A stretch of 50,956 nt of DNA from Nitrospinaceae bacterium (GTDB lineage: Bacteria > Nitrospinota > Nitrospinia > Nitrospinales > VA-1), in NCBI GenBank assembly GCA_029261475.1, contig JAJDBG010000024.1, positions 1-50,956 on the forward strand, written 5' to 3'. The notes under the pieces were generated by a model. That model had not been told where the DNA came from and did not search any database. It worked only from the letters and a program-made list of their open reading frames with translations. Positions 1-50,956 of this stretch are shown piece by piece. A program made the position numbers and the translations under genes. Every line of letters begins with the position of its first letter. Within the stretch, counting starts at the first letter, position 1.

Positions 1-31
1 CATTCGTCCACTGCGACGGTTCGAGCGTGAC

Positions 32-445
32 TTAAACGTTGGGGGGAAACGCGATGAGGTAACCACTGAAAGCGGAAGCACAAAGGGCGAAGAACCCCGC
101 GATATAGATGCCGACAGCGGTTTGAGTGTAAGGCCGGGTGAAGGAATAGATCGTCGCCAAGCCAATAAAAACAGTGAAAAGGAATGAATAGCCCTGATGG
201 CCTTCCACTTCTACATTAGTCGTGAGATTGATATCAGCTGAAATCATGCCTGTGAAATCTGCCATAGCGGCACCGATGAATCCCATACTCAGATTAAAGG
301 AAGCGGCTTGGCCCAATAAAGCATTTCGTGAAACTCTATTTTTGTAAAGCAAACCCAAAGCTCCAATGTAAAGCGCTATGGGGAGATGGGACAAAAAAGG
401 ATGAAATGATACTGAGCTGATCATAATTTCATAAGACAAAAACAA
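32..445 (-). CDS. Small multi-pass membrane protein, DUF2231-like
   Basis: ORF 137 aa with four hydrophobic segments and an 'HPFLSHLPIALYIGAL' N-terminus resembling DUF2231 proteins. Confidence 0.55.
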   Translation of the reverse strand: MFLSYEIMISSVSFHPFLSHLPIALYIGALGLLYKNRVSRNALLGQAASFNLSMGFIGAAMADFTGMISADINLTTNVEVEGHQGYSFLFTVFIGLATIYSFTRPYTQTAVGIYIAGFFALCASAFSGYLIAFPPNV

Positions 446-475
446 GGCCGGGCTATCAAATATAGCCTGGCCTTT
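444..475 (-). terminator. Intrinsic terminator-like hairpin downstream of the tat gene
   Basis: AAGGCCGGGCTAT-CAAAT-ATAGCCTGGCCTT inverted repeat with flanking A/T runs. Confidence 0.6.
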
Positions 476-520
476 TTGGCATTCAAATTAATAATCCGTT
501 GCTCCCTGAAGCAAGGTGGG

Positions 521-826
521 TTATAACTCAGAGGCTCTTTTGTTCTTCAAGTTGCGCAGGGCTGTTGTGTCTGGAAGGTCGAGATTAACATCCACGTCAA
601 TTTTTGTTACGGAACTCACATCTTGTTCCAGACCCTCAACATTGACCTGTTGCTTCAAGTCTTCCGCTTCATCCATGACGTCTTGTTTCAAAGTGTTGAA
701 AGTGGATTGAAATTCACCCCATCCCTTGCCGATTGCCTTGGCCAGTTTGGGAAGGTTTTGTGGACCAATCACCACGACGGCGATGCCCATAATTATCATC
801 AACTCAAAAAAACCAATATCAAACAT
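521..826 (-). CDS. tatB: Sec-independent translocase TatA/TatB family protein
   Basis: N-terminus MFDIGFFELMIIMGIAVVVIGPQNLPKLAKAIGKGWGEFQ is typical of TatA/B; start set at the internal Met (824-826) rather than the ORF-track start. Confidence 0.85.
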   Translation of the reverse strand: MFDIGFFELMIIMGIAVVVIGPQNLPKLAKAIGKGWGEFQSTFNTLKQDVMDEAEDLKQQVNVEGLEQDVSSVTKIDVDVNLDLPDTTALRNLKNKRASEL

Positions 827-967
827 TTGGCAAGCTCCTGAAAACAGAATTAATGAAAGTTTGATTCTACCAAAAAATAGGGTTGGGCGCCACTCAACTC
901 CCGAACAACCGTTAGAATACAAAAAAATTGCCGTATTAGGGGAATCTCGATTGAAACAGAGTTTTGC

Positions 968-1897
968 ATGAAAATTGTACAGGGAACAAGTAATATTTTA
1001 TCTTCGTTACCTTATCCGGTAATAACGATTGGGAATTTTGACGGGGTCCACAAAGGGCATCAGGTTTTATTTCATAAAACCTGCGAGATTGCCAAAAAAA
1101 ATAAGGGAACAGCAATAGCCTTTACTTTCGATCCACACCCATTAAAAATTATCGCTCCCGAAAAGTTTCCCCCTCAACTAACCACTTTCCAAAAAAAAAT
1201 GGCCCTGATCGAAACCTGTGGGATGGATCAAGTGATTTGTGCAAACTTCGATCACAGCTTTGCCAACCAATCTCCTCGCGATTTTGCAAAAAATATCCTT
1301 GTCGATAAAATTGGCGTTCGCGAAGTCGTTGTCGGGTTTGACTATGCCTTTGGTCGGGGAAGAGAAGGCACTCTTGATTATTTAAAGACAATGGGGAAGG
1401 AATTCAATTTCATCGTCCACACTGTCGATCCTGTAAAAATAAACGGTCACATGATAAGCAGTTCCTCTGTGAGAGAAATGATAGAAGCTGGCCGAGTGGA
1501 GAGTGCTAAAGATTTTTTAGGCAGAAACTATTCCTTAATTGGCGAGGTTATCCATGGCGACAAAAGAGGGCAATCCATTGGCTTCCCCACCGCAAATTTA
1601 AATGTAGAGGAAGTGCTAGTCCCCGGAACGGGAGTCTACGCCGTTTACGCTTTAGTGAACGGACAGCGTAAACCCGCCGTTGCCAATGTCGGTTTCAAGC
1701 CGACATTCAATTCAGGTGCATTGGGAATAGAAGTCCACATTTTGGAATTTGAAGAAGAATTGTACGGGCACAAAGTCGAGATTGAATTCATCAGCCGCAT
1801 CCGCGATGAAGTAAAGTTTCCTTCGGTCGACGCCTTGGTCGAACAAATACAAAAAGACATTCAAAACGCAAAGCAGTTATTGGAGGACGTTCATTGA
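968..1897 (+). CDS. ribF: Bifunctional riboflavin kinase / FAD synthetase
   Basis: VITIGNFDGVHKGHQVLF, FDPHPLKII, GDKRGQSIGFPTANL motifs. Confidence 0.95.
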   Translation: MKIVQGTSNILSSLPYPVITIGNFDGVHKGHQVLFHKTCEIAKKNKGTAIAFTFDPHPLKIIAPEKFPPQLTTFQKKMALIETCGMDQVICANFDHSFANQSPRDFAKNILVDKIGVREVVVGFDYAFGRGREGTLDYLKTMGKEFNFIVHTVDPVKINGHMISSSSVREMIEAGRVESAKDFLGRNYSLIGEVIHGDKRGQSIGFPTANLNVEEVLVPGTGVYAVYALVNGQRKPAVANVGFKPTFNSGALGIEVHILEFEEELYGHKVEIEFISRIRDEVKFPSVDALVEQIQKDIQNAKQLLEDVH

Positions 1898-2958
1898 AAA
1901 AAACCATTCAATTACTGGTTGGGCTAGGCATTGCACTGGGAGCCCTTTACTATACCTTGAGCAACGTCTCCGGCAAGGATCTATTGGCATCGTTCAAAAC
2001 GGTGGAATGGGTATACCTCATTCCTTCCATTCTGATAATTATATCCACATATATACTCCGCGTCTATCGCTGGCAAATTCTATTGTTGCCAATGCAGAAT
2101 ATAAAGAAGTCAGCATTATTCGGGCCGGTGATGGTGGGATTTATGGGCAACGTCTTACCCGGTCGTGCGGGCGAATTCATCAGAGCTTATCTCCTGAAAC
2201 AAAGAAGCTCTATTTCATTTTCTGGTGCGTTTGCGACTATCGTCGTTGAGAGATTATTTGACCTGATCATGATGTTGTTGATGTTCATTTGGCTTTTCGC
2301 TTTCAGGGCCGACGTATTTTCACCAACAACTCAGGCGATGGGCCTTTCCGTGCAGGATCTAGCGGTGAAGTTTGGCCAGGCTGGAGCAGGGCTCATTCTT
2401 GCACTCATTGTATTCATTTACCTTTTAGTCTGGAAAAAACAGGCATTGATGAAAATCATCATTTGGATTGAAGCTCGATTGCCCGAAAAATGGAGCGAGC
2501 GGCTTCAATACTGGGTGGATGAATTCAGCATAGGCCTGTCTGTCATACGCAATCCGAAAGCCTTAGTGAAGATCTCCGTGTACACGTTTTTGATATGGAC
2601 AACAATCACTTTGACATTCTACCCTCTTTACTGGGCCTACGATTTACAGAATAAATCGATGGACTCTTTAATTTTAGTGACCGTGATGGTCGGTATCTTT
2701 ATAACCATTCTTCCGACCCCTGCATTTTTGGGCTCGACCAATGCCGCGATTTTGATTTCCCTCCATAACATTATGGGAGAAGATGAATTGAAAGCCGTCA
2801 GTTTTGGAATGATCGCCTGGGCACTGGGATTCTTTGTCATGGTGGTGGGCGGAATTTACTATTTATTTCGAGATCATTTGTCTTTTGGCAAACTAGTCGA
2901 AGCCGAAGAAATCCTGGAACAAACCGACAACCCCGATAAATTGGACCGACCACTTTGA
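1894..2958 (+). CDS. Lysylphosphatidylglycerol synthase TM-region / UPF0104 family membrane protein (copy 1)
   Basis: Multi-pass protein; GFMGNVLPGRAGEFIRAYLL and ATIVVERLFDL motifs; TTG start overlapping the ribF stop. Confidence 0.8.
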   Translation: MKKTIQLLVGLGIALGALYYTLSNVSGKDLLASFKTVEWVYLIPSILIIISTYILRVYRWQILLLPMQNIKKSALFGPVMVGFMGNVLPGRAGEFIRAYLLKQRSSISFSGAFATIVVERLFDLIMMLLMFIWLFAFRADVFSPTTQAMGLSVQDLAVKFGQAGAGLILALIVFIYLLVWKKQALMKIIIWIEARLPEKWSERLQYWVDEFSIGLSVIRNPKALVKISVYTFLIWTTITLTFYPLYWAYDLQNKSMDSLILVTVMVGIFITILPTPAFLGSTNAAILISLHNIMGEDELKAVSFGMIAWALGFFVMVVGGIYYLFRDHLSFGKLVEAEEILEQTDNPDKLDRPL

Positions 2959-4070
2959 ACCGAATCACACAATTTGTTGTATCCCTGCTCATAACCGGGG
3001 GTGCTCTCTATTACACATTACACAACGTCTCTCTCAAGCAACTGGGCGAGTCATTTGCTCAGGTCCACTACATCTACCTGATTCCCGCAACCCTTTTGAT
3101 GGCATTCAGTTACGTTCTGCGTTGCTGGCGCTGGCGTATTCTTCTTTCGCCCATGAAAAAAGTCGATACGGCAGGTCTTTTTTCGCCGCTCATGGTTGGC
3201 TATATGGGAAACATTCTACCGGCCCGGGCGGGGGAAATTTTGCGTCCCTATCTAGTCGGAAAAAAATACGGCATCCCATTTTCAGGAGCCTTGGCAACCA
3301 TTGTCGTCGAGCGAGTGACTGATATCGTAATCCTGCTCTTGATTTTTCTCTGGGTCTTTGTCGGGCACCCCGAAATCTTCAGCCCAGAGCCTGTACTTTC
3401 AGGTCTATCCGTTCAAGATCTGGCTTTAAATTTCGGGAAAATTGCGGGAGCCATCTCCATTTTCATACTCACCTTTATATACGGTTTACTGCATCACGAA
3501 AAAAAAGCTCGCGGCTTTGTGCAATGGGCAGTGTCCCGTTTGCCTCAAAGGTGGCATGAAAAAATCGATTTCTGGGTACAAGAGTTTCGCATGGGAATAT
3601 TGATATTGAAGGACGTTCGAGCTTTCTTCAAAGTCATATTTTTAACGACGATGGAGTGGATTGTGAACATTTATAGCCTCTATCCACTTTACTGGGCCTA
3701 CGAGCTACAAGACAAATCGCAAATTTCAGTTATCCTTTTGACAGTGATGATCGCTATCATGGTGACCGTTTTGCCAACACCCGCCTTACTGGGCTCCTTT
3801 AATGCGGGAGTGACCATCGCATTACACAATATCATGGGGGAAACCGAAGTCGCCGCCGCGGGTGTGGGAATGGTCGGCTGGGGGCTGAATTTCCTAGTGA
3901 TCTTTCTGGCAGGAATCTACTTTATTTTTCGCGACTCTCTTTCCGTGCGCCAGCTATTGGATGCCGAAGCAGAAGGGGAATCTGAAATTGAAGAACTAGA
4001 GCATCATCACGACAACGAACCGCAACCGGGAAAACAGAATTTAAAGGATAAAACCGACAAAAAACAGTGA
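2955..4070 (+). CDS. UPF0104 family membrane protein (copy 2, tandem paralog)
   Basis: Co-linear with the preceding gene (GYMGNILPARAGEILRPYLV, ATIVVERVTDI); TTG start overlapping the previous stop. Confidence 0.8.
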   Translation: MNRITQFVVSLLITGGALYYTLHNVSLKQLGESFAQVHYIYLIPATLLMAFSYVLRCWRWRILLSPMKKVDTAGLFSPLMVGYMGNILPARAGEILRPYLVGKKYGIPFSGALATIVVERVTDIVILLLIFLWVFVGHPEIFSPEPVLSGLSVQDLALNFGKIAGAISIFILTFIYGLLHHEKKARGFVQWAVSRLPQRWHEKIDFWVQEFRMGILILKDVRAFFKVIFLTTMEWIVNIYSLYPLYWAYELQDKSQISVILLTVMIAIMVTVLPTPALLGSFNAGVTIALHNIMGETEVAAAGVGMVGWGLNFLVIFLAGIYFIFRDSLSVRQLLDAEAEGESEIEELEHHHDNEPQPGKQNLKDKTDKKQ

Positions 4071-4146
4071 AGTTTGAATTTAGTAAACAATCATCTTGAA
4101 ATTAGGAAGCGGACAATACATAATGACTCCGCTGTAAATTTAAAGA

Positions 4147-4230
4147 GCCGAAGTGGCGGAATTGGTAGACGCGCATGATTCAGGGTCATGTGTCCGAAAG
4201 GGCGTGGAAGTTCGAGTCTTCTCTTCGGCA
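4147..4230 (+). tRNA. tRNA-Leu (CAG anticodon)
   Basis: Acceptor GCCGAAG/CTTCGGC; anticodon stem CATGA-TTCAGGG-TCATG (anticodon CAG); long variable arm TGTCCGAAAGGGCGT; T-arm GGAAG-TTCGAGT-CTTCT; CCA not encoded. Confidence 0.95.
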
Positions 4231-4552
4231 CTCTTACGCAGAGAGTAAATTGGCCGGAACCAGATAATAAGTCTGGTTCGGCTTTATAGCTTCGGTTCGA
4301 GGTTTCTCTGTCTGAGCGCACTCTTTAAAGCACGTCACGGGATGCAAAATGAAGTCTGTAGTTTTCCTTTAACAAGACGATAAAAACAAAACAAGCCCAA
4401 AAAAGTCCTGTAATTACAGAATCTTGATGCCATCTTGGCTGTTTGTTTACACCATTCTGAACGAAGTAAGGAATCTCGCCGTGCAGGCATTGCCTGTTCC
4501 CCAAGCTTACCAGGACAAATCAAAAACCCAATTTCTAATCGTGAGTTAATAC

Positions 4553-5704
4553 ATGCTTCGATACTGTGCACTCTGTGTAATGCCCGATACCAAGCCTGAC
4601 CTGCAATTTAATGAGGATGGGGTTTGCAGTGCCTGTCTGTATTATGAAAACCGCGACGAAGTGAATTGGGCTGAGCGCAAGAAAGAACTACAAACAACTT
4701 TAGACCGATACCGCTCCAAAGATGGAAGCAATTGGGATTGCATCGTACCTGTCAGTGGTGGGAAAGACAGTACTTTCCAGGTAATTCGGATGTTGCAAAT
4801 GGGACTCAACCCATTATGCGTTACCGCCACAACTTGCGATTTATCCGACATAGGTCGCCGAAATATTGAAAATATAAAAGACATGGGAGTGGATTATATA
4901 GAAGTCTCTCCCAACCCTATTATTCGCAGAAAGTTGAACCGCATTGGCCTGAATCAGGTAGGGGATATTTCCTGGGCAGAGCATGTCGGCATTTTTACCA
5001 TTCCCGTACGCGCCGCCGTCCAATTCGGAATCAAACTGATTATTTGGGGTGAGAATTCACAAAATGAATATGGTGGACCTGCATCAGCTAGCGAAAATAA
5101 TGTTCTCAATCGACGTTGGCTTGAGGAATTTGGCGGACTATTAGGACTTCGCGTTTCTGATTTCATCGGGATGGAAAATATCTCAGCCAAAGACATGATT
5201 CTTTACACCTACCCCAGCGATGAAGAATTAAAACGTGTCGGAGTCACCGGTTTGTTCCTCGGTCATTATATTCCCTGGGACGGTTACTCCAACGTTTTGG
5301 TATCCCAAGCCTACGGGTTTCAATCCCTCGAAACAACTATTGAGGGGTCTGTAGTAAACTACGAAAATCTGGACAACCACCAGATGGGAATCCACGATTA
5401 TTTCAAGTTTCTAAAATTTGGTTTTGGTCGAGCAACCGATCTTGCATGTTTGCATTTAAGGCGAGGCCGTCTCACGCGTGAAGACGCAATGGAATTGGTT
5501 CGTCGGCACGATGGGAAATTCCCATGGTCTTACCTTGGAAAACCCTTGGAGAAAATTCTGGCCCCCCTTGACATGAGCGTCGAACAATTTGTGAAAATTT
5601 GCGACCGCTTCACCAACAAGAAAATTTTCGAGACGGACGCGAGAGGCAACCTCATTCGCGACAAACAAGGTAATTTAACCAAAGTCAATTATGACAATCC
5701 ATGA
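4553..5704 (+). CDS. N-acetyl sugar amidotransferase (WbpG/PseA/WbuX-like)
   Basis: YCALCVMPDTKPDLQFNEDGVCSAC N-terminus, PP-loop VPVSGGKDSTFQ; followed by hisH/hisF paralogs. Confidence 0.88.
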   Translation: MLRYCALCVMPDTKPDLQFNEDGVCSACLYYENRDEVNWAERKKELQTTLDRYRSKDGSNWDCIVPVSGGKDSTFQVIRMLQMGLNPLCVTATTCDLSDIGRRNIENIKDMGVDYIEVSPNPIIRRKLNRIGLNQVGDISWAEHVGIFTIPVRAAVQFGIKLIIWGENSQNEYGGPASASENNVLNRRWLEEFGGLLGLRVSDFIGMENISAKDMILYTYPSDEELKRVGVTGLFLGHYIPWDGYSNVLVSQAYGFQSLETTIEGSVVNYENLDNHQMGIHDYFKFLKFGFGRATDLACLHLRRGRLTREDAMELVRRHDGKFPWSYLGKPLEKILAPLDMSVEQFVKICDRFTNKKIFETDARGNLIRDKQGNLTKVNYDNP

Positions 5705-6321
5705 AAGCACTGATCATTGATTATGAGATGGGCAATCTGGGCTCTGTCCGCAGGTCTTTTGAGGAATGCGACGCAGAAGTTCTCATATCAACAGATCCTC
5801 ACGACTTAAAACTCGCAACACACATTGTCCTCCCCGGGGTTGGTGCTTTTGCCGAGGGTATGGAGCATTTGATTCGAGGTGGATGGATTGATCCCCTGCG
5901 CCAAGCCGTTTTAAATGATCGCATTCCTACCTTGGGAATATGCCTTGGAATGCAGTTATTCGCTGACAGGGGCTTCGAGAAGGGCGACACACCTGGGCTC
6001 GGTTTTATTCCTGGAAAGGTCGCCTTGTTAGAGCCAGGAAACTCAGATTCGCGAGTACCTCATATAGGTTGGAATGAAGTCGACTTTGTCCCAAACACTC
6101 CCCTTTTTACAAAAATACCCAATAAATCCGATTTTTATTTCGTTCACAGTTTTCACTTCATTCCAGAAAATAACAATGTGATTGTTGGGGAAACTCCCTA
6201 TTGCGGAAATATTGTATCTGCAATCCAATCCGAGAACGTATTCGGCGTTCAGTTTCATCCTGAAAAAAGTTCACGGGCTGGATTCCAACTCATACGGGCT
6301 TTTTTAGAATATAACCATTAG
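5701..6321 (+). CDS. hisH: HisH-type glutamine amidotransferase (glycan-locus paralog)
   Basis: LPGVGAFAEGM, LGICLGMQLF nucleophile Cys, FGVQFHPEKS His/Glu; 4-bp overlap with the amidotransferase gene. Confidence 0.9.
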   Translation: MKALIIDYEMGNLGSVRRSFEECDAEVLISTDPHDLKLATHIVLPGVGAFAEGMEHLIRGGWIDPLRQAVLNDRIPTLGICLGMQLFADRGFEKGDTPGLGFIPGKVALLEPGNSDSRVPHIGWNEVDFVPNTPLFTKIPNKSDFYFVHSFHFIPENNNVIVGETPYCGNIVSAIQSENVFGVQFHPEKSSRAGFQLIRAFLEYNH

Positions 6322-6399
6322 AAAAGTGTACTAAAAAACCATGAAGACTTTGAAGCTAACAAAAACCTTCATTCTCTGGAATTTTTTTACCAAATCATC

Positions 6400-7176
6400 A
6401 TGCTAAAAAAAAGAGTCATTCCAACTTTATTATGGAAAGACATCAGCCTGGTCAAAGGGATCTCATTTGATAGCTGGCGACGAATTGGCTCCATAATGCC
6501 CGCAATCAAGGTATACAACACTCGCGACGTGGACGAATTGATCCTGCTCGATATCACCGCAACGCTGGAAAACCGTGATCCAGATTATGAGTCCCTACAA
6601 GAATACTCCGCCGAATGCTTTGTACCCTTAACCGTTGGAGGAGGTCTTAAAACCCTCGACCAGGTCCGCAGTCTCCTCCGCTCTGGTGCAGATAAGGTAG
6701 CTATCAACAGTGCCGCATACGACAGACCAGCCTTCATCAGCGAAGCCGCAAAACACTTTGGTTCCCAATGCATCGTTGCAAGTATAGATGTCAAATACCA
6801 TAAAGACGGGAGCCACGAATGTTTCAGCCAGAGCGGAACTCACCCAACAGGAAAGAAACCTGTCGATTGGTGCAAGGAACTGGAGCAGTTGGGCGCAGGA
6901 GAAATTCTTTTGACTTCGATTGATCGCGACGGCACGATGACAGGATACGACATCGAACTGATCCACAAAGTGAGTGAAGCGGTATCCATACCCCTGATAG
7001 CTTCTGGTGGTGCAGGCAACCCCCAACATATGCTCGAAGCACTGGAGCAAGGTGGTGCATCCGCTGTAGCGGCTGCAAGCATTTTTCATTTCACTGAACA
7101 AACTCCAGCTGAAATGAAACAATACCTCGGGAATAAGGGTCAACCGGTGCGTAATATAAATGCCTCCACAAAGTAG
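6400..7176 (+). CDS. hisF: HisF-type (betaalpha)8 protein (glycan-locus paralog)
   Basis: PLTVGGGLKTLDQV, GAGEILLTSIDRDGTMTGYD, LIASGGAGNPQHM; N-terminal catalytic region is divergent. Confidence 0.88.
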   Translation: MLKKRVIPTLLWKDISLVKGISFDSWRRIGSIMPAIKVYNTRDVDELILLDITATLENRDPDYESLQEYSAECFVPLTVGGGLKTLDQVRSLLRSGADKVAINSAAYDRPAFISEAAKHFGSQCIVASIDVKYHKDGSHECFSQSGTHPTGKKPVDWCKELEQLGAGEILLTSIDRDGTMTGYDIELIHKVSEAVSIPLIASGGAGNPQHMLEALEQGGASAVAAASIFHFTEQTPAEMKQYLGNKGQPVRNINASTK

Positions 7177-7542
7177 AATAGCTCGCAATCCACTACAGTC
7201 CTCCTCAATAGCCTTTATCTCTATTATCTCAAAAGCCCCCCTTTAAATTGCAAATAAACCTACTTGGGATGATACGCAATCTATTAAATGGAGTAATGAC
7301 TTTCTGCATTTCAGCACAAAGGAAATCCCTTTGACTTCCACAATTTTTTACGGCAGAATAACGCAATTAAATCTTGCACCCTTCCCCAAACTAAACCGCT
7401 CCGATAATGCCGCAGATGCTCCGAGCGAAGCGGTATCCGCAAAATATTTTCGATTCCCGGGAGTCAGGAAAAACCCCTGTCAATAACGGCGAATATTTTT
7501 CATTTCAATAGCGAACACCATCAGAAATTTGGAGATTAACCT

Positions 7543-8184
7543 ATGAGTACTAATTTAAACCTATACGATCATTTTCTTGCAGAGACCAATCCTGACCGTT
7601 TACAGAAAATACTCCTCCGATATGAATTATTTCGCATGACATTAGAAGTCCCCGGAGAAATTGTCGAATGTGGAGTGTTTAAAGGTTCAGGAATTTATAC
7701 ATGGGCTAAATTCATGTGCCTTTTTAAGCCCAACAATGGATACAATATTGTAGGGTTTGATTTTTTTGACTCCGATAGAAATATGTCTTTCAAACACGGA
7801 GATGATAAAAAGTGCCTGGACGAACATCAGGAGAACTGGGCTACTCAACAAGAAATCAAAGACAATTGTTCCCGCTGGGGATTCAACAACGTTGAGCTCA
7901 TCGCCGGAAATATGGTAGATACAACAAGTAAATTCAGATCCGATAATTTGGGAACGCGCATTGCTTTGCTCTATATTGATGTTGATAATTACGAAGGCAC
8001 GATGGCATGCCTTGAAAATTTATATCCTCTGGTTACCCGGGGAGGAGTCGTCGCCTTTGACGAATATGCTTTACGTGGATACGGCGAGTCCGATGCAGTG
8101 GACGAGTTTTTTCGGGAAAAATCTGTTAAATTAAAATCTTTCCCATGGGGAAATACGCCTACAGCCTATTTTATTAAGGAATAA
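7543..8184 (+). CDS. TylF/MycF-like class I SAM-dependent methyltransferase
   Basis: GEIVECGVFKGSG, IVGFDFFDS, ALLYIDVDNYEGT..LENLYPLVTRGGVVAFDEY. Confidence 0.8.
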   Translation: MSTNLNLYDHFLAETNPDRLQKILLRYELFRMTLEVPGEIVECGVFKGSGIYTWAKFMCLFKPNNGYNIVGFDFFDSDRNMSFKHGDDKKCLDEHQENWATQQEIKDNCSRWGFNNVELIAGNMVDTTSKFRSDNLGTRIALLYIDVDNYEGTMACLENLYPLVTRGGVVAFDEYALRGYGESDAVDEFFREKSVKLKSFPWGNTPTAYFIKE

Positions 8185-8310
8185 TTGTTTTATTTTTTTC
8201 AAGGCTTTTGGAAGGCATATCTTCCGATTTTCAGAAGATCGCAAACATAGAAGCGACGGAATATAATCAAACCCGGACTCTCCAAATTTTACGTTATCCA
8301 GCGACCCATT

Positions 8311-9882
8311 ATGAACAATCCAAAAGATGTAAAAACTTCCTACGAGAATACCCTCAAGACCCTTTTTTCCAGAAGAGGGTCTTATGAAAATACTTCATAC
8401 ATGCCCGTCTTTCGGGCTTCCGGGATATTTTTCGTAGTCGTTAACAAACACACAGACACATTGATTTCTTTCATGAACTATTGGCGAGAAAAAAATCATC
8501 TCGCCAAGGTCGGTGCACTGGTGACCCTCCGAGATTCTGAAGGGAGCAAAGTCCTGCGCCAATATTTTTCCGTTGATGATTTTGTATATCAAATCAGCGT
8601 TAAAAATTTACTTGAAAGTTCAGAATCATTTACAGGATCGATAGAAGTCGAAATTTTCTCAGCTGAGGATTTGAAATTCCAATTTCCAGCAATTATGGTT
8701 TTTTATGAGACTCCAAAGGGAATTTCTTTTGTTCACACAAATCAACGCATATACAACAACGCGGAAGATCAACAAAGAGGAGAGGGTTTCAACGCCTGGC
8801 AAACTGGTTTTGATTTGCATGCCTCAAAAGGACTCGAACCTTTTGTTTTTTGTGTGAATGGTCCAAAATCTTCAGAGGATACCCAGGTTGAGCTGAAAGT
8901 TATCAATCATAACGGCGATGTTATGAATGAAACCATCTCATTAGGAAGCATCCCACCCTATGGATCCAGAAACCTCAGGCTATTAACCTATTCCGGAATT
9001 GCAGACTTTTTAGGAACGGAACCCGGTTTCTGCAAACTGAATGTCGATTTGGAAAATGTGCATTTGCGATTCGCCTGCGGTAATGTTTCCAACGATCAAT
9101 CATGGCTCTCAATCACCCATAGTTATTTTGATACGACAACGCATCACGATTACTACGATGTGAAAGAATCCTCCGGTTCGCCATGCTTTGTTCCTTTTAA
9201 TTTGGTTGAGGGGCTGGACGTCGACTTGGTCTTTTATCCGATTTTTTCTCCAGCAATTCTAAGTTTTGCATTAGAATGTTTTGATCATAAAGGCAAACAA
9301 AGAGCCTTGATCGACCTGGAATCGCAGTTCAACTCAACCGATTCCAACATGTACCGAATCGATGTAAGAAAAATTCTCAAAGCCAATAGCATTCAAGAGA
9401 ATGAAGGCCTCTATTGCCTCCACATCAGTGCGAAAGATCATAAAATCCCCACACGAATTTCCTATGGCCTAAATTATAGAAGTGGCCTCAAGCTTGGCTG
9501 TAACATAAGCACTTCAGCCCTCATGGAAAAAAGCTATGGCATTTCAGGACGCGCTTACCGGTGGGGACCCATTAGCTTACGAGATGGCGGTAAAAATTTC
9601 ATTCTGGCATCACATATCAGCAAAGAAAAAGAGCCTGAAGGGTCCTCCGATTTTGAGCTCACTCTATTCGACGCATCCGGAGTTATTCTGAATGAAAAAT
9701 TTACCCTTGCCAATTCAACAGGAGTAAACCTGTGTACCGAAGATTTGCTAGACAAGGTGAATTTTAAATCCAGTCACGGTGATTTTTTGTGGTTTGTTCT
9801 GGAATCTGCAAATCCCTACTATGAATGCAATCTCATTCATGTAAGTAAAGATGGATACATTGGCGGAGATCATGCTTTTTAA
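8311..9882 (+). CDS. Hypothetical protein with apparent four-fold beta-rich internal repeat
   Basis: Intact 523-aa ORF between two glycan-modification genes; family not recognised. Confidence 0.7.
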   Translation: MNNPKDVKTSYENTLKTLFSRRGSYENTSYMPVFRASGIFFVVVNKHTDTLISFMNYWREKNHLAKVGALVTLRDSEGSKVLRQYFSVDDFVYQISVKNLLESSESFTGSIEVEIFSAEDLKFQFPAIMVFYETPKGISFVHTNQRIYNNAEDQQRGEGFNAWQTGFDLHASKGLEPFVFCVNGPKSSEDTQVELKVINHNGDVMNETISLGSIPPYGSRNLRLLTYSGIADFLGTEPGFCKLNVDLENVHLRFACGNVSNDQSWLSITHSYFDTTTHHDYYDVKESSGSPCFVPFNLVEGLDVDLVFYPIFSPAILSFALECFDHKGKQRALIDLESQFNSTDSNMYRIDVRKILKANSIQENEGLYCLHISAKDHKIPTRISYGLNYRSGLKLGCNISTSALMEKSYGISGRAYRWGPISLRDGGKNFILASHISKEKEPEGSSDFELTLFDASGVILNEKFTLANSTGVNLCTEDLLDKVNFKSSHGDFLWFVLESANPYYECNLIHVSKDGYIGGDHAF

Positions 9883-10023
9883 TCAGTCTGGAACCATAAA
9901 TAATTACCTCGCAAATAATTTTCCATTTAGCATCGCCCTTATTCAAGTCCATTTAAATTCCTGACAGCATCCCAAACATTACGATTTACAAAATCACCCT
10001 CGCTCTCTTAACACAAAAAGTTT

Positions 10024-11778
10024 ATGTTTTTGATCACGACCGCAAATCAAAAATACTGGAAAACCGACGAGAAAGTTCTATTCCTTGGCGAGTGGTGCAA
10101 ACTATACAAAGACAAAGAAATATGGGCACGGATGGACCATGAAACTCTCCCCTTCCACTGGGAGGATAGAGCACGGCAAATTCAAGGTTTGGGATACATA
10201 AACAAACTCTACGAACGCTATTTAAAAATTCTTTCAATCCGCCTCAATGAACTGCATCAAGTAGACTATGGGCCACGCTATTGGCGGATAATTATAGGGC
10301 CCTGGTTATTTTATTTTTTAGTATTTTTATACGATCGCTATCTTTCCATTCGCACGGCCATCGATTCAGAAAATGTCACCAATACATGGATACTCCAAAA
10401 ACAGAACCTACCCTCTGTCCCCAAAGACTACACGACCTTTAACCACTGGAGCGTCAGTCAGGATGACTATAACTTTTATATTTATAGTCAGATCATTGCA
10501 ACCTTGGGAAGTCTTCCATATGAAACAAAAGATGGCTCCCTGAATTTGGAACAGGGACTCTACGATCCCCATCTCAAAGGCACGAATTTATTTATAAAAG
10601 GACTTCTACACAAGATCGTACAAAAGGCTCCCGACCGCTATAAGAGCATCGTCTTTGTTTCTGGCTATTTCCATTTTTTTGATTTATTCCGGCTTAAATT
10701 ATCACTCCGTCAAACCCCTGATTTTTTTTCGTCCCCTCCCATTGTTCCAACAGTTTCGCCCGATCTATCCATTCGCAACAAACTTCAACTGGCTGAGGGG
10801 AATGACGAATTTGAAAAGCTGACCAACACCCTCATTCCCTTACAAATTCCCACAGCCTATCTGGAATCGTATAAAGAGACGCATCAAAAATCCCTCGAAT
10901 ATTTCCCTAAAAATCCCAAGCTCATATTAACCGCAACCGACTTGTTTGGAGGTGAAGGCTTCAAATTCTGGACAGCACATAACGTCTCTCGCGGATGCAA
11001 ATTAGCTGGAATTCAACATGGCGGGGGCTATGGAAGCCGAAAAATTGATTCAATCGTGTACAACGAAATTCGAGCATGCGATCGCTATTATACTTGGGGC
11101 TGGAGTCTAAAAGGTTATACAAAAACGCATCCAATTGCGGCGGGGAAATTAGCCAGCCTGGAAGAAATCACCCCCAATCCCCAAGGCAAGGTACTCGTGA
11201 TAGGCACTGGGGAGCCACGTTATTCCAGATGGGACCATGGCGACCAGATAGGCTCAGAAATGGATGCCTACTGCCAAGAGCAAAGTCAGTTCTTTCTCTC
11301 ACTTCTACCCAAAGTACAGACCGCTTTTTTATTCCGCTTACATCCAGCCGCACATGAATGGAATCCCCAAGCCCGTTTGCAAGACCTGGCACCCGACCTA
11401 CAAATATATCAAGGGGGAGAAACCATGATCGAGCAACTCAAACAAAGCCGGTTATGCGTATGCACAAATAACTCGACAACATTTTTAGAGTCGATTGCTT
11501 CCAACTTTCCCACCCTGGTTTATTGGAATCCACAACGTTGCGAACTACGAAAAAATGCAATCCCTTATTACGAGAGTTTAAAAAAAGTCGGCATCTATCA
11601 CGAAACTCCAGAATCTGCCGCCGAGCAGGCAAACAAAATTTTTGACGACCCTTTAAAGTGGTGGAATTCAGAAGCAGTGCAAGACGCAGTTAAAAATTTT
11701 TGCAACCAGTTTGCAAGAACAAGTCCCCACTGGTTACGCGACTGGAAAAGGGAATTGCTCAATCTTCGTGACAAATAA
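10024..11778 (+). CDS. LIC12162-family putative transferase (O-antigen associated)
   Basis: N-terminus MFLITTANQKYWKTDEKVLFLGEWCK; TATDLFGGEGFKFWTAH...LAGIQHGGGYG; C-terminal CTNNSTTFLESIASNFPTLVYWNP. Confidence 0.8.
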   Translation: MFLITTANQKYWKTDEKVLFLGEWCKLYKDKEIWARMDHETLPFHWEDRARQIQGLGYINKLYERYLKILSIRLNELHQVDYGPRYWRIIIGPWLFYFLVFLYDRYLSIRTAIDSENVTNTWILQKQNLPSVPKDYTTFNHWSVSQDDYNFYIYSQIIATLGSLPYETKDGSLNLEQGLYDPHLKGTNLFIKGLLHKIVQKAPDRYKSIVFVSGYFHFFDLFRLKLSLRQTPDFFSSPPIVPTVSPDLSIRNKLQLAEGNDEFEKLTNTLIPLQIPTAYLESYKETHQKSLEYFPKNPKLILTATDLFGGEGFKFWTAHNVSRGCKLAGIQHGGGYGSRKIDSIVYNEIRACDRYYTWGWSLKGYTKTHPIAAGKLASLEEITPNPQGKVLVIGTGEPRYSRWDHGDQIGSEMDAYCQEQSQFFLSLLPKVQTAFLFRLHPAAHEWNPQARLQDLAPDLQIYQGGETMIEQLKQSRLCVCTNNSTTFLESIASNFPTLVYWNPQRCELRKNAIPYYESLKKVGIYHETPESAAEQANKIFDDPLKWWNSEAVQDAVKNFCNQFARTSPHWLRDWKRELLNLRDK

Positions 11779-12209
11779 TGAAAATTTTATTGCAACGAGT
11801 CACCTATGCCGCCGTGCGCGTAGATGACGAAGAAATCGCCCGCATAGGAAAAGGCATACTCGCTCTGGTAGGCATTGAAGAAGGTGACTCGCCCGAGTCG
11901 GCAGACCAGCTCGCAGAAAAAACCGCCCTGCTTCGTATTTTCCCCGATGACGCAGGTAAAATGAATCTTTCTTGCGTGGATATAGGTGGAGAAATCCTCG
12001 CCGTTTCCCAGTTCACCCTCGCCGGGAACTGCTCCAAAGGCCGCAGACCCAGCTTCGACAAAGCCGCCCATCCCGACCTCGCCCGCACACTGTACGAACG
12101 CTACATTCAGAAAATTGAAACCCTCGGCATCGCAACGGCAAGTGGACGCTTCGCAGCGGACATGAAAGTCGAACTCCTCAACGACGGACCCGTCACCTTC
12201 CTGTTATAA
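11778..12209 (+). CDS. dtd: D-aminoacyl-tRNA deacylase
   Basis: [68 protein letters not shown]-terminus. Confidence 0.95.
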   Translation: MKILLQRVTYAAVRVDDEEIARIGKGILALVGIEEGDSPESADQLAEKTALLRIFPDDAGKMNLSCVDIGGEILAVSQFTLAGNCSKGRRPSFDKAAHPDLARTLYERYIQKIETLGIATASGRFAADMKVELLNDGPVTFLL

Positions 12210-12335
12210 AAATAAAACGACAAGGTCGTCCAGAAAATCAAGGACACATCAGTTTATATGATATTGTGACCTTAAATTTAGCGCACCAGAGCTTCGGTTT
12301 CTGAGCTTACCCTTTCCTACTTTCTGACTGCTATT

Positions 12336-13400
12336 ATGATTGAGAAATCCCTGATCCTGAACTCCACAGCCACTGCCGATGCACTGGCTCGGCTCCATTT
12401 TTATCTTCCGTATGTCTGCGATCAGGTTCTTGGCCTGACTATCATTTCCGAAGCTGAAATCCGTTACACCTGCAAGGAGGCAGACAGCGCTCCTTATATC
12501 GAGTCGATCGTCCAGGCCTTGCTTGACGATTCCACTGATGCGGAGTTTATGGATTCACTGCAAATGCACCCAGTCTTCGACAATAGCGATGCGCCCTGTT
12601 TCTGCAAACACGATCTCCTTCCCGAACTGCTAGAAGGCGACCATCTGATCTCTTTCGGTCCCGGTCAATACGGCATGGGCCACCTGTTTCTCAAGACCTT
12701 CAAATATTTTGAACGGGAATGTTATCGCATGGCTCTGAAGCAAGGCCCGGAGGAATTTGTCTACCCGAATCTGATTCCCCGCAAACTGATGCAATATCCG
12801 GATTACGGGACCGATCAAGACGCCACCTGGTTTGTGCCCGGAACGCAATCACCAGAGCACCTCGGCAAGCCCGCTGTTTGCCTGCACTGCTACCCGCATT
12901 TCAGAAAGCGAACACTTCCCAGAGACACCACCATCACCACCCAAGGCCGATGTTATCGCTATGAAGGTTCGGACCGATTCTCCCCGGACCGGTTATGGGA
13001 ATTCATCATGCGGGAAACGGTTTACATGGGAACGCCCGTCTTCGTGCGCAACTCGTTGAGGGAAATCGAAAGCCTGACCGTCGAATGGATGCAAAGCCTC
13101 GGTTTGCGTGCCTGGGTGCAGGAAGCCGACGATCCCGTTTCCGACTCAGCCTTGACAACCTCAGTACCTCTTAAATGGGAATTGAGAATTGCGCTCCCGG
13201 CATCGGGAGACTCTCTGGCGGCCGCATCGTTCAATTATCATGCGGACCACTACAGCAGACCGTTTGAGATATCAGAGGGGGAAAACACCGCCGCCACAGC
13301 TTGCGCCGGATTCGGCATCGAACGCCTGACCTGGGGATTTCTCGCGCAAAACGGATTGGACACAAAACATTGGCCAGAATCCGTTCGCAAGGAAATTTGA
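12336..13400 (+). CDS. Class II aaRS-like protein, amino acid:[carrier protein] ligase-like (atypical SerRS catalytic core)
   Basis: Motif 2-like QGRCYRYEGSDRFSPDRLWEFIMRETVYMGT and motif 3 ACAGFGIERLTWGF; Cys/Glu/Cys positions resemble the zinc ligands of atypical SerRS; too short for a separate tRNA-binding domain. Confidence 0.7.
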   Translation: MIEKSLILNSTATADALARLHFYLPYVCDQVLGLTIISEAEIRYTCKEADSAPYIESIVQALLDDSTDAEFMDSLQMHPVFDNSDAPCFCKHDLLPELLEGDHLISFGPGQYGMGHLFLKTFKYFERECYRMALKQGPEEFVYPNLIPRKLMQYPDYGTDQDATWFVPGTQSPEHLGKPAVCLHCYPHFRKRTLPRDTTITTQGRCYRYEGSDRFSPDRLWEFIMRETVYMGTPVFVRNSLREIESLTVEWMQSLGLRAWVQEADDPVSDSALTTSVPLKWELRIALPASGDSLAAASFNYHADHYSRPFEISEGENTAATACAGFGIERLTWGFLAQNGLDTKHWPESVRKEI

Positions 13401-13409
13401 AATAGCACA

Positions 13410-13560
13410 GTGGATGGCAAAGAAATCGCCCGCACACTGTACGAACGCTACATCTAAAAATTGAATACTGTGGCATTGCAACGGCAAGAGGACGCTTCGG
13501 AGCGGACATGAAAGTCGAATTCCTCAACGATGGCCCCGTCACCTTCCTGTTAGAAAAATA
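13410..13560 (+). pseudogene. dtd: Internally deleted second copy of dtd
   Basis: 13426-13560 closely matches dtd 12079-12214; 13410-13434 matches dtd 5' segment 11820-11844 (22/25); in-frame stop after ERYI. Confidence 0.88.
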
Positions 13561-13584
13561 AAACGACAAGGTATCTAGGAAATA

Positions 13585-14475
13585 CTAGCGAACTTTCTCA
13601 AACTTAAGTGAAAATTCTTTTTCGTGCTTGTAGGCTTGATAAATTTCAGCTTTTGGGTATGCACTAACTGTAATGCCAATGATTTCTTGCCTGAGGATAG
13701 GCTCCATTTTGCAACCTAAATAAACTGCCCCAACTTCCTCTGGAGCAAAAGGAATGATTTCTGATTTCTTATTTTTATCTCTCATGGATGATACGATTCG
13801 CCATTCCTTTTCGTAAGCCCAATCCATTCCCTTTGTAAGTGTAATATGACTTATGATTCTACTAATGGAATTGTCAAAACCAAACATATCTTCATTTTTC
13901 AAAGTAGGCATTGTATCGGAATATTTTACTTCTTGAGCTTGAGCTACGTCTAAAGGAGAATCCACTTCTAAAATATTAAGGAATTTAATAACTGCGCCAG
14001 TATGGTTTTCAGCATAATGGGCCCACATTAATAAATTATCTTTACTCTCAGACATACAAAAAATAGATGTATCTGCTAGTTTAGAATGGAGTGAACGATT
14101 CAATTCGGGGGCCATAATATCTGCATTTCTAACTCCCTCCCTTGACCCTTCACGCAATCTCATTAAATCTTCTTCTGAAAATTGTTTGCCGCTTTCCTTC
14201 ACAACCTTTCTTAAATATTCAATGTATTCTGCCATCCGAGGGGATAGTAAATTGGTGACAGGATCATCGTTTGTGACATACTTGAGCAATGTTTCAGAAA
14301 GCTGACGCGCTATTTCTTCTTTATCTTCATCTAAATGGAGATCAAACTGATTGTCAAATGGATCGTTAAACTCAAGAGGGCTAGACCACTTCCTAGAACA
14401 GTTTTCTAGGACCACCTTGATAGATTTAGGCGAATAATATTTGAAGAAATATTCTTTATTGTTTCGCGAAACCAT
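13585..14475 (-). CDS. DUF2971 domain-containing protein
   Basis: KYYSPKSIKVVLENCSRKWSSPLEFNDPFD N-terminus and FCMSESKDNLLMWAHYAENHTGAVIKF motif. Confidence 0.85.
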   Translation of the reverse strand: MVSRNNKEYFFKYYSPKSIKVVLENCSRKWSSPLEFNDPFDNQFDLHLDEDKEEIARQLSETLLKYVTNDDPVTNLLSPRMAEYIEYLRKVVKESGKQFSEEDLMRLREGSREGVRNADIMAPELNRSLHSKLADTSIFCMSESKDNLLMWAHYAENHTGAVIKFLNILEVDSPLDVAQAQEVKYSDTMPTLKNEDMFGFDNSISRIISHITLTKGMDWAYEKEWRIVSSMRDKNKKSEIIPFAPEEVGAVYLGCKMEPILRQEIIGITVSAYPKAEIYQAYKHEKEFSLKFEKVR

Positions 14476-14582
14476 TATTTAATTCCATCTTTAATATTTG
14501 TAGAACAAATTTTGCATTGCCGTCAGACACAGCTAAACCTACACTAAATCGTTTCGTTCTGGTTAGCTAGTCCTCCACATGG

Positions 14583-15152
14583 CTAGTTCAGTTTGCGGGC
14601 GACGGCAAAGGCTTTTTTCATATCTGGTAATTGTCTGAGGTCGGGAACGATTTCAAGGTGACGAACGATCCCTTCTTTGTCCACCACCATCACCGCTCGG
14701 GTGAGCAATCGGCTTTCTTCTATCAACAATCCGGTTGCTTGACCGAAGCCTCCATCTCGATAATCTGACAAGAAAGTAAGGTTGGAAATTTTTGCCTCTC
14801 TCGCAAATCGCTTTTGAGCGAATGGAAGGTCTCTGCTGACGGTGATCAAGTGTGCGTCCAGACCGCCATTGTCTTCGCTCAAAATATGCGTTTGTTTTTC
14901 ACAGACTTTGGTATCGATGGAGGGCACTACACTCAAAATCGACACGCGCCCTTTGAGCGATTGCAGGGATATCATTTTCATTCCACTGTCTGGAATGGCA
15001 ATCGCCGGTAACGGTTGGCCCACTTCCAGTGTCTGTCCTTGCAGGGTCAACAGTGCTCCATTCAAAGAAACACTCGCGGAATGTGCAGGGGCGGCCATGA
15101 GTAAGACAAGCACAAATATTCCTAATATTGATTGTTCGAATTTTCGAATCAT
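14583..15152 (-). CDS. tpx: Thiol peroxidase, exported, apparently lacking the resolving Cys
   Basis: VPSIDTKVCEKQT peroxidatic motif and DLPFAQKRF; hydrophobic N-terminus ending APAHSA. Confidence 0.85.
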   Translation of the reverse strand: MIRKFEQSILGIFVLVLLMAAPAHSASVSLNGALLTLQGQTLEVGQPLPAIAIPDSGMKMISLQSLKGRVSILSVVPSIDTKVCEKQTHILSEDNGGLDAHLITVSRDLPFAQKRFAREAKISNLTFLSDYRDGGFGQATGLLIEESRLLTRAVMVVDKEGIVRHLEIVPDLRQLPDMKKAFAVARKLN

Positions 15153-15195
15153 GATCTGATTTCCTTTTTATAAATTATTTGGGGTGCCCGCTATT

Positions 15196-16328
15196 TTATA
15201 AGGACTGATACAGGTCCACATAGCTTTGCATGATAGCATTCCAATCGAAACGTTTTTGGACACTTTTTTGAGCCGCCATTCCCATTTGCAAGCGCAGGTC
15301 TGGATCCTTCAGCGACTCAATACATGAGCCTATGTCTTCGGGAGTCTCGTTTGCGATCAGCGCACCGCCATCTTCGGCAATTTCACTTGCGATCCCAACA
15401 GGGGTTGAGACCAAAGGCAGTCCCGCTGCCGCCGCTTCTAACAAGGGTTGGGAGAAATTTTCGTACCTTGATGCGTATATGAAAACATCCGCCCTTTGGT
15501 AGTGAGTCTTCAATTCATCTGAGTTTTGAAAACCTGTAAACCGAACACGGTCTTCAATTTCCAGTGTCCGGCACAAAGCTTTCAATTCCTCCAGGTATCC
15601 AGAACGCGCTACACTGGTCGTCTCGGCTTCCCCGCCCACCACGGTCAATCGCCAGGGAAAGGATAATTTTTGAACGGCTCGAAGCACCCATTCAACCCGA
15701 CGAACACGTGCGATTCTGCCGACGAATAGCAACTGCAACGTTTTCGTCTCTGCTTCGTCTTTCCTGACGATTCTTTCGATGCCATCAATGCCCATCGGGA
15801 TAATATGAATTTTATTCTTCTCGATTCCAAATTCAAGGGCATCCGCATATTCCAGTTTGGAAGAGACCACAATCGCCTGCGCGCGTCGTGCAGAAGTTTT
15901 AAGCGTTGCCAAATCATAAAACTGATAAGGCAAACGTTGTAAAGAGGAGGAGAGGTATTTTTTATAGCCCAACAAAGAGCCGTGTGTGTTGAGAACGAAA
16001 GGTCGTCTCTTCAAACGGGCAAAAAAAAACCAGCGTCGGTCGGGAAGTTGCGATAATTGTGACTATGAAGGATGTCAAAATCGCCCTGCCCGGAATACAT
16101 TTTAGGGCTGAAGCAATAGCGCATCATCGGAAAAGGAATGGGGAATCGCGACACCTCGACACCTTGTATGACTTCTCTTGCAGGAAGCTTGGGATCGACA
16201 TCGGAGTAGGTGGTCAGCACTGGGGAGTGAATCCCTAAAGACTCCAGACGTTTAGAAATCTGGAAAGCCTGATTCACAGGGCCGCAAACATAGGGCAGAA
16301 AAGATTCGATGCTTCTTAATATTTTCAA
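15196..16328 (-). pseudogene. GT4-family glycosyltransferase interrupted by a frameshift at a T9 homopolymer
   Basis: ORF 16011-16328 (GT4 N-terminus, HSHNYRN) and ORF 15196-16014 (LLFVGRIARVRRVEWVL, FIYASRYENFSQPLLEAAAAGLPLVSTPVG) join if one T is added to the run at 16021-16029. Confidence 0.8.
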
Positions 16329-16359
16329 TGGGACCCATCAATAAAATGAATGGATTTTT

Positions 16360-16737
16360 TCAGGACGAATGCCCTTCGGGCGGTTCCGTTGCTTTTTCCA
16401 AACGTTTTTTCTCGTGATAAAGAATACCAATGTGCTGGCTCAAGGTACGCACCTGATTGGTGAGCACCGAAATTCTGATCGAAAAATGCAGGCAGATAAT
16501 CACTAAAAATGTCAGGCCGAAAAAAAACAGAGTCGAGGTGAACAAGGTCGCCCCCACTGTCTCAGACACCCAGGTCAGCAAATCCTCAGACACAGAAAGA
16601 ATGAGCATCATGCTACCCGTTACCAGCCAACCGAAGGAGTATTCCTCGTTGAGTCTTTTACGGCGCACCAACTCAAACACATACACCACAATAAAAATGC
16701 AGATACAGATAGAGATGATTCTTATTCTGGGAGGCAT
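16360..16737 (-). CDS. DUF2304 domain membrane protein
   Basis: Small TM protein with ELVRRKRLNEEYSFGWL motif, next to a GT2 gene as is common for DUF2304. Confidence 0.78.
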   Translation of the reverse strand: MPPRIRIISICICIFIVVYVFELVRRKRLNEEYSFGWLVTGSMMLILSVSEDLLTWVSETVGATLFTSTLFFFGLTFLVIICLHFSIRISVLTNQVRTLSQHIGILYHEKKRLEKATEPPEGHSS

Positions 16738-16740
16738 GGG

Positions 16741-17574
16741 TTAGATACTCGGTTTTTGACGCATTAAAGTTACAAAGATGGAAAGGAACATTTTAAATAC
16801 ATAATACAAGGGCTTGTGCCCATGATGCATGGATTTCCCTTCTGGCTTCGGGTCCATATTAACCGGGATTTCTTTCATTTTGATCCCGCAACGATGGAGC
16901 AAGATCAAATAATCTGCATCGGGGTAATCTGGCGGATAGTAACTGCTCGCCACAAGTCGAATCGCTTTGCCCCGCAATGCCTGGAAACCCGATGTCGGGT
17001 CTGTCACCCTCTGGCGACAACATATAGATGCAAGGAGGCTGAACATTTTGATTCCCATATGCCGGAAAAACGGTGTCTTGTATTTTCCACCGTCCAGAAA
17101 ACGGGAACCAATGACCACATCCGCATCACCCGTCATCAACTCACGATGCAAATCCAAAATTTGACTCGGATCATGTTGGCCATCGGCATCAATTTGAATG
17201 ATTGAATTGTATCCGTTTTGCAGTGCATAAATGAAACCTGTCTGAAGAGCTACACCGTAACCAAGATTGTAAGGGAGTGTTATGAAGTCCACTCCCATTT
17301 CATCAAGAACACGCGCTGTGCCATCGCTTGATCCATCGTTGACAACCAGAATAGGAAACTGCGGCACTTGCTCGCGTATTCCCTCAATCACAACACCAAT
17401 ATTCTGTTCTTCATCAAACGCAGGAATAACGATGAGAGGCTTGTCCACTTTTTCGGACACCTCGGCGGGAAGAACCGAAAGGAGCGTAAGAGGATCGATA
17501 GCATCGGCCTCTTCCTCACCGGAGAAAGGACGCTTCTTTTGGCTTCCTTGTTTCATTGCAACAAGCGATTCCAT
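16741..17574 (-). CDS. Glycosyltransferase family 2 (dolichyl-phosphate mannosyltransferase-like)
   Basis: LIVIPAFDEEQNIGVVIEGI, ILVVNDGSSDGTARVLDE, IIQIDADGQHDPSQI. Confidence 0.92.
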   Translation of the reverse strand: MESLVAMKQGSQKKRPFSGEEEADAIDPLTLLSVLPAEVSEKVDKPLIVIPAFDEEQNIGVVIEGIREQVPQFPILVVNDGSSDGTARVLDEMGVDFITLPYNLGYGVALQTGFIYALQNGYNSIIQIDADGQHDPSQILDLHRELMTGDADVVIGSRFLDGGKYKTPFFRHMGIKMFSLLASICCRQRVTDPTSGFQALRGKAIRLVASSYYPPDYPDADYLILLHRCGIKMKEIPVNMDPKPEGKSMHHGHKPLYYVFKMFLSIFVTLMRQKPSI

Positions 17575-17886
17575 TCGATAAAATTCTTAATCCAAGTTAG
17601 CTTAGAGGAATTGGGAACGCATACCCCAAAAATAAAGCAGAGGGAATCTTGCGTAATACTAATTTTTCGACAAAAACAGCAATAAACTTGAGGAAAACTA
17701 CAAATATAAGAGAATCAGAAGAATCATCCCAAATCCAGTCCAATATCCCATATATTATTCTACGTTATTCACCTGCGAATGTATAGCTTGCTCCCTAAAA
17801 TGAGAAAGACAACACTCCTGTAAACTTTAGACGGGTATCCTTATTTGCATTCCCAAATTACCTTGAAAAATTTGGGGTGTCTGACC

Positions 17887-18561
17887 TTATTTTTTATCAA
17901 TAAAGGGCCATCCTCTCGGAGGATCTGCCACAATGCACATGGGTTCGCCAGAAACGGGATGTGCAAACTCCAGACTGCGCGCAAACAAGGCGATACGATT
18001 ATCCCGCAATTTAACGGTAGATCGGTATTTCAGGTCGCCTAAAATAGGACAGCCAGAAAATGCCAATTGCGCTCGAATTTGATGAAACCTGCCCGTCATC
18101 AACTCAATTTCCAGAATGCATGCCTTGTCCAGAATTTGCAGAGTACGGTAGGATAGCTCGGCTCGTTGGGCATGGGGCGCAGGTTTGGGGAAAACCGTCG
18201 CTTTCAAACTACGTTCCTTTTTCAAATAATGCTCAAGCTTGCCCGATTCTGGCAACAACTTGCCTTGAGCAACAGCCCGATATATTTTACGAACCTCACG
18301 TTCGCGAAATTGATGGGAAATACGCGAGGCCGCTTTCGAAGTACGTGCGAAAAGGACGACCCCGGACACAGGTCGATCTATACGGTGAAGCAAACCCAGA
18401 TAGACATTACCCGGTTTGTTGAATTTGTTTTTCAGCCACTCCTTCGTCAAGTCCAGCAAAGAAGGCTCTCCAGAGGAATCCCCTTGAACTAACAAACCTG
18501 CAGGCTTATGAACCGCGATGAGATGATTGTCTATGAACAGGATTTTTAAGTTCAAAATCAA
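17887..18561 (-). CDS. RluA-family pseudouridine synthase
   Basis: HKPAGLLVQGD, GLLHRIDRPVSGVVLFART, MTGRFHQIRAQLAFSGCPILGDLKY. Confidence 0.92.
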   Translation of the reverse strand: MILNLKILFIDNHLIAVHKPAGLLVQGDSSGEPSLLDLTKEWLKNKFNKPGNVYLGLLHRIDRPVSGVVLFARTSKAASRISHQFREREVRKIYRAVAQGKLLPESGKLEHYLKKERSLKATVFPKPAPHAQRAELSYRTLQILDKACILEIELMTGRFHQIRAQLAFSGCPILGDLKYRSTVKLRDNRIALFARSLEFAHPVSGEPMCIVADPPRGWPFIDKK

Positions 18562-19214
18562 TCCACATCCTGTTTCTTTTGAAACTCTTTAGTGGCAATG
18601 GGATCTACAATTCCACCAGAGATAACGTACTTCACACCCTCTTCGATCGTCATCGACAATTCGATCAACTCTTCAGGTGGAGAAAATATGAGGAATCCCG
18701 AAGTGGGATTGGGAGTCGTCGGGACAAAAACGTTGAGGACATTATCCGCAGTTTTTTTCTGAATCTCCCCCTTACTTTCGCTGGTCACAAATCCCAGCGC
18801 GTAAGCACCCCGGCGCGGAAATTCGATCAGCACCACCATATTGAACGATTTTGTATCGACCGAAGTAAAAGAAGAGACAATCTGCTTGGTACCCGAATAA
18901 ATGCGCCGGAAAAACGGGATTTTTTGAACAATCATTTCGCCCAATAACACCAGCTGTCTGCCAAAAATATTATTAACAAAAACCCCAATCAGGAAAATGA
19001 TAAACAGGGTCATAAAAACACCAATAAATGGAATCCTGTAACCCTCTGGAATGGGGACCCCCATTCTAATCAATAATTGGGTAAAGGTCGGAGAAAGCGC
19101 ATCCAAATTCCGAAACAGAAACTTCAGAATAAATAGCGTAATGGCTATTGGGAGCGTGATCAGCAATCCCGTTATAAAAATTGTTTTTAACTTTTTTTTG
19201 ACCTTAAAAAACAT
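18558..19214 (-). CDS. DUF502 family membrane protein
   Basis: FITGLLITLPIAITLFIL, IPFFRRIYSGTKQI, VFVPTTPNPTSGFLIF; start placed at MFFKVKKK. Confidence 0.85.
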   Translation of the reverse strand: MFFKVKKKLKTIFITGLLITLPIAITLFILKFLFRNLDALSPTFTQLLIRMGVPIPEGYRIPFIGVFMTLFIIFLIGVFVNNIFGRQLVLLGEMIVQKIPFFRRIYSGTKQIVSSFTSVDTKSFNMVVLIEFPRRGAYALGFVTSESKGEIQKKTADNVLNVFVPTTPNPTSGFLIFSPPEELIELSMTIEEGVKYVISGGIVDPIATKEFQKKQDVD

Positions 19215-19768
19215 ATCAATCCCAAAAGCGACGCTCAATGTGGACAGGAAATACTCCTGAAATATCTCTATTCAACTCTGCAATTCATTCTATAATCAAT
19301 ACGAAACCACTTATTTCAAAAGAGTTTTTCAAAATTAAAAACTAAATGCACCTTGGGAGGGAGGAAATCATTGTAATAGTTTCCAAACCTTATATTGTCA
19401 GAAACTTACCAATCGAGGTGAGTGTTTTGCAATTCTCCAACTACCATCCCGACATTATATTGGGGAAGTTAACTTAAGACAAGAAGCAAAAAGAACCTCG
19501 TATCACAATTAGAGAACCTTATTCATTTAGTCAGCTATAGATTAACTTTAATGTTGCCAAACACAATTTCAATACGTTATACTGTTTAACTCATTCCATA
19601 AATCATTTTTTATCAATGGCGTATGGAAATATTAATGTTGATGAAATGGTAATGATTTATTATTTGAGTTGAATCGCCTCTTGGGTTGATCCATAACCCT
19701 ATTTTTTGAATATTCCCTCCTTTACTGGCTCAATAAAATACGCACATTTTTAGAAATGAAAGCGTTAC

Positions 19769-19851
19769 GGGCCAATGCAGACAAAGTCTGCTGGAAAAAG
19801 AAGGATTCCCCTGTCGTATAAGGGCAGTCATTCTCTCTACAAGGTCGGCCT
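19769..19851 (+). ncRNA. Candidate structured RNA element, unit A (83 nt)
   Basis: Contains perfect hairpin GCAGAC-AAA-GTCTGC; ends close with GGGCC/GGCCT; ungapped alignment to unit B. Confidence 0.5.
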
Positions 19852-19859
19852 ATTCATCA

Positions 19860-19875
19860 CCTCCATTTATGGAGG
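19860..19875 (+). repeat. Perfect hairpin between RNA units A and B
   Basis: CCTCCA-TTTA-TGGAGG. Confidence 0.7.
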
Positions 19876-19878
19876 GGC

Positions 19879-19961
19879 AGGCCCACACAGGCAATGTCTG
19901 TGGGAAATAGAGAAAATTTCCAGCAACTTTAAGAACAATATCTCTTAGATAATGCTGGCCT
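19879..19961 (+). ncRNA. Candidate structured RNA element, unit B (83 nt)
   Basis: Stems AGGCC/GGCCT, CACAGGC/GTCTGTG, GGAAAT/ATTTCC, AGCA/TGCT, TAAGA/TCTTA; same length as unit A. Confidence 0.5.
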
Positions 19962-20095
19962 ATTCACACCTATTTTTTTAAGCCGGTGAACCAGATAAAA
20001 AGATTATTTTGCAAGGCTCTCTTTGTGATTTAGAACAAAGAACCTTCTCTCCATTTTTTCGCTTATTCTTTTAAAATTATATTATTAAGGAAATT

Positions 20096-21490
20096 ATGCT
20101 TACAGAATCACCTAGTATTGCCCCTGTTATTCCTATTCCCACAGTTGCGCCTTCTGCAACTTGGGAAAGTCTCGAACTCATTGAACCTCTTTTGCGTGCA
20201 GTGAAGAATGAAAAGTATGCCAGCCCCACGCCCATTCAGTCGCAAGCTATCCCCAAGATTTTAAAGGGCCGCGACTTATTGGCTTCCGCTCAAACGGGAA
20301 CCGGGAAAACAGCTGCTTTTGCCTTGCCGATTTTGCAAATCCTCGCAAACAATCCGGTTCCGCATCGCAAGAAAAGCCCACGGGCTCTTATTCTGACACC
20401 CACGCGTGAACTCGCTGTACAAATCAGCGATAGTTTTCGTGTTTATGGACGTAACCTGAAACTCAATCACACCACCATTTTTGGAGGTGCGAGTCCTGTT
20501 TTGCAAATTCGATCTTTATCTAGAGGAACAGATATTTTGGTCGCAACACCAGGGCGTTTGCTCGATCTTTTCGAGCAAGGTCATATCTCTATGGACCGCG
20601 TTGAAATGTTTGTACTGGACGAAGCCGATCAAATGCTCGACAGAGGATTTCTTCCCGACATCAAAAAAATCTACTCGACCATTCCGAATCGCCCTCAAGG
20701 TTTGCTGTTTTCAGCTACCCTGCCGAAGGAAATTCTGGAACTCACGCAGAAATTTTTGAAAGATCCACTTAAAGTTGCCGTTTCACCACCTTCCAGCACG
20801 GTAGAGAATATCGATCAACGTATCTTATATGTTGACCGCGAAAACAAAAGTGCTCTCTTACATTCTCTTCTGGAAGACGAGACCATGCACCGCGTACTGG
20901 TATTTGCACGGACCAAGCATGGTGCGAACAACTTAGCCAAACAGTTGACGAAAAGTCGAATTTTCACCGAAGCTATTCACGGTAATAAATCACAAGCGGC
21001 CAGAATGGCGGCTTTGAAAAAGTTTAAATCTGGAAAAGTTCGCGTATTGGTTGCCACCGACGTCGCCTCACGAGGCCTTGACGTTGACAGCATCTCTCAC
21101 GTCATTAACTTTGAGTTGCCAAAAGAACCTGAAAGCTACGTGCACAGGATCGGTCGAACCGCCCGTGCAGGAGCCAAAGGATCGGCTATCTCCTTTTGTG
21201 ACGCAGGCGAGCGTCCTTACCTGAAGAGGATCGAGCGCACCATCAATCGTTCCGTTCCAGTGGACTCAGACCATCCTTTCCACTCTGTTTCGGTGGCAAA
21301 CAAACGAGTCTCTGGTGATGGTGGTTCCTCCAAACGGGACAACTACCGATCCAAAGGTGGACCGTCATCTCGCTTTGCAAAACCTAAAGGCAGACGACCT
21401 GCTCAAGGGCGAGGCTATTCTGCGGGAGGCTCTAAGCCAGGAGCTGGACCCGGAGCACAAAGACGCCGAGCTTCACGACCAGCACGTTAA
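20096..21490 (+). CDS. DEAD-box RNA helicase (RhlE/CsdA-like) with basic Gly-rich tail
   Basis: SAQTGTGKTAAFALP, LILTPTRELAVQI, VLDEADQML, FSATLP, RVLVATDVASRGLDV, YVHRIGRTARAG. Confidence 0.95.
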   Translation: MLTESPSIAPVIPIPTVAPSATWESLELIEPLLRAVKNEKYASPTPIQSQAIPKILKGRDLLASAQTGTGKTAAFALPILQILANNPVPHRKKSPRALILTPTRELAVQISDSFRVYGRNLKLNHTTIFGGASPVLQIRSLSRGTDILVATPGRLLDLFEQGHISMDRVEMFVLDEADQMLDRGFLPDIKKIYSTIPNRPQGLLFSATLPKEILELTQKFLKDPLKVAVSPPSSTVENIDQRILYVDRENKSALLHSLLEDETMHRVLVFARTKHGANNLAKQLTKSRIFTEAIHGNKSQAARMAALKKFKSGKVRVLVATDVASRGLDVDSISHVINFELPKEPESYVHRIGRTARAGAKGSAISFCDAGERPYLKRIERTINRSVPVDSDHPFHSVSVANKRVSGDGGSSKRDNYRSKGGPSSRFAKPKGRRPAQGRGYSAGGSKPGAGPGAQRRRASRPAR

Positions 21491-21502
21491 AAAAACATTT
21501 CG

Positions 21503-21525
21503 GGCGGGGTTACCTCAACCCCGCC
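21503..21525 (+). terminator. Terminator-like hairpin between the helicase and the convergent gene
   Basis: GGCGGGGTT-ACCTC-AACCCCGCC; a T7 run follows when read on the minus strand. Confidence 0.55.
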
Positions 21526-21611
21526 TGAATGCTTTATTTGTAGACTGGCTTCACCATAAGGCTTGTTGAACAAAGCCCTGACCGCAGTGCCATGGCAGAA
21601 GTTTTGCCAGG

Positions 21612-21956
21612 TCATTCCCCTGAAAGAAAAGAATCCTTCTTTTCAAAGTAATAACCACAAGCCTCAATATCGTCAGGAACGGTAGGATATTTCAAACAGA
21701 GCAGAGGTTTTTCAGGCGTATCATGGACCTTGCAGGTCTTGTCCGCATTCAACTGCGAGCAAGGAACGTCCATCGAATAAAATAGATAATTGTTTTCACG
21801 ATCCTCTCCCACAACTCGAATGCCCCTGTATTTGAGATACCGCTCCAACTCTTCCCGATTGCCGTGTTGTCGCAGAGTAACGTCTCGGACCACAGTGATA
21901 TTCACCGTCTCACAACATTCCCCACATCCGTGGCATTCCCCTTTGCGGATCAACAT
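21612..21956 (-). CDS. YkgJ-like cysteine-cluster protein
   Basis: MLIRKGECHGCGECCETVNI; downstream Cys (PCSQLNADKTCKVHD, CLKYP); start moved to the internal Met. Confidence 0.8.
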   Translation of the reverse strand: MLIRKGECHGCGECCETVNITVVRDVTLRQHGNREELERYLKYRGIRVVGEDRENNYLFYSMDVPCSQLNADKTCKVHDTPEKPLLCLKYPTVPDDIEACGYYFEKKDSFLSGE

Positions 21957-21969
21957 AGCCGAGTCTCGT

Positions 21970-22371
21970 TCAATTGATCTTTTTATTTTGAGATTTTTGA
22001 GCCAAATCGTCTTTTTCTTCCATATCGTACTCAACCGTGATTGTGGTGCGAATTCCACCTCGTATATTGAATTCGCCAGCCAATTGCATCCAGACAGGGT
22101 CACAGGCTGAAACCAGGTGATCGAGTATTTCGTTTACAACTTTTTCATGAAAAGCACCTTGATCGCGGAACGACCAAAGGTACAACTTCAACGATTTCAG
22201 TTCAATACATAAAGGCCCGGGGATATAACTCAAGTTCAAGACCGCAAAATCAGGTTGCCCTGTTTTGGGGCAAAGACAAGTGAACTCGGGACACTCCATT
22301 TCAATCTCGTACTCCCTTTCCGGATTGGGATTGGGGAAAACTTCAATTTCCTGCGTGGGTTTCGTAGTCAT
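21970..22371 (-). CDS. queF: NADPH-dependent 7-cyano-7-deazaguanine reductase
   Basis: ECPEFTCLCPKTGQPDFAVLNLSYIPGPLCIELKSLKLYLWSFRDQGAFHE. Confidence 0.95.
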   Translation of the reverse strand: MTTKPTQEIEVFPNPNPEREYEIEMECPEFTCLCPKTGQPDFAVLNLSYIPGPLCIELKSLKLYLWSFRDQGAFHEKVVNEILDHLVSACDPVWMQLAGEFNIRGGIRTTITVEYDMEEKDDLAQKSQNKKIN

Positions 22372-22405
22372 TTTAAAAAAAATCCAAAAAAAGTGTGAAC
22401 CAACC

Positions 22406-22434
22406 TTGCATTTACAATATCTAAGTTTTATTAA
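22406..22434 (+). promoter_or_regulatory. Predicted sigma-70-type promoter for groESL
   Basis: TTGCAT - 17 bp - TATTAA directly upstream of CIRCE. Confidence 0.55.
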
Positions 22435-22435
22435 A

Positions 22436-22462
22436 CTAGCACTTACTGAGTACGAGTGCTAG
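22436..22462 (+). promoter_or_regulatory. CIRCE element (HrcA operator)
   Basis: CTAGCACTT-N9-GAGTGCTAG versus consensus TTAGCACTC-N9-GAGTGCTAA, upstream of groES. Confidence 0.92.
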
Positions 22463-22523
22463 TCCCCGATTTTTACCTGTATGAAAACCAAACGAGTTTT
22501 TAAAACAACTATTTGGAAATAAG

Positions 22524-22554
22524 AGTTTTCCTTTAGAGGCTTTCAAGGAAAACT
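22524..22554 (+). promoter_or_regulatory. Leader hairpin with following T-run (possible attenuator or thermo-responsive element)
   Basis: AGTTTTCCTT-N11-AAGGAAAACT, 10-bp perfect inverted repeat followed by TTTT, between CIRCE and groES. Confidence 0.55.
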
Positions 22555-22613
22555 TTTAATATTTATTGTATCGACTAACAAACTGATTTTAACACTATTT
22601 TAAAGGAGAACTT

Positions 22614-22901
22614 ATGAAAATCAGACCACTTCAAGACCGACTCTTGGTACAACCTATTTTGGACAAAGAAGTCCGCAAGGGCGGAATCATCATTCCAGAC
22701 TCTGCAAAAGAACGACCTATTGAAGGCCGCGTAAAAGCAGTAGGCAAAGGCAAAATCGGTGACGACGGCAAAGCCATCGCTCTCGAAGTAAAAGTCGGCG
22801 ACAAAGTGCTTTACAGCAAATACGGCGGAACAGAGATCAAAGTAGACGGCGAAGATTTTCTCCTGATGCGAGAAGACGACATTCTGGGCATAGTAGAGTA
22901 A
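22614..22901 (+). CDS. groES: Co-chaperonin GroES
   Basis: [14 protein letters not shown]...[11 protein letters not shown], Cpn10 C-terminus. Confidence 0.98.
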
Positions 22902-22946
22902 TTTCTGCAACTGGCTCAAAACTACATTAATTCATTTAATTTCTAA

Positions 22947-24623
<1,677 letters not shown>

Positions 24624-24651
24624 TCCATCCCACACATATAGTATTTTTACT

Positions 24652-24684
24652 AAAGCCCCGGTCTTCGGATCGGGGCTTTTTTTT
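24652..24684 (+). terminator. Intrinsic terminator after groEL
   Basis: AAAGCCCCG-gtcttcggat-CGGGGCTTTTTTTT. Confidence 0.95.
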
Positions 24685-24749
24685 GCAATCAATCGGTCGA
24701 TTGACTTAGCGGAATTGAAATTCTTCAGGACAGCATCAGGTCAGAAATA

Positions 24750-26942
24750 TCAGCGGGGAATATCCAACAGGAGATCGTATGAACGTTGTGCCCAGACTGA
24801 TGCCGCAGGATCAGCAGAAAAAGATTCATAAGCTTTAGAAGCATGCATGATAGCCAACAAATCATTTCCCAACTTCCTGTAAACGGTACTCACAAAAAAG
24901 TGTATCTTTGCGTCTTCCGGACTCAATGAAAAATATTTTTTAAATTCCTCAACGCAATCACCCCACTCGCCTTGATTGCAATAGGTCAAGGCGTAGAATT
25001 TTCGGGAAAGACGATGCTTTGGCTCTATGTCCATATAAGCCTTTAGATAAGGGCGAGACTCTGAAAATTTTCCAGACTGAAACAAAGTTGTTCCGAGTAG
25101 CCACTGGTAACTTGCGTTAGAAGGGTCCAAGCTCAAAGATTCTTTCCAGGCAACAATCGCCCTATCCACATTTCCAAGCTTAAAATACGCACGCCCAAGC
25201 TTCGCGTACACTTTAGGTTCTTCCGGCTTTCCAATCACATAGGCCTGCAAATGCGTGATTGCCTTTGAATAATTTTCTTCTTTAAAATAAAAATCTCCAA
25301 GCAACTTGCGCGCCCATAAATTATCCCACTCCAAAGTGACCAGCTTTTCAAGCTCTTCTTTTGCTCGCTCCACTTCACCCAATTTGAGGTAGCTGGCACT
25401 TGTGAATCGAAGGGATTCAGAATTATCTGGAAACTCTTTTCTAAATTTCAATAATCGCTGAAGAGCTTCAGAGTAACGTTCGCCTCGGAAATAATTGACC
25501 CCAATTTTATAGTCGTAACTCAAATGCCCTTTCAATTTATAATCAGGAATCAAATAAGGCGAATTGAGAAAAGTAAACAAGGCGGCAACAGACACTGTGC
25601 CAACGGCTGATCTCACATAGCGTTTGCTCTCATGCCAACTCGCAATGCGGTCGAGGGTGAAGCCGGCCCAGATAGCAAAATAAGGGAGAACAGGAATCCT
25701 GTAGCGGGCCATGATGACAATCAGCAATGCTCCCACCGCCATGCCAACGCTGTACGCGTACAGCAGGCGTCGGCGACGAAATTCTCTCATCCCCAGTGCA
25801 AACCCAACCAGGCCGAGGGAAGACATCATCCCAAAATTTGAAAGAGGCGTTTGTAGTAAAAAGGAGAATTCCTGAAATAATTTGAAATCGTAATCATCAG
25901 GAACCTGAAAGGAACAAAAGAGAAAGTAAGTTTTCCTGGCGTACAGAAAAGCCATTTCTGCTGGAGATTCGATGAAACGAGACGTTAGCATCAACAGGGT
26001 TTCACCAACTCCTAGTTGCTCGTCACCCGTAAAACGAACGGCAGGATCATAACCCATTCCTAAATGGGCGGGCTGGTTGCCTTGAAGAAACGCCGCAGAT
26101 CCTTGCGATGAGAAAAGAACAAATTTTCCCTGAACAATGTAAGCCTGAATCAAGGCCGGGAGGCAAAACAGGAATACGATGAAAACCAGGCGTTTTGAAT
26201 CCTTTGAAATGCCCGCATATACTGACTTTGGCCATGAGCAAAGCTTTTGCAACAAAAGTCTGCGCGTTTCTTTCGATGAAAATAAGGATTTGATTGAAAT
26301 GCCACTCAGAAAACCTTTCTCAAACCAGCGCAGAAAAAAAATCAGGACAAACACAAAAACAATCAAGACATTCGGTCGGCATTGGACAAATAAAGCCACC
26401 GGAATGGCAGTCGTTATCAAACGAAAACACGATGGTGACCGAGGCAACCTTATCAAAGCGTATAAAGAAGTGACCCCCAAAAAGGCGATCAAGAAAGCAG
26501 GAGATATCAACCCCTCATACATCAATACCGGACCGTGGAAATTATAAAGCAGACCGGCAATCCAGGCGGTTCTTATATTGAATTGATGCTTGCAGATCAA
26601 AAAAATGAATAGAACCGTGAGGGCACCGAAAAAAAATTGAACGCACCAAAGGATTGGCAGGTCTCTTCCCGTCACCCAATAAATGATTCCTAAAAAGTAT
26701 TTGTATAAGGGCGCAAAATGAGTGAAAGGGGCAGTGGCTAGCCAGTCGCCATTGGCAAAACTTTGCGCGCCAAGATCGAAGTGGAGAGAGTCGGTGAAAT
26801 CGTTGTAATGGTCAAAATAAGGATTTTCCTGATACTGGAAAAAGTACAAACACCGGGTAAGAATAGCAATACAGAAAATCCAAAACCCATGCCAACGAAA
26901 TTGATTTACTTTATTCATTTCAAAATGACTAAAACAGGACAA
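24750..26942 (-). CDS. Multi-pass membrane protein (GT-C/PMT-like) with C-terminal TPR repeats
   Basis: N-terminal multi-TM region (DLGAQSFANGDWL.., HFAPLYKYFLGIIYW) and repeated TPR units (AKLGRAYFKLGNVDRAIVAWKESLSLDPSNASYQ). Confidence 0.78.
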   Translation of the reverse strand: MSCFSHFEMNKVNQFRWHGFWIFCIAILTRCLYFFQYQENPYFDHYNDFTDSLHFDLGAQSFANGDWLATAPFTHFAPLYKYFLGIIYWVTGRDLPILWCVQFFFGALTVLFIFLICKHQFNIRTAWIAGLLYNFHGPVLMYEGLISPAFLIAFLGVTSLYALIRLPRSPSCFRLITTAIPVALFVQCRPNVLIVFVFVLIFFLRWFEKGFLSGISIKSLFSSKETRRLLLQKLCSWPKSVYAGISKDSKRLVFIVFLFCLPALIQAYIVQGKFVLFSSQGSAAFLQGNQPAHLGMGYDPAVRFTGDEQLGVGETLLMLTSRFIESPAEMAFLYARKTYFLFCSFQVPDDYDFKLFQEFSFLLQTPLSNFGMMSSLGLVGFALGMREFRRRRLLYAYSVGMAVGALLIVIMARYRIPVLPYFAIWAGFTLDRIASWHESKRYVRSAVGTVSVAALFTFLNSPYLIPDYKLKGHLSYDYKIGVNYFRGERYSEALQRLLKFRKEFPDNSESLRFTSASYLKLGEVERAKEELEKLVTLEWDNLWARKLLGDFYFKEENYSKAITHLQAYVIGKPEEPKVYAKLGRAYFKLGNVDRAIVAWKESLSLDPSNASYQWLLGTTLFQSGKFSESRPYLKAYMDIEPKHRLSRKFYALTYCNQGEWGDCVEEFKKYFSLSPEDAKIHFFVSTVYRKLGNDLLAIMHASKAYESFSADPAASVWAQRSYDLLLDIPR

Positions 26943-27082
26943 GAGATAGATGAAGTGTCTCTATGTTGCTTTGCTGAAAAATGACAATATCTTTATTTAT
27001 GGAAAGGATAAATCTGGATTGTCACACTAACAAATGCCAGCCGGAGATGCCAGCGAAGAATGAATCATGAAGAAAAGCATTT

Positions 27083-27856
27083 TTATGAATCCGAAAAACC
27101 TGAGGACATATAATCTAACTGCGAATCAAATGTATAGACATCACTCTGCGCAATACCAATTTCCGCCATCATCTCAGTGAAGTAAAAATAGTTCATCTCC
27201 TTTTTGAGGGTGCCAATCAGTCGAAGAACATCCTCCTTTTCAAGCAAATCGGGAATCAATTGAGCGCAATAATCTGATGGTGACAAAACCCAACCTCTGG
27301 GAGGGGACAACTGCATAGCCACAGATGGAAGTTCGGGAGAGTGAGACCGAAGTTGTGACCTCAAGCGTTCTTTTTCCAGATACTTCGCGCAATTGAACCG
27401 CAAAAGCACACCCTTTTCAAGGGGACTCGCCTTTTCCCAAAAAGCTTGCGCGGTCTTGAAATCTTTGTCAGTTCTCAATCCCTTCAATGCATTCTCTTTA
27501 CTTTGATGAATTTCGGCGCGACTCTCTTTAGTCTTGGCCCGCAGTTCCAATTCTTTTTCCCACTCTGCGATACGAAATTCTTTATCTTTCCTTCGTTTCT
27601 TGTAAAAATTCTTGTGCCGGAGTTCTAAAACTTCCTCATAAGTCATTGCATCTACTTCATCGTACAAAGCTCTCGCCTTCGTAAAATGAAAAGATTTTAA
27701 CTCTTCACTCATCACAGCATGCTTGTCAGGATCTTTTTCCTTAATTTCCGCCCACTTCGCTTTTAGCATCGGCTCATAATGGAGCCATGCCAAATAGCTA
27801 CTTGCAAAAAAAAGTACCAATCCAAGCACTGAAATTTTGATGATTTTTCCCAGCAT
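27083..27856 (-). CDS. Hypothetical protein, N-terminal TM anchor and charged helical body
   Basis: 257-aa ORF; MLGKIIKISVLGLVLFFASSYLAW anchor. Confidence 0.55.
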   Translation of the reverse strand: MLGKIIKISVLGLVLFFASSYLAWLHYEPMLKAKWAEIKEKDPDKHAVMSEELKSFHFTKARALYDEVDAMTYEEVLELRHKNFYKKRRKDKEFRIAEWEKELELRAKTKESRAEIHQSKENALKGLRTDKDFKTAQAFWEKASPLEKGVLLRFNCAKYLEKERLRSQLRSHSPELPSVAMQLSPPRGWVLSPSDYCAQLIPDLLEKEDVLRLIGTLKKEMNYFYFTEMMAEIGIAQSDVYTFDSQLDYMSSGFSDS

Positions 27857-28274
27857 TTCCCGAACCCAGTAAAGTTTTACAAAACCAATCCTTTCTTATC
27901 GGCCCAAATACGTTCCCCCTAAAGTCCCATAAAGCATCCAAAGTCCCCATGAGACTCTGGTAAAATTCCATGAAGCTACCACCACCGTCCCCAATTCCTC
28001 TCCTTAAGTCCACCGACCACAACAGAGAGGCGGAAAGGGCCAAATAATGAACGACAGGAATATTTGTGTTCAATTGATCTTTTTAAAAAACTTCGATTCA
28101 TTTATATTGAGCTGTTCTATATCCCAAAACAAAAACACGGTAAAATGCGATACTGTCTCTCATCGACTACAAACGACAGCAAAAAATGAAACAACAAGGT
28201 GTCTATAAATCTAGGGGCGCATCAAAGCTTCTTCTTTTAAGCATTCAATATTCACGCTAGGTGGGAGGACTCTG

Positions 28275-29327
28275 ATGCCATCGGTTAATTATGACGAAAA
28301 AAAAGCTCGCTTCATTGCTTACTACAATACTAACAACTCTAAACTCGAAGGAGCTGCAAGATATTTCAAAGACACGATTCATTCCATTCTAAAATTTAAC
28401 AACGAAATAAGTAATCCAGAAGTTATTTCCAGGGTAAAGGAATGCAACGAATCAATTAGCAAATTTAAACTAAAATACCTAACTGACCTAGAGCGGAAGG
28501 GAGAAGACTATAACATCGAAAAGCATATCACCGACTTAATAGGAATCCGGGTCATTTGCCTCTATGAAAAAGAAATTGACACTATAGAAGAACTCCTTTC
28601 AAAAGAATTTGAGGTGATCGGCGTTACAAATAAATCTTTAAAATTGGAGACCAGTGAAAACACATTTGGATACAAGGGGTTACATTTAGACTTAAAGCTC
28701 GCAACCCATAGAACTAAAACGGCTGAAAATAAAAATTATGAAGATTTTCAGTTTGAAGTCCAAATCAGAACTAATATTCAAGATGCCTGGAGCGTCCTGG
28801 ACCATGCGATTAAGTACAAGAAAAATGTCCCCACATCTTTGAAAAGAAGAATCAACAGACTAGCCGCTCTATTTGAAATCGCCGACCAAGAATTTGGATC
28901 ACTCAAAGAAACCAGTGATTCAATCCGGGAAGAAAAATCAAAAGACTCAATCATAGACTCAGAAGAATTGAATGCCTTCAATTGTTTTCACCTTGCAAAC
29001 GCAAGTTTCTCAGATTCAGATTTTGTTTTCGTCCCCGAGCATATTGATAATTTTGTATCCGAAATTCAACGTTTGTACGGAAATGTACAGAGCAAACCTT
29101 TTACAATCGGTGAATTGCGCCTTAGTTTAGAAAAAAATAAAGCCACAATCGATAAATATAGCGATTACCTCTATAAGGAAGGTAGCTATACGATGAACCC
29201 TTTTACCCGCATCAGGCATTCATTGTATTGCTTAGACAAAAATTCATTTAAATATATTCTATTCAATCAACAACGTAAAAATTTTGATAATTGGATCAAA
29301 CAAGAGAATAGTCAGGCGAACATCTAG
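28275..29327 (+). CDS. Stand-alone RelA/SpoT (pppGpp synthetase-type) domain protein
   Basis: DLIGIRVICLYEKEIDTIEELL, GYKGLHLDL, FEVQIRTNIQDAWSVLDHAIKYK; no HD hydrolase motifs recognised. Confidence 0.88.
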   Translation: MPSVNYDEKKARFIAYYNTNNSKLEGAARYFKDTIHSILKFNNEISNPEVISRVKECNESISKFKLKYLTDLERKGEDYNIEKHITDLIGIRVICLYEKEIDTIEELLSKEFEVIGVTNKSLKLETSENTFGYKGLHLDLKLATHRTKTAENKNYEDFQFEVQIRTNIQDAWSVLDHAIKYKKNVPTSLKRRINRLAALFEIADQEFGSLKETSDSIREEKSKDSIIDSEELNAFNCFHLANASFSDSDFVFVPEHIDNFVSEIQRLYGNVQSKPFTIGELRLSLEKNKATIDKYSDYLYKEGSYTMNPFTRIRHSLYCLDKNSFKYILFNQQRKNFDNWIKQENSQANI

Positions 29328-29484
29328 CATCAATCCGATCAAACAAATTACAAATTAAAAAAACATTCTCTTTTACTGTTTTCAAAAAATCAATGCCCCC
29401 CTAGGTTCGCCTCCGATCCCCGCAAATCTGCAGGCGTCGGATTGGAAAACACTGGTCAGTGAACTGCTGAAAGATTTTTCCAAA

Positions 29485-29988
29485 TTGGAAATGTGGAATG
29501 AAAAAGTTGCTGGTAGCACCATCCGTATCATCGGGTTGGGGGACTACACACCCACTGCGCCTATGGCAAATGCAAAGCCCAAAGTGATGAGTCCAGCCCA
29601 ACCGGAGAAAGCAAGAACCCAACCTCTTGCCCACCCGCGTAAAAAATTCAAACGACCGGAGCCGCCCAAACGCGCCCGGGAGCTTATCCCCACGCACCCT
29701 CTGGCGAAACTTCCTTCTCATGTTTTTATGGAACCGGCGATCACCAATTACCTGCTCGAAAACAATGTGGACATACCGCCAGAATTTAAGAAAGAGTATG
29801 GATTGTCCGACGAATCGGAAGAGGACGGTTATGAGTCTTTCATGCGCAATCGGGAAAGCTATCCTATCCCAAACGAGATATACAACGATCCCGCTTTTGA
29901 CGAATACCTGAAAGCCGTGGGCCTGCCCAAACCGCCGCAAATCCCCGTCGGTTTCAAGAAGATCGATTCGAGCAAAGCGATGCGCTGA
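29485..29988 (+). CDS. Hypothetical protein; possibly 5'-truncated
   Basis: Reading frame is open back to 29359 with protein-like sequence (APLGSPPIPANLQASDWKTLVSELLKDFSKLE) but no ATG there. Confidence 0.4.
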   Translation: MEMWNEKVAGSTIRIIGLGDYTPTAPMANAKPKVMSPAQPEKARTQPLAHPRKKFKRPEPPKRARELIPTHPLAKLPSHVFMEPAITNYLLENNVDIPPEFKKEYGLSDESEEDGYESFMRNRESYPIPNEIYNDPAFDEYLKAVGLPKPPQIPVGFKKIDSSKAMR

Positions 29989-30060
29989 TGCGTTGCTTCT
30001 AAAACTGCCTGCTCACTTCAGAGGCGACTCGTCGATGGTTGATTCCCAGTTTTAGAAAGA

Positions 30061-31155
30061 TCAATCCTTCCTTGTGATTTCGAAGCGGTCAAAAGATTCC
30101 ACTCCAGGGGCTTTGCCATCACATTCCAGTCGAATGCCTTTCCAAAACTTTTTATGCGACTTCCAACGTGGATTTTCTTCTCCCGCTGGGTTGGCGCACA
30201 CTCGATAGGTTGTGCCGACAATCTTTTCTGGCGTGATATCGAGAATCACAAAATGATTCATCAAGGCACGTTTGGCGAGTGCATTAAAAACTTCGGGAGG
30301 TGCCGTCTTACTGGCTTTCTTTTGCATATCCGCAAAGGGTTTGAGCAAGGCTCCTCCTCCGCCCGAAACGATATGGGTCGTCCCTTGCCCCTTATAATAT
30401 GAATTTGATTTCAAAACGGACAAGGCACCCTCTTTTTCCGGCCCGGTCATTGGGTAAAAACGTTCGTAGGAATGTTGATTGCCCGAGAAGGTGAGGTCTG
30501 GCTTCAAGTCATTGACTTCCTTCAAAGCCGTTTTTCGTTTATCAACGAACCATGCCGTCGTGACCGCAGGCTCGTGATAGACCAGCACCACCCATTTTCC
30601 CGCTTTGCGCGCACTTTCGATACGTGGAGCAAGCCATTCCGCAGGGTCTTTCCAGGGATAATTATCAACAACCCCAAACAGCACCGGCCCCAAAGTCAAT
30701 GTCCCTTCCAATGCACGTGGGTGAGGTAAAGAATCTTTTGCAGGAATAGCATCTAATGCCGTTCCCATCACCGCAATTTTATTCCAGCAACCCGAAGCCT
30801 TGGGTTTCCACTTTTCAGGAGGCAGATCATTATCCCCCGCAACAAACAAACGCGCAGGAAAGGGATCGACCAAAGTTTCCTTGACCTCGCGAATGTATTT
30901 GGGTTTGCAGTCGGAAGGAAAAAATTGCGGCTGATACACAAAATCTCCCAGATGAACCAATAAATCCGGCTCGCTTTCGCGCAATGCTTTTTGAACCGCT
31001 AAAAATCCAGGCCGATAGGCACGTTCACCGATCCCCGTATCGCCAACGATAGCAACACGAAAAGCCTTGCCCTTTTCAGCAACCTCTCCCTGTGCGGAAA
31101 TGGGAAGCATCGTGCTAATCACAAACAACGTAAAAATCCTGAGGGGCTTCATCAC
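30061..31155 (-). CDS. Exported calcineurin-like metallophosphoesterase
   Basis: VAIVGDTGIG, LVHLGDFVY, VAGDND, LVYHEP, FSGNQHSYER, HIVSGGGG; signal peptide. Confidence 0.88.
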   Translation of the reverse strand: MMKPLRIFTLFVISTMLPISAQGEVAEKGKAFRVAIVGDTGIGERAYRPGFLAVQKALRESEPDLLVHLGDFVYQPQFFPSDCKPKYIREVKETLVDPFPARLFVAGDNDLPPEKWKPKASGCWNKIAVMGTALDAIPAKDSLPHPRALEGTLTLGPVLFGVVDNYPWKDPAEWLAPRIESARKAGKWVVLVYHEPAVTTAWFVDKRKTALKEVNDLKPDLTFSGNQHSYERFYPMTGPEKEGALSVLKSNSYYKGQGTTHIVSGGGGALLKPFADMQKKASKTAPPEVFNALAKRALMNHFVILDITPEKIVGTTYRVCANPAGEENPRWKSHKKFWKGIRLECDGKAPGVESFDRFEITRKD

Positions 31156-31607
31156 TATAATTTCTCCAAAGATTCCGGTAATGTTTCTATAAAGGAACGA
31201 ATCTCATCGCGCACACGCCGAAAATGTGACAACGCTTCCTCTTCGGTCTTGGCCGTTTGCGCCAAACGAGGCGGATCGTCGAAGCCGTTATGAATGATCT
31301 TAGTGGCTCCCGGGAAATAGGGACAGTGTTCATTCGCATGACCACAAACGGTGACCACATAATCAAACTCGATCTCCGCCACCTCTTCGACCCTCTGTGA
31401 TTGCTGGCCTGAAATATCCACCCCAGCCTCACTCATAACCTGAACCGCTCTCGGGTTGAGTCCCTGCGCCGATAAGCCTGCCGAATAGGCTTGCAAAGTA
31501 TCTCCACGAAGATTGCGCGCCCAGCCTTCCGCCATCTGACTTCGACAAGAATTACCCGTGCAAAGGAAAAGTATTTTTTTCGGAAAATCTCGCATGATTG
31601 TTGTCAC
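31155..31607 (-). CDS. arsC: Arsenate reductase, LMW-PTP type
   Basis: ILFLCTGNSCRSQMAEGWAR; VTVCGHANEHCP; FDDPP. Confidence 0.9.
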   Translation of the reverse strand: MTTIMRDFPKKILFLCTGNSCRSQMAEGWARNLRGDTLQAYSAGLSAQGLNPRAVQVMSEAGVDISGQQSQRVEEVAEIEFDYVVTVCGHANEHCPYFPGATKIIHNGFDDPPRLAQTAKTEEEALSHFRRVRDEIRSFIETLPESLEKL

Positions 31608-31727
31608 TTGGAATTAATAATTTCACCAATAAAAAACCACGTTATATTATAAGGATATAAAAATACTTTCCTAACGGATTTTTAGACACGGCAAACCGTT
31701 AGCAACGAATACAAAAGGAGTAGAGAT

Positions 31728-33161
31728 TTGTTTCCCCCTAAAGTTTTACGATATCTTTTCTTATCCCTATTTTACCTTTTATACGCCCTACCCGCATTTG
31801 CAGGAGATCATTGGCTTGGGATTTACTTCAAAGACAAAAAAATCGGTTTTACTCATTCGCAAACGGTTGCAGGACCCAAGGGGAAAACCGTGACTTCAAA
31901 AACTTACCTCAGAATGAGTTCGGAAGGCATCGACCAGTCCACCACATTCACCCAGACCAGTCACCTCAATGCAAAAGGAACCTTGATTGATTTCTCACTG
32001 TTACAGGAGATCATGGGAAGTCGGCAACGCATACAAGGCCGGGTCGAAGGCGACCGATTCATCTACCGAGTTCGGGGTGAAGGATTTGATCGAGAGCGTT
32101 CGTTATCATTCGTTCCAGAATTTTTCATCTCTGCAAATTACATCGACAAGATTGTGCGCGAAGGCTTGGTTCCCGGACGCAAAGGGGAATTGCCATTGAT
32201 GACAGAATCGTTCCAGATGTTGAGTCCATTGAAATACGATATTCAAGGTCAGGAACTTTTGGAAATCCAAGGTGAGAAACGAGAAACCTATATCATCTAT
32301 CAAAATATGTCCGGCATGGAAAGTCGTACATGGATCACCGCAGATGGGGAAATATTAAAAGAAACAACTGGCAACGGCTTCAACTCAATATGGGAACCCG
32401 AAGGAAAAGCCAAAGACCTTGGCGATGAAATCTTTTCTGTAAGTAGTTTCATCACCTTCAGTCTGGTTAAAATTGCCAAGCCCATTAAAAATCCACGAGA
32501 ACTCAAAAGTCAGACTTTTCAATTTCGCCAATTGAGCCGCGCAGATTTGATCCCTGAAGACCATCGACAAAAAATCATTCATTCTCAAAAGGTGGAAGAC
32601 GGCAGTCACACCACAATTGTACAAGTGGATGCAGAGCTTGAAGAACCCACAAAGAAGATCAAGTTCCCCGTGACCGATCCTGCTTTCTCGCGCTATCTCG
32701 AAGATTCACCACAAGTCCAATCTAATCACGCCATGATCCGCGCTCTCGGTAAAGAATTAGTGGAAGACAATAGCGACGCCTGGAAGGCCGCAAAAGATAT
32801 CAACCTCTGGGTCGATAGCAATTTGGAAAAAGCACTCGTCGACTCAGCCACCGCTCTCGACGCATTGCGGAACCGACGCGGCGAGTGCCAATCCCACACC
32901 TATTTATTCGCCGCCATCGCGCGTTCCGTTGGCATCCCCACCAAAATCGTCAATGGACTCGTCTACTCAGAAAAAGACGGAGGGTTTCTTTATCATGCTT
33001 GGCCAGAAGTCTATGTAGGAGAGTGGCGCGCTTTGGACCCGACACTCGGGCAAAATCGGGTAGACGCCTCACATATCAAGCTCTTAGAGGAAGAAGAGAC
33101 GGCCCCCATCCGACTGATGGAATTCATCGGAAAAGTCAAAATGGAAGTGGTTGAAAAATAA
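31728..33161 (+). CDS. Transglutaminase-like domain protein, exported
   Basis: RRGECQSHTYLFAAIARSVGIPTKIVNGLVY...FLYHAWPEVYVGEWRALDPT Cys/His/Asp triad; hydrophobic signal. TTG start. Confidence 0.9.
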   Translation: MFPPKVLRYLFLSLFYLLYALPAFAGDHWLGIYFKDKKIGFTHSQTVAGPKGKTVTSKTYLRMSSEGIDQSTTFTQTSHLNAKGTLIDFSLLQEIMGSRQRIQGRVEGDRFIYRVRGEGFDRERSLSFVPEFFISANYIDKIVREGLVPGRKGELPLMTESFQMLSPLKYDIQGQELLEIQGEKRETYIIYQNMSGMESRTWITADGEILKETTGNGFNSIWEPEGKAKDLGDEIFSVSSFITFSLVKIAKPIKNPRELKSQTFQFRQLSRADLIPEDHRQKIIHSQKVEDGSHTTIVQVDAELEEPTKKIKFPVTDPAFSRYLEDSPQVQSNHAMIRALGKELVEDNSDAWKAAKDINLWVDSNLEKALVDSATALDALRNRRGECQSHTYLFAAIARSVGIPTKIVNGLVYSEKDGGFLYHAWPEVYVGEWRALDPTLGQNRVDASHIKLLEEEETAPIRLMEFIGKVKMEVVEK

Positions 33162-33365
33162 GCTTTTAAAAGCCTACCTTTTCAACCCGCGAAAAATAAA
33201 GTTCTGCGCAGGGTCACCTCGCTTTCAGCCAGAAATAACAAGGCTAAATGGCCCCCATGCGTAAAAATTCCACACATTAAAATACATACACAGTAAATAT
33301 ATATGCGCTGTTAACCCTTTAATTATTGGGAGTTATGCGCCTAGGAAAAAATAGACAAAAAGCCG

Positions 33366-33417
33366 TTGACAACCCAACATATAGTGCTAAAGTGTTCAGC
33401 AACCGCAATATATTGTG
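33366..33417 (+). promoter_or_regulatory. Predicted nrdJ promoter with two NrdR-box-like sites
   Basis: TTGACA at 33366; acccaacatatagtg (33372-33386) and ccgcaatatattgtg (33403-33417), exactly 31 bp apart. Confidence 0.68.
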
Positions 33418-33524
33418 GAATATTGAGTTATCGGCACAATCAGTAAATAATTGACAGCCAATAGAAACAAGATCAAACATCAAACAGGCTATTAGAATAG
33501 GAAGAAAGATATGCGGAGGTTTTT

Positions 33525-36500
33525 GTGTTAATCCATCGGAATTTTACCCAAGATCAGAAAGACCCTTATACGGGGATCAAATTTGTAGAACGCACCTCGA
33601 AGATAACGAATGCAGATGGTTCTGTCGTGTCCTCTATCGAGGGAGTGATGGCCCCTGACTTCTGGTCTCAGGTTGCGGTGGATATACTCGCCCAAAAATA
33701 CTTCCGCAAAGCCGGTATTCCTGCCAGCTTAAAAAGTAAAAAAGAAGAAGGCATTCCAGACTGGCTCCAGGCTTCTGAAGGCAACCCTGAGGGAATTGTA
33801 TCTCTTCCCACAGACAAACGATTCACGGGTGAAACAGACGCACGTCAAGTCTTTCGCCGTTTAGCCGGTTGCTGGACTTATTGGGGCTGGAAGAATAAAT
33901 GCTTTGAAAACGAAGAAAACGCTCGTGCCTACTTCGACGAAATGCAATACATGCTGGTTCGTCAAATGGCCGCACCCAATTCCCCGCAATGGTTCAACAC
34001 AGGCCTGAACTGGGCGTATGGAATCGAAGGTCCCTCACAAGGACATCATTATTTTGATCCAGAATCCGGTCAACTGATGCGCTCCAAAAGTGCGTATGAA
34101 CGACCTCAACCGCATGCCTGCTTTATTATGTCCGTTAAGGACGACCTCGTGGGCGATGGCGGTATCATGGATTTATGGCGTCAAGAAGCCCGTCTGTTCA
34201 AATATGGCTCCGGCACGGGGAGTAATTTTTCATCCCTGCGTGGATCGGGAGAACCGCTTTCTGGCGGTGGCAAATCATCGGGTTTAATGAGTTTTCTGAA
34301 AATTGGAGACCGTGCCGCAGGTGCTATAAAATCGGGAGGCACCACTCGACGCGCCGCTAAAATGGTGACCCTTGATGCGGACCATCCTGACATCGAAGAA
34401 TTTGTCGAATGGAAAGTAAAAGAAGAAAGAAAAGTTGCCGCACTTGCGACGGGAAGCCGTGTTTGTCGAAAACACCTGAAAAATATTTTAGATTCCTGCT
34501 GGAACTCCGACGAATCCGAATCCACTCGATTCGACCTGAAGAAAAATAAAAAATTACGCAAAGCCGTACGCAGAGCCACTGAATCTTTTATCCCCGAAAA
34601 TTATATCTATCGGATGATTCAACTGGCCAAGCAAGGTTTCAAGGAAGTTCAATTTGAAGAGTTGGACACCAACTGGAACTCTGAATCTTATCTAACGGTA
34701 TCCGGTCAAAATTCGAACAACTCCGTGCGTTTGAGCAATGAATTTTTACAAGCTGTGGAATGCGACGATGATTGGAATCTAACACGCCGCACCGACGGTG
34801 CCACAATACGAACGATGAAGGCGCGAAACTTGTGGGATAAGATCAACGAGGCATCTTGGTCTTGTGCCGATCCGGGTCTGCAATTCGACACCACCATCAA
34901 CGAATGGCACACCTGCCCCGAGGGCGGTCGAATCAACGCATCCAACCCTTGCTCGGAATACATGTTTCTGGACGATACCGCCTGCAATCTCGCGTCTATC
35001 AACCTGATAAAATTTTACGACGAAGAAGCCTGCACCTTTCGGATAGAAGAGTTCCGGCATGCCTGCCGACTGTGGACTTTGACGCTCGAGATATCCGTCA
35101 TCATGGCGCAGTTCCCCAACGAAGCAATTGCTCAAAAAAGCTTTGAGTACCGAACGCTGGGCCTTGGCTACGCCAATCTGGGAGCTTTGTTGATGGTAAT
35201 GGGTATCCCTTACGACTCCGAACAGGGCCGCTCTATTTGTGGTGCCATCACAGCCATGCTGACCGGTTCTGCTTACGCAATGTCGGCTGAGATCTCTAGC
35301 GAATTGGGTCCCTTCCAGCAATATGAGAAAAACAAAAAACATATGCTACGCGTTATCCGGAACCATGCCCGCGCTGTTAGTTGTGCAACCCCTCAGGAAT
35401 ACGAGGGATTGACAATTTTCCCGCAAGGCATCAACCCAAAATTTTGCATCGACTACATCTTGGATGCCGCTAAGAAAGAATGGCGGGATGCTCTTGAGCT
35501 TGGCGAAAAAAATGGTTTCCGCAACGCACAAACCACCTGCATCGCGCCAACGGGCACGATCGGACTATTGATGGATTGCGACACAACAGGCATCGAGCCT
35601 GATTTTGCTCTCGTCAAATACAAAAAACTCGCAGGCGGTGGCTATTTCAAGATCATCAATCAATCCGTCCCCGGCGCGCTCAGAAAACTGGGCTATTCTC
35701 CCGAGCAGACTAAAGACATTGTCGATTATTGCGTGGGTTCAGGGAACATGGAAACCTCCCCTGGCATCAACCTCCAGGCATTAAAAGAGAAAGGCTTCAC
35801 TGAGTCTGCCTTAGATAGCATTCAAGCCGAGCTTCCCAAGGCTTTCGACATTACCTTTGCGTTCAACAAATTCGTATTAGGCGAGGATTTCTGCGTCAAC
35901 CAGCTCGGACTCGACCGCGATCAATTGAACCGTTTTGACTTCAATATGCTTGCCTCCCTCGGCTTTAGTTCCGAGGAGATCAGTAAAGCAAATGACGCTA
36001 TCTGCGGAACCATGACTGTCGAAAATGCACCTCATCTCAAACCCGAGCATTACCCCGTTTTCGACTGCGCAAGCAAGTGTGGCAAGTACGGGCAACGGTT
36101 CATCAAGCCCGAAGCTCATATTCGAATGATGGCGGCGAGCCAGCCTTTTCTTTCTGGCGCGATTTCCAAAACCATCAATATGCCAAACGATGCATTGCTC
36201 GACGATGTAGAGAAAGCACATATGCTTTCCTGGAAACTGGCATTGAAAGGAACGGCTGTTTATCGGGACGGCTCCAAATTGAGTCAACCTCTAAACAATG
36301 TAGCAACGGAAGACTTCAAGAGACTGGAAGAGGAAGATTTCGAGGACAAACAACCTCTTAAAATTGCAGCAAAAGTCATACAAAACGTTCGCAAACGACG
36401 CGCATTACCACATCGTCGTGACGGCTATACCCAAAAAGCCATGATCGGCGGCCACAAGCTTTATTTGCGAACGGGACAGTACGAAGATGGAAGTCTGGGC

Positions 36501-37202
36501 GAAATATTCATCGATATGCATAAGGAAGGTGCCGCCTTCCGAAGCTTGATGAACTGCTTTGCGATTTCTATCTCCATGGGTCTGCAGTACGGAGTGCCGC
36601 TAGAGGAGTTCGTTGATTCCTTCATTTTCACTCGCTTCGAGCCCAACGGCTTTGTTTCTGGAAATCAATCCATAAGCATGTCGACCTCGACCATCGATTA
36701 TATTTTCAGGGAATTGGCAATCAATTACCTGGGGCGCACCGACCTGGCACAAGTCACCGAAGAAGATGTTCGATCTGATGCCATAGGTAAAACAGAGCCT
36801 AGCTCCGACAAGAAAGTATCATCACCCGCTTCTTCCGAGCCTGCCACTGCCAAGCCTTCTTCTGAAACAACAGCGGAAGCCGTTGCCGGAGTCGCAGTCG
36901 CACAACCTGTTAAAACCGACGCAAGCCCCGCCAATACCAATGGCAATGGCCATAACGGGAATGGGAATGGGAATGGAAATGGGAACGGGAATGGTGCCGC
37001 AAAGGGGGAAAAAATAGCCCCGGCGACGACCTTGGGAGTTGCAACTTTGCAAGCCGCAAAGGACAGTGCCTCAGCTACGGCCATCGCAAAAATGAAAGGT
37101 TACGAAGGTGACCCTTGTTCCGAGTGCGGGTCCCTGACCCTGGTTCGAAACGGCACCTGCATGAAATGCATGACCTGTGGCGCAACCTCTGGTTGCTCCT
37201 GA
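33525..37202 (+). CDS. nrdJ: Class II (adenosylcobalamin-dependent) ribonucleotide reductase
   Basis: [74 protein letters not shown]-terminal [13 protein letters not shown] cysteines; GTG start. Confidence 0.97.
36933..36995 (+). repeat. Asn-Gly coding microsatellite in the nrdJ linker
   Basis: Repeated aatggn hexamers encoding [21 protein letters not shown]. Confidence 0.92.
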
Positions 37203-37240
37203 AAAGTTTGACTGAACTATTCAAGTCAAAAAGTTCTTTG

Positions 37241-37298
37241 ACCCCCCTTCCTCCGAGTTGATCAAGCAATCCTCGCCAGACTCGAAGGAATGGGGGGT
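37241..37298 (+). terminator. Long terminator-like hairpin after nrdJ
   Basis: ACCCCCCTTCCTCCGAGT ... ACTCGAAGGAATGGGGGGT followed by a T-rich stretch. Confidence 0.8.
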
Positions 37299-37321
37299 TT
37301 CTATTTGGATTTCCCCTATAA

Positions 37322-37375
37322 GGTAATTTTGAGGGAATCCCCCTCAGGACCTTATTCAACACGTCCTTTCAGGAA
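37322..37375 (+). repeat. Dispersed intergenic repeat, copy 1
   Basis: Core tcaggaccttattcaacacgtcctttcaggaa shared with 46734-46765 (28/32). Confidence 0.75.
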
Positions 37376-37548
37376 TGGGAATTGCCACTCTGAAAATAAA
37401 TGAATCGTTTTCTCTTCCAATAGCATTGAAAGAGGACAACATTTTCAACAAATATCTGAAGCCCGTGTTATATTTTTAGAAAAGATTTCAGTAAAATGCG
37501 TCCTTCAGTTTCTTCTTCGAACATAAAATTTCAACACACCGAGCTATC

Positions 37549-39012
37549 ATGATCGAACCGGAAAAAATTAAAACTTACCTTACTTTTGACGATGTCCTTC
37601 TCCTGCCAGCGCATTCCAAAGTACTGCCCACGTCTGTCAGTGTCAAAGCCAGACTGACCCGTCAAATTCAATTGAACTGTCCCTTGATCAGCGCACCAAT
37701 GGACCGAGTCACCGAATGGTCACTCGCCATAGCCATTGCACTCGAAGGTGGCATCGGCATCATTCACCGCAATCTCGACCCTAAAGAACAGCGCAAGATG
37801 GTAGACCGCGTCAAGCGCGCCACGAGCGTTATGGTCCCCGACCCTATCACCATGGGCCCCGAAGAAACCGTTGGTAAAGCTCTGGAGATCAAGAAAAAAT
37901 ACAACATCTCAGGCATCCCAATCGTTGAGGGAAACAAGCCTGTGGGAATATTGACCAATCGCGACCTGCGTTTTGAGACCGATGTCAATAAACCCGTCAG
38001 CAGTTTGATGACTCGCGATCTGGTCACCATTTCCACAGGGACACCGATGGAAACGTCGAAGAAACTTTTGCACGACAATCGCATTGAGAAACTGCTCGTC
38101 GTTGACAAAAGAGGTAACCTGAAAGGACTGCTCACCATTCGAGACATCGAACAATCTGAAAAATTTCCAAATGCGGCAAAGGACAAACAAGGACGACTGT
38201 TAGTTGGTGCCGCTCTCGGGGTGAAAGAAAATCAGGAAGAGCATATCGAATCACTCATCAAAGTCGGTCTCGACGTTCTGGTCATCGACAGTGCTCATGG
38301 TCATTCTGAAGGCGTTTTAGAAACGGTGCGCCGAGCAAAAAAAGCATTCCCTGATCTGCCCATCATCGGCGGCAACGTGGCAACAGCAGAAGGCACTCTG
38401 GCACTGATAAAAGCGGGAGCAGATGCGGTAAAGGTTGGCATCGGCCCCGGCTCTATCTGCACCACTCGTGTCGTTTCAGGCGTTGGAGTTCCACAGATTT
38501 CGGCAATCGCCGACTGCGTTAAAGCGGCCAGTAGAAAAAATATTCCTATCATTGCAGATGGTGGCATCAAAAATTCCGGCGAGATCACCAAGGCCATTGC
38601 CGCGGGTGCCTCTACGGTAATGATCGGATCTTTATTCGCTGGTTGTGAAGAAAGTCCCGGAGAGAAAATTTTATTTCAAGGCCGAAGCTACAAAGAATAT
38701 CGCGGCATGGGATCGGTCGCCGCCATGAGCCAAGGCTCCAGCGACCGCTATTTTCAAGATCGTGAGCTTTCCGAAAGTAAACTGGTTCCCGAAGGGGTCG
38801 AAGCACGCATCCCTTTTCGCGGCCCACTTTCTTTCACCGTCCACCAAATGGTTGGCGGACTGCGTGCAGGCATGGGTTACTGTGGAGCCAAAGACATCGA
38901 AGCTCTGCGTCAAAACGCAAAATTCATTCGCGTTACCGCCGCAGGTTTGAAAGAAAGCCACGTCCACGACGTGATTGTCACCCAGGAATCACCCAATTAT
39001 CAAACCGAATGA
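37549..39012 (+). CDS. guaB: IMP dehydrogenase
   Basis: [21 protein letters not shown] domains, [20 protein letters not shown]. Confidence 0.98.
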
Positions 39013-39043
39013 CCTCTTTTAAAGCCCTGAATCGTATCTCCAA

Positions 39044-40597
39044 ATGACCGATAAATTACACGACCAAAAAATCCTGATCATTGATTATGGATCACAGTAC
39101 ACACAAAACATCGCTCGAAAAATTCGCGAGGCACAGGTGTATTGCGAAATTCATCCCTGCACGACAAAATGGGAGGATATCCAGAAATTAAAACCGCGTG
39201 GGATCATCTTGTCAGGTGGCCCCTCCAGCGTTCTGGAACCGGAAGCCCCTTTATGCGACCCGCGTATTTTTGAAATGGGCGTTCCTGTGCTTGGTGTGTG
39301 CTATGGCTTCCAATTGCTCACTCACCTCCTGCAAGGGAAAGTCGATCCGGCAGAAAAACGCGAATTCGGTCGTGCAAGTCTGATCATTCCAGAAACATCT
39401 CCGTTATTTGAAGATGTCAAAAATGAAACAATCGTCTGGATGAGCCACGGTGATCGCATTTCTAAACTGCCACCCGGATTCAGAGCCTCGGCGCATACAA
39501 GCAATTCACCCATCGCCGCTGTTGAAAATCCCGAAACGAAAATCTATGGGCTTCAGTTTCACCCAGAAGTCGTTCACACCGTTGAAGGAAGGCAGATCAT
39601 CGATAATTTTCTTTTCCGTATTTGCCAATGTGAACGCAATTGGAAAATGGAATCTCTCGCTGAAAGCACTATCGAAGCGGTGAGAGTACAAGCAGGCGAT
39701 TCCCGTGTCATCTGTGGCTTGAGTGGCGGAGTCGATTCCTCAGTTGTTGCGGTATTGGTTCATAAAGCTATCGAAGACCGGCTGACATGTATCTTTATCG
39801 ACAACGGACTCCTCCGGGCTGGAGAAAGGGACAAAGTCGAAAAAACCTTTCGCGATAATTTTCACTTCAACCTGGTTGTCGTGGACGCGGCTGAAACTTT
39901 TCTGGAACGTCTGAAAGGCGTGACCGACCCTGAGCAAAAACGGAAAATCATCGGCAATGTATTTATCGAAACCTTCGAAGCTGAAGCCAAAAAACTCGGG
40001 CAATTTGATTTTCTGGCCCAAGGCACTTTGTATCCAGATGTGATCGAATCGGTCTCCTTCAAGGGCGGGCCTTCGGCGGTTATCAAATCGCATCACAATG
40101 TCGGCGGACTGCCTGAAAAAATGGCAATGAAACTGATCGAGCCGCTTCGCGAGTTTTTTAAAGATGAGGCGCGATTGCTAGGAAGAGAACTCGGCATTCC
40201 CGAAGACATTCTCCAACGCCAACCTTTCCCCGGCCCCGGGCTGGCAATTCGTATTTTAGGTGCCATCACTCACGAAGGCTTGGACGTGTTACGTGCGGCA
40301 GATACTATTTTACTGGAAGAAATCAAAAAAGCGGGATACTACGATAAGCTCTGGCAATCCTTCATGGTCCTGCTCCCTGTCAAAACCGTTGGTGTCATGG
40401 GCGACTCCAGAACCTACGAAAATGTAGCTGCTATCCGGGCTGTGACCAGTGCCGATGGCATGACCGCCGACTGGGCGCGCCTGCCCTACGATCTGTTAGG
40501 CAATATTTCCAATCGCATCATCAACGAAGTCCGTGGCATCAATCGAGTCGTACTCGATATCAGCTCCAAACCTCCCGGCACCATCGAATGGGAATAA
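39044..40597 (+). CDS. guaA: GMP synthase (glutamine-hydrolysing)
   Basis: [39 protein letters not shown]-terminal [11 protein letters not shown]. Confidence 0.99.
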
Positions 40598-40732
40598 TTA
40601 ACGAGGCACCAGTGGTCAGAGGTTGTGCGACACTAGCATTTACAATAATTCGGACGCAATCGAAAGTTTCTGCATAGAAAAATTCCCGCCGGAGCGGGAC
40701 AGCAAATACAGTCCCCATACTTAAATAGAAAA

Positions 40733-41008
40733 TTATTGACAGCCGGCCTGACCTGCTAAGTAGAGTTTTTCCGAACGTTTCATTTTCTTGATTTGAGCCT
40801 CGCGGATGGAAGCCGAAGACCGATCCGGGAAAGATTCCCGGTAGATTATTTTGACCGGCTTGGAGAGTCGGAAATACCTCGCCCCCTTCTTTCCGCTCAT
40901 ATGTTCTTTCAATCTGCGTTCAGGGTCCGTTGTAATACCCGTGTACAGTTTCCCCGACTCCGCTTCAATAATGTACACCGTCCACGTCGAAGACTTCTTT
41001 GAGTTCAT
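40733..41008 (-). CDS. GIY-YIG nuclease superfamily protein
   Basis: WTVYIIEAESGKLYTGITTDPERRLKEH...SIREAQIKKMKRSEK. Confidence 0.88.
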   Translation of the reverse strand: MNSKKSSTWTVYIIEAESGKLYTGITTDPERRLKEHMSGKKGARYFRLSKPVKIIYRESFPDRSSASIREAQIKKMKRSEKLYLAGQAGCQ

Positions 41009-41022
41009 GTCCTCTTTTTCCA

Positions 41023-41799
41023 TCATGCTCGCGCCAGAGTAAAAACAAATACGCGCCCGCAATTTGATCGTTTCAACATTTTAGACGCTTCGTTCACGGT
41101 AGCCCCGGTAGTGAACACATCGTCCACTAAAATCAGGTCCTTGCCCACCAATATATTTTTATCCATTACCGAAAAGGCACCCTTCACATTTTTAACCCGT
41201 TCGGTTTTATTTTTCTTCGCTTGCGGCCCAGTGTCCCTGTTCTTGATGAGCCATTCTCGCCCCATGGGCAAATCAAACCGTTTGGCAATCAAATCGGCTA
41301 TCAAATGAGCCTGATCAAATTGTCTCTCTTGCAATTTATTTTTATACAGAGGAACAGGAAGAACCCAAAAGCCCTTTAATTCATCCCCTCTATAAGGGAA
41401 ATAGCGATCCAGCAGAGAGCTGATTTCAGAAACAACACCCCGTTGCGGGCGATATTTGAAAAAATGAATCAATTCCTTCAGGACGGTATCGTAACGCCCC
41501 AGAGACCGCGCTCGATCAAAGACGAAAGGTTTCTTCCGGCAAAGCCCGCATTGGAAATCCTCGCGTGGGAAATCATAAGAAATATCCGCAGGCGCACCAC
41601 AAGTGTGACAAAGTGCTTCCGTTAAGAACTGAATAGCCTCGCGACAATCCCCGCAAAGGAAATTCCCACCATCAATCCTTGCCCCTTCGCAATAAATACA
41701 AGACTGGGGGAACATACTGTCACAAAAAGTGTCCCACACATTCGAGAAGCCTCGACGCAATTGTTGATCCTTAGAGTCCAAATTATTGATCCAATTCAA
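41023..41799 (-). CDS. ComF family / amidophosphoribosyltransferase-like protein
   Basis: CIYC..CGDC..CHTCGAP..CGLC zinc-ribbon cysteines and DLILVDDVFTTGATVNEASKML PRPP motif. Confidence 0.92.
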   Translation of the reverse strand: MNWINNLDSKDQQLRRGFSNVWDTFCDSMFPQSCIYCEGARIDGGNFLCGDCREAIQFLTEALCHTCGAPADISYDFPREDFQCGLCRKKPFVFDRARSLGRYDTVLKELIHFFKYRPQRGVVSEISSLLDRYFPYRGDELKGFWVLPVPLYKNKLQERQFDQAHLIADLIAKRFDLPMGREWLIKNRDTGPQAKKNKTERVKNVKGAFSVMDKNILVGKDLILVDDVFTTGATVNEASKMLKRSNCGRVFVFTLARA

Positions 41800-41881
41800 A
41801 TTAAGAGGAAATTTTCATAAGATTTTATTGGAAATTTATGCTAATTTGCGCACTTCACCTTTAAACTATATATGATTCCCA

Positions 41882-43096
41882 ATGAAAATAAAAAATAATG
41901 AAGATGTCATTGCCCTAACAGACAACCACGTTGCCCGCACCTACGGTCGTTTTCCCATTGCGTTGGATCGGGGAAAAGGTGCCGAAGTTTGGGATCGTTC
42001 GGGCAATCATTATATCGATTTCGTCTCAGGCCTTGCGGTCAACAATCTCGGTCACTGCCACCCTGCAATTGTGAAAGCGATTCAGGAGCAAGCCGGTCGC
42101 CTGCTCCATGTGTCCAATTTGTACCACATCGAACAGCAATCGCAGTTGGCAAGTGAATTGACGCGCTTGAGTTTCGCCGACAAATTCTTCTTTTGTAATA
42201 GCGGCACCGAGGCCAACGAGTCTGCCTTCAAACTGGCGCGTAAATATTTCTTTGACCGTAGCGAAACGGGAAGGAAAGAAATCATCACCTTCGACCGATC
42301 TTTTCATGGACGAACCATCGCTTCTCTTTCGGCAACGGCACAGAAAAAATTTCATGTTGGCTTTGCACCTTTATTGACGGGATTCAAATACGTTCCCTTC
42401 AATGACATTTTAGCTTTGGAAAAAGCAATGGGGCCCAAAACCTGCGCGGTTATGGTAGAACCTGTGCAGGGAGAAGGCGGGGTCAATATGCCTGACAAGG
42501 GATACTTCAAAGCGATGAAAAAGCTTTGCCAAAAATCAGGTGCGCTATTGATATTCGACGAAGTGCAAACGGGATTCGGTCGCACGGGAAAATTATTCGC
42601 TTACGAAAATTTTGGAGTCAAACCCGATATCATCACCTTCGCCAAAGCTTTGGGTGGCGGGCTTGCAATCGGTGCCATGGGAGCGACAAATAAAGTCATG
42701 AAATCTTTTGTACCCGGAACACACGCGGCAACTTTTGGCGGCAATCCACTTGCTTGCTCTGCGGGACTGGCATCTCTAAAGGTGATCTCGAAAAAACGCT
42801 TTTTGGAGGATGTTAAAAAAAAGGGCGATTACTTCATGCAAAAACTCAATCAGCTGGCAAAACGTCATTCCAGCATCACTGAAGTGCGTGGCATAGGATT
42901 GATGTTAGCCGTCCAACTGAATCGACCGGGTGCGGGGATAGTGAACGAGTGCATGCGTAACGGGGTATTGGTCAATTGTATTCAAAGCGACATCCTGCGT
43001 TTCCTTCCGCCATTGACTGCGACAAAAAAACAGATCGACCTTGTTGTGAAAGCGGTTGATCTTGCATTCATTGAAATTTTTGGGGAGAGCGACTGA
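41882..43096 (+). CDS. argD: Acetylornithine aminotransferase
   Basis: FFCNSGTEANESAFKLARKYF, LLIFDEVQTGFGRTGKLFAYE, FAKALGGGLAIGAM; next to argF. Confidence 0.93.
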   Translation: MKIKNNEDVIALTDNHVARTYGRFPIALDRGKGAEVWDRSGNHYIDFVSGLAVNNLGHCHPAIVKAIQEQAGRLLHVSNLYHIEQQSQLASELTRLSFADKFFFCNSGTEANESAFKLARKYFFDRSETGRKEIITFDRSFHGRTIASLSATAQKKFHVGFAPLLTGFKYVPFNDILALEKAMGPKTCAVMVEPVQGEGGVNMPDKGYFKAMKKLCQKSGALLIFDEVQTGFGRTGKLFAYENFGVKPDIITFAKALGGGLAIGAMGATNKVMKSFVPGTHAATFGGNPLACSAGLASLKVISKKRFLEDVKKKGDYFMQKLNQLAKRHSSITEVRGIGLMLAVQLNRPGAGIVNECMRNGVLVNCIQSDILRFLPPLTATKKQIDLVVKAVDLAFIEIFGESD

Positions 43097-43098
43097 TC

Positions 43099-43998
43099 GT
43101 GAAAAAAGATTTCCTCAAGTTAGCCGATCTCAACCGCCAAGAAATCCTTGATCTTCTGGAGCGAACAGAGATCTTAAAAAAAGAACGGCTCGAAAATATT
43201 CCTCACCCTGTTTTGCAGGGCAAGTCACTGGGAATGATTTTCAGAAAGAATTCAACCCGAACTCGCATCTCATTCGAAGTTGGAATGTTTGAGTTGGGCG
43301 GCCATGCCTTGTATTTGACAGACGAGCAACTTCAAATAAAACGAGGCGAATCTATCGAAGATTCGGCCCGTGTCCTTTCGCGTTATTTGCATGGCATCAT
43401 GATTCGCAATAACGATTTTGAAGAGGCCCGACTGCTCGCCGAGCATGCAAATATTCCTATCATCAATGGCTTGACGGACAAGAATCATCCTGTTCAGGTT
43501 TTGTGCGATCTGTTCACCTTGAAAGAAAAACTGGGTCGAACGGAAAACTTCTGCCTCGCTTACGTGGGTGACGGCAACAATATGACCTATTCATGGATGG
43601 AGGCCGCTGAGCTGTTTGACTTTCAATTGAACATTGCTACGCCACCAGAATGCGCTACACCGGGAACTGAAGATTTTTCCCATCTCAGCAACGTTTCATT
43701 TTTCTCTTCGGCAGAGGAAGCTGTGAAGGGCGCAGATGTGATCTACTCCGATGTGTGGGTGAGCATGGGCATGGAGGCAGAGGAAGAGAAAAAAAAGAAA
43801 CTTCTGCAACCTTTTCAAATCAATCAGAGGTTACTCGATCAGGCCAACCCTGGAGCCATCGTCATGCACTGCTTGCCAGCCCATCGCGGCGACGAGATCA
43901 CGGGCGATGTTCTGGACGGTCCCCATTCCGTTGTTTTCGACCAGGCCGAAAACCGACTGCACACGCAAAAAGCCTTGCTTGAAAAACTGTTGTCCTAA
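43099..43998 (+). CDS. argF: Ornithine carbamoyltransferase
   Basis: FRKNSTRTRISFEVGM, DKNHPVQVLCDLFT, MHCLPAHRGDEIT; GTG start. Confidence 0.96.
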   Translation: MKKDFLKLADLNRQEILDLLERTEILKKERLENIPHPVLQGKSLGMIFRKNSTRTRISFEVGMFELGGHALYLTDEQLQIKRGESIEDSARVLSRYLHGIMIRNNDFEEARLLAEHANIPIINGLTDKNHPVQVLCDLFTLKEKLGRTENFCLAYVGDGNNMTYSWMEAAELFDFQLNIATPPECATPGTEDFSHLSNVSFFSSAEEAVKGADVIYSDVWVSMGMEAEEEKKKKLLQPFQINQRLLDQANPGAIVMHCLPAHRGDEITGDVLDGPHSVVFDQAENRLHTQKALLEKLLS

Positions 43999-44087
43999 AA
44001 GCATCTCCCCAAAAACCCTGACAACAAAGGCACACAGGATCGGTGAGGTATACCACCCACGTGCAAAAACAATCCTACTTTGTTTAG

Positions 44088-45209
<1,122 letters not shown>

Positions 45210-45217
45210 TCGACGGC

Positions 45218-46666
45218 CTATTGAAATCCGAAAAGAGGCCAGTACAGCAACAGCAAAAAGTAAAAGGCAAGCATTCCCATTAGGCTGAGCAGAAGGCCCG
45301 ATTTCATCATGTCTCCCAGCGGAATGTAGCGGGAAGAATAGGCCAATGCCGATGCAGGTGTCGCAATCGGAAGAATGAATGCAAAGTTGCTGGGAATCAC
45401 AATGGCCATAGTCGCCAACGCAGGGCTGATCCCATAACCATCACAAAGGCTAACAGCAGGTGGCAATAATACGGCAATGACTGCAGAATTGCTCATGAAG
45501 GTGGTGAAGATCGTCGAAAGCAAGGCCAGGACAATCAAAAACATTCCTGAAGACTCGACAACGCCTTCAAAAGATTTTTGTGCCAACCAATGGGCCGCTC
45601 CCGTGCTCGCCATCACATCCCCCAGACAAATGGCTCCTCCATACATGAGGATAATCGCCCAGTTGACATGTTCATCCACCATCTTCCAATTGATCAGATT
45701 CAGGATGAACAGAACAACGGTAGCTACGATTGCAATGTTGGCAATGCCTAATTCATCGCCATAAATAAACCAGGAAACTATGGTGGAAATCATCACCCCC
45801 GCAACGCCTTTTTCGCGAAAACTCAATCGGCCGAGGTCCTCATATTTTTTTCTTAAAATGTCACAGACTGGTTTCGTATCGACTGGCTCTGGAGTGAACA
45901 GGAAAACCAGAGTCGCCCAACCTGTAGCAAGCAAGATAAACACCAAGGGAAAACTCAAGGCTGTGTATTGCACGAATCCAATAGAGTGTTCGCCATGAGT
46001 GATTTTTTCAAGGATTTCGACAGCCAGTGGAACGCGCGCTCCACCCATAACCGTCATGGAACCACCGATGATACAACCCCAACCGAGCGCAAAAAACAGC
46101 GATTTCCCAAGCTGGGACTTCCCACGCTCAAGCTTCAAAATACCGACAAGCTCCATTACCAGCGGGAACAACATAGCCGCCACAGCATGCTCGGACATGA
46201 AACAAGAGCTGACTGCTGAAAAAAAATAAACGCTACTGACCAAACGAACGGGACTGTCTCCCCATTTCCCCAAAAACCACATCGAGAGCCGAGAACTCAA
46301 TCCACTGGCAATCATCGCCGCCGAGAGGATGAAGGCCCCCAATATAAAAAATACGGCTTTGTTGCCAAAAAAGGAATAGACCTGTGAGGATTCCATGATG
46401 CCCAACATTGGAACCCCGCCAATGACCATCAAACTGGTGATGGACAACGGAATCACATTGGTTGCCCACAAGCTGACACACAGTCCAAACAAACAAAGGG
46501 TCCGATACCCTTCGAGAGAAAGATCCGCCGGCCCATCCAGGTTCAGACAAAATGCAAATAGTGAGAAAAACAGGAACAGAAGCAAGCCGCGACGCGTGCG
46601 ATCCAGTATCACAATCCAAAGGGGTCTTTGGTCGATTATAATTTGTGGCGGCCCTTCAGTTGACAT
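45218..46666 (-). CDS. SLC13/DASS family anion:sodium symporter
   Basis: Multi-pass; FTTFMSNSAVIAVLLPPAVSL and PSNFAFILPIATPASALAYSS motifs. Confidence 0.88.
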   Translation of the reverse strand: MSTEGPPQIIIDQRPLWIVILDRTRRGLLLFLFFSLFAFCLNLDGPADLSLEGYRTLCLFGLCVSLWATNVIPLSITSLMVIGGVPMLGIMESSQVYSFFGNKAVFFILGAFILSAAMIASGLSSRLSMWFLGKWGDSPVRLVSSVYFFSAVSSCFMSEHAVAAMLFPLVMELVGILKLERGKSQLGKSLFFALGWGCIIGGSMTVMGGARVPLAVEILEKITHGEHSIGFVQYTALSFPLVFILLATGWATLVFLFTPEPVDTKPVCDILRKKYEDLGRLSFREKGVAGVMISTIVSWFIYGDELGIANIAIVATVVLFILNLINWKMVDEHVNWAIILMYGGAICLGDVMASTGAAHWLAQKSFEGVVESSGMFLIVLALLSTIFTTFMSNSAVIAVLLPPAVSLCDGYGISPALATMAIVIPSNFAFILPIATPASALAYSSRYIPLGDMMKSGLLLSLMGMLAFYFLLLLYWPLFGFQ

Positions 46667-46708
46667 TGCGGGAAATTCTAAATGGGGTTTAAAGGGACTA
46701 TTGAAAAC

Positions 46709-46765
46709 GGTAAATTTTTGGGAATTTCTCCGTTCAGGACTTTATTCAACACGCCCTTAAAGGAA
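46709..46765 (+). repeat. Dispersed intergenic repeat, copy 2
   Basis: ggtaaatttttgggaatttctccgttcaggactttattcaacacgcccttaaaggaa; matches 37322-37375. Confidence 0.75.
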
Positions 46766-46934
46766 CTGAACAAAATACCGTAGTTTGCCTTTAACTTCAA
46801 TGGTTTTTGGTAACACTCATAAGACACCGGCCAAGAAATTATTTATCCGCAGGCAAACCTTGGCATATTCATAACATTTAATAGTTTATGCCATGAACAG
46901 GAAAAGCACTCCAAAATATGCTTCATTGAGATAT

Positions 46935-48386
46935 CTATATTTTTTCCAGACCCATGCGTGCAATTCTTGAGGTCAAGGTGGTTGGCGGAATCTCTAATAA
47001 TTCTGCCGCACCGCCTTCTCCAAATATTTTCCATTTCGTTTGGATTAAAGCTCTCAAAATATTTTCACGCTCAAATTGCTTTACTTCAGCAAAAGTTGAA
47101 ATCCTCTCCTGAGGAAGATGACTTTGACTTCCAATTATATCGACGGATACTTTTTTTCCTGAAAGTATTTTAGGCAAATCAATTTGAAGCTTGCCTGTAC
47201 GTGAAACAATCACAGCTCTTTCTATGACATTTTGAAGTTCTCTGATATTTCCCGGCCAATCATAATTCTGCAAAGAAATAAGATTGGCTTTCGATAGTTT
47301 CATGCCAGAGCGATTGATTTTTTTTTCAGCGAGCCTTAAAAAATGGCAAGCCAGCAAAGGGATGTCTTCAATTCTTTCCCTCAAAGGAGGCACTTCCAGA
47401 GGAAAAACATGGAGGCGATAATACAAATCTTCCCGAAATCTTCCTTCACTAACGTCATTCTTTAAATTTCTGTTAGTGGCCGCGACCAACCTCACGTTGA
47501 CCTTCAAAGTCTTCTCACTTCCAACGCGTTCAAAGGTGCCTTCCTGAAGGACACGCAGTAATTTGCTTTGCAAGTCCAACGGAATTTCTCCGACCTCGTC
47601 CAAAAACAAAGTCCCGCCATCCGCCAATTCAAACCTCCCAATTCGATCCTTGATGGCACCCGTAAAAGCTCCTTTAACATGACCAAAAAATTCGCTCTCA
47701 TAGAGCTCCCTTGGAACAGAGGCGCAATTGACCCGGATCAAAGACCGATCAGATCTGGGGCTCTGCTTATGAATTTCATGAGCGATGAGTTCTTTCCCCG
47801 CTCCCGATTCCCCAGTGACCAAAACATTAGCCTCTGTAGGAGCGACCATTTCTACTTGTTTTAGAATATTTTGAAGGGCAGGACTTTCGCCAATGATATC
47901 GCCTAAAAGCCGTGATTCAACAACCTCTTCATGGAGATACTCGTTTTCCAGTTCCAATTGTTCGCGCAATCTCTCGATTTCAATGAAAGCTCTTTTTCTT
48001 TCTTCTTCAATTTTTTTGCGCTCAGAAATATTTCGACAAAACCCAACGGCGTACTCCTTCCCATCAAATTCGATAAAATTGACCGCCACATCCATAGGAA
48101 TCAACGAACCCTTTCTCGTTTGATGGCGAGTTTCAAAAGAAATACTTTTTTTCTTCCTCAATTCTTTCCAGAACCTTGCCCAGGTCTTTTTATTTGAGTC
48201 TGGATCAATATCCTGAACGGTAAGACCTATCAGTTCATCCTCTGAATATCCAAAATGTTTGCAGGCAGAATCATTTGCCCTCAGGATCACTCCATTGCAA
48301 TCGTGAAACAGGATGACATCTGCAGAGCATTGAATCGTAAATCTCGCTAACTCCAGCGACCTTTCCTTTTTAATGTCCTTTGCCAT
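46935..48386 (-). CDS. PAS domain sigma-54-dependent Fis-family transcriptional activator
   Basis: PAS-like N-terminus ([20 protein letters not shown]); [35 protein letters not shown]-terminal HTH. Confidence 0.95.
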
Positions 48387-48429
48387 TTCCCAAAACTCCT
48401 GAAATTAACAGAGGGAAATTCAACCCTCA

Positions 48430-48471
48430 AGTCATACTCATTTAAATAGTCATACTACTCATATTAGTATA
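48430..48471 (+). promoter_or_regulatory. Possible activator-binding (UAS) repeats
   Basis: Direct repeats agtcatact at 48430-48438 and 48448-48456, overlapping inverted repeat ATACTA-N7-TAGTAT. Confidence 0.45.
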
Positions 48472-48554
48472 ATACGAAAATGAATAGTTTTTCAAAATCA
48501 ATTAAGCTACCGCCAAGTCCTTTAGGAATAGCACATTAGACCCAAATCGTACTT

Positions 48555-48570
48555 TGGCACATTATCTGCA
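48555..48570 (+). promoter_or_regulatory. Predicted sigma-54 promoter
   Basis: TGGCACATTATCTGCA; GG-N10-GC spacing, between a sigma-54 activator gene and the CDGSH gene. Confidence 0.72.
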
Positions 48571-48624
48571 AAGTATCTGATCAGTAAGTCACAACAAATC
48601 AACCATTCCTGGAGGAAATACAAA

Positions 48625-48852
48625 ATGCCTTATCAAAACGAGCCTGTCCTGGTCAATGAAACACCGGGAACAAAACACTATTGCACATGTGGTGAATCCG
48701 CTAACAAACCTTATTGTGATGGTTCTCACGCCAAATTGAATACGGGAAAGTTACCGAAGAAAATAGAAATAACTGAAGGAAAAAAGGTTGCTGTTTGCGA
48801 CTGCGGAAAAACTGGAAATGCACCTTTTTGCGATGGATCACATTCTAAATAA
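48625..48852 (+). CDS. Tandem CDGSH iron-sulfur domain protein
   Basis: YCTCGESANKPYCDGSH and CDCGKTGNAPFCDGSH in 75 aa. Confidence 0.95.
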   Translation: MPYQNEPVLVNETPGTKHYCTCGESANKPYCDGSHAKLNTGKLPKKIEITEGKKVAVCDCGKTGNAPFCDGSHSK

Positions 48853-48882
48853 AAAAACAAAAGACTCAAAAGGAGTCCAGCC

Positions 48883-49677
48883 GTGATAGAGACAAAATAT
48901 TCATTAGACATCAATATATACCCTCCCGATTCTCTGGCAACAGGGGCCTTCGACGGAGGTCGAATCACAGAAATCAAACCCATTCCCTTTCCAGGGGAAA
49001 GATCTTATGCCACTAACACGGGCCCTTTATTTTATTGGGCCTGGGCAGAGGCAAAGGGTTATGGAAAAATCGGGCTTCATCCGCATCGAGGCTTCGAGAT
49101 CATGAGCTACGCGCTTGAAGGGGAAATCGGTCATTACGATACCCTGGGAACTCGAAGCCGAGTCAAAGCAGGCGGTGCCCAAGTCATGCAAACAGGCTCG
49201 GGAGTTTCCCATGAAGAAGAAACCATTGGGGAACATACCGAATTTTTCCAAATCTGGTTCGATCCCAATTTAAGAGAGGCTTTAAATAATGCTCCCACGT
49301 ATCGGGAAATCTCCCCACAGGAATTCCCTATAGAATCATCAAATGGCATCACAATCAAATCTGTCATGGGGGATACCGGACCCATTGCAATAAAGACAGA
49401 GGCCGTGATGAAAGAAATCTCGATTTCTTCAGGCCAGCAATTCACATGGGAACTTGAAAGAAACTTCTCTCTGGCCATTGTCACAATTGATGGAAAAGGC
49501 ACGATCATCGACGATGTAAATGACAGAAAGTTTTCTATTCAAAAAAAATATTTTTCTATTGTTCATGCAAAAGATGATCGCATCGTTTCTTTTCAGGCTG
49601 ATCTGGGGAATGACCTCAAATTAGCCATCATACAAGTGCCAAACAAGGTTGATTACCCTTTGTACCCAGAGCAATAA
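48883..49677 (+). CDS. Pirin family protein
   Basis: IGLHPHRGFEIMSYALEGEIGHYDTLG...GGAQVMQTGSGVSHEE...FFQIWFDP; GTG start. Confidence 0.9.
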   Translation: MIETKYSLDINIYPPDSLATGAFDGGRITEIKPIPFPGERSYATNTGPLFYWAWAEAKGYGKIGLHPHRGFEIMSYALEGEIGHYDTLGTRSRVKAGGAQVMQTGSGVSHEEETIGEHTEFFQIWFDPNLREALNNAPTYREISPQEFPIESSNGITIKSVMGDTGPIAIKTEAVMKEISISSGQQFTWELERNFSLAIVTIDGKGTIIDDVNDRKFSIQKKYFSIVHAKDDRIVSFQADLGNDLKLAIIQVPNKVDYPLYPEQ

Positions 49678-49702
49678 ATCCACAAGACGCGGAACAATTT
49701 AT

Positions 49703-50956
49703 ATGACCAGCAAAGATAAACCTACATCGGCATGGAGTCCGCTGAGCCTGCCCGTATTCCGAGCCTTGTGGATCGCTACCGTTTTTTCCAATATTGGGAC
49801 CTGGGTGCATGATGTGGGCGCAGGATGGTTGATGACAAGTTTGTCACCATCGCCCTTAATGGTTTCACTCGTTCAAACGGCAGGGACCTTGCCCATGTTC
49901 ATCCTCGCGTTACCTGCGGGCGCGCTTTCCGATATTGTCGATCGTAGAAAACTATTGATCTACTCACAATATTGGATGCTGATGATTGCCATCATCCTGG
50001 GAATACTGACTTTCCTTGAAATGGTAACCGTCGGTTCTCTTTTAGCACTGACCTTTTGCATGAGTCTTGGTGCGGCAATGAGCTTACCCGCATGGTCCGC
50101 AGTGACCCCGGAACTCGTCGATCGCAAAGAATTGCCCGCCGCTCTTGCTTTGAATAGCATGGGGATCAACGTATCGCGTGCGATTGGCCCGGCCCTTGGC
50201 GGAATATTGATTTCTATCTACGGGACGCATTGGGCATTCTTCTTCAATGCTCTTTCATTCCTTTCCGTTTTGATCATTTTATATCGATGGGAGCACCCGA
50301 AAAAGGAAAGCAACTTGCCAGCAGAGCGATTTTTAAGTGCGATGCGTTTGGGCATCCGGTTCACACAAAACTCTCCCGAATTAAAATCTGTGATCTATCG
50401 AACAGCGGCATTCATTATTCCCGCGAGTGCTTTGTGGGCTTTGCTTCCTTTGATCGCAAAAGAACTTCTCCAAGGAAGCTCCACCGATTATGGAATTCTT
50501 TTAACTTTTATAGGGTCGGGCGCAGTTTTTGGTGCAACCCTGCTACCACGACTTAAAAAAAGGTTTTCCGTCGATTCTCTGGTCGCGGGTGGCATCGTTC
50601 TATTAGCGGGAGTGATTGCTTTAACGGGATACATTCACAATTTTATATTTGTGTGCTTTGCCATGTTTTTGGGGGGCATCGCCTGGTTGGCTCTGCTATC
50701 GAATCTAAATTTAGCCGCCCAAATATCCGTACCCTCATGGGTCCGGGCCAGAGCAATGGCGATTTATTTCATGCTCTTCTTTTTTGGAGGCATGGCGGGA
50801 GGAAGTTTGCTATGGGGTGCGCTTGCAAATATCATCGGGATATCAAACACATTGTATATTGCAGGAGCCTCATTGATTTGCGGCTTATTCCTGACTCGAT
50901 CCTACAGTATGGCTGATAGAGAAGGCTTGAATCTTTCGCCTTCACTGCACTGGCCA
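49703..50956 (+). CDS. MFS transporter (EntS/MFS_3-like), 3' end beyond window
   Basis: Open frame from ATG 49703 (MTSKDKPTSAWSPLSLPVFRALWIATVFSNIGTWVHDVGAGWLMTSL...) to the window end; absent from the ORF track because it has no stop here. Confidence 0.85.
   Translation, partial: MTSKDKPTSAWSPLSLPVFRALWIATVFSNIGTWVHDVGAGWLMTSLSPSPLMVSLVQTAGTLPMFILALPAGALSDIVDRRKLLIYSQYWMLMIAIILGILTFLEMVTVGSLLALTFCMSLGAAMSLPAWSAVTPELVDRKELPAALALNSMGINVSRAIGPALGGILISIYGTHWAFFFNALSFLSVLIILYRWEHPKKESNLPAERFLSAMRLGIRFTQNSPELKSVIYRTAAFIIPASALWALLPLIAKELLQGSSTDYGILLTFIGSGAVFGATLLPRLKKRFSVDSLVAGGIVLLAGVIALTGYIHNFIFVCFAMFLGGIAWLALLSNLNLAAQISVPSWVRARAMAIYFMLFFFGGMAGGSLLWGALANIIGISNTLYIAGASLICGLFLTRSYSMADREGLNLSPSLHWP

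Follow-up and report, generated by a model that had tools for sequence, protein, structure and literature searches.

Two structured units, A and B, which lie in tandem in the ~500-nt leader of a RhlE-type DEAD-box RNA helicase gene, are probably old, diverged copies of a genus-specific REP/MITE-like repeat that have been retained there for their hairpins. That the units are copies of a repeat follows from the similarity of their cores to the family, from their ranks in a search with a matrix built without them, and from the dispersed copies present in both genomes that carry the arrangement. Retention for the hairpins is suggested by the position of the units, which is shared by two species, by pairing that is better kept than expected by chance, and by covariation of the first hairpin (HP1) across copies. 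A palindromic repeat family is hereby described in Nitrospinota, and two of its copies have apparently been turned into part of a conserved 5' leader. Units A and B would accordingly illustrate, on a small scale, the reuse of genomic repeats within the leader of a gene; they would not be a new riboswitch.

Layout of the helicase leader

The window is the whole stretch of 50,956 nucleotides that was analyzed, contig C24 of a Nitrospinota genome of 2.9 Mb (G000). Units A and B share a divergent intergenic region with a promoter-like site, which precedes them, and are followed by the helicase gene, the best match of which is in the Nitrospinae MAG PCWG01000025. The features of the region are as follows.

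19554..19583, + strand: promoter-like site TTGCCA-N18-TATACT, the likely start of the helicase leader (10/12 consensus matches; conserved in the relative)
19592..19762, + strand: 5' portion of the leader, present in a single copy, with identity of up to 95% between the two species; it contains tiny ORFs and, at 19683-19709, a terminator-like hairpin
19769..19851, + strand: unit A, with the P1 helix (19769-19773 with 19847-19851) around the repeat core
19777..19801, + strand: repeat core of unit A, hairpin GCAGAC-AAA-GTCTGC followed by TGGAAAAAGA (3 mismatches to the family pattern; 23.6 bits with the held-out matrix)
19860..19875, + strand: separator hairpin CCTCCATTTATGGAGG (CCTCCA-TTTA-TGGAGG), from the sequence and comparison with tandem copies elsewhere
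19879..19961, + strand: unit B, with the P1 helix (19879-19883 with 19957-19961) around the repeat core
19887..19911, + strand: repeat core of unit B, hairpin ACAGGC-AAT-GTCTGT followed by GGGAAATAGA (3 mismatches to the family pattern; 24.0 bits, the top site of the window)
19967..19988, + strand: terminal hairpin after unit B, CACC...GGTG, whose loop contains the T7 run; the relative has a stronger form, CACCCG...CGGGTG
20096..21490, + strand: RhlE-type DEAD-box RNA helicase gene, 464 aa

The units have the sizes and spacing first reported from the sequence in an earlier note: each is 83 nt long, they are 110 nt apart, and they align without gaps. The ends are conserved and the middle is divergent, as that note described, with 44 of 83 positions identical (23 of the first 32, 16 of 46 in the middle, and all 5 at the end). 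The separator hairpin and the T7 run after unit B (19973-19979) were likewise found in place. The likeness of A to B is by itself barely above chance, since the 45 matches at offset 110 compare with a mean best of 40.3 and a maximum of 44 in 30 shuffled regions. Relative to shuffles, unit A folds with a z-score of -2.8, unit B with -3.7, and the 261-nt region with -4.2 (0 of 200 shuffles equally good). Helices P1 and P2, originally drawn by hand, are kept in both units and both genomes, with 100% of these cells paired and three two-sided pair changes. The hand-drawn helices P3 to P5 proved less secure. The minimum-energy fold of unit A has one long hairpin in their place and the register of P3 is shifted, so these three should not be called homologous helices of A and B.

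Promoter consensus matches in the leader region are not more common than in shuffles. Two overlapping tiny ORFs, encoding MEILMLMKW and MIYYLS, each before a stop codon, are present at 19623-19672, where conservation of the leader is highest; the relative has MVYYLS in place of the second. The terminator-like hairpin at 19683-19709 is situated 3' of these ORFs, making an attenuator arrangement possible, and is weak (-4.8 kcal/mol). The fold of the 5' leader (19588-19740) was given no support by pair retention. We also considered a thermosensor; the ribosome site is predicted to be mostly paired throughout 4-37 C, and slightly freer without A and B, and this small predicted change with temperature or with deletion of the units does not indicate one.

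A dispersed repeat family in two genomes

When the four units from the two genomes were combined in a covariance model, it matched G000 14 times and its congener G001 15 times at E<=5; in the other 75 Nitrospinota genomes the matches numbered 0 to 4 per genome. Common to the extra matches is a repeat core, consisting of HP1 (GCAGGC-nAn-GCCTGC) followed by (T/G)GGAAATAGA. The part that A and B best share, hairpin P2 plus GGAAATAGA, is this same dispersed-repeat signature. Copies of the core pattern number 22 in G000, 18 in G001, and 0 in a third congener (G002); beyond the genus there are 7 in total, in 5 of 74 other Nitrospinota genomes. The reversed core pattern, used as a control, had no match in G000 or G001. 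In the main subfamily the core is followed by a body of 40-60 nt and a second GC-rich hairpin, CCCGCTCCGGCGGG; the full repeat unit is ~90-110 nt long with two hairpins. The 93-nt consensus of this subfamily is represented by 19 copies in G000 and 22 in G001, by one weak match in G002, and by none in four other genomes. These copy counts were taken from searches of genome collections. Searches of plasmid and phage collections returned no match.

Fifteen dispersed copies start between -20 and +22 nt from a same-strand stop codon. Tandem copies exist elsewhere, with spacings of 110, 89, 80, and 37 nt, the first of which is the period of A and B, and the separator hairpin may correspond in position to the second hairpin that dispersed copies carry. 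When the window was scanned with a matrix of 41 copies from which A and B had been held out, B (24.0 bits) and A (23.6 bits) ranked first and second; the next site scored 15.2 and the highest score in 40 random windows was 16.9. This test is not fully independent, as the copies used for training had been found from A and B. Neither unit reached E<=0.01 with the main-subfamily consensus, indicating that the clear likeness is confined to HP1 and the ~12 nt after it, and the enclosing P1 helix is not seen in other copies. Across 44 copies, HP1 has two-sided changes in four of its six pairs, a covariation score reached by 0 of 500 shuffles. Such a mark is identical for the requirement of a single-stranded DNA hairpin and for an RNA hairpin.

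Of the readings offered in the earlier note, that of a mobile structured repeat is supported, as the core of A and B belongs to a dispersed family limited to the genus. The copies are largely scattered in the manner of a transposon-type repeat, which is the distribution that the note had set against its own proposal of selection on a leader RNA. Candidates for tandem structured RNAs from a single genome can be dispersed repeats, and a search for copies within the genome should precede a riboswitch claim.

The retention of A and B is not unique, since certain dispersed copies at orthologous sites are conserved about as well (~80% identity). The six pairs of orthologous repeat sites that were compared or sought were mosaics, occupied in both genomes, or not alignable, and no clean empty site or defined element ends were found among them. 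Two inverted copies of the element are present upstream of a second DEAD-box gene in G001 (G001:C2, L103:1350-1950). A tie between the repeat and helicases through this locus was considered and set aside, as the site compared in G000 showed no copy. A similar repeat, GCAGGCAAGGCCTGCGGCAAATAGG..., is present in G042 and G046 (L109, L110, L116, and L119), which represent another family of the order, so the repeat may be part of a set with a wider distribution in Nitrospinota.

Conservation and pairing in the second species

A DNA search of 60 relatives returned only the congener G001. In this genome A, the separator, B, and the terminal hairpin precede the orthologous helicase gene in the same arrangement, with 83% identity. 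The core stem of unit A is GCAGAC/GUCUGC in G000 and GCAGGU/ACCUGC in G001, where the loop is 3 nt longer, and the P3 stem of unit B changes from GGAAAU/AUUUCC to GAAAAU/AUUUUC. Random redistribution of the observed substitutions between the two species gave an expectation of 5.1 broken pairs for unit A, of which 1 was observed (P=0.004), and 8.2 for unit B, of which 5 were observed (P=0.049). This is moderate evidence that hairpin structure in A and B has been kept beyond chance. The earlier suggestion of selection on RNA structure is moderately supported to this extent; the pair retention is indistinguishable from that expected of a constraint on single-stranded DNA hairpins. The conservation peak of the leader is in the single-copy stretch 19624-19723 (~95%) and not in the units. 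Farther upstream in the intergenic region (~19240-19540), the two genomes align poorly.

Possible role in the helicase leader

Two tandem repeat elements would have been acquired before the split of the two species. In a leader downstream of the likely promoter, and kept for their hairpins, A and B may now constitute a structured leader block through which transcription presumably passes. Their most likely function would be to set how stable the helicase message is, or how well it is translated, as a structure sensitive to a helicase or an RNase. A regulatory effect of the units on helicase expression is suggested by their position and by the conserved promoter-like site. It is conceivable, and in our view unlikely, that the leader captured the repeat in tandem as a substrate-like sensor, with the helicase or a partner nuclease acting on hairpins in its own message. 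If true, this would be repeat-derived autoregulation, in the position that another conserved leader takes in other genera of Nitrospinota. Among the titles and abstracts listed in a literature search on the leaders of helicase genes, there was no direct precedent.

Alternative explanations

It is a real, if somewhat doubtful, possibility that A and B are functionless copies that were inserted in the leader and have persisted by descent, their pairing being kept because copies of any age are palindromes, or because the hairpin mattered for mobility alone. Membership in the family is consistent with this explanation, as is a degree of conservation in A and B that does not exceed that of the remaining leader. 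The retention of certain dispersed copies to about the same degree (~80% identity) at other orthologous sites also speaks for it. The neutral explanation does not sit well with the 83% identity of A and B next to upstream intergenic sequence that aligns poorly, nor with substitutions that have avoided breaking pairs since the split (P=0.004 for A and 0.049 for B), a point qualified by the divergence of the two units, which is too great for them to look recently mobile. Chance as the source of the A-B likeness and the helices can be practically dismissed. The identity between the units is, taken alone, at the edge of chance, but syntenic conservation, family membership, and pair retention refute this explanation.

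The earlier note also offered a tandem riboswitch-like leader and an autoregulatory helicase target, and these options were not supported. A regulatory RNA specific to the helicase, whether riboswitch-like or an autoregulatory target, to which the repeat likeness is secondary or from which the repeats were derived, now appears improbable. It would account for tandem multi-helix units within a conserved leader, and conserved leaders precede the helicase in other genera too; the copy upstream of the second helicase gene in G001 would also fit, but was not seen in G000. Against it, the region 19240-20100 has no Rfam match even at E<=5, and Rfam 15 at gathering cut-offs matched only a tRNA in the whole window. 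The A/B model found no unit in 28 other ortholog leaders, its sole matches being A and B of the window, and the family has ~20 or more copies per genome, many of them at gene 3' ends. More improbable still is that A and B, or the stretch 19590-19709 that ends in the terminator-like hairpin, are independently transcribed small RNAs. In favor of such RNAs are a promoter-like site, a single-copy stretch of strong conservation, and a hairpin with T-rich sequence after it, all of which are present in the relative as well. Against them, the terminator-like hairpin is weak, and a consensus scan found no promoter-like site between it and A/B.

Comparison with known repeat systems

The Nitrospinota repeat resembles REP/BIME elements (PMC3733652) in being a short palindrome in tens of extragenic copies, often downstream of genes, that occur as singletons and clusters and are patchily distributed across related genomes. 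It differs from the GTAG and CGTC superfamilies of these elements in lacking the tag and in its unit of ~90-110 nt with two hairpins, and A and B of the window differ in occupying a 5' leader. Neither GTAG nor CGTC occurs within 8 nt on either side of HP1 in any of 47 copies; their reverse complements are found near HP1 in two copies each, on the 5' side only.

Both repeat-bearing genomes have a RAYT-type Y1 transposase gene with a DnaA-like C-terminal domain, orthologous and in conserved gene order (G000:C93:36493-36819, L152; G001:C32:154977-155306, L153), and the congener without the repeat, G002, has no Y1 transposase match. This distribution is reminiscent of REPtrons (PMC8266576, PMC6006769), in which, however, the TnpAREP/RAYT gene is flanked by REPs. 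The gene described here, with its DnaA-like domain, is not flanked by the repeat, the nearest copy being ~0.8 kb past the gene end and beyond the next gene. RAYT subclass 2.1, with the DnaA-like domain, has been reported to lack REP-like sequences nearby (PMC6006769). Because of this subclass assignment, the lack of flanking copies, and the lack of a GTAG/CGTC tag, this gene is at most a candidate for the mobilizer.

Dispersed short palindromic units and tandem arrays are also characteristic of MITEs and other non-autonomous IS derivatives; at the orthologous sites compared, the Nitrospinota repeat showed neither a clean empty site nor defined ends. Tandem riboswitches (for example, glycine) similarly have two similar multi-helix units in a 5' leader; A and B differ from them in having no family match and a genomic distribution like that of a repeat. 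No paper in the library searched mentions Nitrospinota together with repetitive extragenic palindromes.

A different leader motif in other Nitrospinota

The motif CCGTCTAGAGAATnAnnGGTGT ... GGTTGAG ... TTCTCCCCCGTTTTCTCA is present once per genome in 25 other Nitrospinota genomes from five genera (L157-L181; for example, L158:1483-1632, + strand). It had no Rfam match at E<=1 in the leaders tested, RNAalifold predicts almost no nested structure for it, and no link was found between it and A/B. The motif, which we call leader-2, apparently constitutes a conserved leader different from A/B before the RhlE-type helicase, and it merits separate study. In the 17 ortholog leaders that were read out, CCGTCTAGAGAATnAnnGGTGT is upstream of this same helicase, mostly directly 3' of a TATAAT-like site.
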